64,000 nt of DNA, from positions 434,001-498,000 of the forward strand of contig NZ_CADCWQ010000002.1 in assembly GCF_902806455.1 (NCBI RefSeq), read 5' to 3'. Shown here one piece after another: positions 1 to 64,000 of this stretch. A program made the position numbers and the translations under genes. The notes beneath the pieces were generated by a model that made no database searches, had not been told where the DNA came from, and was given only the letters and a program-made list of their open reading frames with translations. Position 1 is the stretch's first letter. The number at the start of each line of letters is the position of its first letter. The DNA is from Virgibacillus doumboii (GTDB lineage Bacteria; Bacillota; Bacilli; Bacillales; Amphibacillaceae).

Positions 1-370
1 CCGTGTCTCTTGTTGTAATCTGTATCTCTCTTGATTGCTCGACAATTGTTTTTTGATGATTTCCCTGCCTTGTTCTGATAACTTGTTTTAGATCTTGAAG
101 GATACCATTAGATTGGTTTTCACCAACAGTAATATTAATAACTGCTCCGATTGCTGCCTGAATACCGAGCTGCAGGGAGAATGCTACTTGCCTGTCAGTA
201 GTAGTCACATTTATATCTTCGGAATCCTTAATGATTATCCATTCATCTGATACTTGCTGGTTGGAAACAGATTGGTCAGCATCTTGTGCTATAACTGCAT
301 TGTTTTCATCAGTTGTATTATCATCACATTGATCAAGTGCACGCCATTTCGTTTGGGACATATCATTCAT
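1..370 (-). CDS. cotX: Spore coat protein, CotX family (partial, 3' end off window)
   Basis: The reverse strand encodes at least 123 residues running off the left edge. A polar N-terminus with a Trp-Arg-Ala-Leu-Asp motif is followed by a segment of the form QVSDEWIIIKDSEDINVTTTD, then a hydrophobic stretch and a second motif ending in ITTRDT. This duplicated SDE-I-I-DS-INVT-TD layout is the CotX/CotY insoluble-coat family signature. Two AAGGAG boxes precede two possible ATGs (370 and 366); 370 is used here, but 366 is equally well placed. The adjacent minus-strand gene (399-974) is a paralogue, so this is a spore coat crust cluster. CotX proteins form the outer crust of Bacillus spores. Confidence 0.8.
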   Translation of the reverse strand, partial: MNDMSQTKWRALDQCDDNTTDENNAVIAQDADQSVSNQQVSDEWIIIKDSEDINVTTTDRQVAFSLQLGIQAAIGAVINITVGENQSNGILQDLKQVIRTRQGNHQKTIVEQSREIQITTRDT

Positions 371-398
371 CACTCCTTAACTCCTTTCTCCTGAAAAT

Positions 399-974
399 TT
401 ATAAGACATCAATCATTACGGCCAATGCTAACAGTAATTGCAGCATAGCTTGAATATTGACTGCCAAATCAGTATCTGTAGTCGTTACCGTAGCGTCTTT
501 AGTGTTATAGATGAAGATTTTCTGTCTATTTATTTGGTCTGCGTTAAAGTGTTGCATAAGCTCTTGTGAAACAGCCTCACCTCGTTCTGAATCACCTACT
601 ACAATATTGAGGACCAGCATTATCGCCAACTGTAAACTTGCCTGCAGTGACACTCCGGTTTGTGTGTCCATTGAATCGATCGTGATATTGCAAGACTCTT
701 TTACCCAAATCATTTCGGCGGATTCCTGATCCATAAATGAATATTGACCACCATCCTGTGAAACGGCTGCTTCGGGATCACTGTATAAAACTTCTACAAG
801 ATTATTGGTTTCATAGTTGTCAGCGCACGCATTGCATCTGGTTTTGTTTTTTTTAACTTTACAATTACAATCACGACAATAATGTTGATCTGTTTTATGC
901 CGACCTTTATAGTAAAAATATCTATTTTTCCGGTCGTGGGAATGAGAAGTATTAGATTTTCTGTCATATTTCAT
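399..974 (-). CDS. Spore coat protein, CotX-like with Cys/His-rich N-terminus
   Basis: 191 residues starting at the ATG 8 nt after AAAGGAG; an in-frame GTG three codons upstream is too close to that site. Residues 1-55 are basic and rich in His, Tyr and Cys (CRDCNCKVKKNKTRCNACAD), like the linker that cross-links CotX/CotY/CotZ crust proteins. Residues about 85-190 hold two copies of the CotX motif, around SAEMIWVKESCNITIDSMDT and KIFIYNTKDATVTTTDTD, each followed by a hydrophobic segment. It lies 28 bp upstream of a second CotX-family gene in the same direction, so the two are probably co-transcribed late in the mother cell. The function is inferred from family resemblance only. Confidence 0.8.
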   Translation of the reverse strand: MKYDRKSNTSHSHDRKNRYFYYKGRHKTDQHYCRDCNCKVKKNKTRCNACADNYETNNLVEVLYSDPEAAVSQDGGQYSFMDQESAEMIWVKESCNITIDSMDTQTGVSLQASLQLAIMLVLNIVVGDSERGEAVSQELMQHFNADQINRQKIFIYNTKDATVTTTDTDLAVNIQAMLQLLLALAVMIDVL

Positions 975-1068
975 AGTTAACACTCCTTTCTTTGGTTACT
1001 AATAATCTATGGATTTTCCTACTAAAAGACTGTACACATTAACCAGAATCCCACTTTTTTTCAAAATT

Positions 1069-1100
1069 AAAGAAAACACCTATCATTTGGTGTTTTCTTA
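1069..1100 (-). terminator. Hairpin terminator after small coat-type gene
   Basis: An 11-bp stem AAGAAAACACC/GGTGTTTTCTT with an 8-nt loop sits just past the stop of the 1109-1327 gene. The T tract on the minus strand is short, so termination may be moderate. Confidence 0.55.
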
Positions 1101-1108
1101 ATAGACTC

Positions 1109-1327
1109 TTATTCACTTGTTTTATTAATGTCTTTTTCACCTTTGTTAAATTGATCGACCTGTTTTCTTAAGTCCTCGACCATTTCTTTCAGCATTTGCC
1201 TTTGTTCATTTGTTATATTTTGTTTAACTTCTTCCGGTTTAACATTATTCTTTTTGAAAATATCATCAATCAACAGTTTGACTACCTTATCAGGGACTAC
1301 CTGCTGTTTAGAGAAATCATCTCCCAT
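1109..1327 (-). CDS. Small spore coat-type protein (CotW-like)
   Basis: 72 residues (MGDDFSKQQVVPDKVVKLLI onward), acidic and helical, with no Cys or membrane segment. The segment KLLIDDIFKKNNV followed by a region with EQRQMLKEMVEDLR resembles, from memory, the N-terminal half of B. subtilis CotW (LVQNIFSKHGV, then EEKEMLLNLVKDLQ). Next to CotX-family genes this supports a crust/insoluble-coat role, because cotVWXYZ are clustered in B. subtilis. The ATG at 1327 has AGGCAGG at good spacing; an in-frame GTG four codons upstream overlaps the ribosome binding site. It is transcribed toward the cotX-like genes but separated from them by a hairpin. Identity is moderate because the protein is short. 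Confidence 0.55.
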   Translation of the reverse strand: MGDDFSKQQVVPDKVVKLLIDDIFKKNNVKPEEVKQNITNEQRQMLKEMVEDLRKQVDQFNKGEKDINKTSE

Positions 1328-1531
1328 AATATATTTCACCTGCCTTACATAGAGTACTATATACTATGGTATGGAGGAAATTTTGACTGTATTGTTGTCT
1401 ATCGTTTTTATAGATGTTGGTTACACAGTGCAGGATATTGTATACTAACGGAAACTGTCTTAAGAAAGCACAAATTAACAGGATAATAGACTCCTGTGCT
1501 GCTAGAGTTGAGTTAGAAGGGAAGTTGTCGT

Positions 1532-2395
1532 ATGGAAGGTCTACAGCGAATGACAGACAGTATTGATTATATTGAACGGAATTTGGATGGGGAACTTTAT
1601 ATGGAACATATAGCCGGGATTGCCTGCATGTCCAAATTTCATTACCAGCGAATGTTTCATATGCTGACAGGGGTTACTGTTGCAGAGTATATTCGAAAGC
1701 GTCGAATTACACTTGCTGCACAGGATTTGATGCATTCTGATCGTAAAGTAATTGATATCGCGTTGAAATACGGATATGAAACCCCGGAGGCATTTTCAAA
1801 AGCATTCCGTAAAATACATGGAGTGAATCCCTCGGCTATACATCAGTCAGGTGAACCGCTGAAGGCCTTTCCGCGACTCTCCTTTCAAATTCAATTAAAG
1901 GGTGATGAGGAAATGGATTACCGAATTGTGGAGAAAGAGGCTTTTCAAGTTGTCGGAAAGGGTATTCGTACGAAAACGATTGAAGGGCAGAATCATCGTG
2001 ACATTCCAGCTTTTTGGGATGAATCCCATCGGAACGGTTTTGCAGCAGCGCTTGAAAAAGACTGCGGGGAAATGGGCGTGCTGGGTATTTGTATGGAGCT
2101 TGATATTGAGCATGAAGAACTGACCTATTTCATTTGCTCGGAGAAAAGTGACCAGCATGTGCCGGAAAGCTGGGAGACCAAAGAGATTCCTGCCTCAACA
2201 TGGGCAGTATTTCCGGTTATCGGTCCAATTCCGGAAGCAATCGAGAAGGTGTGGGAGCGTATATTTGCTGAATGGTTTCCTTCCACAGGATATGAACATA
2301 GAAATGCACCGGAGATGGAAGTTTATCCTTCTGATGGCAATGTAACCGCTGAAGACCATCACTGTGAAATCTGGGTTCCGATTGTAAAAAAATAA
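1532..2395 (+). CDS. AraC-family transcriptional regulator with GyrI-like effector domain
   Basis: 287 residues. Residues 1-105 are an AraC/XylS DNA-binding domain with two helix-turn-helix units: LYMEHIAGIACMSKFHYQRM, and VIDIALKYGYETPEAFSKAF followed by the family HGVNPSA ending. Residues about 130-286 form a GyrI-like/SOUL small-molecule domain (start DYRIVEKEAFQVVGKGIR, end HHCEIWVPIVKK). This architecture (Rob/SoxS-like head, BmrR-type ligand domain) is known for multidrug- or toxin-responsive regulators. A GAAGGGAAG site precedes the ATG. No obvious target operon adjoins it: ddl follows 124 bp downstream on the same strand. It could be autoregulatory; the ligand is unknown. Confidence 0.85.
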   Translation: MEGLQRMTDSIDYIERNLDGELYMEHIAGIACMSKFHYQRMFHMLTGVTVAEYIRKRRITLAAQDLMHSDRKVIDIALKYGYETPEAFSKAFRKIHGVNPSAIHQSGEPLKAFPRLSFQIQLKGDEEMDYRIVEKEAFQVVGKGIRTKTIEGQNHRDIPAFWDESHRNGFAAALEKDCGEMGVLGICMELDIEHEELTYFICSEKSDQHVPESWETKEIPASTWAVFPVIGPIPEAIEKVWERIFAEWFPSTGYEHRNAPEMEVYPSDGNVTAEDHHCEIWVPIVKK

Positions 2396-2519
2396 CGGAA
2401 CACCTTATAGACCTTCTCAGCAGACTTGGATACATTTTTAATTAATTTCTTCTGTTTCAAACAACCCTTTTTGTGCTATTTTAGATATATATGATTTTTA
2501 TCATAATAAGGGAGTTCTG

Positions 2520-3626
2520 ATGATGAAGAAAAAAGTTGGAATTATTTTTGGCGGGAAATCTGCTGAACACGAAGTATCGTTGCAATCAGCCAAAAATATT
2601 GTTGATGCAATTGATAAAGATGAATATGAAGTAGTTCTGATTGGAATTGACAAACAGGGGAAATGGCACATCAATGACCAATCTTCCTATTTAATAAATG
2701 CGGAAAACCCGAAATTAATTCAGTTAAATAAATCAAATGATTCGGTGGCAATTGTACCCGGGGAGACGGATAACCAATTAATCCACGCGGAGAATGCAGG
2801 CGGATTGGACCAGCTTGATGTTGTATTCCCGATTGTGCACGGAACACTTGGCGAGGACGGCAGCCTGCAGGGAATGATGCGTATTGCAAATCTTCCTTAT
2901 GTCGGCACAAACGTCCTTGGTTCTTCGATCTGTATGGATAAAGATATTGCTAAACGTTTACTGAAAGCAGCGGGTGTGAATGTTGCCAAAGGCGAGGTCT
3001 TTTCCCGTGCGAAGAAGAGTTCAATTGACTTTGATAAGTTGAAGGAGAACATTGGAGTTCCAATGTTCATCAAGCCAGCTAATCAGGGGTCATCTGTAGG
3101 AGTCAGTAAAGTGTCATCCAAAGAGGACTTTGATAAGGCTATCGATACAGCATTTCAATATGACCATAAAATCATCGTTGAAGAAACACTTGTCGGCCGT
3201 GAAATTGAATGCTCCGTTTTGGGAAATGATGATCCAAAGGCCTCACTGCCGGGTGAAATTTTACCACAGACAGAATTTTACTCGTATGAGTCAAAATATA
3301 TCGACGAAACCGGAGCAAAGCTGGAGATTCCGGCAGATCTCTCCGATGAAATGGTTAAAAAAGTTCAGGATGCGGCCATTGAAGTATTTCAGACCCTTGA
3401 ATGTGAAGGCTTAGCCCGTGTAGATTTCTTTTTAACTGATGATAGTGATATCTATGTTAACGAGGTCAATACCTTACCAGGATTTACCCGGATTAGTATG
3501 TATCCGAAGCTATGGGAAATAAGCGGAATATCCTATCCGGAATTAATCAATCGTTTGATTGAACTGGCGATTGAGCGTCATCAACAGGACAGTATGCTGA
3601 AAAGCGCTGTCTGGGAAGACGAATAA
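2520..3626 (+). CDS. ddl: D-alanine--D-alanine ligase
   Basis: 368 residues, usual for the longer Ddl/VanA-type ligases. It joins two D-alanines with ATP hydrolysis in the cytoplasm, making the dipeptide that ends the peptidoglycan stem. Visible landmarks are the N-terminal GGKSAEHEVS motif (about 11-20), VFPIVHGTLGEDGSLQG, the ATP-grasp core with FIKPANQGSSVGVSKV, and the Mg-binding NEVNTLPGF at about residue 313 before the C-terminal GISYPELI helix. The two tandem ATGs both follow GGAG. It stands alone, not beside murF as in B. subtilis. Two hairpins follow the stop. Confidence 0.95.
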   Translation: MMKKKVGIIFGGKSAEHEVSLQSAKNIVDAIDKDEYEVVLIGIDKQGKWHINDQSSYLINAENPKLIQLNKSNDSVAIVPGETDNQLIHAENAGGLDQLDVVFPIVHGTLGEDGSLQGMMRIANLPYVGTNVLGSSICMDKDIAKRLLKAAGVNVAKGEVFSRAKKSSIDFDKLKENIGVPMFIKPANQGSSVGVSKVSSKEDFDKAIDTAFQYDHKIIVEETLVGREIECSVLGNDDPKASLPGEILPQTEFYSYESKYIDETGAKLEIPADLSDEMVKKVQDAAIEVFQTLECEGLARVDFFLTDDSDIYVNEVNTLPGFTRISMYPKLWEISGISYPELINRLIELAIERHQQDSMLKSAVWEDE

Positions 3627-3638
3627 ATTGTATGCGAG

Positions 3639-3723
3639 CCGCCGAAGGTTACAATTGTGCCTTTGGCGGTTGTTTATATTGTAGAGGGAGGGGCACTGTC
3701 GAACCCTTGAGACAGTGCCTCTT
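3639..3723 (+). terminator. Two consecutive hairpins downstream of ddl
   Basis: Hairpin 1 (3639-3669) pairs CCGCCGAAGG with CCTTTGGCGG and is followed by a T-rich stretch. Hairpin 2 (3689-3723) pairs AGGGGCACTGTC with GACAGTGCCTCT with one G-U pair and has no T run. The first is the likelier terminator. Confidence 0.55.
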
Positions 3724-3725
3724 CT

Positions 3726-3785
3726 AACATCAGCCCGAGAGCAAAAATATCAACTGGAGAGAAGAAAACATCCCCGACAAAAAAG
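3726..3785 (+). repeat. Degenerate 20-bp-period intergenic repeat, three units
   Basis: Three units starting aacatcagcccgagagcaaa, with ATC cores at 3729, 3749 and 3770. The consensus matches the perfect array at 59211-59410 (atcagcccgagaagcaaaac) and the degenerate arrays at 14505 and 46180. It lies directly behind the ddl hairpins. Confidence 0.6.
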
Positions 3786-3806
3786 CGCCATCCAGAAAAT
3801 GGCGCC
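3779..3806 (-). terminator. Rho-independent terminator of the nitroreductase gene
   Basis: Read on the minus strand, GGCGCCAT-loop-ATGGCGC is followed by six T. It lies about 10 bp past the stop codon of the 3815-4375 gene. Confidence 0.8.
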
Positions 3807-3814
3807 TTTCATCA

Positions 3815-4375
3815 TTACCCTTCAAATGTCGAAAATTTCTCGTTAACCGGTTTTCTGCCTTTTTTAATCGGCAATTCGTCAAAATAACCCAGATGGAGAA
3901 ATCCTGCAATTTTTTCATTCTCGCCCACATTAAGAATTTCTTTTACTTTTGGATCATAGATGTGCGGATTGGTTTTCCAGACAACACCGAGCTGCTGCTC
4001 CCAGGCAAGCAGCCAAAAGTTTTGGATCATGCATGCTGTTGCCCCGAAGTTTTCATCCCATTGCTTTTGATTATCGGGGACTTCCATTACAACAACAAGG
4101 AAAGCATTTGGCTCATTCAAATATTCCCGGCGATTTTCCTGCCGTTCTTCCGGATAGGTTGCAGCAACTTTTTCTGCAAATGCTTCTTTTCGCTTTGGCC
4201 CAACGAAAACAAAGCGCCAAGGCTGCCGGTTTCCATGAGTCGGTGCCCAAACGGCATCTTCCAATAATTCTTTCACTGTCTCTTCCGTTACGGGCTTGTC
4301 ATTGTAGCCTTTTTTAACAGCCCGGCGTTCACGGATAAGGTTTGCAAGTGCTGTTGATTGTTTTGTCTGTTCCAC
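3815..4375 (-). CDS. Nitroreductase family protein (FMN-dependent NAD(P)H oxidoreductase)
   Basis: 186 residues from a GTG start (VEQTKQSTALANLIRERRAV) placed 8 nt after GGGAG; a TTG six codons upstream overlaps that site. The protein has the nitroreductase fold: N-terminal FMN phosphate-binding RERRAVK, WAPTHGNRQPWRFVFV (about 47-62), a central ATACMIQNFWLLAWEQQLGVVW segment and C-terminal FLHLGYFDELPIKKGRKPV. Family members reduce nitroaromatics, quinones or flavins; the substrate here cannot be told. It is divergent from the cupin gene; an FNR-type palindrome at 4471-4490 lies about 100 bp upstream and might affect both. Confidence 0.85.
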   Translation of the reverse strand: MEQTKQSTALANLIRERRAVKKGYNDKPVTEETVKELLEDAVWAPTHGNRQPWRFVFVGPKRKEAFAEKVAATYPEERQENRREYLNEPNAFLVVVMEVPDNQKQWDENFGATACMIQNFWLLAWEQQLGVVWKTNPHIYDPKVKEILNVGENEKIAGFLHLGYFDELPIKKGRKPVNEKFSTFEG

Positions 4376-4470
4376 GTAACAGTCTCCCTTCAAATCCTTT
4401 TATGTATATTCGTTTAATTGATAATTATTTTCATTTACATTATAACGAATGGAACATCAAAAATCAAAAT

Positions 4471-4490
4471 AATGTGATGCTCGTCACATT
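4471..4490. promoter_or_regulatory. FNR/CRP-type box
   Basis: AATGTGATGCTCGTCACATT is a perfect inverted repeat (AATGTGA-N6-TCACATT). It matches the FNR/CRP half-site TGTGA-N6-TCACA. Its centre (4480.5) is 41.5 bp from the start site predicted for the TATACT -10 element at 4510-4515, the classical class II activator position. Confidence 0.7.
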
Positions 4491-4509
4491 ATTAAACAAA
4501 TTAATAGGA

Positions 4510-4515
4510 TATACT
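4510..4515 (+). promoter_or_regulatory. -10 element of activator-dependent promoter for cupin gene
   Basis: TATACT with no recognisable -35; the FNR-type box takes that place. The predicted start site is near 4522, 46 bp before the favoured TTG start. Confidence 0.5.
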
Positions 4516-4567
4516 TCAGCTATGTGCTTATTTTTCTCAATACTATCCGGAGGGAGGATTGGCAGGA

Positions 4568-4858
4568 TTGAAGCTAATATCTGTGGACCATGAAATAACG
4601 AAGCCTGTATTTTTTACCAGGTTATTCGGCGAAGACAATCGTGAAGTGGTAAATGTGAAATTACAGGAAGGAGAAATCGTAAAAGAACATGATTCCCCGA
4701 AGCATGTATTCATTTTTGTGAACAGTGGTGATGTGGAATTTACCGTTTCCGGGGAGAAGCATACGGTTAATGCCGAAACAGTTTTGTACATGGAACCATA
4801 TGAACGTCATGCGCTAAAAGCTTTAAGTGACGTATCAATTCTCGTTATGAAATGTTAG
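4568..4858 (+). CDS. Small cupin-domain protein
   Basis: 97 residues if started at the TTG at 4568 (product MKLISVDHEITKPVFFTRLF), 10 nt after GGAGG; an earlier in-frame TTG at 4559 touches that site. It is a single cupin barrel: PVFFTRLFGEDNREVVNVKLQEG, then EHDSPKHVFIFVNSGDVEF (cupin motif 1-like with E, H, H) and MEPYERHALKALSD (motif 2 with H). Such small cupins bind a metal or small ligand; no substrate can be assigned. It stands alone behind an FNR-type promoter, suggesting expression under oxygen limitation or a related Crp/Fnr signal. Guanine deaminase follows 93 bp downstream. Confidence 0.75.
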   Translation: MKLISVDHEITKPVFFTRLFGEDNREVVNVKLQEGEIVKEHDSPKHVFIFVNSGDVEFTVSGEKHTVNAETVLYMEPYERHALKALSDVSILVMKC

Positions 4859-4951
4859 TCTCAGAGTTATAGCGGGAAAGCAGTTATCTTTACAATGGAT
4901 AGCTGCTTTAATGTTATACTCGGGAAAAGAAGCTCTAAAGGAGGTTTCCAA

Positions 4952-5401
4952 ATGGATCAGTTTATGGAGCGTGCAGTGGAACTGGCTGCTGAAAATGTTC
5001 GTAATGGCGGGGAACCGTTTGGTGCAGTTCTGGTAAAAAATAATAACCTGGTTTCTGAAGGTGTGAACGAATTACATAAGCGTTTTGACATTTCTGCACA
5101 TGCTGAAATAATGGCGATGCGCAAGGCACAAAAGAAAATGCATACACATGTCCTCGAGGGATATACAATGTATGCGAGCGGTGAGCCCTGTCCAATGTGC
5201 ATGACAGCAATGTATTTTGCCGGGATTGACAAAATTTATTACTGTGCATCTGTGGAAGATGCTGTTGAAGCAGGTCTCGGAAAGTCAAAAGTAGTTTATG
5301 AAGAATTGCAGAAGCCAAAAGAAGACAGGGAAATGCAAATGATTCATATGCCTTTAAAAGAAGGTCAGGAAAATCCAATGGAATTGTGGAAAAAAAAATA
5401 A
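4952..5401 (+). CDS. guaD: Guanine deaminase / nucleoside deaminase
   Basis: 149 residues of the cytidine/deoxycytidylate deaminase-like zinc superfamily. The zinc and proton-shuttle residues are visible as HAE (50-52) and PCPMC (79-83). The C-terminal region VEAGLGKSKVVYEEL followed by KPKEDREMQMIHMPL parallels B. subtilis GuaD, which deaminates guanine to xanthine in purine salvage. The ATG at 4952 follows GGAGG by 7 nt; the longer reading from 4895 has no ribosome binding site. Other deaminases of the family (tRNA adenosine or cytosine deaminase) are possible but fit less well. The T-box promoter of the next operon begins 2 bp after its stop. Confidence 0.75.
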   Translation: MDQFMERAVELAAENVRNGGEPFGAVLVKNNNLVSEGVNELHKRFDISAHAEIMAMRKAQKKMHTHVLEGYTMYASGEPCPMCMTAMYFAGIDKIYYCASVEDAVEAGLGKSKVVYEELQKPKEDREMQMIHMPLKEGQENPMELWKKK

Positions 5402-5402
5402 C

Positions 5403-5431
5403 TTGCATTTTAAAAATTATTGGTATATAAT
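5403..5431 (+). promoter_or_regulatory. SigA promoter of the methionine T-box operon
   Basis: TTGCAT (5403-5408), a 17-bp spacer and TATAAT (5426-5431). The predicted start is near 5438, directly behind guaD. Confidence 0.7.
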
Positions 5432-5437
5432 TTAAAA

Positions 5438-5780
5438 AACTTTGAAAATCAAAATGAAATACTTACTTTTTTAAAAACGTTGAAGAGGGAAAGTAAGATA
5501 TGGTTATTTTTTCTACAGAGAGCTTCGGTAGCTGAAAAGAAGCAAAAAATACGTATCTGAAAAATGGCCTCCGAGTTTCGTGCTGAAACTATCGATCGAG
5601 ATAGTAGTAGGTTCCGACGAGTTTTGGCACTCGTTATCAATGCCAAAGTATTCAAAGCCACAACAAGGCTTGCGTACTTATTGAGGCTGTGTGTGCAAAC
5701 ATACAGTAAAGTAAGGTGGTACCACGTATATATAACCACGTCCTTACCGAATTTTAAATTCGGCATGGACGTGGTTTTTT
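5438..5780 (+). promoter_or_regulatory. T-box leader, methionine (AUG) specifier
   Basis: The T-box sequence AAGGTGGTACCACG lies at 5713-5726, followed by a terminator hairpin with arms ACCACGTCC and GGACGTGGT and a T run (5735-5780). In stem I, AGATA (5496-5500) pairs with TATCT (5554-5558) and GAGG (5485-5488) with CCTC (5568-5571). The specifier loop between them ends in ATG (5564-5566) plus one purine, i.e. a Met codon. The loop also has the conserved AGTA opposite. Uncharged tRNA-Met should stabilise the antiterminator and switch on the SAM hydrolase/ECF operon. Confidence 0.85.
5735..5780 (+). terminator. Regulated terminator of the Met T-box
   Basis: A 9-bp arm ACCACGTCC/GGACGTGGT extended by inner pairing CCGAATTT/AAATTCGG and followed by six T. 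It overlaps the antiterminator half formed by the T-box sequence. Confidence 0.85.
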
Positions 5781-5866
5781 GATTTTCAAAAAGAGAATTG
5801 GATATTACTGCGCGCGTGATATTCATGAAATCTGTATTAACAAAAAATTAAATGGAGGAATCGAAC

Positions 5867-6727
5867 ATGAGTAAAAATTTAGTGCTTCAAACAGACTTTG
5901 GATTAAGTGATGGTGCCGTAAGTGCGATGTATGGCGTAGCTTTATCGGTTGCTCCGGGTTTAAGAATCTTTGATTTAACACATGACATTCCCCAATTTAA
6001 TATTTGGGAAGGTTCTTACCGGCTCTATCAGACCATTTCCTACTGGCCGGAAGAAACCGTATTTGTTTCTGTTGTTGACCCTGGTGTAGGAACCGATCGT
6101 TTAAGTGTAGTTGCTAAAACAAAGGAGAACCAATACATTGTTACTCCTGATAACGGCACATTGACACATATTAAACAAAATATTGGAATTACGGCAATTC
6201 GGGAGATTGATGAGAAAGTAAATCGTTTGCCTAAATCAGGCGATTCCTATACATTCCACGGCCGTGACGTTTATGCGTACACAGGAGCAAGATTAGCTTC
6301 AGGTAAGATTAGCTTTGAGGAAGTAGGCCGGGAGTTGAATGTTGACGATACTATTGAAATTAAGCATAACCAGTCATACATTGATGAAAGTGGCACAATT
6401 CATGGAAATATTGATATTCATGATGTTCGTTTCGGTAATCTTTGGACGAATATTGAACATGATTTATTCAAGCAGGCCAATTTCAACTACGGTGATTCGT
6501 TTGAAGTCACGATTGCCAATAACACGCGTCAGGTTTATAAAAATATCATGACATTTGGTCGTTCGTTTGCAGACAGTCACCTGGGTGAGCCGCTCATCTA
6601 TGTGAATTCACTTGATAAATTGGGTGTTGCCATTAACCAGGGATCATTTGCCAAAGCATATCAGATAGAAACAGGGATGAATTGGAAAATAACCATTCGT
6701 CGTGCACCTAAAATTATATATAATTAA
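5867..6727 (+). CDS. S-adenosylmethionine hydrolase (DUF62 / SAM hydroxide adenosyltransferase)
   Basis: 286 residues from the ATG 7 nt after GGAGG (an ATG five codons earlier is part of that site). The family splits SAM with water into adenosine and methionine. Conserved segments seen are LQTDFGLSDGAVSAMYGV, VFVSVVDPGVGTDR, VTPDNGTLTHI and SYTFHGRDVYAYTGA, then the C-terminal barrel with IHDVRFGNLWTNI. There is no signal peptide, so it acts in the cytoplasm. It is first in a T-box operon with an ECF transporter, which suggests that the imported ligand is SAM or a relative and that methionine is released from it; that link is inference. Confidence 0.85.
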   Translation: MSKNLVLQTDFGLSDGAVSAMYGVALSVAPGLRIFDLTHDIPQFNIWEGSYRLYQTISYWPEETVFVSVVDPGVGTDRLSVVAKTKENQYIVTPDNGTLTHIKQNIGITAIREIDEKVNRLPKSGDSYTFHGRDVYAYTGARLASGKISFEEVGRELNVDDTIEIKHNQSYIDESGTIHGNIDIHDVRFGNLWTNIEHDLFKQANFNYGDSFEVTIANNTRQVYKNIMTFGRSFADSHLGEPLIYVNSLDKLGVAINQGSFAKAYQIETGMNWKITIRRAPKIIYN

Positions 6728-6769
6728 ATATAAATAAATTAAAATAAAAATCAGGGAGGAATTAGAATT

Positions 6770-7324
6770 ATGAGAAGTCAAGGTTTATCAATCAAAACAA
6801 TCGTAGCTATTGGAATTGGGTCAGCGGTATTTGTTATTTTAGGCCGTTTTGCTTCCATACCATCGGGGATACCGAATACATCTGTTGAAACAGCATATGC
6901 TTTTTTAGCACTTATGTCTGTGATCTTTGGTCCTATTGCAGGCGGATTAATTGGTTTTATCGGTCATGCATTGAAAGATGCGATCTTTTATGGCACCCCG
7001 TGGTGGAGCTGGGTTGTTGTGTCAGCTTTTGTAGGTTTCGGAATCGGGTTGTTCACCAGAAAAATTAAAGTCGACGAAGGTGTATTTGGCACAAAACAAA
7101 TTGTCTTATTTAACATCGTGCAGGCAGTTATTCAGGCTGTCGGCTGGTTCCTGATCGCTCCGATACTTGATATCGTGATTTATGCAGAGCCGGCTAACAA
7201 AGTATTTACCCAGGGAATTTTCGCCGGAATTTCAAACATTGTAACGGTCGGAATTATTGGTACAATTTTAATTGCAACCTACGCAAAAACCCAGGGGAAA
7301 AGTGACTCTTTAGCGAAGGAATAA
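6770..7324 (+). CDS. mtsA: ECF transporter S component (UPF0397; methionine-regulated type)
   Basis: 184 residues, very hydrophobic with five or six membrane spans. The segments [39 protein letters not shown] and [20 protein letters not shown] are typical of the UPF0397 substrate-binding subunits. It captures the substrate for the energizing module encoded by the next two genes. Genome annotations call the trio MtsABC, methionine-regulated ECF transporter; the symbol is used in that sense, not for the metal transporter of the same name. The true substrate is not known. Its position behind a SAM hydrolase and a Met T-box points to methionine, SAM or a sulfonium/thioether precursor. AGGGAGG precedes the ATG. 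Confidence 0.8.
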
Positions 7325-7381
7325 CAGCAAAAACAGGAAAGAAGACACGAGAAATACAATATCCAATCAGGAGTTTTTGTC

Positions 7382-9097
7382 ATGAAAAGGCCAATCATTC
7401 ATTTTGACGATTACACATTTAAATATCGCAGTCAGCAGGAACCGACACTCCATAACATTGATCTCACTATTTATGAGGGAGAAAAAGTATTGATTGTAGG
7501 TCCTTCTGGATCAGGGAAAAGCACAATCGGCCATGCGATTAATGGCCTTGTGCCTTTTTCCTATAAAGGGAAAGTGTCAGGAAGCTTAAAAATAAAAGGC
7601 AGAGAAGCACGGGATTTCGATATCTTCACCTTAGCCAAAATGGTTGGTACCGTCTTACAGGACCCTGATGGCCAGTTTATTGGACTTTCAGTGGGGGAAG
7701 ACATTGCCTTTTCTTTGGAGAATGATCGAGTACAACAGGCTGAAATAATTCAGCGTGTAAACAGTGTAGCCAAGCTTGTCGATATTAAATCACACCTTGA
7801 CCACGCTCCTCATGAACTCTCAGGTGGACAAAAGCAGCGCGTGTCCCTCGGTGGTGTCATGGTTGATGAGGTGGATATTTTATTGTTTGATGAACCACTG
7901 GCAAATCTTGATCCGGCCACTGGAGAGCATGCAATTGAGCTCATCGATCATATCCAAAAGGAATCAGAAAAGACAGTGATTATTATCGAACACAGACTGG
8001 AGGATGTTCTTCATGCCAAGGTGGATCGAGTAGTAGTTATTGATGAAGGTCGTGTTATTTCAAATGGTACACCGGATGAGGTCTTGGCTTCAGGGGTTTT
8101 GGAAGAAACATATATACGTGAACCTCTGTATGTGAAAGCAGCTAAGTATGCGGGATGTGAAATTACCAGAGACATGCAGCCCGCCTATCTTGATACCTTT
8201 GATATTAAGGCATGTAAACCATCTTTTGATGCATGGGTTGAAAATGCAGCGAAGCCTGATAAGAACCAAATTAATAACCCTATTCTGGAACTTCAGCATG
8301 TGAATTTTAATTATCAACTGAATCAACCGGTACTTCAGGATATTTCTTTTACTGTACACCAAGGAGAAATGGTCAGTATTGTTGGAAAAAATGGCGCTGG
8401 AAAGTCGACATTATCCAAGCTCATTTGCGGCTTCGAAAAGATAGAAAGCGGAAAGATCCTGTATCATGAAAAAGATATAACAAATGATACGATTCGACAG
8501 CGTGCCGAAAGGATTGGTATGGTGATGCAGAATCCGAATCAGATGATTTCCAAACATTTGATTTATGATGAAGTAGCACTTGGCTTGCAATTGCGTGGTG
8601 TAGTTGAAAATGAAGTGAGAACACGCGTGGAAGATACACTGAAAATTTGCGGGCTTTATCCTTTTCGTAATTGGCCAATTTCCGCACTCAGTTTTGGTCA
8701 GAAAAAGCGGGTTACCATTGCTTCCATCCTGGTCCTGAATCCGGAAGTCCTTATTCTTGATGAACCGACAGCAGGACAGGATCTACGCCATTACACGGAT
8801 ATTATGGAATTTCTCGTTTCGTTAAATAAAGTACAGGGGATTACGGTTATCATGATTACGCATGATATGCATCTAATGCTGGAATATACACCAAGAGCAA
8901 TTACGATTGCTGATGGCAGGATCATTGCGGACACTACAGCCGTTGATGTTTTGACAAACGAGGAAGTTATTGCTGAGGCAAACTTGAAAAAGACATCACT
9001 TTTTGATCTGGCAGTACGTGCTGAGCTTGATGATCCATATGCATTTATTAATAGATTTATAGCGTATGACAGGGGTGTGAAAGCAACATGGCAGTAG
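7382..9097 (+). CDS. mtsB: ECF transporter duplicated ATPase component
   Basis: 571 residues holding two ABC ATPase domains in one chain. Domain 1: Walker [10 protein letters not shown] (about 40-48), signature LSGGQKQR, Walker B ILLFDEPLANLDP and the H-loop IIIEHR. Domain 2: Walker A GKNGAGKST (about 335), a variant signature LSFGQKKR, Walker B VLILDEPTAGQD and ITHD. It replaces the EcfA/EcfA' pair and drives uptake by the S component. The gene ends 10 bp inside the T-component gene, so translation is probably coupled. Expression is expected only when tRNA-Met is uncharged. Confidence 0.88.
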   Translation: MKRPIIHFDDYTFKYRSQQEPTLHNIDLTIYEGEKVLIVGPSGSGKSTIGHAINGLVPFSYKGKVSGSLKIKGREARDFDIFTLAKMVGTVLQDPDGQFIGLSVGEDIAFSLENDRVQQAEIIQRVNSVAKLVDIKSHLDHAPHELSGGQKQRVSLGGVMVDEVDILLFDEPLANLDPATGEHAIELIDHIQKESEKTVIIIEHRLEDVLHAKVDRVVVIDEGRVISNGTPDEVLASGVLEETYIREPLYVKAAKYAGCEITRDMQPAYLDTFDIKACKPSFDAWVENAAKPDKNQINNPILELQHVNFNYQLNQPVLQDISFTVHQGEMVSIVGKNGAGKSTLSKLICGFEKIESGKILYHEKDITNDTIRQRAERIGMVMQNPNQMISKHLIYDEVALGLQLRGVVENEVRTRVEDTLKICGLYPFRNWPISALSFGQKKRVTIASILVLNPEVLILDEPTAGQDLRHYTDIMEFLVSLNKVQGITVIMITHDMHLMLEYTPRAITIADGRIIADTTAVDVLTNEEVIAEANLKKTSLFDLAVRAELDDPYAFINRFIAYDRGVKATWQ

Positions 9098-9918
9098 AGA
9101 TGCTTTCTTATATTGAGCGTGAATCACCTATCCATCGTCTCTCAGGTCTGACAAAATTGGTCGTTTTCCTGATGTGGTCTTCAGCTGCGATGCTAACCTA
9201 TGATACGAGGGTGTTAGTATTTTTACTAGTCGCCAGTCTTATCATCTTTAAACTATCAAAAATTCAGCTTAAAGATGTCGCTTTTGTCCTTTTATTCATT
9301 TTATTTTTCCTGTTACTAAACAATATTGCCATTTACATTTTCTCACCACAGCAAGGTGTGAAAATTTATGGTACAAGTCATGTATTATTTGAGATCATTG
9401 GCAGATATAATCTTACATTGGAGCAAGTTTTTTATCAGATCAATGTAACACTGAAATATTTTGTTGTAATTCCTGCAGCTTTATTATTCATTGTTACAAC
9501 ACATCCAAGTGAATTTGCTGCGTCGCTTAACAAAATCGGAATCAGCTATAAAATTTCTTATTCCGTATCACTGGCATTGCGTTATATACCAGATATTCAG
9601 CGTGAATTCCGGTCGATTTCACATGCGCAACAGGCGCGCGGTATTGATTTATCAAGGAATGAAAAGTTGTTCAAGCGAATAAAAAATGCAACAGCCATTA
9701 TTATGCCGCTTATTTTATCAAGTCTTGAAAGAATCGAAGTGATTAGTAACGCAATGGAACTTCGTGGCTTCGGCAAGCATAAGAAACGCACATGGTACAG
9801 TACAAAACCTTTTCACAAAGCAGATTGGATCACCGTTATCACAAGTATCTTAATTCTGATTATTACGCTAATAATTACCTTCCATGACGGAGCAAGGTTT
9901 TATAACCCGTTTCAATGA
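9088..9918 (+). CDS. mtsC: ECF transporter T component (transmembrane)
   Basis: 276 residues with N-terminal SPIHRLSGLTKLVVFLMW, a run of membrane segments, and two cytoplasmic Ala/Leu-Arg-Gly motifs, SHAQQARGID and AMELRGFG. These are the coupling helices by which EcfT/CbiQ-type subunits grip the ATPases. It completes a dedicated ECF transporter (S, AA', T) under one T-box. It starts inside the end of the ATPase gene. A new SigA promoter for the ABC-F gene begins 3 bp after its stop and no terminator is visible, so some read-through into that leader is possible. Confidence 0.85.
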   Translation: MAVEMLSYIERESPIHRLSGLTKLVVFLMWSSAAMLTYDTRVLVFLLVASLIIFKLSKIQLKDVAFVLLFILFFLLLNNIAIYIFSPQQGVKIYGTSHVLFEIIGRYNLTLEQVFYQINVTLKYFVVIPAALLFIVTTHPSEFAASLNKIGISYKISYSVSLALRYIPDIQREFRSISHAQQARGIDLSRNEKLFKRIKNATAIIMPLILSSLERIEVISNAMELRGFGKHKKRTWYSTKPFHKADWITVITSILILIITLIITFHDGARFYNPFQ

Positions 9919-9921
9919 GAA

Positions 9922-9950
9922 TTGACATTGCAATACCACTTCCGTATGAT
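9922..9950 (+). promoter_or_regulatory. Consensus SigA promoter of the first ABC-F leader
   Basis: TTGACA (9922-9927), a 17-bp spacer and TATGAT (9945-9950). The predicted start is near 9957, followed at once by the AAGGAGG of the upstream ORF. Confidence 0.85.
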
Positions 9951-9967
9951 AAAAGAAACATAATTTG

Positions 9968-9995
9968 AAGGAGGACCTATCCGATAATGAAGTAA
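9968..9995 (+). CDS. Two-codon upstream ORF (Met-Lys-stop) with strong ribosome binding site
   Basis: AAGGAGGA (9968-9975) is followed 12 nt later by ATG AAG TAA (9987-9995). Its setting, a strong promoter then an attenuator then an ABC-F gene, indicates a regulatory uORF rather than a functional peptide. A stalled or delayed ribosome here would alter folding of the downstream leader. The spacing is longer than usual, so translation needs proof. Confidence 0.5.
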
Positions 9996-10145
9996 ACCCA
10001 CGTTTTCCAACCAATGTTTGAATACACTCAAACGAACGTTTCTGCCTGCATGAAACGAATGGGATACGTGTGTGCACTTTTTCCGGATAACCTCCATTTC
10101 GATAGTTTTAGAAAACAGGTATATCCTTATTTCCATTGTACCCAT

Positions 10146-10172
10146 TCACAGGCAGAAACCTGTGATTTTTTT
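10146..10172 (+). terminator. Intrinsic terminator inside the ABC-F leader
   Basis: A 7-bp stem TCACAGG/CCTGTGA, loop CAGAAA, then seven T, ending 24 bp before the ABC-F start codon. Confidence 0.85.
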
Positions 10173-10195
10173 ATTGAAAAAATGGGGGTATGGTT

Positions 10196-11965
10196 ATGTT
10201 TGTTTTTAAAGCAAAAGGTCTCAGTAAAGAATGGAACGGTAAAACACTTTTTCAAAACGTTGATATCGAATTGCGTAAGGGTGAGCATGTTGCATTATTT
10301 GGACGAAATGGAACAGGAAAAACAACCCTTTTGAATGGACTGCTTGGAAAAATTCAATTCGATTCGGGTACTGTGCAGTGCCTTGTTCCCTCGGATGACT
10401 GGGGTGTGCTTGAACAAAATCCGGATGTCGACTCACAGCTTACAACGCTGGAATTTGTACAACAGGCAGCCGGGAAGGTTTATCATTTAAAAAAACAACT
10501 CGATAAAATGCATACACAGACTGGTTTCAATATGGAAACGTATGAACAAGTCTACAATGCGTTTTTGGCACTTGACGGATTTAGTTTGGAAACAGAGGCA
10601 GAAGCGGCACTGCAGCAGGTGAACTTGTCTTCATCTGTATGGGAAAATTCATATCATGAGCTGAGCGGCGGGCAAAAAACGCGGGCGCAGCTGGCACGGC
10701 TTATCCTGCAGAATCCTGCATGCATCATCATGGATGAACCTACAAACCATTTGGATAAAGAAACAACCGAATGGCTGGAGAATTGGTTTATTAACTATTC
10801 CGGTGCGGTATTGTTTGTCTCGCATGATCGTTATTTTCTGGATTGTACAGCTGATGCTATTTATGAGTTGAATAGTGATGGCTGCAGGCGTTATGAAGGT
10901 GGATATGCTTCATACAGGAGTCAAAAAGAAGTTGAACAACGTACGCAGGAATCCATTTATCGGAAGCAGGAGCAGCGAAAAGAAGAATTACTCAAGACGA
11001 TTCGCAATTACCAGCAGTGGTTTCAGCAGGCACATAAAGCAGCCGGGCAAGATGATTTTGCAAGAGCGAAAGCGAAGAAAAATGTGTCACGGTTTAAGGC
11101 AAAAGAGAAGGAATTGGAACGCCTGGAAAATAACAAAGTTCAGAAACCCCAGGCCGATAAGAAGCTAAATGTTCAATTGGATGGAAGCTCCTTCTCAGCA
11201 AAAAGACTTCTGCAAATCGAGGACCTGTCGTTCTCTCACAGTAAGGATCAGATGCTTTTTTCCAACTTAAATACCTCGATTTACAGAGGGGATCGGATTG
11301 GCGTTATTGGCGAGAACGGTACAGGCAAATCGACGCTGTTAAAGCTGATTTCCGGAAAACTAACCCCAGATAAAGGAAAGATTAAGTTGAATCCGCAAAC
11401 AAGAATCGGTTATTTTGCCCAGGAACTTGAAAATCTTGATGAAGGGAAGACGATTCTGGAAAGTATGCTCGAATTGCCTAATATGACCCAATCGGAAGCA
11501 CGAACGATTCTCGGATGTTTTTTATTTTCAAGAGAGGCTGTATTCAAAAAGATTTCTTCCTTAAGCATGGGTGAAAAATGCCGGGTTGCCTTCCTCCATC
11601 TGTACTTCAGCAATGCGAATCTATTAGTTTTGGATGAACCGACGAATTTTTTCGATATAGATACGAAGGAAATCATTGAGGGTGTTTTACAGGAGTACCC
11701 TGGAGCATTGGTCATTGTTTCGCATGATCGGTATTTAATCAAAAAAACTGCGAATCGAATTATTGAGCTTGGTGATCGAGACGTCGTTGATTACGAAGGA
11801 GATTATCAGTCATTCCTGGAGCATAAAAACAACCCAGGTAAGGAGAATGATATCCGTGAACTGGAACTGATGCTGACCCGGTTGATGAGCACCGAAGCAG
11901 AAACGGATGAAGAACAGGAACGGATTCTTGCTGAAATCAAAAGAATCCGGCAATTGCTCGGGTGA
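10196..11965 (+). CDS. ABC-F ATPase, probable antibiotic-resistance (ribosomal protection) type
   Basis: 589 residues from the ATG 7 nt after GGGGG (an ATG two codons earlier is too close). There are two ABC domains and no membrane segment. Domain 1 has GRNGTGKTT, LSGGQKTR and MDEPTNHLD; a charged linker at about 240-320 is the P-site tRNA interaction motif region; domain 2 has GENGTGKST, LSMGEKCR and LDEPTNFFD, the last a change from the usual NHLD. ABC-F proteins bind the ribosomal E site and dislodge antibiotics or relieve stalls. The attenuator leader strongly suggests a drug-inducible resistance factor (macrolide, lincosamide, streptogramin or pleuromutilin class); the drug range is unknown. 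Confidence 0.85.
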   Translation: MFVFKAKGLSKEWNGKTLFQNVDIELRKGEHVALFGRNGTGKTTLLNGLLGKIQFDSGTVQCLVPSDDWGVLEQNPDVDSQLTTLEFVQQAAGKVYHLKKQLDKMHTQTGFNMETYEQVYNAFLALDGFSLETEAEAALQQVNLSSSVWENSYHELSGGQKTRAQLARLILQNPACIIMDEPTNHLDKETTEWLENWFINYSGAVLFVSHDRYFLDCTADAIYELNSDGCRRYEGGYASYRSQKEVEQRTQESIYRKQEQRKEELLKTIRNYQQWFQQAHKAAGQDDFARAKAKKNVSRFKAKEKELERLENNKVQKPQADKKLNVQLDGSSFSAKRLLQIEDLSFSHSKDQMLFSNLNTSIYRGDRIGVIGENGTGKSTLLKLISGKLTPDKGKIKLNPQTRIGYFAQELENLDEGKTILESMLELPNMTQSEARTILGCFLFSREAVFKKISSLSMGEKCRVAFLHLYFSNANLLVLDEPTNFFDIDTKEIIEGVLQEYPGALVIVSHDRYLIKKTANRIIELGDRDVVDYEGDYQSFLEHKNNPGKENDIRELELMLTRLMSTEAETDEEQERILAEIKRIRQLLG

Positions 11966-12021
11966 TAGGCAATGACTTTCGTGATAGGATAGGTAATAGA
12001 AGTGTGCCGAGGGGGAGTATC

Positions 12022-12438
12022 ATGTTAAAAAAGCTGTATTACACAAGGGACATAACGTTGGCAGCATTACTGGGGTCGGCTGTTACGTTGTTAGTTTTTA
12101 TTGCTGAAGGTCTTATGAGAAATAGCTCAGATTTAAATGCATTAGTCACACAATCTATTATTGTAGTTGTATTGTACTTTATTATATTTTTCATCGCCTA
12201 CTTTCTATTGATTAATCCGTTCTATGATTCATTAATTCGAAATGTAAGTGTCATGTTGACGGCAATTATCATTCTGGCAATTGCAAACGTGATACTAGTT
12301 GCCGGACTGTATGTAGATACATCCCGGACGTTTATCGAAGTGGTTATGGATAATCTTGGATTGTTTTTGGCTGTTAATATATCGATTATTTTCTTTTCCT
12401 GGAAAAAGCAGATACGGAAAGGAGCATCAAAACAATGA
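12022..12438 (+). CDS. Small four-span membrane protein, unknown function
   Basis: 138 residues from the ATG 4 nt after GGGGGAG; the longer frame from 11962 overlaps the ABC-F gene and lacks a site. Four hydrophobic segments (about 13-29, 42-64, 76-96, 110-125) and a basic C-terminus (KKQIRKGASKQ) are seen. The LSVNISIIFFSW-like tail and four-span layout recall DUF350/YjfL-type proteins, but this is weak. Its last codon overlaps the next gene (ATGA), so it is co-transcribed with the fructosamine kinase and possibly with the ABC-F gene 56 bp upstream. No function is claimed. Confidence 0.6.
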   Translation: MLKKLYYTRDITLAALLGSAVTLLVFIAEGLMRNSSDLNALVTQSIIVVVLYFIIFFIAYFLLINPFYDSLIRNVSVMLTAIIILAIANVILVAGLYVDTSRTFIEVVMDNLGLFLAVNISIIFFSWKKQIRKGASKQ

Positions 12439-13298
12439 GTAAAGTCATCGAGCAAGCATTACATATGGCAGGAGATTCTTCACCGATTAAACAGATCAGG
12501 CAATCCTTTGGCGGTTCGATTAATGAGAGTTTTTTTGTCGAAACCGATGAAAGAATATATTTTGTGAAATATCATAATAATGCACCGGAGCGGTTTTTTG
12601 AATTGGAAGCAAAGGGTCTTGAATTAATCAGGGAAACAAACACCATTTCTGTGCCTGAAGTGCTGGCATACTCGGATGAAAAAAATAATGCATTTCTTGT
12701 GATGGAATGGGTGGAAGGTCAAAAGGCACCGGATACAGAATATAAGCTTGGTGAACGCATAGCGGCAATGCATCAAACGGTTGGTGAGCGGCATGGTTTT
12801 ACTGATGATACATTCATTGGTATTTTGCCACAGCCGAATGGTTTATTTTCAAGCTGGCTGGAATATTATCGTGATCAGAGACTTGCCGCACAGCTCGAGA
12901 TGGGTGCCACACAAGGCAGTATAAAAGGAAAAAGGCGGACCCGTCTGGAAAAATTGCTGGCTAATTTGGAAAAATGGGTGCCTGACAATGTTGAGCCATC
13001 GTACTTGCACGGTGATTTGTGCGGAGGAAACTGGCTGGTTGGAGCTGCAGGAAATCCGTATGTGATTGATCCATCCTTTTTATACGGAGACCGACATTTT
13101 GAATTAGCTTTTACCGAGTTGTTCGGTGGCTATTCGCGGGATTTTTATCAGGCTTATCAGGAGCGTTTTCCTCTGGCGGATTACTATGAAACGATCAAAC
13201 CATTGTATCAGCTTTATTATTTGCTCGTTCATTTGAATATTTTCGGGGAACCTTATGGCCCACGTGTAGATGCGGTTTTGAAACAATATATAGAGTGA
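12435..13298 (+). CDS. Fructosamine kinase family protein (ketosamine-3-kinase)
   Basis: 287 residues with a protein-kinase-like fold. Seen are a glycine-rich FGGSINESFFVETDERIYFVK with the ATP-binding Lys, FFELEAKGLELI, the hinge FLVMEWVEG, the catalytic loop LHGDLCGGNWLV (HGD with Asn) and DPSFLYGDRHFELAF (metal-binding Asp). The family phosphorylates sugar adducts on amines or protein lysines, starting deglycation. The start overlaps the preceding membrane protein stop by 4 bp. It may protect against glycation, but the substrate is not shown. Confidence 0.85.
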   Translation: MSKVIEQALHMAGDSSPIKQIRQSFGGSINESFFVETDERIYFVKYHNNAPERFFELEAKGLELIRETNTISVPEVLAYSDEKNNAFLVMEWVEGQKAPDTEYKLGERIAAMHQTVGERHGFTDDTFIGILPQPNGLFSSWLEYYRDQRLAAQLEMGATQGSIKGKRRTRLEKLLANLEKWVPDNVEPSYLHGDLCGGNWLVGAAGNPYVIDPSFLYGDRHFELAFTELFGGYSRDFYQAYQERFPLADYYETIKPLYQLYYLLVHLNIFGEPYGPRVDAVLKQYIE

Positions 13299-13417
13299 CA
13301 GTTCCGACACAAAGTTGCTACAAAACAGTGTACAAATGTGTGGAATGTCACAGTCCGGGAATTTCTGATCGTGTATCATTATAGTACACGAAGATATACC
13401 GGCAGGGGGCAATTAAA

Positions 13418-13870
13418 ATGACATTTTATGAGTTATTAGTGTTTATTCATGTTTTTTCAGCAATATTGGGGATGGGACCCGGGTTTGTCATGATTTATAT
13501 TGTGACAAAAGCGGAGACGATGACAGAATTGAAACATGCGTATATTATCCGTAATCGGCTCCATATTTTTGTGATGGTCGGTGGAACACTCCTCCTGATA
13601 ACAGGATTATGGATGGGCTTTTTAAACAGCTATCTGTTCCAGCAGGGGTGGTATGTTACCAGTCTGGTGTTATTTTTAATTGCATTGGGTTTCGGCCCGA
13701 CTGTTCTTTCACCAAGATCCAAGCCGATAAAAGCATTGCTGAAGGAACAGCAGGGTGATGAAATCCCCGGTGAATATTTCATTCTTTCAAAAAAACTATT
13801 TTTCTATGAGCGAATCGAAAATGTCATCTTTTTAATTGTGATTGCATTGATGATTTTGAAGCCTTTTTAG
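13418..13870 (+). CDS. DUF2269-type integral membrane protein
   Basis: 150 residues, four hydrophobic spans (about 5-28, 48-66, 76-96, 128-148). The opening LLVFIHVFSAILGMGPGFVM with an in-membrane His and the RLHIFVMVGGTLLLITGLWMGF span match the DUF2269 group of predicted membrane proteins. GCAGGGGGC precedes the ATG. There are 119 bp between it and the fructosamine kinase, including an imperfect hairpin around 13368-13390, so it may have its own promoter. No function is known for the family. Confidence 0.65.
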   Translation: MTFYELLVFIHVFSAILGMGPGFVMIYIVTKAETMTELKHAYIIRNRLHIFVMVGGTLLLITGLWMGFLNSYLFQQGWYVTSLVLFLIALGFGPTVLSPRSKPIKALLKEQQGDEIPGEYFILSKKLFFYERIENVIFLIVIALMILKPF

Positions 13871-13940
13871 GATATAATGTTTCAAATGGATAAAAAAAGG
13901 TTATTATCCATTGGAAGTATATCTTTTTGAGGGGAGTGAC

Positions 13941-14474
13941 ATGATGCGGACTGTTACACTGGAAGACGTATTTACACACCCAGTTACACAGAAAAGCCTT
14001 AAGCGTTCAGGAATTGCCCACGCGATAGCAGTTGCCGAGTATGCTTATATGTTTGCCAAAAGATACGGCGTAAACGTTGACCACGCAACGAAAGCGGCGC
14101 TTTTACACGATGTTGGCCATTATGAGTGGTACCGTGATGGGGAATGGGATTATGATTTGTATAAAGAAAGTGATATTCATGCGATTAAAGGAGCCAATCG
14201 TGCACATAAACTGCTGATCCGGATTGGCGAGGACCGTAACGCGGCAAAAGAAATCGCTGTAGCTATTTTGCTGCACACAGATTCGTATTTGCCAAAGGGT
14301 GAATTGAAATTAAAGCCGCTGCAGCAGGTTGTTGCCCTTGCTGACGAAGCTGATGAGGAAGCAGGTGGCAACCATCATTACAAAACAATTGAAAACCATG
14401 TTGCTCTGGAACGTATTCGGGCGCTGGATATACGGATTGATAGTGAAGTGAGGACCGCTCCTGGAATTTTATAG
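13941..14474 (+). CDS. HD-domain hydrolase
   Basis: 177 residues from the second of two candidate starts, the ATGATG 4 nt after GGGGAG. The HD metal-binding set is clear: SGIAHAIAVAEYAYMFA, then AALLHDVGHYEW (HD at about 52-53) and a later LHTDSYLP and LADEADE. HD proteins of this size hydrolyse nucleotides or phosphate esters. No partner domain is present to define the substrate. It lies 70 bp downstream of the DUF2269 gene on the same strand. It is distinct from the SpoT-like HD protein at 28836. Confidence 0.75.
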   Translation: MMRTVTLEDVFTHPVTQKSLKRSGIAHAIAVAEYAYMFAKRYGVNVDHATKAALLHDVGHYEWYRDGEWDYDLYKESDIHAIKGANRAHKLLIRIGEDRNAAKEIAVAILLHTDSYLPKGELKLKPLQQVVALADEADEEAGGNHHYKTIENHVALERIRALDIRIDSEVRTAPGIL

Positions 14475-14504
14475 CCTTCACTTTTTTAATAGCTGCACTT
14501 ATGT

Positions 14505-14640
14505 CAGATCATCGGCAGAAGAATAAAAACATCAGCAGATTAGCCGGAATATCGGCAGAACAGCAGAAACATCGGCAAAAGAAATATATCTTTCCAGTGC
14601 AAATATATCAACCCCACAAGAAAAAAGTCATCCCGAAGTA
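14505..14640 (+). repeat. Degenerate 20-bp-period intergenic repeat
   Basis: Cores ATCGGC/ATCAGC begin at 14511, 14531, 14551 and 14571, exactly 20 bp apart, in the context aacatcggcagaacagcaga. Weaker ATC-containing copies follow at 14588, 14607 and 14630. It belongs to the same family as 3726, 46180 and 59211, and lies directly downstream of the HD gene. Confidence 0.65.
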
Positions 14641-14645
14641 CAAGT

Positions 14646-14676
14646 ATAAAAAAAGCGCACATTACAAAATGTACGC
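14646..14676 (-). terminator. Terminator of the carboxypeptidase gene
   Basis: On the minus strand, GCGTACATT-loop-AATGTGCGC (one mismatch) is followed by seven T, just past the stop at 14690. Confidence 0.75.
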
Positions 14677-14689
14677 TTTTACAAATAAT

Positions 14690-15709
14690 TTATTTTACCC
14701 CTAAATATTCCTCAAGTGTAATTCTTTTTTCCGTAATTTCCATAGCTGCCTCCTGCCCTACATAACGCAGATGCCATGGCTCATATTGATATTGGGTTAT
14801 TTCTTCCTTCCCTTTTGGATAACGAATAATAAAGCCATATTCACCGGCGTGCTGCTGCAACCATTTTCCTTCGTCTGTCTTGCCAAATTCAACAATTAAT
14901 TTAAAGCCAACATCCTGACTTGTTACATCCATCGTCAGACCGGATTGGTGTTCACTTTCCCCTGGACGTGCACTGAAATTATTAGCAGCTTCCTCACCGT
15001 ATGCTTCAACATTAGATGCAAAGATGGCATCCTGTCTGTCATATGATCTGTATCCGGATTGTGCAAATAATTTAAGACCAGCATTATCAGCAGCCTGGAA
15101 CATGTCCTCAAGTGCAGTTGCTGCTACCTGACGCATTTGTTTTTTCGGCAAAAATTCTTCAAACGGGAATAGGACATCCGGAACAACCAGATTTTTTGGT
15201 ACAAAATCTGCTGGTAAAGCATGTTCTTTATTTACAAGTGTCAGAATTTCATGTGGGTTACTTACAACGCTTTTATCATTATCAGGTTTTGCCAGAGCTG
15301 ATGCAGGTTTTGCCGCAGCATCGCTTTCAAGAGATTTCTTTAACGCTTCTTTAGTAGCAGTATCATAAACGCCAGTAGGTAATATGGCATCCTGCTGCAA
15401 TTGAAAGTCTGTAAGGGCCCAGGTTGTAATCACATCAAACGTGCCATTTACAGATAAGGAATACCCTAATTCGTTAAGGATCTCCTGCAACGATTCAACA
15501 GCATCTCCCTGATCTGTTTTGTGCAAGGTAGTTTTTGGCAGCTCCGGAGTATTTTCTTCTGGTGCTTCTTTATTAGTTGTATCTTCTTTTTCACTGCTTG
15601 GTGCTGGTTCAGCTGTTTGGTCGTTATTTGATTCGTCATCGCCACATGCGGTGATTATAAATAATAGGGCAAACAGTGCTAAAGCAGCTGCCAGTTTTTT
15701 GTTGAACAT
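14690..15709 (-). CDS. D-alanyl-D-alanine carboxypeptidase, VanY type lipoprotein with peptidoglycan-binding domain
   Basis: 339 residues. A signal peptide ends in the lipobox IITAC (Cys at about 22), followed by an acidic, Thr/Pro-rich linker. Residues about 62-130 form a peptidoglycan-binding domain (DAVESLQEILNELGY, FQLQQDAILPTGVYD). The C-terminal M15B/VanY domain shows SGYRSYDRQ, the zinc ligands in SEHQSGLTMDVT (H and D) and EPWHLRYVG (H). It trims the terminal D-Ala from peptidoglycan stems outside the membrane. The ATG has GGGGAGAG upstream. The gene is monocistronic. A VanY-type role in glycopeptide tolerance is possible, but no vanR/S genes are near. Confidence 0.88.
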   Translation of the reverse strand: MFNKKLAAALALFALLFIITACGDDESNNDQTAEPAPSSEKEDTTNKEAPEENTPELPKTTLHKTDQGDAVESLQEILNELGYSLSVNGTFDVITTWALTDFQLQQDAILPTGVYDTATKEALKKSLESDAAAKPASALAKPDNDKSVVSNPHEILTLVNKEHALPADFVPKNLVVPDVLFPFEEFLPKKQMRQVAATALEDMFQAADNAGLKLFAQSGYRSYDRQDAIFASNVEAYGEEAANNFSARPGESEHQSGLTMDVTSQDVGFKLIVEFGKTDEGKWLQQHAGEYGFIIRYPKGKEEITQYQYEPWHLRYVGQEAAMEITEKRITLEEYLGVK

Positions 15710-15937
15710 TGTTTTCTCTCCCCGTTATTTCTTGTTGTTCATATCTAATATCGTTTGTGAACATAAAAAAGTGGCATAATTTAGCGAAATATTTTTTTAT
15801 AATAATGACACCTTTTGTTCCTGAGCTTCGATTATAGTAGTGATAGAATCTATATTTTTTACGTCCATTAACCATATTAACACTGAATGTTTTCGTCCGT
15901 CCATGCTAAATAATGTATAAAATAAACTCGAAAAGGA

Positions 15938-17167
15938 TTATTTTGTTTCAAACAACCGGCAGATTTCAATTACAACGTTCGTTGCTTTTTCCATATTGTC
16001 TACTGAAATATATTCAAATTTGCCATGATAGTTTTCGCCACCGGTAAACAGGTTTGGCGTTGGCAGTCCCATATAGGAAAGCTGTGATCCGTCAGTACCG
16101 CCCCGAACCGGTTTTACAAGTGGGTTTATACCAAGGTTTTCCATTGCTTCATAGGCCGTATCAACAATTTGTTTTACAGGCTCAATTTTTTCACGCATGT
16201 TGTAGTACTGATCAGCCATTTCAAGCTCTGCACTACCGTTACCATATCTTTCATTAATTTCATTGGCAATCTTGCGGACAGTTTCTTTACGGGCTTCAAA
16301 ATTATTTTTGTCAAAATCACGAATAATATAGTAGACTTCTGTTCTCTCCACATCACCATTTACTGAAATCAGGTGATAGAAGCCTTCATATTTTTCGGTA
16401 TGTTCAGGTGATTCCTTATCGGGAAATTTCTGAATAAATTCAGCGGCTGTTTTCCCGGCATTGACCATTTTATTTTTCGCTGTACCGGGATGAACGTTAT
16501 TTCCGTTAAATGTGACTTTGGCTGCTGCGGCATTGAAACTTTCATATTGCAGTTCACCGAGTGGTCCCCCGTCAACTGTATAAGCAAATTCAGCGTTAAA
16601 ACGATCTATATCAAATTTATGCGGGCCACGTCCAATTTCTTCATCTGGAGTAAAGGCTATACGAATTTTCCCGTGCTTGATTTCAGGATGATTAATCAAG
16701 TAATCCATTGCAGTCATAATTTCCGCTACTCCAGCCTTGTTATCGGCGCCAAGTAAAGTTGTTCCGTCTGTGGTGATAAGTGTATGTCCCTCGTAGCCGG
16801 GCAACTCCGGAAAATCCTTCGCAGACAAAATTACGCCAAGGTCTTTATTAAGTGTAATGTCATTGCCATCAAAATTTTCGATGATTTGCGGATTTACATT
16901 TTTGCCGGTGAAATCAGTTGCTGTGTCAACATGCGCAAGAAATCCGATGGCCGGCACATCTTTATCTGTATTGCTTGGAAGTGTTGCCATCACATAGCCA
17001 TTGTCATCCACGGTTACATCATCCATGCCGATATTTTTCAGCTCATCTACGAGCAGGTTGATAAGATCCCATTGTCCTGGAGTTGATGGTGTTGATTCAC
17101 TGCTTTCATCTGATTGCGTATCAATTTTTGCATATTTGATCAATCGTTTGATTAGTTCTGCTTTCAT
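15938..17167 (-). CDS. pepT: Peptidase T (aminotripeptidase)
   Basis: 409 residues, matching the usual 408-410 of PepT. It removes N-terminal residues from tripeptides in the cytoplasm. M20 metallopeptidase landmarks: [11 protein letters not shown] (first zinc His and Asp), [16 protein letters not shown] (bridging Asp), [16 protein letters not shown] (catalytic Glu pair), [15 protein letters not shown], and [20 protein letters not shown] near the end. The ATG at 17167 follows AAAGGAG; the ORF extends 13 codons further without a site. It is divergent from the sulfurtransferase gene, with a 16-bp palindrome (ATGATAA-TG-TTATCAT, 17191-17206) between them. Confidence 0.93.
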
Positions 17168-17190
17168 TATGTATTCATCTCCTTTTATTA

Positions 17191-17206
17191 ATGATAATGT
17201 TATCAT
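17191..17206. promoter_or_regulatory. Palindrome between pepT and sulfurtransferase genes
   Basis: ATGATAA-TG-TTATCAT, 7-bp arms around two bases in a 74-bp divergent intergenic space. It looks operator-like, but the spacing differs from the 7-1-7 Fur/PerR box. The regulator is unknown. Confidence 0.35.
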
Positions 17207-17241
17207 AAATGGTAAGGAAGAAAATAATAAGGAGGTTTACT

Positions 17242-18084
17242 ATGTCGGTTATAATCAATGACGAATGGTTAAAGGACAAAATGGAGAATACTCCGGATGA
17301 TTTAGTAGTTGTTGATGTGCGTTTCCAATTAACGGACCCGGAAGCAGGGAGAAAGGTTTATTTGGAAAGCCATATTCCAGGTGCAGTTTACCTTGATTTA
17401 AACAAAGATTTATCAGCTAAGCCTGGTAAGCACGGAGGGAACCACCCATTGCCGGACATGGATATATTTTCCGCAAAAATTGGTAATATCGGAATTGACC
17501 ATGATACAACGGTTGTTATTTATGACCAAAACAATGAAATGTTCGCATCACGATTGTGGTGGCTGCTTTATTATGCAGGACACGAAAACGTACATTTATT
17601 GGACGGAGGATTTGATCATTGGGTTCAGCAGGGTCATGAAGTAACGGATGAAATTACAAACTTAACGGCAAAAGAATTCCGGCTGAAACTTCGGGAAAAT
17701 GAAGTAGCCAATATTGAGCAGGTCAAAGAAAAAATAAATACTAATTCAGCAACATTAATTGATTCCCGCGGAAGAGACCGATATTTAGGTAAAACGGAAC
17801 CTCTTTATGCAAAAGCGGGCCACATTCCCGGGGCGAAGAATTTCTTTTGGAAAAATGTTTTGGACGAAGAAGGAAAGTGGAAAAAGGATGTCAATCTCGA
17901 GGGGAATTTTTCAGACCTGTCAAAGGACGATGAAATAATCGTCTCATGTGGGTCAGGTGTTTCAGCCTGCCCGAATGTCCTTGCATTGAAGGCTGCAGGA
18001 TTTAAAAATGTGAAGCTTTATCCGGGGAGTTTCAGTGACTGGATTTCCTACGAAGAAAATGAAGTAGAAACAAAGGAAGAGTAA
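17242..18084 (+). CDS. Sulfurtransferase, two-domain rhodanese (3-mercaptopyruvate/thiosulfate type)
   Basis: 280 residues from the ATG after AAGGAGGTTTACT. Two rhodanese domains: the N-terminal inactive one (VVDVRFQLTDPEAGRKVYLE, HIPGAVYLDLNKDLS) and the C-terminal catalytic one (LIDSRGRDRYLGKTEP, HIPGAKNFFWKNVL) with the active loop CGSGVSAC, nucleophile Cys at about 236. The CGSGV form is typical of mercaptopyruvate sulfurtransferases, while thiosulfate enzymes usually carry CRKGV. It transfers sulfane sulfur to thiols or cyanide. The next gene, tag, follows after 1 bp, so they are probably one operon. Confidence 0.85.
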   Translation: MSVIINDEWLKDKMENTPDDLVVVDVRFQLTDPEAGRKVYLESHIPGAVYLDLNKDLSAKPGKHGGNHPLPDMDIFSAKIGNIGIDHDTTVVIYDQNNEMFASRLWWLLYYAGHENVHLLDGGFDHWVQQGHEVTDEITNLTAKEFRLKLRENEVANIEQVKEKINTNSATLIDSRGRDRYLGKTEPLYAKAGHIPGAKNFFWKNVLDEEGKWKKDVNLEGNFSDLSKDDEIIVSCGSGVSACPNVLALKAAGFKNVKLYPGSFSDWISYEENEVETKEE

Positions 18085-18085
18085 A

Positions 18086-18649
18086 ATGGTTAAAAAAAGA
18101 TGTGAATGGGTTACGGATGAACAAGTATATATAGACTATCACGACCAGGAGTGGGGGAAACCGACGCACGATGACCAGATGTTGTTCGAAATGCTTTCAT
18201 TGGAAGGTGCGCAGGCCGGTTTGAGCTGGGTTACGATATTAAAGCGCCGGGATAATTATCGGAAAGCTTTTGATAATTTTGATCCTGTAAAAGTGGGTGA
18301 ATATGATGAACAGAAGGTGGCTGAACTTCTGCAGGATGAAGGAATTATCCGGAATAAGCTTAAAGTGAATTCAGTCGTAACCAATGCCCGGGCATTTTTG
18401 AAGGTCCAGGAAGAGTTTGGGAGTTTTGATGATTATATATGGCAATTTGTCGGTGGTAAGCCTATTTTAAATGATTGGGGTGCGCATGCCGAAGTTCCAG
18501 CTTCTACAAAAGAATCCGAGCAAATGAGCAAAGATCTGAAGAAACGCGGATTCAAATTTGTTGGTCCAACGATTTGCTATGCTTTCATGCAGGCAACTGG
18601 TATGGTTAATGACCATACGAAGGAATGCTTTTTGTATCACGGGAAGTAA
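18086..18649 (+). CDS. tag: DNA-3-methyladenine glycosylase I
   Basis: 187 residues, the usual Tag length. It excises 3-methyladenine from alkylated DNA, starting base excision repair. The zinc-binding set is visible: Cys6 and His19 (RCEWVTDEQVYIDYHDQEWG) and C-terminal His and Cys in NDHTKECFLYH. The core has MLSLEGAQAGLSWVTILKRR with the base-recognition Glu, and FVGPTICYAFMQATGMVNDH. The start overlaps the ribosome binding region in the end of the sulfurtransferase gene, so expression is probably coupled. Confidence 0.92.
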   Translation: MVKKRCEWVTDEQVYIDYHDQEWGKPTHDDQMLFEMLSLEGAQAGLSWVTILKRRDNYRKAFDNFDPVKVGEYDEQKVAELLQDEGIIRNKLKVNSVVTNARAFLKVQEEFGSFDDYIWQFVGGKPILNDWGAHAEVPASTKESEQMSKDLKKRGFKFVGPTICYAFMQATGMVNDHTKECFLYHGK

Positions 18650-18659
18650 GGAGTTTTAG

Positions 18660-18870
18660 GAGTTCTGGTGGAAGCGGACATTTAATCCTTTATTTGTGGC
18701 AAAAGCATTGTTTTTATGACTTACACGGACATTTGTTCCGCTATGCATCAAAAATCAATGCTACTTCCTGCAATTTAAGCTGGATAACGGAATATATGTC
18801 CGTCAAAACAGTAAATTGGTGCTTTTTTATGATAATAGTGGAAAATATGTCCGCATATATAGTTAGTAAA
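18660..18870. repeat. Intergenic region with inverted CGGACAT/ATGTCCG motifs
   Basis: This 312-bp gap holds CGGACAT at 18675 and 18726 and its complement ATGTCCG at 18796 and 18847, forming two nested inverted pairs. The segment around 18789-18825 resembles another at 51128-51165 (ATATGTCCG followed by AAAACA-T-AAA). No gene with a ribosome binding site was found here. Confidence 0.45.
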
Positions 18871-18961
18871 TGATACCACGGAATTTTAACATTCCTCTTG
18901 AAAAACACATAAAATCTAGTAAAATACCAAATTGTGTGCTTTTTTGAGAGGAGGGAATACG

Positions 18962-19480
18962 GTGTCTCAAAGTATTTTTATGGAACAGGAAGAAACAAAA
19001 AGTAAAGATGAAATCAAACAAGAACTGGATACGTTGGAATTTCAATTATTCCGCATGCAGGAAAACATGAAAGAGATTGCCAAAGTGTCTGAGGTTGTCA
19101 GCATTGATCAGACGAATAATGATGAGTGGGTCATCATTTATGCTGATAAAACGGCGGAAACATGCCAGTTGATGCTGCACAGTTGTAACAAGCCGTACCG
19201 AGGCAAGTGGAATTCAGCTATTCAGGCAGAATATAAAGATGAGCAAAAGCTGCATATTGCAGATATAAAAGGCGAAGAAAATAAAGGATATGGATCCGTT
19301 TTGATGAAACACTTAAAAGAGGTAGCCCGGGATGACAATGTACAATATATTACGGGTAACATTGTGAAACGGGATTTTGACCATGTTGACCGGTTAAAGT
19401 ATTTTTACGGCAAGCATAATTTCGACGTGAAAATTGACCATCAGGAGCAATATGGTGAAATTATTTGGAATGATGGGTAG
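18962..19480 (+). CDS. GNAT-family N-acetyltransferase-like protein
   Basis: 172 residues from a GTG placed after GGAGGGAATACG; the reading from 18932 would contain that site. The N-terminal 45 residues are a charged, coiled-coil-like helix (KSKDEIKQELDTLEFQLFRM, then QENMKEIAKVSEV). The rest has the GNAT order: strands with DEWVIIYADKT, KLHIADIKGEENKGYGSVLMKHL (a variant acetyl-CoA binding motif, KGYGS in place of Q/RxxGxG/A) and a C-terminal DHVDRLKYFYGKHNFDV. The target is unknown. It is a lone gene ending in a strong terminator. Confidence 0.65.
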   Translation: MSQSIFMEQEETKSKDEIKQELDTLEFQLFRMQENMKEIAKVSEVVSIDQTNNDEWVIIYADKTAETCQLMLHSCNKPYRGKWNSAIQAEYKDEQKLHIADIKGEENKGYGSVLMKHLKEVARDDNVQYITGNIVKRDFDHVDRLKYFYGKHNFDVKIDHQEQYGEIIWNDG

Positions 19481-19521
19481 AAAGGTGATTTCAGTGAACG
19501 TGAAATCGCCTTTCTTTTTTT
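19481..19521 (+). terminator. Terminator of the acetyltransferase gene
   Basis: A 13-bp stem AAAGGTGATTTCA/TGAAATCGCCTTT (one G-U) and seven T. It touches the stop of the convergent amidase gene. Confidence 0.85.
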
Positions 19522-20950
19522 AACCCAATTTTGGTGCTTTCCTATGTTTTGTTGCTTGTTCATAGGCATATGCCAATTCGATTAGCTTAGCTTCAAAAAA
19601 AGCTTTGCCTGTGAATGTAATGCCAACTGGTTTTCCTTCTGAAGTATACCCGGCTGGGACAGAAATGGATGGATACCCTGCTTTGGCTGCGATTCCTGCT
19701 CCATAATTATTGGCAAAAATCAGGGCGTCTAACTTATGCTCATCCATTGTCTTATCGATACCCTTATCCTGTGACATTTTCAGATCGTTTAATCGGGCAT
19801 TAATGTATTCTGCTTCAACAAGTTTCCCGCTCTTTTCATCGGAATGTTTAAGAATCGTCTGACCATATTTAAGGGCTGCTTCCTCATAAGATGTATTAAA
19901 TTGAATGACTTCGGATAAAGAGTGAACCCGGACATTCGCCGATAAGTCATTTAAATACGCATTTACGCCACTTTTGAATTCATGAAAAAGAACATTCATG
20001 TCGTCCAAGTCAGAGGGAAGCGATACTGGATCGATTATCCTGGCTCCGGCATTTTCTATATCCGTCAAAGCAGCGTTGATGATATTATTTTCCTCCTCAT
20101 TCAGTTCTTCCAGGTAATCCCTTGAAATACCAAGTTTTGCGTTTTGCAATCCATTTTGATTCAACGATGCGGAATAACTATGGTTTATGTCCCGCGGCAT
20201 CATGGAAGTGGCCGGGTCTTCTTCATCAACACCAGTAAGTACGTCTAACATAATTGCCGCATCTTCCACAGTTCGTGTCATTGGCCCCGCGGTATCCTGA
20301 CTGTTTGAAATTGGAATAATTCCGGTACGGCTCAGCAATCCAACAGTCGGTTTTATACCAACAAGGGAGTTGCTGCTGGCAGGACTGAGAATCGATCCGC
20401 TTGTTTCCGTACCGATTGCACCTGCTGCAAAGTTTGCTGCAATAGCGGCCCCAGACCCGGAACTCGAACCGCCAACATCGAACTTGCCCGGTCCATATGG
20501 ATTCATAACCTGTCCACTCAGCGAACTGTAACCATTTGGCATTCCTTCTGTCATAAAATTAGCCCACTCGGTTAAATTGGTCTTTCCCAGGATGACAGCA
20601 CCAGTCTCACGCAGTTTTTTGATGATAAAAGCATCATCATCCGCATAATTATTTTTGAGGGCAACAGAACCTGCTGTCGTATGTGTTTTATCGCCGGTGT
20701 TGATATTGTCCTTTACTAAGATGGGAATGCCGTGAAGCAGACCACGCGCGCCTTTTTGAGCACGCTCTGTGTCGATTGCCTCCGCAATGTGTAATGCTTC
20801 TGGGTTAATTTCCAAAACAGCATTGATTTCATTATTGTACGTTCCGATTTGTTCCAGATACAACATGGTTAGTTTTTTTGCTGATAGATTTCCGGCATCC
20901 ATCTCCTGCTGCATTTTGGAAATGGTTGTTTCGGTTAGTGTGAACGACAT
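19520..20950 (-). CDS. Amidase (amidase signature family)
   Basis: 476 residues. The amidase signature core is plain: [16 protein letters not shown] with the catalytic Lys, and [20 protein letters not shown] with the cis-Ser and [12 protein letters not shown] with the nucleophile Ser region, then [25 protein letters not shown]. The C-terminus carries the usual [23 protein letters not shown]. It hydrolyses amide bonds; it is a free-standing enzyme, not GatA, since no gatC/gatB adjoin and the C-terminal region differs. GGAGGTACCCCC precedes the ATG. It is convergent with the acetyltransferase gene. Confidence 0.88.
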
Positions 20951-21159
20951 GGGGGTACCTCCTTTTATAAATATTATAATTTGGATTAAGCATTAGACGC
21001 TTCTTTAAAAAATTCACTTCTGTTGATAAAGGTATTATTTAATGTTTGAAATTTCAAGAGACTTGCAAAAAATATGTTAGTAGATTTCGATAAGTTAATG
21101 CTCAGGAAATGTAAACAGAAATCCTATTATCTTTATACTCAAATATTGATTAAATTATG

Positions 21160-21192
21160 AAGCAGAACCCGGTTGTAATGTGGGTTCTGCTT
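21160..21192 (-). terminator. Terminator after the fatty acid hydroxylase gene
   Basis: A perfect 11-bp stem AAGCAGAACCC/GGGTTCTGCTT just beyond the stop at 21204. The following T tract is weak. Confidence 0.6.
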
Positions 21193-21203
21193 ATACGTGA
21201 AAA

Positions 21204-21818
21204 TTATCTTGCGCGTTTTTCCAAATTCCTTGCTGTTTCGCTCTTTTCTACTTGTTTATGATCTCTATACGTACCAAGAGTTTTATCAGCAGAAGTGTGT
21301 GTTACACCAAACCAATAGTTTTCATTTTTGAAATGATGCCAGAGATGGGCCTTCTTAATCTTTTTGCCCATTTTTGTGCGTGGTTTTATTGGCTTATGGG
21401 CAACATAATGCTTCCATTCATAATAAAGGAAATAGCCCATTACCCCTGCAAGAAAAGCTATTGTAAGCTGCAGGTTGGCTGTGATCAGGTAGAAGATCAG
21501 TGATGCAATGAAAAAGTTTGGCAGGCTAAACCAAATTGGCAGAAATAATAGACTTAAGTCACTGGGATCTACATGGTGATCAAAGTGTAAGCGCTTAATT
21601 ATTTTCAGTAAAAACGGACTCTTGGGTGTTTTCATATGAAACAAAAATCGGTGAATCATATATTCACTCGTTGCATATCCAGCCATTCCAATTACAATGG
21701 TTACCCATGTAGTTATTTGCAGGGAATGTGCAAGTGTAAAAATCAAAATTGGAACAAACAAAATCATCATAATCGTGACATCCGGGAATTTTAGAAATTC
21801 CTTGTAGTACTTCCCCAT
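21204..21818 (-). CDS. Fatty acid hydroxylase / sterol desaturase family membrane protein
   Basis: 204 residues from the ATG after GGAGGTATTTGAA. Four membrane spans carry the di-iron histidine clusters HRFLFH, HFDHH, HYVAH and HLWHH, the signature of the fatty acid hydroxylase superfamily. These enzymes use oxygen to hydroxylate or desaturate lipids, here in the cytoplasmic membrane. The regulator gene ends 13 bp upstream, so the two form an operon. The FadR-like regulator and its tandem operators suggest control by a fatty acyl signal. The actual substrate (fatty acid, carotenoid or other lipid) cannot be told. Confidence 0.8.
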   Translation of the reverse strand: MGKYYKEFLKFPDVTIMMILFVPILIFTLAHSLQITTWVTIVIGMAGYATSEYMIHRFLFHMKTPKSPFLLKIIKRLHFDHHVDPSDLSLLFLPIWFSLPNFFIASLIFYLITANLQLTIAFLAGVMGYFLYYEWKHYVAHKPIKPRTKMGKKIKKAHLWHHFKNENYWFGVTHTSADKTLGTYRDHKQVEKSETARNLEKRAR

Positions 21819-21831
21819 TTCAAATACCTCC

Positions 21832-22536
21832 TTAATTGATAGTTTCCTGACTTTGTTTTCCTTCAGAAATATGACTATTCCATAATGCATAGCTTTTCTC
21901 CATCATTGATTTTGTCAGTCTTTCAGCTTGCCGGGAATCCCCTTTAAGTGCTGCTGCCATTAGTTCTTTATAGTAGTTATACGAAGCTTTACGGGAATAA
22001 GAAAGTGAAAAGTAGCGCGTTGCCATTTCGATATATGCACCTTCAAAACTGTTTAATGTTAATAGAAAAATGGGATTTTCAGATAAACTGGCCAGCTCTT
22101 TTTGCAGCTTCCAGTCAAATAATGCATAGTCCTCTGGCTGATCCATTAGTTCATCCATTTTGGCGAGTATGCCAACAACTTTTGGATGATGCAAATTAAT
22201 GGCATTTTTTACGTATTGGGGTGTCATGGCGATTCGCATCTCTAAAAAGTAGAGTACGAATTCATCTGGTATGTCGTCACAATACTGGACAATATTTACA
22301 ATCGTCGTGACATTGCCTTCCTGCCAATAATCATTAACAATAGCCGATTGACCTTTTCGTAATGTCAACCAACCACCATGACTTAATCGCTGCAGCACTT
22401 CTCTGATGGTGGGACGGCCCACCTGGAATGAAACGGCAAGCTCTCTTTCGGATTGTAACGAACTTCCTGCGGGGTACTTTCCTTGAATGATTGCATTGAT
22501 CAATTCTTTGACAATTGCTTTTGAAGATAGATTCAT
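21832..22536 (-). CDS. FadR-like GntR-family transcriptional regulator
   Basis: 234 residues. The N-terminal winged helix (ELINAIIQGKYPAGSSLQSE, then RELAVSFQVGRPTIREVLQR, LSHGGWLTLRKGQSAIVND) closely parallels E. coli FadR (REVLQRL-DGWLTI--GK--VN-FW). The C-terminal helical bundle is the fatty-acyl effector domain type rather than the metal-binding FCD. The gene leads an operon with a fatty acid hydroxylase. Two palindromes of the FadR form TGGT-N3-ACCA lie just upstream of its start, so autoregulation is likely. AAGGAG precedes the ATG. Confidence 0.85.
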   Translation of the reverse strand: MNLSSKAIVKELINAIIQGKYPAGSSLQSERELAVSFQVGRPTIREVLQRLSHGGWLTLRKGQSAIVNDYWQEGNVTTIVNIVQYCDDIPDEFVLYFLEMRIAMTPQYVKNAINLHHPKVVGILAKMDELMDQPEDYALFDWKLQKELASLSENPIFLLTLNSFEGAYIEMATRYFSLSYSRKASYNYYKELMAAALKGDSRQAERLTKSMMEKSYALWNSHISEGKQSQETIN

Positions 22537-22550
22537 AATCGGATTCTCCT

Positions 22551-22586
22551 TATGGTCATACCATATATTCTATTGGTATTACCAAT
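22551..22586. promoter_or_regulatory. Tandem FadR-type operators
   Basis: TATGGTCATACCATA (22551-22565) and ATTGGTATTACCAAT (22572-22586) are both perfect palindromes of the form TGGT-N3-ACCA, like the E. coli FadR site core TGGTCNGACCA. Their centres are 21 bp apart, two helix turns, and the first ends 15 bp upstream of the regulator start codon. Confidence 0.75.
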
Positions 22587-22640
22587 TAGTTTATAATATT
22601 CAGAAAATAAGGTCAAATATGGATTTTGAAATAACTTATA

Positions 22641-22669
22641 TTGACTTCCATCCACATTTCCCATAAACT
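22641..22669 (+). promoter_or_regulatory. Probable SigA promoter of second ABC-F leader
   Basis: TTGACT (22641-22646), a 17-bp spacer and TAAACT (22664-22669). The -10 is weak. The AAGGAGG of the leader ORF follows at 22685. Confidence 0.45.
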
Positions 22670-22699
22670 ATAAACATATCATTTAAGGAGGTGGATCAG

Positions 22700-22816
22700 A
22701 TGAACATTACTGGTAGCGGCATATCAAAATTTACAGAATACCTGTGGATTTGCTATGCGCTTTTTTCCGATGTTTCTTTCCAGGGGATACGTATGTCCTT
22801 TTTTAAGACAACTTAA
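22700..22816 (+). CDS. 38-codon leader peptide ORF upstream of second ABC-F
   Basis: AAGGAGG (22685-22691) is followed by an ATG at 22700 and 38 codons (MNITGSGISKFTEYLWICYA start, ending MSFFKTT). It is rich in aromatic residues and ends 51 bp before a terminator hairpin. Two segments inside it are complementary to sequence just past its stop: TTACTGGTA (22707-22715) with TACCAGTAA (22826-22834), and TTTTTTCCG (22761-22769) with CGGAAAAAA (22817-22825). It is therefore a likely translation sensor rather than a functional protein. Confidence 0.6.
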   Translation: MNITGSGISKFTEYLWICYALFSDVSFQGIRMSFFKTT

Positions 22817-22866
22817 CGGAAAAAATACCAGTAAGAGACATCTGACCACAAACGGAATTTTTATGT

Positions 22867-22905
22867 AAAAGACGGTGGAGATTGATTCTCTGTCGTCTTT
22901 TTTTG
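22867..22905 (+). terminator. Intrinsic terminator in second ABC-F leader
   Basis: The stem AAAAGACGGTGGAGA/TCTCTGTCGTCTTTT (three wobble pairs in the middle) has loop TTGAT and a run of seven T, ending about 43 bp before the ABC-F start codon. Confidence 0.8.
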
Positions 22906-22947
22906 TGTCTGGAGTGGAAGTGTCTCTTCTAACGGAGGAAGAGAATT

Positions 22948-24576
22948 ATGATTGTATGCAGTATACAAAATGTAACGCAGATTATTGGTGCAAATACTAT
23001 TTTTGAAGGAATTACAACTGAAATTAAACAAGGTGACCGGATTGGCCTAATTGGCAGAAATGGTGAAGGGAAGACGACGCTGCTTGATTTGATTGCCCGA
23101 AGAACGCAGCCGGTCTCGGGTCAGATTACCTGGAAAAAGGATTCGACGGTAGGGTTGCTGGAACAAACGCCAGAAATTGCTAGCAGGAAAAAAGTTGAAA
23201 CCATCCTTTATGAAGTCTTTGCTTCGATTGAAGAAATGAAAGTACGTATGACAAAACTGGAACGTTCTATGTCAGAGGAAACGGATCCCGACAGATTAAC
23301 CCGACATATTGAAAAATACGGTGCCCTGCAGGAGAAATTTCAGCAGGATGGCGGCTATGAAGTCGACTCACAAATCAGAAGAATTATGAGTGGATTGAAC
23401 ATTGATAGTTTAGCTGAAAAGGAATGGCAGCAGCTTAGTGGCGGTGAGCGGACAAAAGTTGGCTTAGCGCAGCTGTTGTTAACTTCACCAGACCTGTTAC
23501 TGTTGGATGAACCAACGAATCACCTGGATTTATCGGCTATTGAGTGGTTAACAAACTTTATCAATCAGTACGACGGAACAGTGGTGATTGTTTCCCATGA
23601 TCGTTATTTCCTGGATGAAACAGTCACGTCGATTTTGGAGATGGATCAGGGGGAACTGATTAAATATCATACGAATTACTCTGGTTTTGTAAAAGAACGG
23701 GAAGAACGTCTGCTCAAAGAGTTTCAGCAATACGAGGACCAGCAAAAGAAGATTAAAAAAATGAAAGAAACAATCAAGCGGCTGAAAGAGTGGGCAAACC
23801 AGGCCAATCCGCCGAATGACGGACTTCATCGCCGGGCTAAAAGTATGGAAAAAGCACTGGCGCGAATGGAAGTAAAGAAAAAGCCTATTTTGGAACAGAA
23901 AAAAATTGACCTGGATTTTCAGATGAACAAACGCAGTGGAAAAGATGTCGTGAGCTTGGAGGAAGTTTGTAAGTCTTATGGTGACCGGCAGTTATTTTCC
24001 AACGTGAATATGTTAGTCCGGTTTCAGGAGCGGATTGCCATTATTGGTGAAAACGGAAGCGGTAAGTCGACAATATTGAAAATGATATTAGGCAGTGAAT
24101 CCGTGACAGACGGCGAAATCAGGCTTGGAAGCAATTTGTCGGTCGGCTTTTTATCACAGCACATGTTTGAAATGGATGGTGAACGGTCAATTCTTGATGA
24201 ATTTCGTGATCAGGTCCATGTGACAGAAGGTGACGCGCGGGGAATATTGGCGAGGTTTATGTTTTACGGGAAGACTGTTTTTCAAAAAGTGAAAAGCATG
24301 AGTGGCGGTGAAAAGATGCGGCTGCGACTGGCACAGCTCGTCCATCAGAACCATAACCTGCTCATACTTGATGAACCGACCAACCATTTGGATATTGAAT
24401 CAAAAGAAGTTCTGGAGGAAGCACTTGATCAGTTTGATGGCACAATAATCGCAGTTTCCCATGATCGTTATTTTCTGGATAAAATCTTCCCGATTACGTA
24501 TTGGCTTGCTGATGAGGACCTGAATAAATACGACGGAAATTACTCTTTCGCCCGGGAGAAGCGAAGTGTGCAATAG
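22948..24576 (+). CDS. ABC-F ATPase, probable antibiotic-resistance type (second copy)
   Basis: 542 residues, similar in size to B. subtilis VmlR and ExpZ. Domain 1 has GRNGEGKTT, LSGGERTK and LDEPTNHLD; a Lys/Glu-rich coiled linker (about 248-315) is the ribosome-reaching motif; domain 2 has GENGSGKST, MSGGEKMR and LDEPTNHLD. There is no membrane part. It is expected to act on antibiotic-stalled ribosomes. The attenuator leader with a 38-codon ORF supports drug induction. It is distinct from the first ABC-F (10196-11965) in sequence and leader type. GGAGGAAGAGAATT precedes the ATG. Confidence 0.85.
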   Translation: MIVCSIQNVTQIIGANTIFEGITTEIKQGDRIGLIGRNGEGKTTLLDLIARRTQPVSGQITWKKDSTVGLLEQTPEIASRKKVETILYEVFASIEEMKVRMTKLERSMSEETDPDRLTRHIEKYGALQEKFQQDGGYEVDSQIRRIMSGLNIDSLAEKEWQQLSGGERTKVGLAQLLLTSPDLLLLDEPTNHLDLSAIEWLTNFINQYDGTVVIVSHDRYFLDETVTSILEMDQGELIKYHTNYSGFVKEREERLLKEFQQYEDQQKKIKKMKETIKRLKEWANQANPPNDGLHRRAKSMEKALARMEVKKKPILEQKKIDLDFQMNKRSGKDVVSLEEVCKSYGDRQLFSNVNMLVRFQERIAIIGENGSGKSTILKMILGSESVTDGEIRLGSNLSVGFLSQHMFEMDGERSILDEFRDQVHVTEGDARGILARFMFYGKTVFQKVKSMSGGEKMRLRLAQLVHQNHNLLILDEPTNHLDIESKEVLEEALDQFDGTIIAVSHDRYFLDKIFPITYWLADEDLNKYDGNYSFAREKRSVQ

Positions 24577-24645
24577 GGGAGTTTTTCGCGTTGCTGGCAC
24601 AGTGTTAAAATGATGATAAAGGCTAGTGAAAGGGTGTCCTTTATC

Positions 24646-25302
24646 ATGGAAAAGGAGAAAGAGCTTATCATTAATGAACCGCATTGGACTATCCTGGCTA
24701 TTTTACTGGATGGGCGGTTTTATCCAATCAGTGATTTGGCGTATATGACCGGACTGACAACGGAGAAAACGAGAGCGTATGTATCTGAACTGATTGGAGA
24801 AAATATCATAGATATAGAAGATAATGGCAGACATGCGTATTATGGAATTGATAATTCGGAGACTGCCGAAGCGGTGAAGGAAGCATTGTCTTCCATGCCG
24901 GTGCCGGAAATCAGACCATTGAAGCAAAACCCCAGGAAAAAGGCTGTCGGTTATGCAAGAACGTGTTACAGTCATCTGGCCGGAGAACTGGGTATTAAAC
25001 TAGCCGATGCTCTGGTTGAGCAAGGTATAATCGGTAAAGGAGACAAGGGGTTTTACGTAACAGATAAAGGAGAAATCCATTTTAGAAACATGCAAATAGA
25101 TGTTCAAAATCTAAGAGGTTATAACAAGAAATGTCTGGACTGGACCGAGCGCAGGCATCATATCGCAGGTCCACTGGGTAAAACACTGGTGGAGAGATTT
25201 TTGGATCTTGGCTGGATTGAGCGGGTTTCGGAATCACGGTCACTGAAGGTTACGAATGAGGGGAAGAAAGCGCTTAAAAATAAATTTGCGATTGTTATTT
25301 GA
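24646..25302 (+). CDS. ArsR-family winged-helix transcriptional regulator
   Basis: 218 residues from the ATG after AAAGGGTG; 12 further codons upstream have no site. Residues 10-70 form the winged helix (HWTILAILLDGRFYPISDLAYM, TTEKTRAYVSELIGENIIDIED). The C-terminal part carries CYSHLAGELGIKLADALVEQG and a CLDWTERRHHIAGPLGKTLVE segment, typical of the long ArsR/SmtB-like regulators that often govern efflux or reductase genes. The WTERRHHIAGPLG motif is characteristic. It sits between the ABC-F gene and an aldo/keto reductase on the same strand. The ligand is not known. Confidence 0.75.
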   Translation: MEKEKELIINEPHWTILAILLDGRFYPISDLAYMTGLTTEKTRAYVSELIGENIIDIEDNGRHAYYGIDNSETAEAVKEALSSMPVPEIRPLKQNPRKKAVGYARTCYSHLAGELGIKLADALVEQGIIGKGDKGFYVTDKGEIHFRNMQIDVQNLRGYNKKCLDWTERRHHIAGPLGKTLVERFLDLGWIERVSESRSLKVTNEGKKALKNKFAIVI

Positions 25303-25341
25303 TAAACTTGAAGCCCAACATGGAAGAAAGGAAGCGATCAG

Positions 25342-26166
25342 ATGGACTACGTAACATTGAATAATGGTCTGAAAATGCCGCAGCTCGGGTTCGGAGTTTG
25401 GCAGGTACCTGATGAAGAAGCGACGCCTGCTGTATCAAAGGCTCTGGAAGTTGGCTATCGTTCGATCGATACGGCTAAAGTATATGAAAATGAGAATGGC
25501 GTTAGAAGGGCTCTTGTAAAAAGCGATGTTCCCCGTGAAGATCTGTTTATTACAACGAAGCTTTGGAATACGGATCAGGGTTATGAAAATACATTAAAAG
25601 CATTTGATAAAAGTCTCGAGAGGCTGGGTTTGGATTATGTTGATATGTATCTTATCCACTGGCCGACACCAGAGTTTGATGATTATGTCGAGACATTTAA
25701 AGCAATGGAAAAGTTGTATAAGGATGGGCGAGTGAAGGCAATTGGTGTCTGCAACTTTAATGTTGAGCATTTGCAGCGCCTGCTGGATGAGTGTGAAGTA
25801 GTTCCTGTTGTGAATCAGGTGGAATGTCATCCATTCCTGCAGCAAAAGGAACTGAAAGAGTTCTGCAGGAAGCATGATATTTTTGTGGAAGCATGGAGTC
25901 CGTTAATGAGCGGTGGGGATGTTTTAAGCAATAATGTCGTGAAAGGTATTGCTGATGAGTATGGCAAAACAATCGCGCAGGTTATTCTTCGCTGGCATCT
26001 GCAATCCAATTCTATTGTTATTCCGAAATCTGTCACTCCATCACGGATTGAAGAAAATTTCGATGTATTTGATTTCGAGTTAAGCTCAGATGATATGGAC
26101 AAAATTGCTGAACTTGACCGCAATCATCGCAATGGCCCTGAACCGAGTCAAATGAATAAGCGTTAA
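25342..26166 (+). CDS. Aldo/keto reductase
   Basis: 274 residues of the AKR5-like group (B. subtilis YtbE/YvgN size). The catalytic tetrad is visible: Asp and Tyr in SIDTAKVYENENGVR, Lys in FITTKLWN, His in YLIHWPTP. The NADPH site appears as IGVCNFNVEHLQ and IVIPKSVTPSRIEENFDVFD. It reduces aldehydes such as methylglyoxal in the cytoplasm. GGAAGCGATCAG precedes the ATG. It is 39 bp downstream of the ArsR-type regulator, which may control it. Confidence 0.9.
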   Translation: MDYVTLNNGLKMPQLGFGVWQVPDEEATPAVSKALEVGYRSIDTAKVYENENGVRRALVKSDVPREDLFITTKLWNTDQGYENTLKAFDKSLERLGLDYVDMYLIHWPTPEFDDYVETFKAMEKLYKDGRVKAIGVCNFNVEHLQRLLDECEVVPVVNQVECHPFLQQKELKEFCRKHDIFVEAWSPLMSGGDVLSNNVVKGIADEYGKTIAQVILRWHLQSNSIVIPKSVTPSRIEENFDVFDFELSSDDMDKIAELDRNHRNGPEPSQMNKR

Positions 26167-26275
26167 ATGATGAGCCGGACGTGGAATAATTCTGTATCCG
26201 GTTTATTGCATTTTCTGAAAAAAGACGTATACTAAAGATATTCAAGTTCATCCATTTTGAAAGGAGTGGTGTTTT

Positions 26276-26344
26276 ATGGAAAATGTAAATCAATATTCAC
26301 TAAACCAAAACACAAATAGCAAAATGGAGGAACAGTCGGTATAA
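26276..26344 (+). CDS. Possible 22-codon small ORF upstream of rsgA-like gene
   Basis: AAAGGAG lies about 10 nt before an ATG that opens 22 polar codons (MENVNQYSLNQNTNSKMEEQ start), rich in Asn and Gln. The strong ribosome binding site and location 43 bp before the GTPase gene suggest either a real small protein or a leader. No homologue is known to me. Confidence 0.35.
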   Translation: MENVNQYSLNQNTNSKMEEQSV

Positions 26345-26386
26345 TGCATTGACTTTTCCTCCAATATTCAGGGAGGAATTTTTTAA

Positions 26387-27451
26387 TTGCATAATTTGAA
26401 AAAAATAGGATGGGATCGTTCCATCCAGAATATTGAAGAAGAAAATGCAGCACGGGTTATTACCGTTCAAAAAAACAGTTACCGTGTATCGGATGGGAAA
26501 ACGGATTATTTTGCTCACTTAAGCGGGAAGTTTTTGAATCAGGTTGCGAATTCACTTGATTTTCCTGCCGTCGGTGACTGGGTGGAAGTACTGAAACTCA
26601 AAGATGAGCAAAAGGCTGTTGTAAATAGTCTCCTGCCGCGAAAAAGCCAATTTGTCAGACAGGCGGCCGGTCCAAAGGTTGAAGCACAGATAGTTGCGGC
26701 CAACATGGACACTATCTTTATTGTAAACTCGCTTAATCACGATTTGAATGTACGGCGAATCGAACGTTATCTATTATCTGCTTACGAAAGTGGTGCAACC
26801 CCAGTAATTGTACTGACAAAAAAGGATGAGTGTTCCGCTGATGAAGTAAAGAATTGTTTTGAACAGGTTGAAGAAATCGCAATCGGTGTCCCAATCGTTG
26901 CTATAAGTAATGTAACACGTGATGGAATCGATGAATTAATGGAATATTTACCCGCAGGAAGGACAGCAGCATTGCTTGGTTCATCAGGAGTCGGCAAGTC
27001 CACACTCATAAATACACTTCTGGACAAAGAAGTTCAGGAAACAAAGGGCATCCGCGATGCAGACAGCAAGGGACGGCATACAACAACACACCGTGAAATG
27101 TTCGTGTTGCCGAATGGTGCTTTACTGATTGATACGCCGGGCATGCGTGAACTGCAGCTTTGGGAAGGCGAATCGTCTATGGATTCTGCTTTCAGTGATG
27201 TGGAAGCATTTGAAAAAGAATGCAAATTTAACGATTGTCAGCATGATACAGAGCCGGGATGCCGGGTTCGGGAGGCACTGGAGAGTGGTGAATTGTCCGA
27301 GGAGCGGTTTAGAAGCTATCGAAAACTGCAGCGCGAACTGGCTTTTGAACGACGGAAACAGGATCAGCGGGCATATCTGGAAGAGAAAAATAGATGGAAG
27401 AAACTGAAGAAGCAGCGCCAAAATGGGTATAAGCTTCAGAAAAAGCGTTGA
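26387..27451 (+). CDS. rsgA: Small ribosomal subunit-dependent GTPase, RsgA/YjeQ family (long form)
   Basis: 354 residues from a TTG after GGAGGAATTTTTTAA. RsgA proteins have permuted GTPase motifs: G4 LTKKDE, G5, then G1 GSSGVGKST, G2 HTTTHREM and G3 DTPGMRELQ, all present in this order. The N-terminal OB-fold (about 30-110) and C-terminal zinc knuckle (CKFNDCQHDTEPGCRV) are intact. The family assists 30S subunit maturation. At 354 residues it is longer than the canonical Bacillus RsgA (about 298) and lies outside the prpC-prkC-rsgA cluster, so it is probably a second paralogue. Confidence 0.88.
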   Translation: MHNLKKIGWDRSIQNIEEENAARVITVQKNSYRVSDGKTDYFAHLSGKFLNQVANSLDFPAVGDWVEVLKLKDEQKAVVNSLLPRKSQFVRQAAGPKVEAQIVAANMDTIFIVNSLNHDLNVRRIERYLLSAYESGATPVIVLTKKDECSADEVKNCFEQVEEIAIGVPIVAISNVTRDGIDELMEYLPAGRTAALLGSSGVGKSTLINTLLDKEVQETKGIRDADSKGRHTTTHREMFVLPNGALLIDTPGMRELQLWEGESSMDSAFSDVEAFEKECKFNDCQHDTEPGCRVREALESGELSEERFRSYRKLQRELAFERRKQDQRAYLEEKNRWKKLKKQRQNGYKLQKKR

Positions 27452-27467
27452 CATATAATTTGAAGGG

Positions 27468-27505
27468 GCGCCTCTCATCATGAAAGTGACTGGTGAGGCG
27501 CTTCA
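27468..27505 (+). terminator. Hairpin after rsgA-like gene
   Basis: GCGCCTC (27468-27474) pairs with GAGGCGC (27495-27501). The T-rich tail is weak. Confidence 0.45.
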
Positions 27506-27613
27506 TTTATGAGTTAGCTTGTTTTCAGATTTGTTTGTCATTTACTGTTTTGTTATACTGGTAATAGAAGTATAGCCTCAGTAAGTCCCCACTAGCATAA
27601 AGGATGTGTTAAT

Positions 27614-28714
27614 ATGCCTCTAAACACACTGATTAAAGAAGAAACTCCGTATTATCGTTTAATGAAAGACTACACAAACTATCACAAGGAACCAAATCGG
27701 AATACGAACAACATTCTAAAGCGAATACCACTAGAGCGATTAATGGACTTAAAAGTTGATTATGCGTTTAAACAACTTTTTGGCAGTGAAAAGAATAAAA
27801 ATATTACGGTCGTATTTTTAAATGCCATCCTGCAACAAACCGGTCGAAATCAAATTAAAGAAGTTTCCTTTCTCAATACCGAATCAGGCGGTGAGTATGC
27901 GGATGACAAACAATCAAGGCTGGATTTGCTGGTAACGACAAATGCCGATGAACAGATTAATGTGGAAATTCAATTCACGAATAAATACGATATGGTGAAA
28001 CGTTCCTTATACTATTGGGCTGGAGTATACCGGGGACCGTTTAAAAAAGGAATGGCATATCATGAGCTAAGACCGGTCATAGCTATAAATATCCTCAACT
28101 TCGAATTATTCCAGCGGACAGAGAACTTTCATACAACTTTTCATTTGTATGAGGATAAAGAAAAATTCATGTTGACAGATGTGATGGAATACCACTTTAT
28201 TGAAATGCCCAAGCTAATAAATGACTGGAAGAACGACAAATTGAATCCATGGAACGATGTACTGGCCAGATGGCTGATGCTCCTTGGCATGGTGGATCAC
28301 AGGAATAATGAGATATATGACGACATTTATCGGGAACTGGAGGAGGTTGCTTTGAGTGATGAGTCATTGCGTAAAGCGTTTGAAAGCTGGGAAGAGATAA
28401 GCATGACGGAAGAACAATACTTCGAATATGAAGGACGTTTAAAGCGTATTTTGGATGAGGAAGCTGTCGAACGAGAGAGAGAACTTCGAATGCAAGAGGC
28501 GGAAAAGGAAGGAATAGAAAAAGGAATACAGAAGGGAATAGAAAAAGGAATAGAAAAAGGAATAGAAAAAGGAATACAAAAAGGAGAGATAAATACCAAA
28601 GAAGCCATTGCCCACCGGCTTTTGGCAAAAGGAGTAGATATTGATATAGTTGCAGAAACGACTGAACTCTCAAAAGATAAAATTAAAATAATCCAGCGTG
28701 AGCTACAAGAATAG
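27614..28714 (+). CDS. Rpn/PD-(D/E)XK nuclease family protein (transposase-like)
   Basis: 366 residues. The N-terminal part holds the family motif DLKVDYAFKQLFGSEKNKNI, then nuclease residues in SRLDLLVTT (Asp) and INVEIQFTNK (Glu-x-Gln), followed by YYWAGVYRGPFKKGMAYHEL. This is the Rpn/YhgA-like recombination-promoting nuclease family. The C-terminal 90 residues are a charged helix with six tandem 4-residue units of the GI-E/Q-K type, encoded by 12-bp DNA repeats, then an IAHRLLAKGVDIDIVAETTE tail. The gene stands alone behind its own promoter region. It may be a selfish or defence nuclease; that role is inference. Confidence 0.8.
   Translation: MPLNTLIKEETPYYRLMKDYTNYHKEPNRNTNNILKRIPLERLMDLKVDYAFKQLFGSEKNKNITVVFLNAILQQTGRNQIKEVSFLNTESGGEYADDKQSRLDLLVTTNADEQINVEIQFTNKYDMVKRSLYYWAGVYRGPFKKGMAYHELRPVIAINILNFELFQRTENFHTTFHLYEDKEKFMLTDVMEYHFIEMPKLINDWKNDKLNPWNDVLARWLMLLGMVDHRNNEIYDDIYRELEEVALSDESLRKAFESWEEISMTEEQYFEYEGRLKRILDEEAVERERELRMQEAEKEGIEKGIQKGIEKGIEKGIEKGIQKGEINTKEAIAHRLLAKGVDIDIVAETTELSKDKIKIIQRELQE
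28511..28582 (+). repeat. Six 12-bp coding tandem repeats
   Basis: Units ggaatagaaaaa or ggaatacaaaaa, six in a row, encode Gly-Ile-Glu/Gln-Lys. Copy number change would keep the reading frame. Confidence 0.85.
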
Positions 28715-28734
28715 TTATTTACTTTATTGTAAGT

Positions 28735-28774
28735 ACCTCCATTAAGCTATTGGACTTAAGGGAGGCTTTTTTGT
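28735..28774 (+). terminator. Terminator of the Rpn-type nuclease gene
   Basis: CTCCATTAAG pairs with CTTAAGGGAG (one bulge), followed by CTTTTTTG. Confidence 0.75.
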
Positions 28775-28835
28775 TTTAGACTATTAGTGCACTAAATCAG
28801 GATTTATGTGGAAAAGACGGGAACAGTAGTATTTT

Positions 28836-29375
28836 TTAGCCAAACACCCGCTTCACCGCTTCAGAAAACTTCTGAAAATACGCAGGTATCTCACTTTCAG
28901 CCAGTCCAACACACATATTTTCTTCAATTGATTTATTATACCATTTCTGCTGTTCGTACCCGGCGTTAAAGTTGTACCACAGCGCATCACCCTGGCGTTC
29001 ATATTCTTTTTCCATGGAAAGCAGATTGTCCAACTTGTCTGCAACAATCAGGTATTTCACTTCTTTTTCAGCATATTTAACCGTATCAATTGTGTGCTGT
29101 TTGCGCTCCTGCCAGGATTTTGATTTATCTTCTGTATGGGCGGCGACTAAATGAGTGACACGTGGTCCAAACGCGTCCTCAATATCTTCCATTTCATATG
29201 GTGTATCTTCAACAACGTCATGCAAATAGCCCGCGCAGATTAATTCATCACTAAATCCGGCTTCCTGTAGTCGCTCAGCTACACGAATCGGGTGGGTTAT
29301 ATAGGCGTCGTCTGAGCTTTTTCGTTTTTGACCGTGATGTGCTTTTTCAGCAAACGTCCTAGCTTGTTCGATCAT
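28836..29375 (-). CDS. Stand-alone SpoT/MESH1-like HD hydrolase
   Basis: 179 residues, all HD domain. The order of motifs follows the (p)ppGpp hydrolase domain of RelA/SpoT: HHGQKRKSSDDAYITHPIRVA, AGYLHDVVEDTPY (HDxxED) and IVADKLDNLLS. No synthetase or ACT domain is present, so it resembles small alarmone hydrolases and MESH1. It may hydrolyse (p)ppGpp or another nucleotide; substrate not proven. AACAGGAGG precedes the ATG. The TetR-type regulator gene ends 15 bp upstream on the same strand, so the two are probably co-transcribed. Confidence 0.75.
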   Translation of the reverse strand: MIEQARTFAEKAHHGQKRKSSDDAYITHPIRVAERLQEAGFSDELICAGYLHDVVEDTPYEMEDIEDAFGPRVTHLVAAHTEDKSKSWQERKQHTIDTVKYAEKEVKYLIVADKLDNLLSMEKEYERQGDALWYNFNAGYEQQKWYNKSIEENMCVGLAESEIPAYFQKFSEAVKRVFG

Positions 29376-29390
29376 TACGTTTACCTCCTG

Positions 29391-29981
29391 TTAGTTGCAG
29401 ATTGAGTCCAGATGATACTTCAGTCTTTCAATCATTTTTTCAGCGGGGAATTCTTCTGGATGTAACAGGGAATGCAGTGCTATCCCATCAATCAACGCGT
29501 GCAGTCTTTCCGCTTCGGCTGCTTTATCGATAGCCTGACGGATAAGGCCCATTTGAATTAACCCGCCAATCACATATTCCATTGCCTGCCTCATTTCAGC
29601 ATATACGTCTTTACCGAGTTTATCCAACTTTTTATCGACAAGCATCCTGGACGAAAAGACCAGCCACACCTCCATTGCAATCCGCTGATCCTCATCGATT
29701 GGCAAAAACTCGCTCAGCATCTCCAACGCGACATCCATTGGCGGACTTTCATAGTTTTTATTTAAAGCACGCTTCTTAACTCGCTCTGACACAAGCTTCA
29801 TCGAAAATGCCAGCAATTCGGATTGACTGGAAAAATAATGGCGTAATGACCCGACAGACAGATCAGCTTCTTTAGCAATTTTCCTGACTGTTGCCTGTTC
29901 CAATCCTTCTCGTACAATAACATTCCAGGTTGCTTCGGCAATTTGAATTTTTCTTTTTTCATGATCAACTATTTTTGGCAT
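29391..29981 (-). CDS. TetR-family transcriptional regulator
   Basis: 196 residues from ATG (MPKIVDHEKRKIQIAEATWN). The HTH is clear: ATVRKIAKEADLSVGSLRHYFSSQSELL. The C-terminal domain resembles the BetI/TetR_C_6 group (AMEVWLVFSSRMLVDKKLDKL, IDGIALHSLLHPEEF). No ribosome binding site precedes the ATG; instead TATAAT ends 6 bp before it, so the transcript may be leaderless. It is divergent from a membrane protein gene, a common TetR target arrangement. The SpoT-like HD gene follows in the same direction. Confidence 0.82.
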   Translation of the reverse strand: MPKIVDHEKRKIQIAEATWNVIVREGLEQATVRKIAKEADLSVGSLRHYFSSQSELLAFSMKLVSERVKKRALNKNYESPPMDVALEMLSEFLPIDEDQRIAMEVWLVFSSRMLVDKKLDKLGKDVYAEMRQAMEYVIGGLIQMGLIRQAIDKAAEAERLHALIDGIALHSLLHPEEFPAEKMIERLKYHLDSICN

Positions 29982-30067
29982 ATTTTTATTATAGCACGTC
30001 TGTACCAATTAAAAAAGGTATGGTAATATTCTATTTAAAACAATTGTGTTAAAAAGGAGAAACGCTT

Positions 30068-30613
30068 ATGATAGGCTGGTTTATTGTTGCATGTGAAATT
30101 GGATTTTGGGTATTTGTTTTGTCCGGGTTGGTTGCACGGTATATTTTAAAGAAAAAGAAGCTTGGTGCAGTTCTGCTCATTTGTACACCGGTGGTCGATT
30201 TATTGCTGTTGATCGCAACAGTTATCGATTTGAAAAACGGTGCAACGGCTACAACTGTGCATGGCGTTGCGGCAATATACATCGGTGTAAGTGTTGCGTT
30301 TGGACATCAGATGATCGACTGGGCTGACAGGTATTTTTCATATTGGTTTGCTGATGGTAAAAAGCCGGTAAAGAAGAAAAAATACGGGAAAGAATATGCG
30401 AAACGTGAACGCGGCGGCTGGTACCGTCATTTATTGGCGTGGTGTATTGGCACTGCAATTTTGGGCGGAATTATTTTGTATATTAATAATCCATCGCAAA
30501 CAGAGGTTTTGTTTCGGACATTACAGTTCTGGTCACTTATTCTTGTGATCGACTTTGTCATTAGCTTCAGCTACACCTTATTTCCAAAAAAAGAAAATAG
30601 CGGCTGGTTGTAA
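30068..30613 (+). CDS. Integral membrane protein, unknown function (YmcC-like)
   Basis: 181 residues, five hydrophobic spans (about 2-24, 33-53, 66-86, 120-140, 150-172) with a basic KKPVKKKKYGKEYAKRER loop between spans 3 and 4. The pattern and the central HGVAAIYIGVSVAFGHQMIDWADRYFSYWF segment match a conserved group of 2TM-type inner membrane proteins found in Bacillaceae. Divergent to a TetR regulator, so probably its target. AAAAAGGAG precedes the ATG. No activity is assigned. Confidence 0.7.
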   Translation: MIGWFIVACEIGFWVFVLSGLVARYILKKKKLGAVLLICTPVVDLLLLIATVIDLKNGATATTVHGVAAIYIGVSVAFGHQMIDWADRYFSYWFADGKKPVKKKKYGKEYAKRERGGWYRHLLAWCIGTAILGGIILYINNPSQTEVLFRTLQFWSLILVIDFVISFSYTLFPKKENSGWL

Positions 30614-30702
30614 AGACAGTTTCCTTCCATTCTAGTAAAATAACAAGTACACTTAATGAAAATAACCTGATTTTATGAAGTCGTAAGGAAAGTTGGATCC
30701 GA

Positions 30703-31653
30703 ATGGAAAAAGAACAATCAATCGCTATATACTTTTGGTTACTTCTTGTTCCTTTATTCTGGGGAGGAGCGTTTGTAGCCGCCGAACATATTATTACGGA
30801 GATTCCTCCAGTTACTGCGGCTGCATTTCGTTTTGGTTCGGCAGGTATATTGCTGATGATATTTGTTTTGTTCCGGAAATCCCTTGACGTTGAAGCCATC
30901 AAAAAACAATGGCTGACGATTCTCTTGATGGCTGTTACAGGAATATTCGGGTACAACGTTTTCTTCTTCACGGCACTAGACATTACCTCTGCCATTAACG
31001 GGTCATTAATTGTTGCAACAACCCCGGTGTTAATAACGTTTGGTGCGGTTCTGTTTTTGGGTGAAACCTGGAATAGACAGCTTGGTTTTGGACTTTTTTT
31101 ATCATTATTGGGAGTTATAGTTGTTATTTCGAAGGGTTCATTAGCCACAATTATGAATCTGGAATTTAATCTTGGTGATTTGCTGTTTATTGGCGGACTA
31201 TTATGCTGGGTTACTCATGGACTATTGGGAAAAGTGGCGATGCGTGATGTATCACCCACAGTTACAACGACATTGACAACATTGACCGGATCCATATTTC
31301 TGTGTATTTTCTCTATTCCCGAGAATGGATGGGACGCTATTTTTAGTATGTCTGCACAGGCATGGGGGGAAATGTTATTTATGATCATTTGCTCATCAGT
31401 CACAGGTTTCTTATTATGGAATTATGGGATTAAACAGATTGGTGCAAGCAAAGCCAGCATATATATGAATCTGGTGCCAATTAACACGGCACTGCTGGCA
31501 GTAGGCTTATATGCTTCACCAATTACATGGACGCAAATAATTGGTATGATAATGGTAATCACAGGGGTATATTTTGTAACATTTCATCAGTATTTGAAAA
31601 ATAAACGTGCCCATCAACGAATGGCTCATTTTGAAAATAAATCAGTAAAATAA
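30703..31653 (+). CDS. EamA/DMT-family transporter
   Basis: 316 residues with ten hydrophobic spans in two EamA repeats: the first starts LLLVPLFWGGAFVAAEHII, the second DLLFIGGLLCWVTHGLLGK. Each repeat shows the family pattern of a charged turn and a conserved terminal helix (TPVLITFGAVLFLGETWNR; NLVPINTALLAVGLYA). Drug/metabolite exporters of this family move amino acids or other small molecules out of the cell. The substrate is unknown. It is followed 22 bp later by fni, which may be in the same transcript. Confidence 0.85.
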   Translation: MEKEQSIAIYFWLLLVPLFWGGAFVAAEHIITEIPPVTAAAFRFGSAGILLMIFVLFRKSLDVEAIKKQWLTILLMAVTGIFGYNVFFFTALDITSAINGSLIVATTPVLITFGAVLFLGETWNRQLGFGLFLSLLGVIVVISKGSLATIMNLEFNLGDLLFIGGLLCWVTHGLLGKVAMRDVSPTVTTTLTTLTGSIFLCIFSIPENGWDAIFSMSAQAWGEMLFMIICSSVTGFLLWNYGIKQIGASKASIYMNLVPINTALLAVGLYASPITWTQIIGMIMVITGVYFVTFHQYLKNKRAHQRMAHFENKSVK

Positions 31654-31675
31654 TTTAGCGTTAGGATGTGTAGAT

Positions 31676-32725
31676 ATGGAGGAAGGAATTAATAAACGGA
31701 AAACCGAACATATTCGCCATTGTTTAACAGATAATGTGGAGGGTGTAAATAAATCAACCGGTCTTGAAGGGATTTCATTTATACATAACGCATTACCTGA
31801 AATAAACTTTGCGGATATACAGCTAAGTACCAGTTTTTTGGACAAGCCAATCAACGCACCATTTCTGGTCAGTTCCATGACCGGGGGCTCGGAACTTGCA
31901 GCGAAAATAAATCAGAATCTGGCGACCGCAGCCGAAGAAAAAGGCTGGGCAATCGGTCTTGGCTCAACCCGTGCCTTGCTGGAAAGTGATGCACATAAGG
32001 AATCCTTTTTAGTACGAAAACAGGCGCCAACAGTGCCATTAATCGCCAATATCGGTGCTGTGCAGCTTAATTATGGATACGGTGCTGAGGAATGTCAGCG
32101 GATTGTTGATTTGACTGGTGCAGATTCAATCTATTTACATTTGAATCCGCTGCAGGAAGCGGTACAGGATGAAGGAGATTTAAATTTTGAAAACCTGCTG
32201 CCAAAAATCGAAAAAGTTTGCAGTGAGTTGAATGTGCCTGTCGGCGTAAAAGAGGTAGGCTTTGGTATTGACGGAACCATTGCTAAAAAATTATATGATG
32301 CCGGCATCTCCTATATTGATGTAGCGGGTGCTGGCGGTACATCATGGAGCCAGGTTGAAAAGCTCCGCTCGACAGATCCATTGAAAAAAGCTGCTGCCGA
32401 AGCATTTAACAGTTGGGGAATTCCAACGAAGGATTGTATTGTTTCGGTTCGCAGCGAACTTAGTGATGTGCCATTGGTATCCAGCGGCGGCATGAAAACC
32501 GGCATGGACGCAGCGAAAGCACTGACAATTGGCGCTGATCTGGTTGGCTTTGCACGGTCATTGTTAAAGGCTGCAACTAAATCTGATGAAGCCGTAATCC
32601 AAACAATGGACCAGATTGAACTGGAACTGAAAATGACAATGTTTGGTATTGGTGCGAAAACTATCAGTGATTTAAAAAATACGAAACGGGTTTCCATTAT
32701 GGGGAAATCGTTGCTTGAAGAATAG
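31676..32725 (+). CDS. fni: Type 2 isopentenyl-diphosphate delta-isomerase
   Basis: 349 residues, the usual length of the FMN-dependent type 2 enzyme. It interconverts IPP and DMAPP for isoprenoid synthesis. Landmarks: RKTEHIRHCL near the N-terminus, PFLVSSMTGGSELAAKINQ, GLGSTRALLE, LHLNPLQEAVQDEGD, GVKEVGFGI, the catalytic-region DVAGAGGTSW and the FMN phosphate site SSGGMKTGMDAAKAL. The start ATG overlaps a weak GGATG context; a T-box leader lies downstream, not upstream. Confidence 0.93.
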   Translation: MEEGINKRKTEHIRHCLTDNVEGVNKSTGLEGISFIHNALPEINFADIQLSTSFLDKPINAPFLVSSMTGGSELAAKINQNLATAAEEKGWAIGLGSTRALLESDAHKESFLVRKQAPTVPLIANIGAVQLNYGYGAEECQRIVDLTGADSIYLHLNPLQEAVQDEGDLNFENLLPKIEKVCSELNVPVGVKEVGFGIDGTIAKKLYDAGISYIDVAGAGGTSWSQVEKLRSTDPLKKAAAEAFNSWGIPTKDCIVSVRSELSDVPLVSSGGMKTGMDAAKALTIGADLVGFARSLLKAATKSDEAVIQTMDQIELELKMTMFGIGAKTISDLKNTKRVSIMGKSLLEE

Positions 32726-32731
32726 ATTTCC

Positions 32732-32764
32732 AGCTGTTTGCCTAGTATGGTGAGCAGCTTTTTT
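32732..32764 (+). terminator. Terminator of fni
   Basis: AGCTG (32732-32736) pairs with CAGCT (32755-32759), followed by six T. The stem is short. Confidence 0.5.
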
Positions 32765-32813
32765 ACATACAACAGTTGAAGTTCAACAAATATATAAAAA
32801 ATTAAAAAAACTG

Positions 32814-32842
32814 TTGACCAACTGCTTAAAACGTTATATGAT
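32814..32842 (+). promoter_or_regulatory. SigA promoter of threonine operon
   Basis: TTGACC (32814-32819), 17 bp, TATGAT (32837-32842). The predicted start is near 32849. Confidence 0.75.
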
Positions 32843-32848
32843 TATCAG

Positions 32849-33191
32849 CAATATATTAAATTTTAACTGTCAGTCAGGAGAATAATTTTAACTCAACGAC
32901 GGGAACTCGAAGGAACATGTTTCATGTATTTACAGAGATCCGGGAGCGCTGAAAACCTGGAAGTACATACTGTTCCAACACCATCCCTGAGTGCTAAGTG
33001 GAACGGGTTTTCTTATTATACTTAGCCAGGTTCATTCATATGCACCTGTTATCAAAGCAGGCTGTTTGGCAGCCATATAAGGTAGTATTTGCGAGAATAC
33101 TACAAACTTGGGTGGAACCGAGGAGAGTAAAACCTTTTCTCCCCAATAATTCTGATATTATGCAGATTTATTGGGGAGAGAGGGTTTTTTT
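32849..33191 (+). promoter_or_regulatory. T-box leader, threonine (ACC) specifier
   Basis: The T-box core GGGTGGAACCG (33110-33120) is followed by a terminator (33130-33191) with arms CTCCCCAATAA/TTATTGGGGAG and a long T run. In stem I, GGAACA pairs with TGTTCC and GGGA with TCCC; the loop between them on the 3' side reads AACACCA. The codon before the last purine is ACC (32980-32982), Thr, matching the downstream hom-thrC-thrB genes. Confidence 0.9.
33130..33191 (+). terminator. Regulated terminator of the Thr T-box
   Basis: An 11-bp core stem CTCCCCAATAA/TTATTGGGGAG, extended by AAACC/GGGTT and ending in eight T. Confidence 0.85.
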
Positions 33192-33292
33192 AATAGCTTT
33201 TATATCAAGAATTGTTACGAACAGGGGATGCAACAACATTCTCTGAAATAGCATTTTAGATAATTGATAAAAAAACAAAAAGGGGTGGAAGT

Positions 33293-34603
33293 ATGAAAAA
33301 GAAAATATCTGTTGGTCTTCTAGGTTTGGGAACAGTTGGATCCGGTGTCTATCAAATTATTAAGGAGCACCAGGAAGACCTTGTGCATCAACTCGGATAT
33401 GGTGTTTTGGTCAAACGTATTTTAGTAAGTGACATGAGCAAAGAGCGGGATGTCCGTGTAGACTCCGGTTTACTCACTGCAACTCCTGAAGACGTTTTAA
33501 ATGATCCGGAAATTGACATCATCATTGAGGTTATGGGTGGAATTGATGATACACGTGGACATATTTTAAATGCCTTTAAAGCCAAAAAACATGTCGTGAC
33601 TGCCAACAAAGATCTAATGGCATTACACGGTTCAGAACTGCAGGATGCTGCAATTCAAAATGGCTGTGATCTCTTTTATGAAGCCAGTGTTGCAGGTGGA
33701 ATTCCAATAGTACGTGGTATTGCAGAGGGACTTGTTCCCGACCAAATTCAGAAAATCATGGGAATTGTTAATGGAACAACAAACTATATTTTAACGAAAA
33801 TGGATGATGAGGGTGTATCCTTTGAAGACGCTTTAAAAGAGGCGCAGGAACTTGGCTTTGCTGAAGCTGATCCTACAGGGGATGTTGAAGGCTTGGATGC
33901 CTCAAGAAAAATGGCTATCCTTGCCAGGATGGCATTCTCGATTCCTTTTGATTTAAACGATGTTGAGACTTGCGGAATCTCGTCCCTGGATTTAGCAGAT
34001 TTACAGTTTGGAAAAGAACTTGGCCTTACAATGAAGCTGATTGGTTTTGCTCATTTTCAGGATAATCAGATTGAAGTAAGTGTACAGCCCACATTCCTGC
34101 CTGAAAAACATCCGTTGGCAGCAGTTAAAAATGAAAATAACGCAATTTATGTTAATGGAAAAGCTGTTGGTGAAACAATGTTTTATGGTCCTGGTGCAGG
34201 GAGCTTACCAACCGCTACAGCTGTAATGTCAGATGTTACTGCTGTTATTAAAAACATGCTATTGGATGCAAATGGCCGTCAGAGTGTGACACCACGGTTT
34301 GAAAAGGTATTAAAAATGCCTGATCAGCGTTTTGGAAACTATTATGTCAGGATGCATGTGCGGGATGAGGTTGGAGCATTTACAACAATTTCGTCTATCT
34401 TTAACAGCTTAGCTATCAGCTTTGAACGAATTTTACAAGTCCCGATCAAAGGAAATGCGCAAAATGAGCTGGCTGAAGTTATCGTTATTACACATGAAAC
34501 AACATTGGAAAAAATCAACAGCGCCTTAACAGACCTGCAATATGCGGATGTTGTTGAGGAAGTGAAAAGTTATTATCGCATTGAGGGAGGTTTTGATCGA
34601 TGA
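33293..34603 (+). CDS. hom: Homoserine dehydrogenase
   Basis: 436 residues. It reduces aspartate semialdehyde to homoserine for Thr and Met synthesis. Domains: NAD(P)-binding ([17 protein letters not shown], 6-22), the catalytic core ([61 protein letters not shown] with the catalytic Asp/Lys region) and a C-terminal ACT domain ([20 protein letters not shown]) for threonine feedback. It is the first gene of a T-box-controlled operon. GGGGTGG precedes the ATG. Its stop overlaps the thrC start. Confidence 0.95.
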
Positions 34604-35661
34604 ATTGGCGCGGAATTATGGAACATTATGCATCTTATTTACCGGTTACAACAGAGACACCAGGCCTAACGCTTCATGAAGGAAATACGCCGTTAATCCA
34701 CTTCCCGCATCTATCTGAAAAGCTGGGTATTGAGTTATATGGAAAAGTGGAAGGAATAAATCCTACTGGCTCTTTCAAAGATAGGGGAATGGTGCTGGCT
34801 GTCGCAAAAGCTGTTGAAGCGGGGAGTAAATCAATTATTTGCGCCTCCACCGGGAACACCTCAGCCTCTGCAGCTGCCTATGCTGCAAAAGCAGGTATAA
34901 GGGTTTTTATCGTTATTCCAAAAGGAAAGATAGCGCTTGGAAAACTTGCACAGGCAAAAATGTATGGTGCTGAAATTGTTGAAATCGACGGCAACTTTGA
35001 TGATGCATTAAAAATGGTACGACGGGTAGCCGACAACTCTGCAGTAACACTTGTTAATTCGGTGAACCCTTACCGGTTGGAAGGGCAAAAAACGGCTGCA
35101 TTTGAGGTTTGTGAACAACTGGGATCGGCTCCTGATATTCTCGCTATTCCAGTCGGTAATGCGGGGAATATAAGTGCTTACTGGAAAGGGTTTAAAGAAT
35201 ATCATGACGTAAAACAAACAGGTCTTCCTAAAATGTTCGGATTTGAGGCGGAAGGGGCTGCGGCGATTGTTAACAATAAAGTCTTCACCAACCCCGAAAC
35301 AGTTGCAACAGCTATTCGAATTGGAAACCCGGCAAGTTGGGATCTGGCAGTTGCGGCGAGGGATGAATCGGATGGAAAAATTGGGTCTGTAACTGACGAT
35401 GAAATAACGGAAGCATTTCAGCTGCTCGCTCGTTACGAAGGAATTTTTGCAGAGCCTGGATCCTGTGCCTCTATTGCGGGAATAATTCAGCAATGTAAGG
35501 AAGGCTCAATAGCACGTAAAAGCAAAGTGGCAGCCGTCTTAACGGGAAATGGGTTAAAAGATCCGCAGACAGCAATCAATCAAGTGAATGTAGAACCAGT
35601 GTCACTGCCAAATGATGAAGAAAAAGTTTCGGCTTATATTTCAGATATGGTGTCAACATGA
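34600..35661 (+). CDS. thrC: Threonine synthase
   Basis: 353 residues. It converts O-phosphohomoserine to threonine with PLP. The Schiff-base Lys is in [10 protein letters not shown], the phosphate-binding glycine loop in [17 protein letters not shown] and [13 protein letters not shown], and the C-terminal [11 protein letters not shown] motif closes the fold. The length is that of the compact Bacillus-type enzyme. It overlaps hom by 4 bp and thrB by 4 bp, so translation is coupled. It shares the threonine T-box at 32849. Confidence 0.95.
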
Positions 35662-36560
35662 AACATTTCCATATCTCTATCCCGGCAAGTTCGGCAAACA
35701 TGGGTCCGGGATTTGACTCGGCCGGGTTGGCATTGAACCGATTTTTGACACTGGATGTGAAAGAGCAGGAAAAGTGGGAGTTTGTCCAGAAAAACTTCTT
35801 GCCTTCTTCTCAGGAATTAGCGGATCATTTCATTTATCAGGTTGCGAATCAAGTAGCACGCAAGCATCAAAAAATACTGCCTGCATGTAAAGTGACTGTT
35901 TCCAGTGAAATTCCCTTAGCACGTGGTCTTGGCAGCAGTGCTTCAGCAATACTGGCAGGGATTGAGCTGGCGAATCAACTCTGTGATTTAGCTTTAACAA
36001 ATTACCAAAAGCTGTACTATGGAACTGAAATCGAGGGACACCCGGATAATATCGCACCTTCATTGTTTGGAGGTATTGTTATTACTGCAGGAACACAGCA
36101 TAACAACGTTGAATACATCCAGATTCCAGCCCCGGGTTTAGACGTTGTTGCCTTCATCCCCGATATCGAACTGAAAACCGAAGCAGCAAGAGGTGTGCTT
36201 CCAGCTGATTTTCCCAGAAAAATTGCCACTTCTGCAAGTGCAATGAGCAACGTAATGATCGCGTCCCTTTTATCCGGCGATTATGATTTAGCTGGCAAAA
36301 TGATGGAAAGTGATCAGTTCCATGAACCATACCGGGCAGGACTTATTCCGAATTATCAATCCATAAGACAGGATGCTAAAAAAGAAGGGGCTTTCGGTAC
36401 TGTTATAAGTGGGGCTGGTCCAACAATGATTTCATTTGTTCCTGAAGGTAAGGCAACTATGATTTGTGAACGAATGGAAGCGAAACTTTCAGATTATAAA
36501 GTTGCCGCGTTAAAAATAAATCACAATGGGTTGCAGGTACGTAAAAAAGTTCAGCTGTAA
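35658..36560 (+). CDS. thrB: Homoserine kinase
   Basis: 300 residues of the GHMP kinase family. It phosphorylates homoserine for threonine synthase. Motif 1 is [18 protein letters not shown] (N-terminal), the ATP-binding motif 2 is [16 protein letters not shown], and motif 3 is [14 protein letters not shown] near the C-terminus. It is the last gene of the hom-thrC-thrB operon and overlaps thrC by 4 bp. No strong terminator follows; the next 600 bp hold a MITE-like element. Confidence 0.94.
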
Positions 36561-36630
36561 AATATAGCTGGACTTTTAGATTTTTGTTAAAGGCTTATTT
36601 CGTCATTTTTGTTGATTTTTAATTTCGTAG

Positions 36631-37117
36631 TTGATATAAACTGCGAACTAAATTCGATTAGTAAAAAGTTAGTATGGCTCTTTGACAACCGCAGCTGGAA
36701 TATACTCGCTTTCACGTCTCCGGGTACCAAGGCGACATCTGCTCAAAAAGTTCGTTTTCGCAGTGTCTTCTTAGCCGTGGGCAAGTGCCGAGCCCTCCTC
36801 GACTCGTTCCTCGTCTGCGGGGTCTCGCCTAACTTGTACTTCCCACAGGAGTCTCGCATATTCCAGCTGCTGGTTTTAAGGGTTAAATCATTTTAGTTAC
36901 TAAAAAAATATTGATTTACCAAGATAGAATGAGCAAAACACAGCGGAGGAAATACGCTGAGACTCCTGGGGGAGGAAAGGCATCGGTGAGACCACGGAGT
37001 GCGTTAGCACGAAGTGGGCTCAGCAGCCGCCCCCGGAAAGCGAAGTGTATTTCCGCAGCGGTGTTATTGCACTCAACTTTCTTTAAAGTGTTTCGCATTT
37101 TATATCTTTTGTATCAA
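36631..37117. mobile_element. MITE-like palindromic element, copy 1
   Basis: A non-coding element of about 487 bp between thrB and the MBL gene. Its ends are inverted repeats: TTGATATAAACTGCGAA (36631-36647) and TTCGCATTTTATATC with CAA further on (37092-37117). Inside are two facing homologous arms: a left arm from GCAGCTGGAATATACTCGCT to ATATTCCAGCTGC and a right arm whose GGAAATAC (near 36949) pairs with GTATTTCC near 37050. The copy at 62534-62934 shares both arms and ends. No transposase was found. The 51191-51365 copy has only the right arm. Confidence 0.7.
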
Positions 37118-37209
37118 AAACTACAATTTATACGAAAACAGTCTTGTTTAAAAAATCCAGTTTATTTTATCGCTTCCTCCTAATAATAGGGATAAAGGAG
37201 GATGTTGAA

Positions 37210-38070
37210 ATGAATGAAGAATTACATGAAAGTAAGGATAATAAACCTATACCGATGACATCAATTACGAGCGGGTTGGGGCAAGAGGTTATCAATGATG
37301 TATATTACTATACCGATCAAATTGTAAACTTATGCTTTATTGGGTTTCCTAAAGAAGGAGAGTGGGTACTGATTGATGCAGGTTTGCCAAATGCAGCAAA
37401 GGAGATACGCTCAACTGCAGAAGAGCGTTTTGGAAAAGACAATAAGCCTTCTGCGATTATTTTAACACATGGACACTTTGATCATGTGGGTGGACTGGTT
37501 GAATTGGTGGAAGAATGGGATGTTCCTGTATATGCGCATGAGCTGGAACTTCCTTTTTTAACTGGTGAAAAAAGCTATCCAAGACCGGACGCTTCAGTTG
37601 AAGGTGGAATGCTGGCCAAAATTTCAGGAATGTATCCAAATGAACCGATTAACTTAGGAAATAAGATCAAGCCTCTGCCGGATGACAATCGTATTCCAGG
37701 ACTGGATGATTGGAAATGGATTCATACCCCCGGTCATTCCCCAGGACATATATCGATATTTCGGGAAAACGATTCAATCCTTCTATCCGGTGATGCCTTT
37801 ATAACTGTCAGGCAGGATAAAATGTATAATGTTTTGATGCAGTCGGAAGAAGTTAATGGGCCGCCACGATACTTAACAACAGATTGGCAGGCTGCTAAAG
37901 AATCCGTAGAAAAGCTGGCGGCATTACAGCCAGATACAGTTATACCTGGACATGGTTCGCCGATGCAAGGTGATAAATTAACAAAAGGATTGAAAAAGCT
38001 GGTAGAGAAATTTGACCAGCTGGCAGTACCGGATTATGGACGATTTGTTGACGATTCTAAAAAACATTAA
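37210..38070 (+). CDS. MBL-fold metallo-hydrolase
   Basis: 286 residues from the ATG after AAAGGAGGATGTTGAA; the ORF extends 22 codons upstream without a site. The metallo-beta-lactamase motif THGHFDHVGG (about 88-97) gives HxHxDH, and the other metal ligands are in HTPGHSPGHISIF, LLSGDAFI and VIPGHGSP. It belongs to the broad glyoxalase II/YobT-like hydrolase group. The substrate is not assignable. The gene stands alone between the MITE-like element and the FrnE-type gene. Confidence 0.85.
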   Translation: MNEELHESKDNKPIPMTSITSGLGQEVINDVYYYTDQIVNLCFIGFPKEGEWVLIDAGLPNAAKEIRSTAEERFGKDNKPSAIILTHGHFDHVGGLVELVEEWDVPVYAHELELPFLTGEKSYPRPDASVEGGMLAKISGMYPNEPINLGNKIKPLPDDNRIPGLDDWKWIHTPGHSPGHISIFRENDSILLSGDAFITVRQDKMYNVLMQSEEVNGPPRYLTTDWQAAKESVEKLAALQPDTVIPGHGSPMQGDKLTKGLKKLVEKFDQLAVPDYGRFVDDSKKH

Positions 38071-38217
38071 AATTATATGGCACTTTCTTTTTCAAGGAAG
38101 TGCCGATTTTATTCATCCTTCCTTTAAACCGTGCATTTCCGCTTTTCCATCAAGCACAACATTTACTGTTACTTATCAAGCTATGCTACAATAAAAAACA
38201 GAAATGAGGTGTTTTCT

Positions 38218-38937
38218 ATGAAAATTGAAGTTTGGTCAGATTTCGTATGTCCGTTTTGTTATATAGGTAAACGCAGATTGGAATCTGCTTTGGAGAAATT
38301 CGCACACAGTAATGATGTAGAAGTAGGGTATAAAAGCTATGAACTTGATCCCGAGGCTGAAGCAAAGCCTGGTCAGAACATACATGAATATCTGTCCGCT
38401 AAAAAAGGAATGTCTTTTGAGCAGGCAAAGAGCATGAATGAAAGTCTGGGAGAGCAGGCTGCAGAAGTTGGTTTGACATACAATTTTGATACGATGCAAC
38501 ATACGAACACTTTTGATGCCCACCGTGCAGCAAAATATGCAACCGAAAAGGGTAAAGGAAAAGAAATGACCGAACGCCTTTTAAAAGCTTATTTTACGGA
38601 TTCTGAACTTATCAGTGACCATGCAACATTAATCAAGCTTGCCGGTGAGGTTGGTCTGAATGAGGATGAAGTGACAGAATTGCTGAAGATCGATGATTAT
38701 GCAATTCATGTTCGCGGTGATGAAGAACAGGCAAGACAATTGGGAGTGCAGGGTGTTCCGTTCTTTGTTTTTAACGAGAAATATGCTGTCTCCGGTGCAC
38801 AACCACCAGAAGTATTCTCGGAAGTTCTTGAAAAAGTATGGCAGGAAGAGAATGAAAAGCCGGAATTGCAATCATTGAATCCTAAAAAATCAAAAACCAC
38901 CTATTGCACAGATGAAGGATGCGAAATCGAAGAATAG
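38218..38937 (+). CDS. DsbA/FrnE-family thiol oxidoreductase
   Basis: 239 residues from the ATG after GAGGTGTTTTCT. The thioredoxin-fold DsbA/HCCA family motif is IEVWSDFVCPFCYIGKRRLE with active-site CPFC (about 11-14), and the cis-Pro loop is GVQGVPFFVFNEKYAVSGAQP. There is no signal peptide, so it is cytoplasmic like FrnE proteins linked to oxidative stress. The C-terminus carries a YCTDEGCEIEE tail with two more Cys, similar to the extra Cys pair of FrnE. A very strong terminator follows. Confidence 0.85.
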   Translation: MKIEVWSDFVCPFCYIGKRRLESALEKFAHSNDVEVGYKSYELDPEAEAKPGQNIHEYLSAKKGMSFEQAKSMNESLGEQAAEVGLTYNFDTMQHTNTFDAHRAAKYATEKGKGKEMTERLLKAYFTDSELISDHATLIKLAGEVGLNEDEVTELLKIDDYAIHVRGDEEQARQLGVQGVPFFVFNEKYAVSGAQPPEVFSEVLEKVWQEENEKPELQSLNPKKSKTTYCTDEGCEIEE

Positions 38938-38952
38938 AATAATTCGTGAAAA

Positions 38953-38999
38953 CTGGCCCTCCCGGAGGTACATTACTCTCCGGGAGGGCCGGTTTTTTT
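38953..38999 (+). terminator. Strong terminator of the FrnE-type gene
   Basis: A 13-bp GC-rich stem GGCCCTCCCGGAG/CTCCGGGAGGGCC, extended by two pairs, with seven T. Confidence 0.93.
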
Positions 39000-39066
39000 C
39001 CATTGCATGGACGTTTGCATTTTTCTTATTGGACAAGAAGCTGTAACAATTTTCCTGAAAAGATAG

Positions 39067-39094
39067 TTGACGATGCGTTAAAATGTGCTATAAT
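39067..39094 (+). promoter_or_regulatory. SigA promoter of the yclNOPQ operon
   Basis: TTGACG (39067-39072), 16 bp, TATAAT (39089-39094). The predicted start is near 39101, just before the Fur box. Confidence 0.7.
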
Positions 39095-39113
39095 CTCTAA
39101 TAGATAATCTAAT

Positions 39114-39132
39114 TGATAATGAATATCATTCT
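39114..39132. promoter_or_regulatory. Fur box
   Basis: TGATAATGAATATCATTCT closely matches the Fur consensus GATAATGATAATCATTATC (7-1-7 TGATAAT-G-AATATCA variant). It lies just downstream of the start site and 59 bp before the first transporter gene. Confidence 0.8.
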
Positions 39133-39190
39133 TAATTAGATCGATTTAAAAGTAATAATTATTCTAAATTCCATACGAAGGATTTTCATA

Positions 39191-40144
39191 ATGAAAATTT
39201 GGCACCTTATTACGGCAGTTATTGTATTGTCGTTCAGTTCGACTTTTATAGGGGTTTCAGACATTGCTCCCTGGAACATTTTCAGCTTATCAAAGGAACA
39301 GATGGAAATTCTGATGATCAGCCGTTTGCCAAGGCTGGCAAGTATTCTGATAGCGGGAATGAGCATGAGTATCTGCGGCTTAATTATGCAGCAGCTCAGC
39401 CAAAACAAATTTGTTTCACCAACGACTGCCGGAACGCTGGACTCAGCACGGTTAGGCGTTTTAGTTGCATTAATGATGTTTACATCTGCAAGTCCGCTGC
39501 AAAAAATGCTTGTTTCATTCTTTTTTGCTCTGTTGGGAACATTCATTTTCATGAAAATTCTTGAAAAAATCAAATTCAAAGATGCCATTTTCATTCCGCT
39601 GGTAGGGCTGATGTTCGGAAACATTATAAGTTCTGTTGCTACGTTTTTTGCGTATAAGAATGATCTGATTCAGAATATGTCTTCATGGATGCAGGGTGAC
39701 TTTTCCATGATTATGAGCGGCAATTATGAGCTGATGTATGTCAGTATCCCGATATTAATTATTGCCTATTTATTTGCAAATAAATTTACAATTGCGGGAA
39801 TGGGAGAGGATTTTTCAAAGAATCTTGGTTTGAATTATCGCCAGGTGGTCAATATCGGCTTAATCATTGTTGCATTAGTCACAGCCTCTGTCGTTTTATC
39901 GGTCGGAGTTATCCCGTTTCTGGGCTTGATTATTCCAAATATCGTAACAATTTATCAGGGCGACCATTTGAAAAAGAGTTTATTACATACAGCATTGCTG
40001 GGAGCTGTCTTTGTATTATTTTGCGATATCATTGGTCGGGTAATTATTTATCCGTATGAAATACCAATCAGCTTGACGGTTGGTGTTATCGGGAGCGGAA
40101 TCTTCATTTACTTGCTGCTGAGGAGAAAGAAATATGGACTATAG
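39191..40144 (+). CDS. yclN: Siderophore ABC transporter permease (petrobactin type)
   Basis: 317 residues of the FecCD permease family with about nine membrane spans (LSFSSTFIGVSDIAPWNIFS; RLPRLASILIAGMSMSICGL as the conserved RLPR motif; FLGLIIPNIV near the end). The four-gene order and the sizes (317, 316, 252, 312) match B. subtilis yclNOPQ (316, 315, 252, 317), the petrobactin importer also named fpbNOPQ. It pairs with YclO as the membrane channel. The promoter with its Fur box shows iron repression. The gene overlaps yclO by 11 bp. Confidence 0.88.
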   Translation: MKIWHLITAVIVLSFSSTFIGVSDIAPWNIFSLSKEQMEILMISRLPRLASILIAGMSMSICGLIMQQLSQNKFVSPTTAGTLDSARLGVLVALMMFTSASPLQKMLVSFFFALLGTFIFMKILEKIKFKDAIFIPLVGLMFGNIISSVATFFAYKNDLIQNMSSWMQGDFSMIMSGNYELMYVSIPILIIAYLFANKFTIAGMGEDFSKNLGLNYRQVVNIGLIIVALVTASVVLSVGVIPFLGLIIPNIVTIYQGDHLKKSLLHTALLGAVFVLFCDIIGRVIIYPYEIPISLTVGVIGSGIFIYLLLRRKKYGL

Positions 40145-41084
40145 GAAAAAGACAATCATCCTGGCAGTTATCGCAGTTATTTTGGCATTTTTGTATATTT
40201 TATATGATTTAAGAGGCAATATCGGTTATATTCTGCCACGGCGGATTATGGAAGTAGTCGCCATTATTATAACCGGAGCAGCAATAGCATTTTCAACAAC
40301 AGTCTTTATGACCATCACGAACAACCGGATTTTAACACCGAGTATTTTAGGCCTTGATTCGCTGTATCTGTTACTCCAAACGGCTATCATTTTTATATTT
40401 GGATCCCAGTCACTTGTCATGATGAGCAGCAACATTAATTACTTTATTTCTGTCGGGGCAATGGTGTTATTTTCCCTTCTGTTTTACCGCTTCCTGTTCA
40501 GAGGGGAGAAAAATAATATATACTTCCTGTTATTAATCGGAATGATTTTGGGCACATTTTTCGGAAGTGTTACCGATTTCATGCAAGTGTTGATTGATCC
40601 GAATGAGTTTATGGTTGCACGTGACCGGATGTTTGCAAGTGTAAACAATGTGAATGAAAATCTTGTTTATTTGTCACTCGGGCTTATAGTACTTGTAACA
40701 CTTTTCTTTATGCGGTATTACAAGTATCTGGATGTATTGGCCCTTGGAAAACATCAGGCGATTAACCTGGGTGTTCCGTACGATTACGTTGTGAAGCGGT
40801 TACTTATCATTGTTGCTGTTTTAATATCAATTGCGACAGCCCTGATTGGACCGATAACATTTCTTGGCTTGCTGGTTGTCAATGTTGCACATGAATTTTT
40901 AAAAACATACAGGCATTTTTACTTAATTATTGGTTCCATTTTAATCAGTATTATTGCATTGCTTGGCGGGCAGTTCATCGTTGAGGAGTTATTCTCATTC
41001 CAGACAACGATAAGTGTCATTATCAATTTTGTCGGTGGTGTGTACTTTATCTATCTTTTGTTAAAGGAGAATAAATCATGGTAG
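40134..41084 (+). CDS. yclO: Siderophore ABC transporter permease (petrobactin type)
   Basis: 316 residues, second FecCD-family permease of the operon. Membrane spans run through the chain; typical family segments are RRIMEVVAIIITGAAIAFST, TPSILGLDSLYLLL and IGPITFLGLLVVNVAHEFLK. It forms a heterodimeric channel with the YclN-like subunit. The start lies 11 bp inside yclN and its end overlaps yclP by 7 bp, which keeps subunit synthesis balanced. Confidence 0.88.
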   Translation: MDYRKKTIILAVIAVILAFLYILYDLRGNIGYILPRRIMEVVAIIITGAAIAFSTTVFMTITNNRILTPSILGLDSLYLLLQTAIIFIFGSQSLVMMSSNINYFISVGAMVLFSLLFYRFLFRGEKNNIYFLLLIGMILGTFFGSVTDFMQVLIDPNEFMVARDRMFASVNNVNENLVYLSLGLIVLVTLFFMRYYKYLDVLALGKHQAINLGVPYDYVVKRLLIIVAVLISIATALIGPITFLGLLVVNVAHEFLKTYRHFYLIIGSILISIIALLGGQFIVEELFSFQTTISVIINFVGGVYFIYLLLKENKSW

Positions 41085-41836
41085 ATATTAAGAGTGTTAT
41101 TAAGAATTATAACCATAAGAATGTCGTTGATGATGTGTCGTTAACAATTGAAAAAGGAACGATTACGTCATTTATCGGGCCAAATGGTGCAGGAAAGAGT
41201 ACGTTAATATCGATGATCAGCAGATTGATCACAAAAGATGAAGGTGTCATTACGATTGACGGAGAGGATATTACCAAGGCGAAGAACAATGAGCTGGCAA
41301 AGAAAATCTCTATTTTAAAACAATCCAACGCAATTAACCTCCGCTTGACGATACGGGAACTGGTTTCGTTTGGGCGCTTTCCTTACTCGCAAGGGAAATT
41401 GAAGAAAGAAGACTGGGCAAAAGTTGATGAAGCAATACATTACATGGAACTTGATGAAATCCAGGATAAATACCTGGATGAACTGAGTGGTGGTCAGCGT
41501 CAGCGGGCACACATTGCAATGGTAATCGCACAAGATACAGAATATATTTTGCTTGATGAACCGTTAAACAATCTCGATATGCGCCATTCCGTACAGATTA
41601 TGAAAACACTAAGAAGACTTGTGAATGAGCTGGGCAAAACCATTTTAATCGTAATTCATGATATCAATTTTGCTTCATGTTATTCAGACCAGATTGTTGC
41701 CTTAAAAGATGGAAGAATAGTTAAGCAGGGACGGACCTGTGATGTAATTGATGAATGTGTTTTAAAAGATATTTATGATATGGATATTGACATTAAAAAT
41801 ATCAATAATAATCGGATTTGTGTTTATTTCGCATAA
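41078..41836 (+). CDS. yclP: Siderophore ABC transporter ATP-binding protein
   Basis: 252 residues, identical in length to B. subtilis YclP. ABC ATPase motifs: Walker A GPNGAGKST, Q-loop ILKQSN, signature LSGGQRQR, Walker B YILLDEPLNNLD and H-loop IVIHD. It powers import of ferric petrobactin-type siderophores through YclN/O. AAAGGAG precedes the ATG inside the end of yclO. Confidence 0.9.
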   Translation: MVDIKSVIKNYNHKNVVDDVSLTIEKGTITSFIGPNGAGKSTLISMISRLITKDEGVITIDGEDITKAKNNELAKKISILKQSNAINLRLTIRELVSFGRFPYSQGKLKKEDWAKVDEAIHYMELDEIQDKYLDELSGGQRQRAHIAMVIAQDTEYILLDEPLNNLDMRHSVQIMKTLRRLVNELGKTILIVIHDINFASCYSDQIVALKDGRIVKQGRTCDVIDECVLKDIYDMDIDIKNINNNRICVYFA

Positions 41837-41861
41837 AAAATACGGAGAGGTTGATTGATAG

Positions 41862-42800
41862 ATGAAGAAGCTTTTAGTATTGATTATTTTGAGTTCTCTA
41901 GCGGTTTTTGCAGCGGCATGCGGAGCATCAGATGCAAGCAGTGATGATACAAGCGGCAGTAAAGAAAAAATAACTGTTTCCCATGAATTAGGAGAAACAG
42001 ACGTACCAAAAAATCCTGAAAAAGTAGTTGTGTTTGACTTTGGAACATTGGATACCTTGGATAAACTTGGCATAAGTGTTACAGGGGTACCAAAAGGCAG
42101 TATTCCGTCATACTTAGAAAAATATGAAAGTGATGAATATGAAAATATCGGCAGTTTAAAAGAACCGGACTTTGATAAACTTGCACAAATGAATCCGGAT
42201 CTGATTATTATTTCAGGCAGACAATCTTCGCTCTATGATCAGTTAATGGAGATTGCACCAACTGTGTATCTGGGCGTTGATACAACAAGATACATGGACT
42301 CATTCAAGGAAAATCTGAAAACAATCGGCACTATTTTTGATAAACAGGATGAAATCGACCAGGAGCTTAAGTCAATCGAGCAATCAATCGCAGACTTAAA
42401 GGAAAAGGCAGCGGCAAGCAATAAAAATGCACTAATCATCCTGGCCAATGACGATAAAATAAGTGCATATGGTCCAAACTCACGATTTGGGTTAATCCAT
42501 GATGTGTTTGGAATTCCTGCTGTCGATGAAGGAATCGAAGTGTCGACGCATGGCATGAACGTATCATTTGAATATGTTGTTGAACAAAATCCAGACTTAC
42601 TCTATGTTATTGATCGTGGTGCAGTAGTAGGAAGTGAGTCCTCTGCAAAACAGATTGTCGAAAATGAGCTGGTAAAAAACACGAAAGCTTATCAAAACGA
42701 TAATATCGTCTATTTAAATCCTGATTATTGGTACTTATCCGGCGGTGGCCTTGTCTCCGTACAGGAAATGATAAATGAGATTGATAAGAGTTTAGATTAG
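41862..42800 (+). CDS. yclQ: Siderophore-binding lipoprotein (petrobactin type)
   Basis: 312 residues. A signal peptide ends in the lipobox FAAAC (Cys at about 20), followed by a Ser/Asp linker and a class III periplasmic-binding fold (VVVFDFGTLDTLDKLGISVT, LKEPDFDKLAQMNPDLIIIS, GPNSRFGLIHDVFGIPA, the C-terminal NPDYWYLSGGGLVSVQEM). It is tethered outside the membrane and captures the ferric siderophore. It is the last gene of the Fur-controlled operon. B. subtilis YclQ (317 residues) binds petrobactin; ligand here is inferred from operon identity. Confidence 0.88.
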   Translation: MKKLLVLIILSSLAVFAAACGASDASSDDTSGSKEKITVSHELGETDVPKNPEKVVVFDFGTLDTLDKLGISVTGVPKGSIPSYLEKYESDEYENIGSLKEPDFDKLAQMNPDLIIISGRQSSLYDQLMEIAPTVYLGVDTTRYMDSFKENLKTIGTIFDKQDEIDQELKSIEQSIADLKEKAAASNKNALIILANDDKISAYGPNSRFGLIHDVFGIPAVDEGIEVSTHGMNVSFEYVVEQNPDLLYVIDRGAVVGSESSAKQIVENELVKNTKAYQNDNIVYLNPDYWYLSGGGLVSVQEMINEIDKSLD

Positions 42801-42811
42801 ATATCGGAATA

Positions 42812-42850
42812 TAAAAAGGGGGTAATCAAAAGGAGATTGCCCCTTTTTAT
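42812..42850 (+). terminator. Terminator of yclNOPQ
   Basis: AAAAAGGGGG (42813-42822) pairs with GCCCCTTTTT (42839-42848); a second short pairing AATC/GATT lies inside. Confidence 0.8.
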
Positions 42851-43012
42851 ATGGCAGAAATAAGTAATAATTGTAAATGAAATGTTAATAATCTGCTTGA
42901 ATCCGTACGGGACAGGCAGAAGGAGTATTACTGGGTTTTTTTAAAACTTGCTATCTGCCCATCAAATATGTTTGAATGTAAGAACAATGATATGAAATGA
43001 GGGAATCCTTTA

Positions 43013-43744
43013 ATGAAAAAATTCATAATGCTATTAATGGCAGTAAGCTTAGCAGCCGTATTAGCAGCATGTAACGGTGATGACTCCGCTGAAAACAAAG
43101 AAGACAATAAGGATAAACAAGCCGAACAGGCTTCAAAACCGGTTGAAATAACTGATGAAGAGAAGGTTAAAGAAGACAAAGTAGTCGTTAAAATAAATGG
43201 TAATGACATTAAAGGTAAGGAGTACAATGATGCCTATGCACAGACAAAAGGCATGATGAGTCAATATAACCAGGATGTCAGTGATAAGAAAAAGCTGAAA
43301 GATCAAACACTTAATATGATTATCCAGCAGGAACTCCTGAAACAGGATGCTAAAAAACAAGGCATTGAAGTAACGGACAAAGAGGTAAAGTCTGAATTTG
43401 ATAAAGTCAAGTCTCAAAATAAAGAGCAGTTTGAGTCGACCTTAAAACAATTACATTTAACAGAAGAAGCGTACAAAGACCAACTGGCTTTCTCGTTGAC
43501 GCTGGAAAAATATGTTGACAGTCAACTGAATACTAAAGTAACTGATAAGGAAATACAGTCATATTACGATCAGTTGAAAAAACAAAATGAAGCAGCATCT
43601 GAAGATAAGAAGCAGGAAATGCCGAAGTTGGAAGAAATTAAGGATCAAATTAAATCACAATTGATAAAGCAGAAAGAGAATCAGCAGCTTCAGGCGAAGA
43701 TTCAAAAACTGAAAGACCAGGCTGAGATTAAAAAAATGATTTAA
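43013..43744 (+). CDS. SurA-N-like chaperone lipoprotein lacking the PPIase domain
   Basis: 243 residues. A signal peptide ends in the lipobox LAAC (Cys at about 20), followed by an acidic/Lys-rich linker. From about residue 60 the sequence KVVVKINGNDIKGKEYNDAY, then NMIIQQELLKQDAKKQGIEV and TDKEVKSEFDKVK follows the SurA/PrsA N-terminal chaperone domain; a short C-terminal helix completes it. The parvulin domain normally between these parts in PrsA (about 280-290 residues) is absent. It is likely a surface-anchored folding factor. It forms a single-gene unit. Confidence 0.8.
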   Translation: MKKFIMLLMAVSLAAVLAACNGDDSAENKEDNKDKQAEQASKPVEITDEEKVKEDKVVVKINGNDIKGKEYNDAYAQTKGMMSQYNQDVSDKKKLKDQTLNMIIQQELLKQDAKKQGIEVTDKEVKSEFDKVKSQNKEQFESTLKQLHLTEEAYKDQLAFSLTLEKYVDSQLNTKVTDKEIQSYYDQLKKQNEAASEDKKQEMPKLEEIKDQIKSQLIKQKENQQLQAKIQKLKDQAEIKKMI

Positions 43745-43749
43745 ATGAA

Positions 43750-43787
43750 ATAAAAGCATCGCTCCGCAGTTGGAACGATGCTTTTAT
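43750..43787 (+). terminator. Terminator of SurA-like lipoprotein gene
   Basis: ATAAAAGCATCG pairs with CGATGCTTTTAT, 6 bp after the stop codon. Confidence 0.85.
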
Positions 43788-43900
43788 TTATGGAGACAAA
43801 AATGTCATAAATTTTATATACAGAGTAAGGCACATTGGCTGGCTGAGTGCTATAATAGTAATAAATACTACACTAAAAATGAATAACAGCTGGTGTTAAA

Positions 43901-44284
43901 ATGAAACAAATAACAAAGGTACTTTTAATTATAGCTGGGTCGATTTCTTTAGGATTAGGGATTTTAGGCATTCTTCTGCCGCTTATTCCTACTACTCCTT
44001 TATTGCTTTTGGCAGCTGCATGCTATGTCAGAAGTTCAGATCGACTATATGACTGGCTGATAACCAATAAATATTTTGGATCATATATTGTGAATTACCG
44101 ACAAGGAAAAGGAATTCCATTAAAAGCAAAAGTAATGGGTGTAACACTGATATGGATTTCCATAGGTTATACAATCGTTTTTGTTATACCGTTAGTCATG
44201 GTTAAAGTTCTGCTATTTGGTATCGCGGCATATTTTTCATGGTTTATTTTAAAACAAAAAACACTGCAAAAAGCAGAAAGATAG
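43901..44284 (+). CDS. YbaN/DUF454 membrane protein
   Basis: 127 residues, two N-terminal and two C-terminal hydrophobic spans. The family signature is clear: SLGLGILGILLPLIPTTPLLLLAAACYVRSSDRLYDWLITNKYFG, then the basic loop with RQGKGIPLKAKV. DUF454/YbaN proteins are small inner-membrane proteins of unknown function found across bacteria. It is 27 bp upstream of the hydrolase gene on the same strand, probably one transcript. Confidence 0.85.
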   Translation: MKQITKVLLIIAGSISLGLGILGILLPLIPTTPLLLLAAACYVRSSDRLYDWLITNKYFGSYIVNYRQGKGIPLKAKVMGVTLIWISIGYTIVFVIPLVMVKVLLFGIAAYFSWFILKQKTLQKAER

Positions 44285-44311
44285 AAATTATTTAGTCAGA
44301 GGGGTCAAGTT

Positions 44312-45148
44312 TTGAAAAAGAGACAAATAATGGGAGCAGTATTCCTTTTTGCTGTACTAACAAGTATTATGCTTATTATTTATGTACCAAAGGAGATACA
44401 TTCTGAACACTACAAAGGGAGTCCGGCAGTATTTGTTCATGGATATAAAGGGACATATAATTCGTTTGGCAATTTACTGAACAGGTTCGAAAATAAGTAT
44501 AACTGGGGTAATAAAGCGTTGGTGTACCGGGTTTCACCGGAAGGAAAAGTGAATGTATATAATCTGAATAAAGGAAAGCAGGAACCATCCTTTGTCCAGG
44601 TTATTTTTGAAAATAACCGGGCAAGTTTTGCTGATACAGCTGAATGGCTGTCATTGGTAATGGCACATATGAAAGATACATATCAGATTAATACAGTTAA
44701 TCTGGTTGGTCATTCAATGGGCGGACTCGTGTCACTGAAATTTATAGAAGATTACCAGGACCCTGAGAGGTATCCGCGTGTTACTAAATTTATTGCAATC
44801 GGGAGCCCGTTTGACGGGATTTACAATGAGCAATATTTTACAATTCATCGTGACGCCGGAGCAACTGATCTCAAACCTGATTCACTTGCATTGCAATTGC
44901 TGCGGATGAATAAAGAAATGATTCCTGAAGACCTTGAGGTATTGAGTATAGGCAGTACCAGTGATCTTGTGGCGGTGCCGGAAAGTGTCCAATCATTGCG
45001 GCATATTATAGGAGAAGATCAACTGCAGGAAATAATGATAGAAGATAAAACACTTGGGCATAGTGAGCTGCATGAAAATGCTCAGGTTGATAAACTCATT
45101 CATTCATTTTTGCAATCAGGAAATGCATCAGATAGTATAACTTATTAA
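44312..45148 (+). CDS. Alpha/beta hydrolase (DUF915, lipase-like), membrane-anchored or secreted
   Basis: 278 residues from a TTG after AGAGGGG. Residues 1-24 form an N-terminal signal anchor. The catalytic segments of DUF915 hydrolases are present: oxyanion-region AVFVHGYKGTYNSFGNLL, the nucleophile elbow VNLVGHSMGGLVSLKFIEDY, the Asp in SIGSTSDLVAVPESVQSL and the His in TLGHSELHEN. Activity on esters outside the membrane is expected; the substrate is unknown. It lies directly upstream of murB with 22 bp between. Confidence 0.82.
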   Translation: MKKRQIMGAVFLFAVLTSIMLIIYVPKEIHSEHYKGSPAVFVHGYKGTYNSFGNLLNRFENKYNWGNKALVYRVSPEGKVNVYNLNKGKQEPSFVQVIFENNRASFADTAEWLSLVMAHMKDTYQINTVNLVGHSMGGLVSLKFIEDYQDPERYPRVTKFIAIGSPFDGIYNEQYFTIHRDAGATDLKPDSLALQLLRMNKEMIPEDLEVLSIGSTSDLVAVPESVQSLRHIIGEDQLQEIMIEDKTLGHSELHENAQVDKLIHSFLQSGNASDSITY

Positions 45149-45170
45149 AATTAGTAAAAGGAATGATTCG

Positions 45171-46085
45171 GTGGAAAATCATCATCATATGTACGACAAA
45201 TTAACCAGAATTACACCTGAGAAAAATGTGATGGTTAATGAACAGTTGAAAAATCATATGTATACCCGTTTGGGCGGGCAGGCTGATTTTTTTGTCACAC
45301 CAGAAACATATGAGCAAGTACAGGAAGTCGTTAAATTGGCTGCCAAAAAAGATGTTCCGTTTACGCTGCTTGGGAACGGTTCAAATTTAATTATAAAAGA
45401 CGGTGGAATTCGTGGGATTGTACTGAATTTAAACCAGCTGACAAACATAACAACAGATGGTACGACGATTGTAGCGCAAAGTGGTGCGAGGATTATCGAT
45501 GTATCCAGAGAAGCGTTATCCAGAAAACTAACCGGTCTTGAATTTTCCTGCGGGATACCAGGGTCCGTCGGTGGCGCATTATTTATGAATGCGGGTGCAT
45601 ATGGCGGAGAAATTAAGGACGTATTGGAAAGTGCTGTTGTCATTGACCGTAATGGTGATTTATTTTCATTACCCGCAGAAGATCTTGATTTGGAATATCG
45701 TTCAAGCAATATCCCTGAAAAAGGATACATTGTATTGGAAGCGACTTTTTCACTGAAGTCCGGAAACTACGATGAAATTAATGAAGTCATGGAAGATCTT
45801 ACGTTTAAACGGGAGTCCAAACAGCCCCTGGAATATCCATCATGCGGGAGTGTATTTAAGCGGCCACCGGGATATTTTGCCGGGAAATTGATTCAGGACA
45901 GTGGCCTTCAGGGAAAACAAATCGGCGGGGCACAGGTATCACTGAAACATGCTGGGTTTATTGTGAACAGGGATAATGCATCTGCGGAGGAATATATTAG
46001 TTTGATTCATTTTGTTCAAAATACGGTAAAAGAAAAATATGGTGTCAACCTTGAACGTGAAGTAAAAATAATTGGTGATGATTAG
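45171..46085 (+). CDS. murB: UDP-N-acetylenolpyruvoylglucosamine reductase
   Basis: 304 residues from a GTG after AAAGGAATGATTCG. MurB reduces UDP-GlcNAc-enolpyruvate to UDP-MurNAc with FAD and NADPH. The type II MurB pattern is seen: MYTRLGGQADFFVTPETYEQ, FTLLGNGSNLIIKDGG (FAD), LEFSCGIPGSVGGALFMNAGAYG, YRSSNIPEKGYIVLEATF, and PSCGSVFKRPPG with the catalytic Ser. It is outside the mur-dcw cluster, here behind a hydrolase gene; whether another copy exists elsewhere cannot be told. Confidence 0.94.
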   Translation: MENHHHMYDKLTRITPEKNVMVNEQLKNHMYTRLGGQADFFVTPETYEQVQEVVKLAAKKDVPFTLLGNGSNLIIKDGGIRGIVLNLNQLTNITTDGTTIVAQSGARIIDVSREALSRKLTGLEFSCGIPGSVGGALFMNAGAYGGEIKDVLESAVVIDRNGDLFSLPAEDLDLEYRSSNIPEKGYIVLEATFSLKSGNYDEINEVMEDLTFKRESKQPLEYPSCGSVFKRPPGYFAGKLIQDSGLQGKQIGGAQVSLKHAGFIVNRDNASAEEYISLIHFVQNTVKEKYGVNLEREVKIIGDD

Positions 46086-46179
46086 ATGAATTAATCAAAG
46101 CTGTGGCTGTGGAAGGGATGGCTGCAGTTTTTTATTGGGGAACTCGCCGGAGTAAGCATCATTTCCACGGGGATAAGCA

Positions 46180-46250
46180 CAACATCGGCAGAACAGGCGC
46201 AACATCGGCAGAAGAGCGCAAACATCAGCCTGAGAACAACAAAATCACAT
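46180..46250 (+). repeat. 20-bp-period intergenic repeat, four units
   Basis: ATC cores at 46184, 46204, 46224 and 46244, exactly 20 bp apart, in units such as aacatcggcagaagagcgca and aacatcagcctgagaacaac. Same family as 3726, 14505 and 59211. It lies downstream of murB. Confidence 0.7.
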
Positions 46251-46285
46251 AAAAAAAGCTGACTCAATAAAATGAGTCAGCTTTT
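46251..46285. terminator. Bidirectional terminator between murB and ehuA
   Basis: AAAAGCTGACTCA pairs perfectly with TGAGTCAGCTTTT around a 6-nt loop, with A and T runs on both sides; it can serve both convergent genes. Confidence 0.88.
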
Positions 46286-46293
46286 CCCAGCTA

Positions 46294-47064
46294 TTAAGCT
46301 CTGAATCTGTGAAGGAAGCTTTGCAGGCGATCGTTTGTTGAATTCTCCAGCACTTCCATTGGTGGTCCTTCCTCAGCGATTACTCCATTATCAAGGAATA
46401 GAACGCGGTCAGCAATATCACGTGCGAATTCCATTTCATGTGTAACCAGAACCATTGCCATTTCGCCTTCTTTTGCGATATCACGGATAACTTCCAGCAC
46501 TTCCCCGACAAGTTCAGGGTCCAATGCTGATGTTACCTCGTCAAACAACATGATTTTTGGTCGCATAACAAGTGCACGAGCCATCGCTACACGTTGTTTT
46601 TGCCCGCCTGAAAGTTGGCTTGGATAGTTATCCAGTTTGTCTCCCAGTCCAACTTTTTCGAGCATCTCAATGGAACGTTTACGGGCAGATGCCTTTTCTT
46701 CTTTTTGAACGTGAATTGGCGCCGTCATGCAATTTTCCAAAATAGTCATGTGCGGGAATAGATTAAAGTGCTGGAATACCATACCGATATCCCCGCGTAC
46801 TTGTCGTAAATGCTTTTCATTGGCAGGTACAAGTTCTCCGTTCTTTTCCATTTGCCATAAGTTCTTGCCATCGACAATAATACTTCCTGAAGTTGGCTCC
46901 TCCAATGTCATCAGCATACGGATGATGGTTGTTTTACCGGAACCACTTGGGCCGATGACAGCAACTTTTTCAGCCGGCTTAATATCGAGGTCAATGCCTT
47001 GTAGTACTTTGACATCGCCGAATGATTTGTGTACATCTTTATAACTAACGATAGGTTCAGACAT
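46294..47064 (-). CDS. ehuA: Ectoine/hydroxyectoine ABC transporter ATP-binding protein
   Basis: 256 residues from the ATG after AAAAGGAG; 28 more upstream codons lie in the ehuD coding end. Polar amino acid uptake-type ATPase: Walker A GPSGSGKTT, signature LSGGQKQR, Walker B IMLFDEVTSALDP. The insert LWQMEKNGELVPANEKHLRQ, then HFNLFPHMTILENCMTAPIH is typical of EhuA. With ehuB, ehuC and ehuD it makes the importer for compatible solutes ectoine and hydroxyectoine. The overlap with ehuD (47087) is avoided by this start. Confidence 0.85.
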   Translation of the reverse strand: MSEPIVSYKDVHKSFGDVKVLQGIDLDIKPAEKVAVIGPSGSGKTTIIRMLMTLEEPTSGSIIVDGKNLWQMEKNGELVPANEKHLRQVRGDIGMVFQHFNLFPHMTILENCMTAPIHVQKEEKASARKRSIEMLEKVGLGDKLDNYPSQLSGGQKQRVAMARALVMRPKIMLFDEVTSALDPELVGEVLEVIRDIAKEGEMAMVLVTHEMEFARDIADRVLFLDNGVIAEEGPPMEVLENSTNDRLQSFLHRFRA

Positions 47065-47086
47065 GACATCACTGCTCCTTTTCTTC

Positions 47087-47788
47087 TTAATTTGCCTTGC
47101 TTCCTGAAGGTTCACTTTTATCGAAACGTCGATTGAACTTAACTTCAAGCTTCTTAACTAATATTGCAGACGGGTAACTTAATACAAGGAATAATATCGC
47201 CACAATTGTTAGTGCCTCCAGGTATCTCCAGTGCTGGGCACCATAATCGTTTGCCATTGCGAGAATACCAAGTACACCGATTGTTGATGCCAATGGAACT
47301 TCCTTAAACATGATAATTAAATAGTTTCCCAGCATCGGTATAGTCGGAGGTAACGCTTGCGGCAAAATAATTTTTGTCCATTTTTTCCCCGTTGAATAGT
47401 TCAATGCTCGTGCTGCTTCCCATTGACCTTGACCTACGCCGTCAATGCCGGACCGGTAAACTTCTCCAATATACGTACTGTAATGAATTCCCAGTCCAAG
47501 TACCGCACTTGTAAAAGGATCCAGTGCAAATCCGATTACAGGAACCATTGGAAAGGCGTAGTAAATGAAAAATAATTGTACCAGTGGTGGTGTGGAACGG
47601 ATAAATTCCATAATCCACAATAAAGGCAATCTTATTACCGTTATTGGCATACGTTTTATCAGTGTCCAGATAAATCCAAAGATTAACGCAAATAAATAAC
47701 ATGCAATTGTTAATCCGATCGTAATGCCAAGACCTTCTAATACGATAGGGAAGGCATCATAAAACGTTTCCCAGCTCCAGCCGCTCAT
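47087..47788 (-). CDS. ehuD: Ectoine/hydroxyectoine ABC transporter permease EhuD
   Basis: 233 residues, HisM-type permease with five spans. It has the EAA-type loop GVGQGQWEAARALNYSTGKKW and the family opening DAFPIVLEGLGITIGLTIAC. It forms the heterodimeric channel with EhuC. Its start overlaps ehuC's stop by 4 bp. Order on the minus strand is ehuB-ehuC-ehuD-ehuA, as in Sinorhizobium and halophilic Bacillaceae. Confidence 0.82.
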   Translation of the reverse strand: MSGWSWETFYDAFPIVLEGLGITIGLTIACYLFALIFGFIWTLIKRMPITVIRLPLLWIMEFIRSTPPLVQLFFIYYAFPMVPVIGFALDPFTSAVLGLGIHYSTYIGEVYRSGIDGVGQGQWEAARALNYSTGKKWTKIILPQALPPTIPMLGNYLIIMFKEVPLASTIGVLGILAMANDYGAQHWRYLEALTIVAILFLVLSYPSAILVKKLEVKFNRRFDKSEPSGSKAN

Positions 47789-48456
47789 TGACTAGCCACC
47801 CCTTTCTTAGAAGCACTTTCCATTTTCTTGGTAAGCCAAATTAATGGAAGAGCTATTATAAAGTAGAATACTAGTACTAAAAAGTAAACAGTTGGTGCTT
47901 GTGATAGATTGGAGCTTCGCAAAATATCTCCGTAGTATAAAATGTCCATCATACCAATTAATGATACAAGGGAAGTTGATTTGAGCATAAGGATAAGATA
48001 GTTACCAAATTCAGGAAGCATCATCCGTACAGCCTGTGGAAAAATAACAAGCCGCATACGTTGAAAACGCGACATATTCAGTGCTGTGGAAGCCTCATAT
48101 TGCCCCTTTGCCACAGACAGAATGGAACCGCGAACAATTTCAGACATATATGCACCATAGTTTAAAGAGATTGCCAGTACACCTGCCCAAAAGTTACTTC
48201 CAACTTCTACACCAAATAATATCGGAAATGCATAGTAAAGCCAGAATAATTGTACAATCAGTGAGGTCCCACGAAAGACTTCTACATAAAAACCTGTGAA
48301 TTTACGGAGGATAACGTTATTTGAAAGTCGGCAAAAACCTGCAATAAAGGCCATTAAATAGCCTAAAACGATTGAGGCCAGAAGAACAGTAACTGTTATT
48401 TCAACACCCTTCATTAAGACAGGGAAAATATCCGCTATCGCATTAATGGTAATCAC
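47785..48456 (-). CDS. ehuC: Ectoine/hydroxyectoine ABC transporter permease EhuC
   Basis: 223 residues, HisM-type permease with spans around 14-34, 50-68, 79-100 and 180-205. The EAA loop is SVAKGQYEASTALNMSRFQR and FRGTSLIVQLFWLYYAFPIL is the conserved second-helix region. It lies 108 bp after ehuB, behind a strong hairpin, and overlaps ehuD by 4 bp. GGAGTGATTACC precedes its ATG. Confidence 0.82.
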   Translation of the reverse strand: MITINAIADIFPVLMKGVEITVTVLLASIVLGYLMAFIAGFCRLSNNVILRKFTGFYVEVFRGTSLIVQLFWLYYAFPILFGVEVGSNFWAGVLAISLNYGAYMSEIVRGSILSVAKGQYEASTALNMSRFQRMRLVIFPQAVRMMLPEFGNYLILMLKSTSLVSLIGMMDILYYGDILRSSNLSQAPTVYFLVLVFYFIIALPLIWLTKKMESASKKGVASQ

Positions 48457-48494
48457 TCCTTTTACATTTTTAAATTATATATTTATAACAAAAG

Positions 48495-48536
48495 CATAGG
48501 GTCTGACTCCCCTAGGAGAGGGAGCCGGACCCTATG
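48495..48536 (-). terminator. Intercistronic hairpin between ehuB and ehuC
   Basis: CATAGGGTC pairs with GACCCTATG with inner CTCCC/GGGAG pairing, followed on the minus strand by CTTTTGTT. A leaky terminator or mRNA end-stabiliser here would give more binding protein than permease. Confidence 0.7.
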
Positions 48537-48564
48537 GAGTCTTAGAAATTATTCTGAAAGATAA

Positions 48565-49482
48565 TTAATACTGTTCACCGCTGCAAACGCCCTCTGTTGT
48601 AATACCTTCTGGAACTGAGTTGTTTTCTGCGCTAAATCCGTTCTTTTCAAGAAGTTCTTTAACTGTTCCGTCTTCTTTTAATTTAGCTAACGCTTCGTTA
48701 TATGCTTTACGCAATTCATCATTGTCTTTATGGAATGCAGCTGCACCATAACTTGGAATTCCTTCAATATCAGGCTGTTCAAAGTCACTTACGAATTCCA
48801 GCTTATCGTTTCCGGCAGATTCCAGTGCCATTTTTACAGTCATTTCTGTACCAGTAGTTGCATCAGCACGACCGGAAGCTACTGCTGAGAATGTTGCAGG
48901 AATATCCGGTGCAGTTTGGATTTGATCCTCTTTTACACCCATTTGCTTAACGTACTCAATTTCAGTAGCACCTTGCATGATGGAAACAGTAGCACCTTTA
49001 TCAGCAATATCTGTGTAGCTGTGTAAATCCATTGGGTTGCCTTTCGGTACTACAAGCCCTTCCCCATATACCATTTCAGGTTCACCGAAGTCAGCATTTT
49101 CACAACGATCTGGATTAATCGCCATACCTGCTGTGATAACATCAAACTTTCCGGCATTCAAACCAGGAATTAACTGACTGAAATCAGCAAGTTGTGCTTC
49201 CATGTTGTCAACACCAAGTTCTGCGAATACAGCCTGTGCAATATCAACGGCTGCACCTTTCAGTTCACCGTCTTCCTGATATCCATATGGTTCTTCATTG
49301 GCAAATCCGATTGTTACTGTACCTTTTTCCTGAAGTTCAGCTAACAGGCTGTCTCCGCCTTCACCTTCACCTGAACTTCCGCTATCTCCATCACTACCAC
49401 TTGCATCATCACCGTTAGATCCGCAAGCAGCCAGCATAATAAGTGCCAGACCAAAAATTGAAGCTAGTAATAGTTTCTTCAT
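48565..49482 (-). CDS. ehuB: Ectoine/hydroxyectoine-binding lipoprotein EhuB
   Basis: 305 residues. Signal peptide with lipobox LAAC (Cys at about 20), a Ser/Gly/Asp-rich linker, then a class II binding fold: VTIGFANEEPYGYQEDGELK, DFSQLIPGLNAGKFDVITAGM, NPDRCENADFGEPEMVYGEG, LHSYTDI. The EEPYGY, DVITAGM and PDRC motifs match EhuB. It catches ectoine outside the membrane. It is the first gene of the operon, consistent with osmoprotectant uptake in a salt-adapted host. GGAGGTCATTTAGTAG precedes the ATG. Confidence 0.85.
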   Translation of the reverse strand: MKKLLLASIFGLALIMLAACGSNGDDASGSDGDSGSSGEGEGGDSLLAELQEKGTVTIGFANEEPYGYQEDGELKGAAVDIAQAVFAELGVDNMEAQLADFSQLIPGLNAGKFDVITAGMAINPDRCENADFGEPEMVYGEGLVVPKGNPMDLHSYTDIADKGATVSIMQGATEIEYVKQMGVKEDQIQTAPDIPATFSAVASGRADATTGTEMTVKMALESAGNDKLEFVSDFEQPDIEGIPSYGAAAFHKDNDELRKAYNEALAKLKEDGTVKELLEKNGFSAENNSVPEGITTEGVCSGEQY

Positions 49483-49973
49483 CTACTAAATGACCTCCCA
49501 TTTTTTTTTAGATAAACCATAATCACCACCATGAAATGTTGGCGAAAAGATAGTTCACCTTTTTTTCTTGTTACTTGTTTCTCTCCCTTTAAAGCGGGAA
49601 ACTTAAGTACTGTTGTCCAATTTCTGTTAACTATGAAATATAATTGTCTTTGCTTACGACTTTTTTACTAGAAATTGAACGGGGTGAATAAGTGGGGAAT
49701 GCTCTTTCAAGCAGTCATACTATAATATTATAGGCTATAGTCTATTGGTTCAAATGCAATATTTTTAGATAATTTGGAATTTACCTGCGAATATTTTTAT
49801 GTGAACCATAAAGCTTTTATATACAAAGACATGCTCCAAAATAACTTGTATTACTTGTATATGCTCAACATTTGCCGATATTACATAAAAATTCCATTAA
49901 TCTATGAAAAATGGACAAACCGATGGATATCGGAGTACGATTATGAATAATAATATTGCAGGGAGGAGATTTT
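49483..49973. other. 491-bp divergent intergenic region (ehuB / panE)
   Basis: AT-rich, no gene found. A perfect 14-bp palindrome CTATAATATTATAG lies at 49720-49733. On the minus strand TTGAAC and TATAAT lie 15 bp apart around 49736-49762, a possible but short-spaced promoter for ehuB. No SigB or SigA consensus stands out. Confidence 0.4.
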
Positions 49974-50888
49974 ATGCATATTGTTGTGTTGGGTGCTGGT
50001 GCTCTTGGAGGATATTTTGGTGCACGGTGGGAAGAGGCTGGAGCTGATGTTACCTTTTTGGTGCGTGAAAAAAGGGCGGAACAATTTCACAAATATGGAT
50101 TGAAGGTAAACAGTACACAGGGTGATTATACAATTGCCGCACCAAGGGTTGTTACCAATGTACATGATATTGAAGCGCCGGATCTGGTTTTTGTCAGTGT
50201 TAAAGGTCACCATTTACAGGGCATTTTGGAAAACGTCAAAATATTGACGGAAAAAGGTGCTTTTGTCCTGCCTGTTTTAAACGGTATCGAACACATAAAT
50301 GTTTTACAGAATGAAGTTGGAATGGAGTCAGTCATTGGAGGTTTGGCCTTCATTATGGCTACCTTGGATGATTCTGGTCACGTTGAACATTCAAGTGATT
50401 TTCATAGACTCGCTTTCGGACCATTAGTACCTGAACAAACAGATTTGTGTAATCGACTGGCGGAAGTTTCCAGTGAAGCAAAGATGGAAGCAGTCAACAG
50501 TCAGTCCATATTAAAGGAACTTTGGAAAAAATATTTGTTTATCAATGCCTTCTCCGGAATTACAACGGCGACTAATTTACCGATTGGACAAATACGTTAT
50601 AATAGGGATACGTTTCAAATTGCCGTGAATATTCTGGAGGAAATGCAGCAACTGGCAGCCAGTTATAATATTGAAGTTACTGATAAAGAAGTTGATGAGG
50701 CAAAAAGTAGTTTGTTGAAGATAAATGAAAATGCTACATCATCCATGCACCAGGATCGTCGCAAAGGACTGACGCTTGAAGTGGACCATCTTCATGGCGG
50801 AGCAATTCGCCTGGCAAAGGCTAAATCTGTCAGACTACCATTCATCGAAGCTGTTCACGGAATAATAAAACCTTATGAAGGAGTATAG
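49974..50888 (+). CDS. panE: 2-dehydropantoate 2-reductase (ketopantoate reductase family)
   Basis: 304 residues from the ATG after GGGAGGAGATTTT. The N-terminal Rossmann motif is VVLGAGALGGYFGARWEEAG, followed by VFVSVKGHHLQGIL and LPVLNGIEH. The C-terminal domain has KELWKKYLFINAFSGITTATN with the catalytic Lys and SSMHQDRRKGLTLEVDHLHG with the conserved Ser-Met-x-x-Asp. It reduces ketopantoate to pantoate for coenzyme A synthesis; family paralogues act on other 2-oxo acids. A small gene follows 2 bp after its stop. Confidence 0.85.
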   Translation: MHIVVLGAGALGGYFGARWEEAGADVTFLVREKRAEQFHKYGLKVNSTQGDYTIAAPRVVTNVHDIEAPDLVFVSVKGHHLQGILENVKILTEKGAFVLPVLNGIEHINVLQNEVGMESVIGGLAFIMATLDDSGHVEHSSDFHRLAFGPLVPEQTDLCNRLAEVSSEAKMEAVNSQSILKELWKKYLFINAFSGITTATNLPIGQIRYNRDTFQIAVNILEEMQQLAASYNIEVTDKEVDEAKSSLLKINENATSSMHQDRRKGLTLEVDHLHGGAIRLAKAKSVRLPFIEAVHGIIKPYEGV

Positions 50889-50890
50889 AA

Positions 50891-51049
50891 ATGATAACAA
50901 TCATTATAATAGCGATTGCAATAATGTTAGCCGTATTAGCTTTCACGTTAATTGCCATATCTAAAGGTTATGACTACAAACATTCAATCGATCCATTGCC
51001 TGAAAACGATACGGATGATCAGCAAATGGAAAAAGATCACACGATGTAG
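50891..51049 (+). CDS. YtzI-like small membrane protein
   Basis: 52 residues, too short for most gene finders. One N-terminal membrane helix (MITIIIIAIAIMLAVLAFTL) is followed by AISKGYDYKHSIDPLPEND and an acidic tail. The SKGYxYKHxIDP motif is, from memory, that of the YtzI family in Bacillaceae. AAGGAG lies 8 nt upstream, inside the end of panE, so the two are co-transcribed. Confidence 0.65.
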   Translation: MITIIIIAIAIMLAVLAFTLIAISKGYDYKHSIDPLPENDTDDQQMEKDHTM

Positions 51050-51190
51050 TGTAATAAGTTTATCTTTAATGGAGATAATCCATCAATTTAGATAAGTAGT
51101 GGTTACTGCGTATTTAACCAATTAATGGATAATATGTCCGGTAAAACATTAAAATCAGTGTAGTTTTGGTATATCCTTTTATTTATTAAA

Positions 51191-51365
51191 AGCAAAATCC
51201 AGCGCAGGAAATACACGGAGACTCCTGTGGGAGCAGAGGCCTAGATGAGACTCGCAGTGTGACAACACGGAGAGGCTCATCAGCCGCCCACGGAAAGCGA
51301 AGTGTATTTCCGGAGCGGCGGACTATACTCATATAAAATTACGTCGTAGATTATAACTTTTGGGT
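51191..51365. mobile_element. MITE-like element, right-arm copy only
   Basis: Resembles the right arms of 36631-37117 and 62534-62934: GGAAATACACGGAGACTCCTG, GGGAGCAGAGG, CATCAGCCGCCCACGG, GCGAAGTGTATTTCCGGAGC and CATATAAAATTACGTCG. GGAAATAC and GTATTTCC form its closing stem. No left arm is present; it may be a solo or decayed copy. A nearby segment (51128-51165) resembles the ATGTCCG motif region at 18789. Confidence 0.65.
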
Positions 51366-51451
51366 AAAAAACAAAAAATTTATACGAAATTCTCCTTTAA
51401 AATAACCGAAAATATGTCTTCCAAATATGGACACAGGTAATATCAGGTCAT

Positions 51452-51489
51452 ACAAAAACGCTTGGATGTTACATTCCAAGCGTTTTTGT
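51452..51489. terminator. Bidirectional terminator upstream of the VOC gene 3' end
   Basis: A perfect 15-bp stem ACAAAAACGCTTGGA/TCCAAGCGTTTTTGT with an 8-nt loop. It ends the minus-strand dioxygenase gene. Confidence 0.88.
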
Positions 51490-51516
51490 AAATCATATTG
51501 AATCCATGTTTCGTAT

Positions 51517-52494
51517 TTAGTGCGTTCTTTTTGTATCCAATGGTTTTAAGTTGGCTTCAATTTCTTCACGCCGGTCCTCGAAAAACGGAGGTAAGGCCAA
51601 CGATTCGCCAAGGTAGTCTATCGCTTCATCAGTTGCAAATCCTGGACCGTCAGTTGCCAGTTCGAAAAGAATTCCATTTGGTTCTCTGAAATACAATGAT
51701 TTGAAATAGAATCGGTCCACTAAGCCTGAGTTCGGGATGCGTGCAGCCTGTACACGGTCTTTCCACTGCTTCAGCTCATTCTCATTGTCCACACGGAATG
51801 CTACGTGATGGACACTTCCGCGGCCTGGCCGTTCCTTTGGCAGGTCATTACGGGTTTCTACATGCACTTCTGCCCCGGTTCCACCTTCCCCCGTTGCAAA
51901 GACAAGAATGTCGTTCTGACCTTTAACAGGTGATGCATACCTTCCAACTTTTTTAAACGTTAGCAGTTCTGTTAATACTTTAATCGTTGGCTCAGAATCA
52001 GGAACGGTTAACTTTGAAGGACCAAGTCCAATAATTCCTTTGTCAGCGGGAACACTGCTATGCTCCCATACCTTTCCTCCTTGAACACCAGTATTATTTT
52101 CATCAGAGATTAGAGTTAGTCGTTGTCCCTCGGGATCTCGGAAATGGATGACGTTGCGTTCCCCCTGATTTGTTATCCCATCATGATTAACGTTATGTTC
52201 GGTCAGCCGATTTTGCCAATACTCCAACGCATCATCATTTGGAACCCGAAGTGAGGTTCCTGAAATACTGCTGGTTCCTTGATAGGTTGTACCTGCCATT
52301 GGTATTTCAAAAAATGTAAAATCTGTTCCGGGATTTCCAGCTTCATCTGCATAAAATAAATGATACACAGACGGGTCATCCTGATTGATTGTCTTTTTAA
52401 CCAGACGCATTCCCAAAACTTCTGTATAAAAGTAATAGTTTTCTTTTGCCTTTGCAGTAATTGCTGAAACATGATGAATTCCTTTTAGTTCCAT
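51517..52494 (-). CDS. VOC-family ring-cleaving dioxygenase (MhqA/MhqO-like)
   Basis: 325 residues with two glyoxalase/VOC modules: N-terminal GIHHVSAITAKAKENYYFYT and FTFFEIPMAGTTYQGTSSIS; C-terminal GRGSVHHVAFRVDNENELK and FYFKSLYFREPNGILFELAT (metal-binding His and Glu). The MhqA/MhqE/MhqO proteins of B. subtilis have this length and are induced by hydroquinones and catechols through MhqR. A 20-bp imperfect palindrome sits right after the -10 (52521-52540), consistent with repressor control. AAGGAGACTTTTTCA precedes the ATG. Confidence 0.82.
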   Translation of the reverse strand: MELKGIHHVSAITAKAKENYYFYTEVLGMRLVKKTINQDDPSVYHLFYADEAGNPGTDFTFFEIPMAGTTYQGTSSISGTSLRVPNDDALEYWQNRLTEHNVNHDGITNQGERNVIHFRDPEGQRLTLISDENNTGVQGGKVWEHSSVPADKGIIGLGPSKLTVPDSEPTIKVLTELLTFKKVGRYASPVKGQNDILVFATGEGGTGAEVHVETRNDLPKERPGRGSVHHVAFRVDNENELKQWKDRVQAARIPNSGLVDRFYFKSLYFREPNGILFELATDGPGFATDEAIDYLGESLALPPFFEDRREEIEANLKPLDTKRTH

Positions 52495-52520
52495 TGAAAA
52501 AGTCTCCTTTCGGGATAAAT

Positions 52521-52546
52521 TTATTCTGAATTCAGGATAATTTTAT
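52521..52546. promoter_or_regulatory. MhqR-like operator and -10 of the dioxygenase gene
   Basis: TTATTCTGAATTCAGGATAA (52521-52540) is a palindrome with one mismatched pair and resembles the MhqR box ATCTCGAATTCGAGAT. On the minus strand TATAAT stands a few bases upstream of it, so a bound repressor would cover the start site. Confidence 0.55.
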
Positions 52547-52583
52547 TATATGCTATTTTTCATAATTACTCTACTATATTGTC

Positions 52584-53150
52584 TTATTTTTTATCCGACT
52601 CATGCGATGGCCGCAGTCCCTTTTGCAGCTGACGGATGCTAAGACCAAAGTCCATCTGTAAATGTGGATAATCTTTAAATTTGTTCCAGTCACCACCCCA
52701 CTCAAATCCCAGTTCTTTTGCAATATCCGCTGCTTCAAACCAGTCTGATTTGCCGTTACCGTTTCCGTCATAGCTGGTATCCCAAATAATTTTCCCTTCA
52801 TTATTGCGAATAGCATAATCAACTGCCAATCCATAATTATGATAGGATTCACCGCCTTTCGCATACGTGACAATGCTGCCTTTTTCTGACCGGCCTTGTT
52901 GATATAATTTATTCTGACGCTTTATCGAACGGACTTTTTCAGTGATAACAACATCAATATTCTGTTTCGCAACTTTTCTTACAAGCTGCTCCGTTTTTTC
53001 GGCAACTACTGGATCAAGTTTATTGGCTGGAAGCGTATCTTCACCTAAGTCACGATACCTGTCATTCGTCTGATTATAAATAATAAAGAGGACACTTATA
53101 AATAAAATAATGATTATCCATGCTGTAATATCTTTTCGATAGCGTTTCAA
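52584..53150 (-). CDS. cwlK: Peptidoglycan L-alanyl-D-glutamate endopeptidase CwlK
   Basis: 188 residues. Residues 10-27 are a membrane anchor (DITAWIIIILFISVLFIIYN). The M15C-type peptidase domain has the metal ligands in SYHNYGLAVDYAI (H and D) and DYPHLQM (H), with FEAADIAKELGFEWGGDW. CwlK of B. subtilis (about 167 residues) cleaves the L-Ala-D-Glu bond of peptidoglycan. The gene lies 34 bp downstream of no other minus-strand gene, so it is its own unit. A GGGAGACATGAC site precedes the ATG. Confidence 0.85.
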   Translation of the reverse strand: MKRYRKDITAWIIIILFISVLFIIYNQTNDRYRDLGEDTLPANKLDPVVAEKTEQLVRKVAKQNIDVVITEKVRSIKRQNKLYQQGRSEKGSIVTYAKGGESYHNYGLAVDYAIRNNEGKIIWDTSYDGNGNGKSDWFEAADIAKELGFEWGGDWNKFKDYPHLQMDFGLSIRQLQKGLRPSHESDKK

Positions 53151-53316
53151 TTAGTCATGTCTCCCTTAGGGGTTATCTGTTCAGCTATTATAATAGATAC
53201 TTTCTTATATATACAATCGATTGTAAAGTGAAAAAGGTGGCATGAACGAATAAAATAATATCCATCTTGCAGTGTTCTCCCAATCACTATAAAATAAAAT
53301 GAAGAGGGGGGATTTT

Positions 53317-53937
53317 GTGTATGTTTTAATCGTTATTTTAATCGGTTATCTGTTCGGCTGTATGCACGGCTCACAGCTGGTCAGCAAGTTAAAGAAAGTG
53401 GATATTAAAAATACAGGGGTAAAAAATTCCGGTGCATCCAACACAACGATTTTGCTGGGCTGGAAATACGGAATTTTAGTTGCACTTATTGATATTTTTA
53501 AAGCGACATTATCGATTTTGTTCGTGTTATATATATTGAATGATCAAGGAATTACTGGAGAAACACAGACTTTACTTGTGTATATTAATGCACTGTTTAT
53601 CATAATAGGTCACAATTATCCGGTGACAATGAAATTCAGCGGTGGAAAAGGGACGGCTTCACTGGTTGGCGTATTACTGGCAATCGACTGGAAAATAGCA
53701 GTTATCGGTATTGTCATTTTGCTTCTTTTTACATTTACTACTGATTATTTGGTTGTCGGTGTCTTATTCATGTATTTTTCTTTCCTGGTTACGACGTATT
53801 ATTTTTTTGGAATCGAACCGGCAATGGTTGTTGTTCTATTATCCGTGATGTGTATTATGAAACATATGGAGAACTATAAACGTATCATTACAAAAGAGGA
53901 AACGAGAATCTCAAGTATGTTCCGAAAAGAATCATAG
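53317..53937 (+). CDS. plsY: Glycerol-3-phosphate acyltransferase PlsY-family
   Basis: 206 residues from a GTG after GAGGGGGGATTTT. Five membrane spans and the three PlsY loop motifs are visible: GCMHGSQLVSKLKKVDIKNTGVKNSGASNTT (motif 1, Ser-Asn region), IGHNYPVTMKFSGGKGTASL (motif 2, GKG) and the C-terminal loop with KHMENYKRI (motif 3 variant). It acylates glycerol 3-phosphate from acyl phosphate at the membrane. The opening GCMHGSQ replaces the common PTGY/GSIPxG form, so this may be a paralogue. The next gene begins 12 bp later. Confidence 0.8.
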   Translation: MYVLIVILIGYLFGCMHGSQLVSKLKKVDIKNTGVKNSGASNTTILLGWKYGILVALIDIFKATLSILFVLYILNDQGITGETQTLLVYINALFIIIGHNYPVTMKFSGGKGTASLVGVLLAIDWKIAVIGIVILLLFTFTTDYLVVGVLFMYFSFLVTTYYFFGIEPAMVVVLLSVMCIMKHMENYKRIITKEETRISSMFRKES

Positions 53938-53949
53938 ATGGAGGCAACT

Positions 53950-54438
53950 ATGCTGGATATAATTATTTGGATTGTAATCGTTGTATTATTCATAGCAAGC
54001 TTTGCAGGAATTATTTTTCCAATCATCCCATCGCCATTGGTATTGTGGGTCGGATTCCTGCTGTATCATTTTGTGATCAATGCCGATGAACTGACCGTTT
54101 TGTTCTGGATAGCGATGGCAATTTTAACTGTTGTGTTAATCGTTTCCGATATTATTGCAAACAGTTATTTTGTAAAAAAATTCGGTGGAAGCAAATGGGG
54201 AGAACGCGGTGCAGGAATAGCTGTTATCGTGGGATCTTTCATCATCCCTCCATTTGGGATTATTATCGTACCATTCATCACCGTTCTCGTGATTGAAATG
54301 ATTCAAAAGAAAACATTTCAGGAAGGACTGCGTGCATCAATTGGCTCATTGATCGGATTTCTTGGAGGTGCAGTTGCTAAAGTTGTACTCCAATTAATTA
54401 TGATTGTATGGTTTGTTGTAGAGGTACTAATTTGGTAG
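53950..54438 (+). CDS. DUF456 membrane protein
   Basis: 162 residues from the ATG after GATGGAGGCAACT. Four or five hydrophobic spans with the DUF456 pattern: IASFAGIIFPIIPSPLVLWVGF near the start, SYFVKKFGGSKWGERGAG in the middle, and a glycine-rich IGSLIGFLGGAVAKVVLQ at the end. Its function is unknown in the family. It lies between plsY and pdxK on the same strand with short gaps; its end overlaps the pdxK ribosome binding region. Confidence 0.8.
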   Translation: MLDIIIWIVIVVLFIASFAGIIFPIIPSPLVLWVGFLLYHFVINADELTVLFWIAMAILTVVLIVSDIIANSYFVKKFGGSKWGERGAGIAVIVGSFIIPPFGIIIVPFITVLVIEMIQKKTFQEGLRASIGSLIGFLGGAVAKVVLQLIMIVWFVVEVLIW

Positions 54439-54452
54439 AAAGGGTTTTTACA

Positions 54453-55289
54453 ATGAAATATCCATCAAGGGTTATAACAATAGCAGGATCTGCAGCAGGA
54501 GGAAGTGCTGGTATTCAGGCTGACCTGAAAACATTCCAGGAGCTTGATGTCTATGGGATGAGTGTTGTCACAGCAATCGTGGCGCGGCACCCGGAGACTG
54601 ATAAAAATGTCCATCCACAGACTATAGAGGCTATTGAAGCACAGTTTGCTACAGCGGTTAAGCAAGTAGGCGTGGATGCCGTAAAAACAGGGATGTTATT
54701 TTCAAAAGAAGTTATTGATAAAACGGCGGAAATTATTGCAGGTTCAACTGTTGAATCAGTGGTGATTGATCCGGTAATGGTTGGTAAACTTGATTCAAAA
54801 CTGCTTGAGGACGATGCAATTGAAGCATTGAAAACAAGGCTCCTGCCAATGGCCACGGTAATTACGCCGAACATGCCTGAAGCATCATTCCTGCTGGATG
54901 GCCGTCAAATAAACAGTGTTGCTGATTTGAAACAGGCAGCAATTGATTTGCATCAGCTAGGACCGAAGTATGTACTTGTTAAAGGCGGGCGTTTAGAAGG
55001 CCCGGCAGTCGATGTTTTATATGATGGAGAAACACTTACTGCATTTCAGGCACCACGGATCGATACAGTAAATACCAGCGGTGCCGGTTGCAGTTACTCG
55101 GCTGCAATAACGGCTTACATTGCTAAGGGATATTCCGTTCTGGAAGCAGTCCAATCAGCCAAAAGTTTTGTAACAACCGCTATCGAATATGGGTTTTCCT
55201 ATACAGAAATGGTTGGTCCAACATATCATGCTGCATCAAGGAAAAACGGAGAAGCACATAAAATAATTTTATCAGAGGAGCGTGTTTAA
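54453..55289 (+). CDS. pdxK: Pyridoxine/pyridoxal/pyridoxamine kinase
   Basis: 278 residues from the ATG after AAAGGGTTTTTACA. It has the ThiD-like ribokinase fold: TIAGSAAGGSAGIQADLKTF, AVKTGMLFS, VVIDPVMVGKLD, VITPNMPEAS and SGAGCSYSAAITAYIAKG with the catalytic Asp/Gly-Ala-Gly-Cys region. The GAGC motif (rather than GTGC) marks the Bacillus PdxK group. It phosphorylates vitamin B6 vitamers to PLP. The next gene, pncA, starts 2 bp after its stop, so a vitamin/cofactor salvage pair is formed. Confidence 0.9.
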   Translation: MKYPSRVITIAGSAAGGSAGIQADLKTFQELDVYGMSVVTAIVARHPETDKNVHPQTIEAIEAQFATAVKQVGVDAVKTGMLFSKEVIDKTAEIIAGSTVESVVIDPVMVGKLDSKLLEDDAIEALKTRLLPMATVITPNMPEASFLLDGRQINSVADLKQAAIDLHQLGPKYVLVKGGRLEGPAVDVLYDGETLTAFQAPRIDTVNTSGAGCSYSAAITAYIAKGYSVLEAVQSAKSFVTTAIEYGFSYTEMVGPTYHAASRKNGEAHKIILSEERV

Positions 55290-55291
55290 TA

Positions 55292-55843
55292 ATGGGGAAG
55301 CGGGCTTTAATCAATGTTGATTATACCGTTGATTTCGTCGCGGAAGATGGTAAACTGACATGCGGTGAACCAGGTCAGGCCATCGAGGAAAAGATCACTT
55401 CACTGACGAAGGAATTTATTGATGCGGGAGATTATGTGGTATTTGCGATTGATGCACATGAGGAAGGAGATACGAACCATCCTGAAACAAAAATATTTCC
55501 ACCACATAATATTATTGGAACAGAAGGACGGGACCTTTATGGTGAGCTAGCTTCTGTTTATGAAGAACATAAAAACGATAAAAATGTTTACTATTATGAC
55601 AAAACGCGTTACAGTGCTTTTGCCGGAACCGATCTGGAGCTGAGACTCCGCGAGCGGGGAATTGATGAACTCCATCTGGTTGGTGTGTGTACGGATATTT
55701 GTGTACTGCATACTGCTGTTGATGCATACAATAAAGGATTTAACATTGTTGTTCATAAAGATGCGGTAGCGAGCTTTAATGCGCCGGGGCATGATTGGGC
55801 ATTAGGGCATTTTACGGATACGCTGGGTGCGAAAGTTGTATAA
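55292..55843 (+). CDS. pncA: Nicotinamidase
   Basis: 183 residues, the same length as B. subtilis PncA. It hydrolyses nicotinamide to nicotinate for NAD salvage. Catalytic triad regions: Asp in INVDYTVDFVAEDGKLTCGE, Lys in YYYDKTRYSAFAGTD and Cys in LVGVCTDICVLHTAVDAYN. The metal-binding DAHEEGDTNHPET is also present. It is co-transcribed with pdxK (2-bp gap). GGAG precedes the ATG inside pdxK. A GGCTGGGACA-type hairpin element follows. Confidence 0.92.
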   Translation: MGKRALINVDYTVDFVAEDGKLTCGEPGQAIEEKITSLTKEFIDAGDYVVFAIDAHEEGDTNHPETKIFPPHNIIGTEGRDLYGELASVYEEHKNDKNVYYYDKTRYSAFAGTDLELRLRERGIDELHLVGVCTDICVLHTAVDAYNKGFNIVVHKDAVASFNAPGHDWALGHFTDTLGAKVV

Positions 55844-55856
55844 ATAATAGAAAGAG

Positions 55857-55981
55857 GGCTGGGACAAAAGTATTTTATCAAAAGAAAAATCCGAACTAAT
55901 TGGAAAACGGTGCATACCACCGCTCCGGAAAGTTCGCATATTGTTGGTCTTTTGGATAAACATTTTTGTTATGTCCCAGTT
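55857..55981. repeat. GGCTGGGACA-type stem-loop element at convergent gene ends
   Basis: GGCTGGGACA (55857-55866) pairs with TGTCCCAGTT (55972-55981), about 105 bp apart, with inner pairing around TTTTATC and GGATAAA. This kind of long stem element is widely seen between Firmicutes genes. It separates pncA from the MFS gene and may terminate both. Confidence 0.65.
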
Positions 55982-55990
55982 TCTTCCTGT

Positions 55991-57271
55991 CTACTCTTGA
56001 TTTAAACCTCGCTTTTCTTCCGCAAATGACAATCCAAATAATTCAGATGTCATCTCATCAGCTTTTGGCAAGTTACGAAGTCTTGGATGGAGCATCCATA
56101 CAATTGACACGAATGCGAGCCCCAGTCCTGATATGGCAAAAATAAGCGTGCTGCTCGTAATGGTAGCGAAATAACCGCCAGCCAGTGATCCGATTGGCAT
56201 GGCAATAACAGTCATACTTCTTTGAACCGAACTGATCCGACCCAGCAGTTTATTTGGGATAACCGTTTGCATTACCGCACTGAAAATAACGTTTGTTCCG
56301 CCAATTGGTATCCATGCAATTCCATATAAAATAATGGCAATATACGTCCATGGCAATGTAGCTGACAGTACCCAGCAAACGGAACCAATCAAAAATGAGA
56401 AAATGGAAAACGATCCAACGCGAAATTTTCCCATCCAGCCGGCAAATAGTGCCCCAATTAATCCACCCGTAGACATAGCGGCTAAATAGAAACCGTAAAT
56501 TTCCGAACCGCCATGGTCCGCACCAAAGGCCGGCAGAATAGCCAGTGCTGCCCCGATAGCAAAGTTAGCCGTAATGGAGCCGATTAAAAATACTGCCATT
56601 AATGAACGAAACACAATGGAAAAACCTTCTTTAAGCTCACCGAAATAGTTTGCCATAACAACCTTGAAGCTTTTTTTCGCAGTCTGTGTTGCTCTTTCTT
56701 TTACATGCGGAAGTTTCAACAAGCTGAAAAGAATAGCCGCAACGGCAAATGTAAGCGAGTCAACAAGATAAAGCGTTATTGCTCCCATAAAAGCAACCAG
56801 GATACCTGATACAGCATTAAAAACCAGGTCGATTCCCTGATAAGCAAATGAAAAATATGAGTTTCCTTTTATCAGTTCTTCTTTTGTTAAAATGGCTGGC
56901 AATGCTTTTGTCTGGGAAGGATATGCAAATTGTTCAATAAAAGAAACAACAGGCATTACAATTAAAACAAGCTGGACGGATAATACATCAAGAAAAGAGG
57001 CAGCTGGAATGATTAGTATTAGTACAGCCTGCGATACCTGAGTAATAATTAGTGTTCTTTTGATTGGCCACCGATCGACAAACGGACCCGCAATAAACTG
57101 CAGTGCAGATGGCAGCAGCGTCAAGAAACCTGCCAAACCAGTATAAAACGCATTACCTCCAAGGCTGAAAACAAGCCACATAGCTGCTACATAATAAATA
57201 CTGTCCCCGACGTTTGTAACAATTCTTCCTAAAAACAAATATAAAAAGTCATTATTTTTCAAGATCCCCAT
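55991..57271 (-). CDS. MFS transporter (efflux type)
   Basis: 426 residues, about twelve spans. Family MFS_3-like opening LKNNDFLYLFLGRIVTNVGD, then FVDRWPIKRTLIITQVSQAV (loop 2-3 DRWPxKR motif) and a second-half TGGLIGALFAGWMGKF. Such proteins export drugs or small molecules by proton exchange. No regulator lies beside it. It is convergent with pncA and divergent from the proline T-box. The ATG follows a weak purine stretch. Confidence 0.82.
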   Translation of the reverse strand: MGILKNNDFLYLFLGRIVTNVGDSIYYVAAMWLVFSLGGNAFYTGLAGFLTLLPSALQFIAGPFVDRWPIKRTLIITQVSQAVLILIIPAASFLDVLSVQLVLIVMPVVSFIEQFAYPSQTKALPAILTKEELIKGNSYFSFAYQGIDLVFNAVSGILVAFMGAITLYLVDSLTFAVAAILFSLLKLPHVKERATQTAKKSFKVVMANYFGELKEGFSIVFRSLMAVFLIGSITANFAIGAALAILPAFGADHGGSEIYGFYLAAMSTGGLIGALFAGWMGKFRVGSFSIFSFLIGSVCWVLSATLPWTYIAIILYGIAWIPIGGTNVIFSAVMQTVIPNKLLGRISSVQRSMTVIAMPIGSLAGGYFATITSSTLIFAISGLGLAFVSIVWMLHPRLRNLPKADEMTSELFGLSFAEEKRGLNQE

Positions 57272-57415
57272 AATTAATTACCGCCTTCGTTTGATTTAAT
57301 TTCATTCTAAGTAATTAAGGTAAACATTAAATCGGTCAGCAGATGTTATTATTCTCGGTCTCGGGACTGAATTTATAATGGGATTTTCCGGGAAGCGGGC
57401 CTTTGTTTGTCCTGC

Positions 57416-57444
57416 TTGACTTTGCCTGTATATCCATATATATT
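57416..57444 (+). promoter_or_regulatory. SigA promoter of proS T-box
   Basis: TTGACT (57416-57421), 17 bp, TATATT (57439-57444). The predicted start is near 57451. Confidence 0.7.
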
Positions 57445-57450
57445 TAAAAC

Positions 57451-57700
57451 TATAATAGATGAAACGTTGACAAGGATTAGTACAATTTGATCGTCTTTCG
57501 CAGAGAGGAAATGGTAGCTGGAAATTTCCAGAGACACAATTTGGAACCTGCCTTTGAGTTCGCCATCGGAAAGTTTTACTGTAAGATGTGCGCGGTTCAT
57601 GACCGTTATCATGTCAAGTGTACAAAGCTTTAGTTTTTTGCTTTGTAAACAAGGGTGGTACCACCAAACCTCGGTCCCTTAGCAGGATGGAGGCTTTTTT
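57451..57700 (+). promoter_or_regulatory. T-box leader, proline (CCU) specifier
   Basis: The T-box sequence AAGGGTGGTACCACC lies at 57651-57665 and a terminator hairpin with a six-T tail ends at 57700. Stem I is around 57470-57560; the conserved AGAGAG and the specifier region ending GGAACCTGCC are visible. The codon before the closing purine is CCT (57547-57549), Pro, matching the downstream proS. Confidence 0.87.
57669..57700 (+). terminator. Regulated terminator of Pro T-box
   Basis: CCTC and TCC pair with GGA and GAGG around a small loop, followed by six T (57695-57700). It lies 31 bp upstream of proS. Confidence 0.75.
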
Positions 57701-57731
57701 GTATATAAATTTTTTAAATAGAGGTGTTTAA

Positions 57732-59171
57732 ATGGGTAAAAAAAATAAGCAGTTTGTTGAAAAAATCACTGCCATGGAAGATGATTTTGCACAGTGGTAT
57801 ACCGATGTTGTGAAGCAGGCGGAATTGGTTGATTATGGGGCAGTCCGCGGCACAATGGTTATTAAGCCGCATGGATACGCAATTTGGGAAAATATCCAGG
57901 CGGAACTGGACCGCAAATTCAAAGAAACAGGGCATTCGAATGTATATTTTCCATTATTCATTCCGGAAAGCATGCTGCAAAAAGAGAAAGATCACATCGA
58001 AGGATTTGCACCGGAAGTGGCCTGGGTAACCCATGGTGGAGAAGAGGAACTGACTGAACGTATCTGTGTCCGTCCTACATCCGAGGTTCTTTTCGGTGAA
58101 TACTATGCAAAAAATATTCATTCGTATCGTGACCTGCCGATGCTTTATAATCAATGGAGCAATGTCGTCCGCTGGGAAAAAACCACAAGACCGTTCCTGC
58201 GCACATCTGAGTTTTTATGGCAGGAAGGTCATACCTGTCATGCGACTGCCGAAGATGCAGAGGAAGAAACAGCACGGATGCTTGATATTTACGCTGATGT
58301 CGCTGAAAATTACCTGGCTATTCCAGTGCTAAGCGGGAAGAAAACAGAAAAGGAAAAATTTGCTGGTGCTGACTATACATTAACAATTGAAGCGCTGATG
58401 CATGACGGAAAAGCACTGCAATCCGGAACATCCCATTATTTGGGAACAGGCTTTGCCGAAGCGTTCGATATCCGTTATTTGGATAAAGATGGTGATCAGC
58501 AGCCGGTTCATCAGACGTCTTGGGGAATGTCGACCAGAATTATGGGAGCATTGATCATGGTTCATGGTGATAATCGCGGATTAGTCGTTCCACCACGAAT
58601 TGCACCAACACAAGCAATGATTGTTCCAATTGCCCAGCATAAAGAAGGCGTGCTGGATAAAGCTTACGATTTGCGTGACAAGTTAAAAGGAGTTGCCCGG
58701 GTCGGTATCGACGGAAGCGATAAAATGCCTGGCTGGAAGTTTAATGAATACGAGATGAAAGGTGTTCCAGTTCGAGTTGAAATGGGACCAAAAGATATTG
58801 AAAAAGAACAAGTTGTCCTGGTTCGTCGCGATACCGGGGAAAAAGAATTTGTTGCACTTAATGAAGTGGAAGAGCGTTTGCCGGCATTGTTGGAGGAAAT
58901 TCAGCAGGGACTGTTTGATAAAGCATTAAACCACCGGATTGAGAAAACGACAGCAGCAACAAACATGGATGCGTTCAAAAAGAATCTGGAAGAAACACCA
59001 GGCTTCATCAAAGCAATGTGGTGCGGCGATATAGCGTGTGAGGAAAAAATTAAGGAAGAAACAGCAGCAACATCACGCTGTATTCCATTTGAACAGGAAA
59101 CAGTTGCCGATACATGTGTGTGCTGTGGAAAAGAAGCAAAAGAATTAGTATACTGGGCAAAAGCATATTAA
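57732..59171 (+). CDS. proS: Prolyl-tRNA synthetase, archaeal/eukaryotic (short) type
   Basis: 479 residues, class II synthetase without the editing insertion, i.e. the archaeal-type ProRS, versus about 565-570 for the common bacterial form. Motif 2 is in [19 protein letters not shown] and [20 protein letters not shown]; motif 3 in [20 protein letters not shown]. The C-terminal zinc domain has two Cys pairs: [10 protein letters not shown] and [10 protein letters not shown]. It charges tRNA-Pro with proline. Expression is set by the proline T-box. AGGTG precedes the ATG. Confidence 0.92.
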
Positions 59172-59175
59172 TTAT

Positions 59176-59210
59176 AAAAATCGAGCGCTCACAGAGTCGC
59201 TCGATTTTTT
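59176..59210 (+). terminator. Terminator of proS
   Basis: AAAAATCGAGCG pairs with CGCTCGATTTTTT. The 20-bp tandem array starts at the very next base (59211). Confidence 0.9.
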
Positions 59211-59410
59211 AATCAGCCCGAGAAGCAAAACATCAGCCCGAGAAGCAAAACATCAGCCCGAGAAGCAAAACATCAGCCCGAGAAGCAAAACATCAGCCCG
59301 AGAAGCAAAACATCAGCCCGAGAAGCAAAACATCAGCCCGAGAAGCAAAACATCAGCCCGAGAAGCAAAACATCAGCCCGAGAAGCAAAACATCAGCCCG
59401 AGAAACAAAA
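59211..59410 (+). repeat. Perfect tandem array, 10 x 20 bp
   Basis: Ten copies of atcagcccgagaagcaaaac (phase chosen from 59212) run from 59211 to 59410. Only the first base and one base in the last copy (agaaacaaaa) differ. No ORF or hairpin spans it. The 20-bp period and core match the degenerate arrays at 3726, 14505 and 46180. Confidence 0.97.
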
Positions 59411-59412
59411 AC

Positions 59413-59439
59413 GTTTACAAGTATGATTCAAAGGGGTAT
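59413..59439 (+). promoter_or_regulatory. SigB-type promoter of the YdaT-like gene
   Basis: GTTTAC (59413-59418), 15 bp and GGGTAT (59434-59439) closely fit the SigB consensus GTTTAA-N12-15-GGGTAT. The start is expected near 59447. The end of the repeat array touches the -35. Confidence 0.7.
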
Positions 59440-59481
59440 CTGTTATGTAAAACATCCACGTACAAACGGAGGTGAACAACA

Positions 59482-59934
59482 TTGTCCTGGACGACGAATA
59501 ATTATCCCAGTTCGTTAAAAAATCTGGATTATGCGGTACGAAAAAAGGCGATTGATATTGCCAATGCAATGGTTGATGAAGGGTATGATGAGAATCGGGC
59601 AATTCCAATCGCAACCCGGCAGGCAAAAGAGTGGTATGAAAATGCCAGCAGTGAAGAAATTCAAAAGTTTGAAAATCAGGGTAATCCAGTGCAACGGTCT
59701 GAGCAGGATAAAAAATATGAAAGCCGTCCGGAGCTCCTGGATCAAGGCGAGCATATTGTCCCTCATGATAATGGCTGGGCGGTTCAGGCAAAAGACGCCA
59801 AACAGCCAAGTGATGTATTTGAAAAGAAATCGGATGCTGTTGAACGCGGGAAGGAAATTGCCCGGAATAAAGGTTCCGATATCACGATTCACCGGTCTGA
59901 TGGAGCGGTCGAAAGGCATTTTTCAGAAGCCTGA
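59482..59934 (+). CDS. ydaT: General stress protein, YdaT-like (DUF2188)
   Basis: 150 residues from a TTG after GGAGGTGAACAACA. The N-terminal half has NNYPSSLKNLDYAVRKKAID and ANAMVDEGYDENRAIPIATRQAKEW, a helical ChaB/YdaT-like module. The C-terminal part is a DUF2188 domain: GEHIVPHDNGWAVQAKDAKQ, then a Lys-rich helix and DITIHRSDGAVERHFSEA. B. subtilis YdaT is similar in length (from memory about 149 residues) and is a SigB-controlled stress protein. The SigB-type promoter found here supports that. Its biochemical role is unknown. Confidence 0.75.
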   Translation: MSWTTNNYPSSLKNLDYAVRKKAIDIANAMVDEGYDENRAIPIATRQAKEWYENASSEEIQKFENQGNPVQRSEQDKKYESRPELLDQGEHIVPHDNGWAVQAKDAKQPSDVFEKKSDAVERGKEIARNKGSDITIHRSDGAVERHFSEA

Positions 59935-59979
59935 AATTTTTGTGGAGAAGGTTTAAAAATACAATAGAATGAATACACA

Positions 59980-60020
59980 ATAAGGGTTAGCCAGATTGAA
60001 ATTGGTTAACCCTTTTTTTG
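59980..60020 (+). terminator. Terminator of the YdaT-like gene
   Basis: AAGGGTTAGCCA pairs with TGGTTAACCCTT (one mismatch) followed by seven T. Confidence 0.88.
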
Positions 60021-60101
60021 CTCTAAACATGCATTCAACTCCCGAAAACCAGTTCATTTCGCATTACCGAGTGTCCTTAGAAAACTTTTTTCAAATTAAG
60101 C

Positions 60102-60131
60102 TTGCATGAACCAACTGGTGTATGGTATAAA
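60102..60131 (+). promoter_or_regulatory. SigA promoter of artPQR
   Basis: TTGCAT (60102-60107), 18 bp, TATAAA (60126-60131). The start is expected near 60138. Confidence 0.6.
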
Positions 60132-60161
60132 TATACATACTAACTCATAAATATGCAATAA

Positions 60162-60179
60162 GATGAATATTTATTAAAT
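60162..60179. promoter_or_regulatory. Possible ARG box (ArgR/AhrC operator)
   Basis: GATGAATATTTATTAAAT matches the ARG consensus TGAAT-N4-ATTCA with one changed base, about 25 bp downstream of the predicted start site and 130 bp before artP. Confidence 0.45.
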
Positions 60180-60307
60180 AAATCTTTTTCATAGGACTGG
60201 AGGTGAATCAACGGTATCTGCGGCGAAGGAAATATTGAGTCTAAAGTCGAAAATAAAGGCTTTATGGAATGAAGATTATTACGAAATGAATAAAAGGAGC
60301 GAAAACT

Positions 60308-61096
60308 ATGAAACTATCATATGTAAAGATAATTGGATTCATATTACTTATTAGCCTGCTGGCAGCTTGCGGAAGCAACAATGAATCAGATGCGGATGCT
60401 GACGCTTCCTCAGATGATTCCGAAAAAAAAGAAACGTTGAAAATGGCAACCTCAGCTGACTTTCCGCCATTTGAGTCAAGAGACCCCGAGGGAAATTTTG
60501 AAGGATTTGATATCGATCTGGCCCATAAGATTGCAGATGAACTTGGGTATGAACTGAAAATAGAGGACATGAAATTTGATGGATTAATCGGGGCACTGCA
60601 GTCTAAACGTGTTGACATGGTTATGGCCGGAATGAGTACGACAGAAAAGCGCAGAAAGAATGTGGACTTTTCAATTGAGTATAACCGTTCAGGTGAAATG
60701 TTTATCAGTAAACCCGATTCTAATATTGGAAGTTTAGAAGACTTGGAAGGCAAAATGATAGGTGTACAATTAGGCACCATTCAGGAAGAGGGTGCTGAAG
60801 TACTAAGTAAAGAACACGGATTTGAAGTCAAAAAAGTCGACAATGCAAATATTTTAATTCAGGAATTAAAGTCAGGTCGGATTGATGCTGCATATATGGA
60901 TAAATCAGTTGCCCTTGGCTATATAGAAGAACAGGGATTTGCAGGATTTGATGATCCAACTACCAGCTCTCCCGGCATGGCAGTTGCATTTCCTAAGGGA
61001 AGTGAGCTTGTAGATGACGTTAATAAGGTTCTAGAAAAGCTTAAAGAAAATGGTGAAATGCAGAAACTGAAAGACAAATGGCTGGCAGAACAATAA
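60308..61096 (+). CDS. artP: Arginine-binding lipoprotein of the Art transporter
   Basis: 262 residues. A signal peptide ends in lipobox LAAC (Cys at about 20), followed by an acidic linker. The binding domain has LKMATSADFPPFESRDPEGN, FEGFDIDLAHKIADELGY, DMVMAGMSTTEKRRKNVDFS and LEGKMIGVQLGTIQEEGAEV, a polar amino-acid binding fold. With the next two genes (219 and 240 residues) it matches B. subtilis artPQR (255, 219, 240), the arginine importer. AAAGGAG precedes the ATG. Confidence 0.85.
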   Translation: MKLSYVKIIGFILLISLLAACGSNNESDADADASSDDSEKKETLKMATSADFPPFESRDPEGNFEGFDIDLAHKIADELGYELKIEDMKFDGLIGALQSKRVDMVMAGMSTTEKRRKNVDFSIEYNRSGEMFISKPDSNIGSLEDLEGKMIGVQLGTIQEEGAEVLSKEHGFEVKKVDNANILIQELKSGRIDAAYMDKSVALGYIEEQGFAGFDDPTTSSPGMAVAFPKGSELVDDVNKVLEKLKENGEMQKLKDKWLAEQ

Positions 61097-61129
61097 AAAG
61101 ATACAGCCGGAGAGGCGAGGTGTTAGGGC

Positions 61130-61789
61130 ATGAATTTGGATTTTAGCCAAATCGTGCCTTATATTCCTTTTATACTGGAAGGGATATGGGCTACATTAAA
61201 ATTTGTAAGTGTATCAATCATTGCAGGGTTTATCCTTGGCACGATTCTGGCAATCTTCAAAATAGGTAAGGTTACTTTCCTGAAGAGATTTGCCGATGTA
61301 TATACATCGATTTTCCGTGGAACACCACTGATTTTACAACTGATGATTATCTATTTTGCCGTACCACAACTGACCGGCTACGATATCCCGGAGTTTTTAA
61401 CAGCAGTACTGGCATTTGGATTAAATTCCGCTGCATATGTTTCGGAAATTATCCGGGCAGGCATTATGGCGGTGGATAAAGGACAAACGGAAGCGGCCGA
61501 AGCATTGGGAGTATCCTATCAACCAATGATGCTGAATATCATACTGCCGCAAGCAATTAAAAATATCCTGCCGGCACTAATGAACGAATTTATTACATTA
61601 ACCAAAGAATCTGCAATCGTGTCTACCATCGGTTACCTGGGTTTAATGCGCAGAGCACAAATAGTTGGTGCGGATATTTACCGGAACTTTGAACCACTGC
61701 TCCTCGCCGGATTAATTTACTGGGTTATGGTTTATATTCTTACCTTACTTGGCAAAGTTGCAGAACGGAGGCTGAGACACAGTGATTAA
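61130..61789 (+). CDS. artQ: Arginine ABC transporter permease
   Basis: 219 residues, exactly the length of B. subtilis ArtQ. A HisM-type permease: opening [20 protein letters not shown], conserved [23 protein letters not shown] loop [20 protein letters not shown] with [17 protein letters not shown]. It forms the homodimeric membrane channel for arginine. Its end overlaps artR by 8 bp. Confidence 0.87.
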
Positions 61790-62504
61790 CGTGGGTAATC
61801 TTACTAAAAAATTTAATAAAAATACCGTTTTGAAAAACATCTCAACTACGATAAACGATGGGGAAGTAGTCGCTGTTATTGGTCCATCCGGTTCAGGGAA
61901 ATCAACATTTCTCCGCTGTTTAAATCTTTTGGAAAAGCCAACTGAAGGTGAAATATGGATAAATGATAAAGAAATAACAGATCCCAAAATCGATAAAATC
62001 GAAATCCGAAAACAAATCGGTATGGTTTTTCAGCATTTTCATCTATTCCCTCATATGACTGTTATGGAAAATATTACGTATGCACCGCAAAAAGTGAAAA
62101 AGGTGAAGAAAAATGAGGCTGAAGAAGCAGCGAACCAATTAATTGCCAAGGTCGGTCTCAGTGACAAGCCTGATGCTTATCCGAATCGCCTGTCAGGTGG
62201 TCAAAAGCAGCGGGTGGCAATTGCACGGGCATTGGCTATGGAACCAGCTATCATGTTGTTCGATGAACCCACATCAGCGCTTGACCCTGAAATGGTAAAA
62301 GAGGTGCTCGATGTGATGAAAGACCTGGCGCAGACCGGAATGACAATGGTTGTCGTAACCCATGAGATGAATTTTGCCCGTGAAGTAGCAGATCGCATTC
62401 TATTTTTGGATGAAGGTGAATTAATGGAAGAAGGACAACCGGACACATTTTTCACTAATCCTGAAACAGTTCGGGCAAAATCATTTCTGGATAAAATTTT
62501 ATAA
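61782..62504 (+). CDS. artR: Arginine ABC transporter ATP-binding protein
   Basis: 240 residues, as in B. subtilis ArtR, from a GTG after GGAGG with 10 nt spacing inside artQ. Motifs: Walker [11 protein letters not shown]-loop [12 protein letters not shown], signature LSGGQKQR, Walker [14 protein letters not shown] and H-loop VTHEM. It powers arginine uptake through ArtQ. It is the last gene of the operon; a MITE-like element begins 30 bp after its stop. Confidence 0.9.
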
Positions 62505-62533
62505 AAAAGCTGTTTTCGTAAATTAAGTTAGTG

Positions 62534-62934
62534 TTGATATAAAATGCGAAGTATTCTAGAAAATCTGGTTAGTACCATTAAGTAATGTTCTTTAACGCCG
62601 CAGCTGGAATATACTCACTTTCCCGGGCAAGTGCTGAGCCCTCAGGAGTCTTGCATATTCCAGCTGCTGGTTTACAAGGTTAACTATTTTTCGTAATTAT
62701 AAATTTTATTGATTTACCAAGATAAAGTGAGCAATATTCAGCGGAGGAAATACGCTGAGACTCCTGTGGGAGCAGAGGCTCATCAGCCGCCCACGGCTAA
62801 GAAGACACTGCGAAAACGCACTTTTTGAGCAGATGTCGCCTTGGTACCCGGAGGTGTGAAAGCGAAGTGTATTTCCGCAGCGGCGGACTAACACTCATAT
62901 AAAGTTACGTCGCATTTTATATCTTTTATGTCAA
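62534..62934. mobile_element. MITE-like palindromic element, copy 2
   Basis: 401 bp. Ends TTGATATAAAATGCGAA (62534-62550) and CGCATTTTATATC ... TGTCAA (62911-62934) are inverted repeats. A left arm (GCAGCTGGAATATACTCACT to ATATTCCAGCTGC) faces a right arm (GGAAATACGCTGAGACTCCTG to GTGTATTTCCGCAGCGG). Part of this right arm (about 62794-62870: AAGAAGACACTGCG, GATGTCGCCTTGGTACCCGG) is the reverse complement of a segment in the left arm of copy 1, showing exchange between arms. No ORF in it has a ribosome binding site. Confidence 0.72.
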
Positions 62935-62946
62935 TAAACAGCCTAT

Positions 62947-62988
62947 AAAAAAGCACTGCGTAATGGATATGTCCCCATTGAGCAGTGC
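62947..62988 (-). terminator. Terminator of the glutathione peroxidase gene
   Basis: On the minus strand GCACTGC pairs with GCAGTGC with inner CAATGG/CCATT pairing, followed by six T. It lies just past the stop at 62996. Confidence 0.8.
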
Positions 62989-62995
62989 ATTATAT

Positions 62996-63475
62996 CTACA
63001 TATTAATTGCGCTGTTGATGTCAGTTTTCAGGCTTTCAGGTTTTGTCTGGGGTGCATATCGTTCAATTACCTCACCCTGTTTGTTTATCAGAAACTTGGT
63101 GAAGTTCCATTTAATATTCTTTGTAAGCATCCCTTTCGCCTGCTGGGTTAAATGTACAAATAAAGGGTGGGCGTTATCACCCTTAACCTCCACTTTGCTA
63201 AACATCGGAAAAGAAACTCCGTAATTTTGCTCACAGAAACTGGCAATTTCCTCATTAGAACCGGGATCCTGATTGTTAAACTGATTACATGGGAAACCGA
63301 GCACTTCAAAACCTTGATCCTTATAAGCATCATATAATTTTTGAAGGCCATCAAATTGTGGTGTAAAACCACATTCGCTAGCAGTGTTCACAATAAGAAG
63401 TACATTTCCTTGATAATCTGCCAGGGACTTTTCCGTACCTGTCATCGTGGTCGCAGAGAAGTCATATACATTAAT
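62996..63475 (-). CDS. Glutathione peroxidase family protein, apparent ATT start
   Basis: 159 residues. Start: the reading begins at ATT AAT GTA TAT GAC, 9 nt after AAAAGGAGG. No in-frame ATG/GTG/TTG lies nearby upstream, and the next ATG (11 residues on) would cut off the first strand INVYDFSATT, which matches the usual MNxYDFSA opening of the family. Motifs: VNTASECGFTPQ (catalytic Cys, Sec in some relatives), GFPCNQFNNQDPGSNEEI (Gln) and IKWNFTKFLI (Trp/Asn). It detoxifies hydroperoxides, most likely with thioredoxin. A SigA promoter for the next gene is divergent. Confidence 0.8.
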   Translation of the reverse strand: MNVYDFSATTMTGTEKSLADYQGNVLLIVNTASECGFTPQFDGLQKLYDAYKDQGFEVLGFPCNQFNNQDPGSNEEIASFCEQNYGVSFPMFSKVEVKGDNAHPLFVHLTQQAKGMLTKNIKWNFTKFLINKQGEVIERYAPQTKPESLKTDINSAINM

Positions 63476-63574
63476 GTAAATCAGCCTCCTTTTTACTAAA
63501 TAATAGCAATATTCTTGCGTTAATGTCAAAGAGCAGTTAAATAATAGAATAAAAAATCTTAATATTCTTATAAC

Positions 63575-63603
63575 TTGAACTGTGCATAAAAAAAAGGTAA
63601 AAT
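63575..63603 (+). promoter_or_regulatory. SigA promoter of TRAP binding protein gene
   Basis: TTGAAC (63575-63580), 17 bp, TAAAAT (63598-63603); start expected near 63610. Confidence 0.6.
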
Positions 63604-63627
63604 ACATAATAAAACGTTTTCTTGAAA

Positions 63628-63642
63628 TTGAAAACGTAACCA
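63628..63642. promoter_or_regulatory. Catabolite-responsive element (cre)
   Basis: TTGAAAACGTAACCA fits the CcpA consensus WTGNAANCGNWNNCW at every fixed position. It is about 18 bp downstream of the predicted start, a repression (roadblock) position. Confidence 0.55.
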
Positions 63643-63711
63643 TTTGGTTTAGAACATATTGTGATAAACAATATGGTTTAAATAAAAATCTATCTTAAAG
63701 GGGGAGTTACT

Positions 63712-64000
63712 TTGAGAAAAAGAACTCTATTTTCATTAGTTTTAGTTCTGGCCATTGGCATGATTTTAAGTGCTTGTGGTGACAGTGGTGAAGGTTCAGG
63801 TTCAGGCGGAGGCGACTCTGAAGGGGCCGTAACCAATTTGACCATGGGAACAGGTAGTGTTGGTGGTGTCTACTATCCACTTGGTGGTGAGATGGCTAAC
63901 CTGTTTGTGGACAACATTGATGTAGAAGGTTTTGATGTAAGTTCAGTTGAATCAGGTGCATCAGTTGAAAACATCGCAAAAATTCAAGCAGGAGAATTCC
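63712..64000 (+). CDS. TAXI-family TRAP transporter solute-binding lipoprotein (partial)
   Basis: At least 96 residues from a TTG after GGGGGAG; the 3' end is cut by the window. Signal peptide with lipobox LSAC, then a Gly/Ser/Asp-rich linker and the TAXI-type start NLTMGTGSVGGVYYPLGGEM with VSSVESGASVENIAKIQAGE. TAXI proteins feed TRAP permeases (DctQM fusion), expected just outside. Candidate substrates are dicarboxylates or glutamate. A probable cre upstream suggests carbon catabolite repression. Confidence 0.83.
   Translation, partial: MRKRTLFSLVLVLAIGMILSACGDSGEGSGSGGGDSEGAVTNLTMGTGSVGGVYYPLGGEMANLFVDNIDVEGFDVSSVESGASVENIAKIQAGEF

Follow-up and report, generated by a model that had tools for sequence, protein, structure and literature searches.

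An intrinsic ABC-F gene of Virgibacillus doumboii very probably stands under a drug-inducible attenuator that acts, like that of vmlR, on both transcription and translation and whose upstream open reading frame (uORF) has been reduced to a minigene of two codons, a reading that we draw from sequence comparison and modelled folds. Leader and gene lie in a stretch of 64,000 nucleotides, hereafter the window, whose coordinates are used throughout. The mechanism class is already known (vmlR, cplR); the new parts are the conserved two-codon sensor, natural versions that are free of a terminator, and a shared GGGATWCGTGTG motif, which is a candidate polymerase pause.

From the sequence, its conservation, the covariation of its helices and the switching of the nascent RNA in silico, we infer the drugs, the kinetics, the pause and the release of the second hairpin (SL-4) in the following scheme. 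Without drug, a ribosome would load at the strong Shine-Dalgarno sequence (SD), form one peptide bond, terminate at once and leave; the vacated SD, spacer and uORF would then pair with the GGGATACGTGTGTGC...CCGGAUAACCUCC arm as an anti-antiterminator (AAT), and the terminator would form. In RNA that is read through all the same, SL-4 would hide the SD and start codon of the ABC-F gene. If a drug blocked the first peptide bond, the ribosome would be held on the uORF start codon; in that case, or with termination delayed, the AAT could not close; 10038-10063 would pair with 10141-10159 as the antiterminator (AT), the terminator would be destroyed, and the ABC-F start would be freed because the AT encloses one arm of SL-4. 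Pleuromutilins, lincosamides and streptogramin A are the expected inducers; macrolides are unlikely ones for so short a peptide.

The leader and its ABC-F gene

Of 159 genomes of the family, 12 (its own counted) have an ortholog of the gene at E <= 1e-130, and the 12 orthologous loci (L001-L008 and L123-L126, L001 being the window leader) span 4 genera, with proteins of the other orthologs 63-76% identical. Table 1 gives the features of the window leader. The promoter, SD, ATG-AAG-TAA, terminator and antiterminator of 11 + 7 bp that an earlier note had read from the letters were all found where it had placed them (sequence, script and scan), as were the competing hairpin 10037-10057 and the pairing of SD bases 9970-9974 with 10091-10095.

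Table 1. Features of the leader and gene, in window coordinates
Feature	Position	Strand	Basis or remark
ECF-transporter-like gene	ends 9918		leader runs from there to the ABC-F gene
Promoter: TTGACA 9922-9927, 17 nt, TATGAT 9945-9950	9922-9950	+	11 of 12 consensus bases
SD of the uORF, AAGGAGG	9968-9974	+	sequence, orthologs
Two-codon uORF ATG AAG TAA (Met-Lys-stop)	9987-9995	+	same sequence in all 12 orthologous leaders of the family
Anti-antiterminator (AAT, SL-1): SD, spacer, uORF and following bases pair with 10060-10102; inner hairpins 10016-10033 and 10037-10057	9965-10102	+	folds, covariation
Antiterminator (AT) 5' arm: 10038-10048 (with 10149-10159, 11 bp) and 10057-10063 (with 10141-10147, 7 bp)	10038-10063	+	folds, covariation
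Motif GGGATACGTGTGTGC	10061-10075	+	motif scans of genomes; putative pausing
SL-4 hairpin, 3' arm with the ABC-F SD (10184-10188) and start codon (10196-10198)	10111-10207	+	free full-length MFE folds
Antiterminator 3' arm: 10141-10147 and 10149-10159	10141-10159	+	folds, covariation
Intrinsic terminator, 7-bp stem (10146-10165) and T7 (10166-10172)	10146-10172	+	missing in L004, L005 and L006 (3 of 12 orthologs)
ABC-F ribosomal protection protein, Sal-like, 589 aa	10196-11965	+	NCBIfam NF000355

Taken alone, the promoter and terminator hits prove nothing: shuffles of the region lead one to expect 1.3 promoter-like sites and 0.4 terminator-like ones, against a single site of each kind observed. 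By eye, TATGATAAAA lies near the promoter position in 9 of the 12 orthologous leaders. The leader as a whole folds with z = -3.83, none of 200 shuffles being equally stable, and a perfect distant inverted repeat of at least 11 bp was reached by 6 of 500 dinucleotide shuffles. No Rfam match at the gathering score was found in the leader, the best weak one (E 0.12) lying far under it; elsewhere in the window Rfam marks two T-box leaders (5471-5748 and 57458-57682), the first of which precedes a SAM-hydrolase-like gene and ECF transporter genes. A 106-codon ORF across the leader (10014-10334) was rejected as coding, its ATG being not conserved (AAG in L003).

The gene scores 505 bits against NF000355 (cut-off 380), its nearest solved chain is 7p48_6, an ABC-F ribosomal protection protein, and its 449.6 bits against the next best family, Sal (ARE6; NF000169), fall below the cut-off of 725, making it Sal-like and not Sal. 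Judged by sequence, the product probably protects ribosomes from antibiotics; Sal/ARE6, the closest named family, is a pleuromutilin/lincosamide/streptogramin A factor (PMC10201436). ATG 10196 is a more likely start than ATG 10190 because the SD GGGGG at 10184-10188 sits 7 nt from the former and 1 nt from the latter, and this second ATG is kept in the 11 aligned orthologs. The ABC-F frame of L004 contains a single internal TAA.

Conserved helices and their predicted exchange

ATGAAGTAA is present in 12 of 12 orthologous leaders, in each exactly 12 nt past the end of GGAGG/GGGGG. The alignment (A2), folds and pair counts comprise 11 of these leaders; L002 was omitted because about 260 extra nt separate its terminator from the ABC-F start. 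In the alignment, the AAT has 47 pairs with 85.9% of cells paired and the AT 18 pairs with 88.7%. Changes on both sides occur in 10 AAT pairs and 20 cells, values reached by 9 and 0 of 500 shuffles, respectively, and in 4 AT pairs (3 of 500 shuffles); the number of further pair types in the AAT was no better than in shuffles (244 of 500). When partners were slid by 1-3 columns, the paired cells of the AAT and AT fell from 86-89% to 20-53%. Additionally, a comparison of cognate arm duplexes with permuted ones, which ignores the relatedness of the leaders, gave 0/5000 for AAT P1, 15/5000 for the AT, 15/5000 for AAT P2 and 280/5000 for SL-4. Covariation of the paired arms, which the earlier note had named as a check, is borne out across the 11 aligned leaders by compensatory changes in both the AAT and the AT. 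That note had also named the pairing of the uORF SD with 10091-10095; the pairing exists, with the SD bases themselves paired in 7-10 of 11 leaders per pair, but the best-kept part of the lower stem is the SD-to-ATG spacer, 9978-9983 with 10084-10089, at 10-11 of 11 leaders per pair. The uORF-adjacent spacer varies and its partner varies along with it; since ATGAAGTAA persists in all 12 leaders despite this variation, and in 14 more distant loci, its start, codon and stop look selected.

What would a ribosome on the uORF do to these helices? We folded the nascent RNA up to the AT 3' arm, once bare and once under a footprint that covers positions -18 to +15 relative to the uORF ATG. The free RNA has an expected 0-2.2 AT bp in 8 of 11 leaders (5.1 in L124, 9.0 in L123 and 11.9 in L003), while a footprint on the uORF AUG raises the pairing in 11 of 11, to 7.4-18.7 bp; for a ribosome whose P site holds AAG the values are 7.2-18.7 bp. 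A control mask of the same size downstream of SL-1 gives 0-3.0 bp in 10 of 11, the exception being L001 (16.3), which is flipped because the mask overlaps the SD partner. With the SD and spacer alone masked, the 11 leaders have 4.5-18.5 bp; a mask confined to the nine uORF bases leaves a range of 0.1-18.4 bp, with at least 9 in 6 of 11. In other words, partial masks also raise the AT, so that folding cannot separate translating codons from ribosome binding, and the RNA would read the occupancy of the start site and not the peptide.

The same folds mark where equilibrium is a poor guide. In L003, L123 and L124 (3 of 11) the unmasked fold contains the antiterminator from the outset, as the favoured form or in a mixture, and among 13 distant MK* leaders of the f50 family, which have 11.5-13.5 AT bp with the footprint, 8 also have at least 12 without it; in these leaders equilibrium folding therefore does not by itself show repression. 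Distant-leader folding covered 29 rows (L192 is without a uORF), of which 26 gave at least 4 masked AT bp; none of note was found in L204 (2.5), L205 (2.3) and L206 (0.3), and the terminator picked for these three, as for L188, was probably the wrong one.

The AT 3' arm overlaps the 5' half and loop of the terminator, so far as the transcription layer goes. Further downstream, 10 of the 11 free full-length MFE folds place the ABC-F SD in a helix with an arm upstream of it, and 9 of them the start codon too; the exceptions are L126, whose SD pairs locally instead of in SL-4, and L008, whose start codon lies outside the helix. SL-4 with the terminator comprises 27 pairs, 85.6% paired in the 11 leaders, and with partners slid by +2 still 61.8% of cells are paired; its covariation is weak and not convincing, 39 of 500 shuffles reaching the score. 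One arm of SL-4 lies within the AT-closed loop and its partner outside, which would make AT and SL-4 mutually exclusive unless a pseudoknot forms. Masked full-length MFE folds contain the AT in 3 of 11 leaders (L001, L005 and L124) and keep SL-4 in 7 of 11; because the masked equilibrium fold mostly retains SL-4, the order of transcription must matter for its release.

In L004, L005 and L006 the 3' half of the terminator and the U-tract are gone, and the AT arms and SL-4 are retained. By their sequence, these leaders appear to be natural translation-only versions, matching the behaviour of a cplR poly-U mutant that is still repressed and inducible (PMC10201436). The earlier note had placed the terminator at the centre of the switch, although 3 of 12 orthologs lack it, and had missed the second layer, the hairpin over the ABC-F SD.

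Distribution of the frame and what it may sense

A class search of 398 genomes gave matches with E <= 1e-130 in 68, the window's own included, and the best 29 of the 67 loci beyond the window's own were examined. Together with the 12 orthologs, L009-L011 and L039 (Paenibacillus elgii, 52%, the sole locus used from a generic-ABC-motif scan of 80 loci, mostly distant ABC-Fs) they make 45 ABC-F loci: 27 with a uORF of two codons, 9 with three, 6 with a longer one and 3 (L009, L010 and L192) in which none was found. The 42 uORFs read MK in 26 (13 of these rows being close relatives under one genus code, g181), ME in 1, MNN in 6, and MYN, MKN and MIS in 1 each; the longer ones are MDIQ (1), MRFDR (3), MHSDR (1) and MDHSVSFLHN (1). 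Mapped onto a tree of the 45 proteins, the state of two codons requires 3 changes; the window's group, including L181, has retained or acquired it, as has the Paenibacillus elgii-containing group, which also has three-codon members. ATGAAGTAA followed by GGGATWCGTGTG at 45-75 nt occurs in 17 of the 398 class genomes, always directly upstream of an ABC-F match; the reversed control gave none.

The window form of the shared motif, GGGATACGTGTGTGC, belongs to the 3' arm of SL-1 and partly to the AT 5' arm. The window's genome has 4 copies of GGGATACGTRTGT (reversed control 0): in this leader, in the 38-codon uORF of a second ABC-F gene, in a uORF before an MFS-like gene and in a GNAT-like CDS (the MFS-like and GNAT-like assignments by eye). 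GGGATACGTRTGTSC has 23 matches in 249 genomes of the order versus 2 for the control, of which 11 precede ABC-F-like genes and 1 an MFS-like gene (genes by eye); the other 11 fall in antiporter-like CDS (6), antisense to an efp-like gene (1), upstream of a purE-like gene (1), in terminator-like loops (2) and in L147 (1, left unassigned), and all of these except L147, 10 in number, were taken as chance or unrelated. Attenuators whose uORFs run to about 40 codons also have a near form of GGGATWCGTGTG. The motif fits the elemental pause signal G-10 / Y-1 G+1 (PMC12288461) and may pause RNA polymerase, near 10071, with the 3' arm of SL-1 still unemerged; NusG-independent pauses in vmlR map near the bottom of SL-1 (PMC9226507), which is where the window motif lies. 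The motif was absent from the 30 vmlR leaders examined. A TTATTT at 10127-10132, which fits the NusG pause motif TTNTTT of vmlR, appears not to be conserved; 4 of 11 leaders carry a TTNTTT somewhere between SL-1 and the AT 3' arm. A reading of the motif as peptide (GIRMS) was rejected for the window leader, where it lies out of the uORF frame.

Several leaders that carry the motif differ in kind. The second ABC-F gene (window 22948-24561; NF000355, 455.6 bits) follows a uORF at 22700-22816 that encodes MNITGS...QGIRMSFFKTT, with GGGATACGTATGTCC in frame and then a terminator-like hairpin, and leaders like it also precede ABC-F-like genes elsewhere in the order. At L119/L129 (G000:C2 near 330628, minus strand) a uORF with the motif (NGIRMSNF) and a terminator-like hairpin precede the MFS-like gene (by eye); at L134 and L135, in two genomes, GGGATACGTATGTCC lies in a terminator-like hairpin loop before a membrane-protein-like gene (by eye). 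L127, of family f2, is an ABC-F-like gene leader in which the motif is accompanied by a possible uORF of 5 codons, MKDHA (by eye). The genome has a third ribosomal-protection ABC-F gene outside the window (L031, G000:C2:397665-399086), whose 13-codon uORF, MASIRLRFPTLNK, is close to the macrolide-arrest leader ErmDL, MTHSMRLRFPTLNQ (PMC10314930).

What exactly could a frame of two codons sense? The proposal of the earlier note, uORF-dependent attenuation in which the two-codon uORF senses initiation or termination, is the one that comparative and folding evidence favours. The uORF might serve instead as a landing pad, the sensed event being 30S/70S binding at the strong SD and not translation of Met-Lys, and the switch would then report general initiation complexes or the supply of free ribosomes. 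Two codons do give almost no elongation to sense, and the SD/spacer mask alone raises the AT in silico, as described earlier, but ATGAAGTAA is invariant in 12 of 12 leaders and recurs in 14 more distant loci with other flanks, while the spacer varies, and loss of the start codon or SD of vmlR virtually eliminated expression (PMC9226507); we consider a mere landing pad unlikely. Slow release, or drop-off of peptidyl-tRNA at AAG before UAA, could also set the dwell time, such that the minigene would report mainly release-factor or peptidyl-tRNA problems and not PLS-A drugs. UAA ends 36 of 36 two- and three-codon uORFs, two-codon UAA ORFs are described as prone to drop-off and slow termination (PMC8708949), and a footprint placed with its P site on AAG flips the fold; UAA is perhaps just the commonest stop, however, the rows are related, and the gene resembles a ribosome protector, with Sal/ARE6 and its pleuromutilin, lincosamide and streptogramin A specificity as the closest named family (PMC10201436), all of which makes sensing of this kind decidedly improbable. 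That this is an ordinary leader, with an intrinsic terminator, a chance ATG-AAG-TAA and a gene regulated otherwise or not at all, is hardly credible: chance does yield short ORFs, and the promoter and terminator hits by themselves are about as many as shuffles would give, but the 12/12 invariance, the recurrence before orthologs in two further groups and the covariation speak against it.

If the preferred reading, a minigene on which a drug holds the initiating or terminating ribosome, is right, then the leader contains a near-minimum natural translated sensor, with a single peptide bond. Such a sensor separates drugs that act on initiation or the first bond from those that depend on the nascent chain, and it makes any role of the peptide directly testable. 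For the class at large, a broader proposal is possible, if not quite probable: the two-codon minigene would be a stable, widespread class of drug sensor (one ABC-F clade, several Bacilli families; Met-Lys-stop, once Met-Glu-stop), the smallest ORF that releases a healthy ribosome and retains a drugged one; a hard-wired GGGATWCGTGTG pause would hold the polymerase just ahead of AAT emergence; and leaders would drift between transcription-plus-translation and translation-only control by loss of the terminator. Natural uORFs of 2, 3 and 5 codons, in leaders with or without a terminator, form a set for dissecting combined attenuation. Additionally, the three ABC-F genes of this one genome have three types of uORF (two codons, 38 codons and an ErmDL-like RLR leader), perhaps three drug-class detectors in one cell.

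Relation to known minigenes and attenuators

Two-codon ORFs have precedents, among them the bar minigenes of phage lambda. Those of axe-txe mg2 and EHEC LEE1 are, like the window uORF, regulatory and situated in bacterial leaders; their proposed action is on translation or mRNA stability, and the excerpts of PMC8708949 do not describe them as drug sensors or as parts of an antiterminator switch. A two-codon uORF as drug sensor was not found among the matches listed for the open-licence literature (titles and abstract starts); the uORF finder behind VmlR2 and CplR by default accepts frames from nine nucleotides, 'three codons', upward (PMC10219788).

ABC-F genes with uORF-dependent attenuation, which the earlier note had cited as known, are experimentally established for vmlR, uORF(MIN), and cplR, uORF(MRI) (PMC9226507, PMC10201436). 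The uORFs of Clostridioides difficile cplR (MRI), VmlR2 (MK[L/Q]) and LsaA (MAGN) are likewise ultra-short, but of 3-4 codons, and that of VmlR2 begins with Met-Lys, like the window uORF (PMC10201436). cplR combines transcription and translation attenuation, as proposed for the window leader, but its terminator stem itself hides the gene SD, whereas the window leader would use a separate SL-4 (PMC10201436). In Listeria, too, a lincomycin-responsive attenuator precedes an ABC-F gene, in the lmo0919/VgaL leader (Rli53; PMC11550727).

A close counterpart is Bacillus subtilis vmlR, in which the uORF start and SD are essential by experiment and AAT, AT, terminator and SD-sequestering hairpins operate (PMC9226507). 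Common to both leaders are the short uORF inside the AAT, the AT, the terminator, the SD-sequestering hairpin and the ARE ABC-F gene, along with the sensing of stalled initiation, which in the window leader is proposed (PMC9226507). They differ in that the uORF has three codons in each of the 29 anchored vmlR-like leaders (43 genomes matched and 30 loci were taken, L150 being off the anchor) versus two here, that the vmlR-like SL-1 3' arm is GGATTAGTCTGCCC-like (30 of 30) versus GGGATACGTGTGTGC, and that the protein is Sal-like and not VmlR. The window leader thus resembles vmlR in its working, yet is not classed as a vmlR leader proper. What it shares with the vmlR/cplR type at large is a ribosomal-protection ABC-F gene downstream; a very short, conserved uORF that has an SD to itself; an AAT around the uORF, an AT and a terminator that exclude one another, seen in silico and by covariation (the terminator missing in 3 of 12); and a gene SD sequestered in the read-through RNA, as seen in 10 of 11 free folds with weak covariation.
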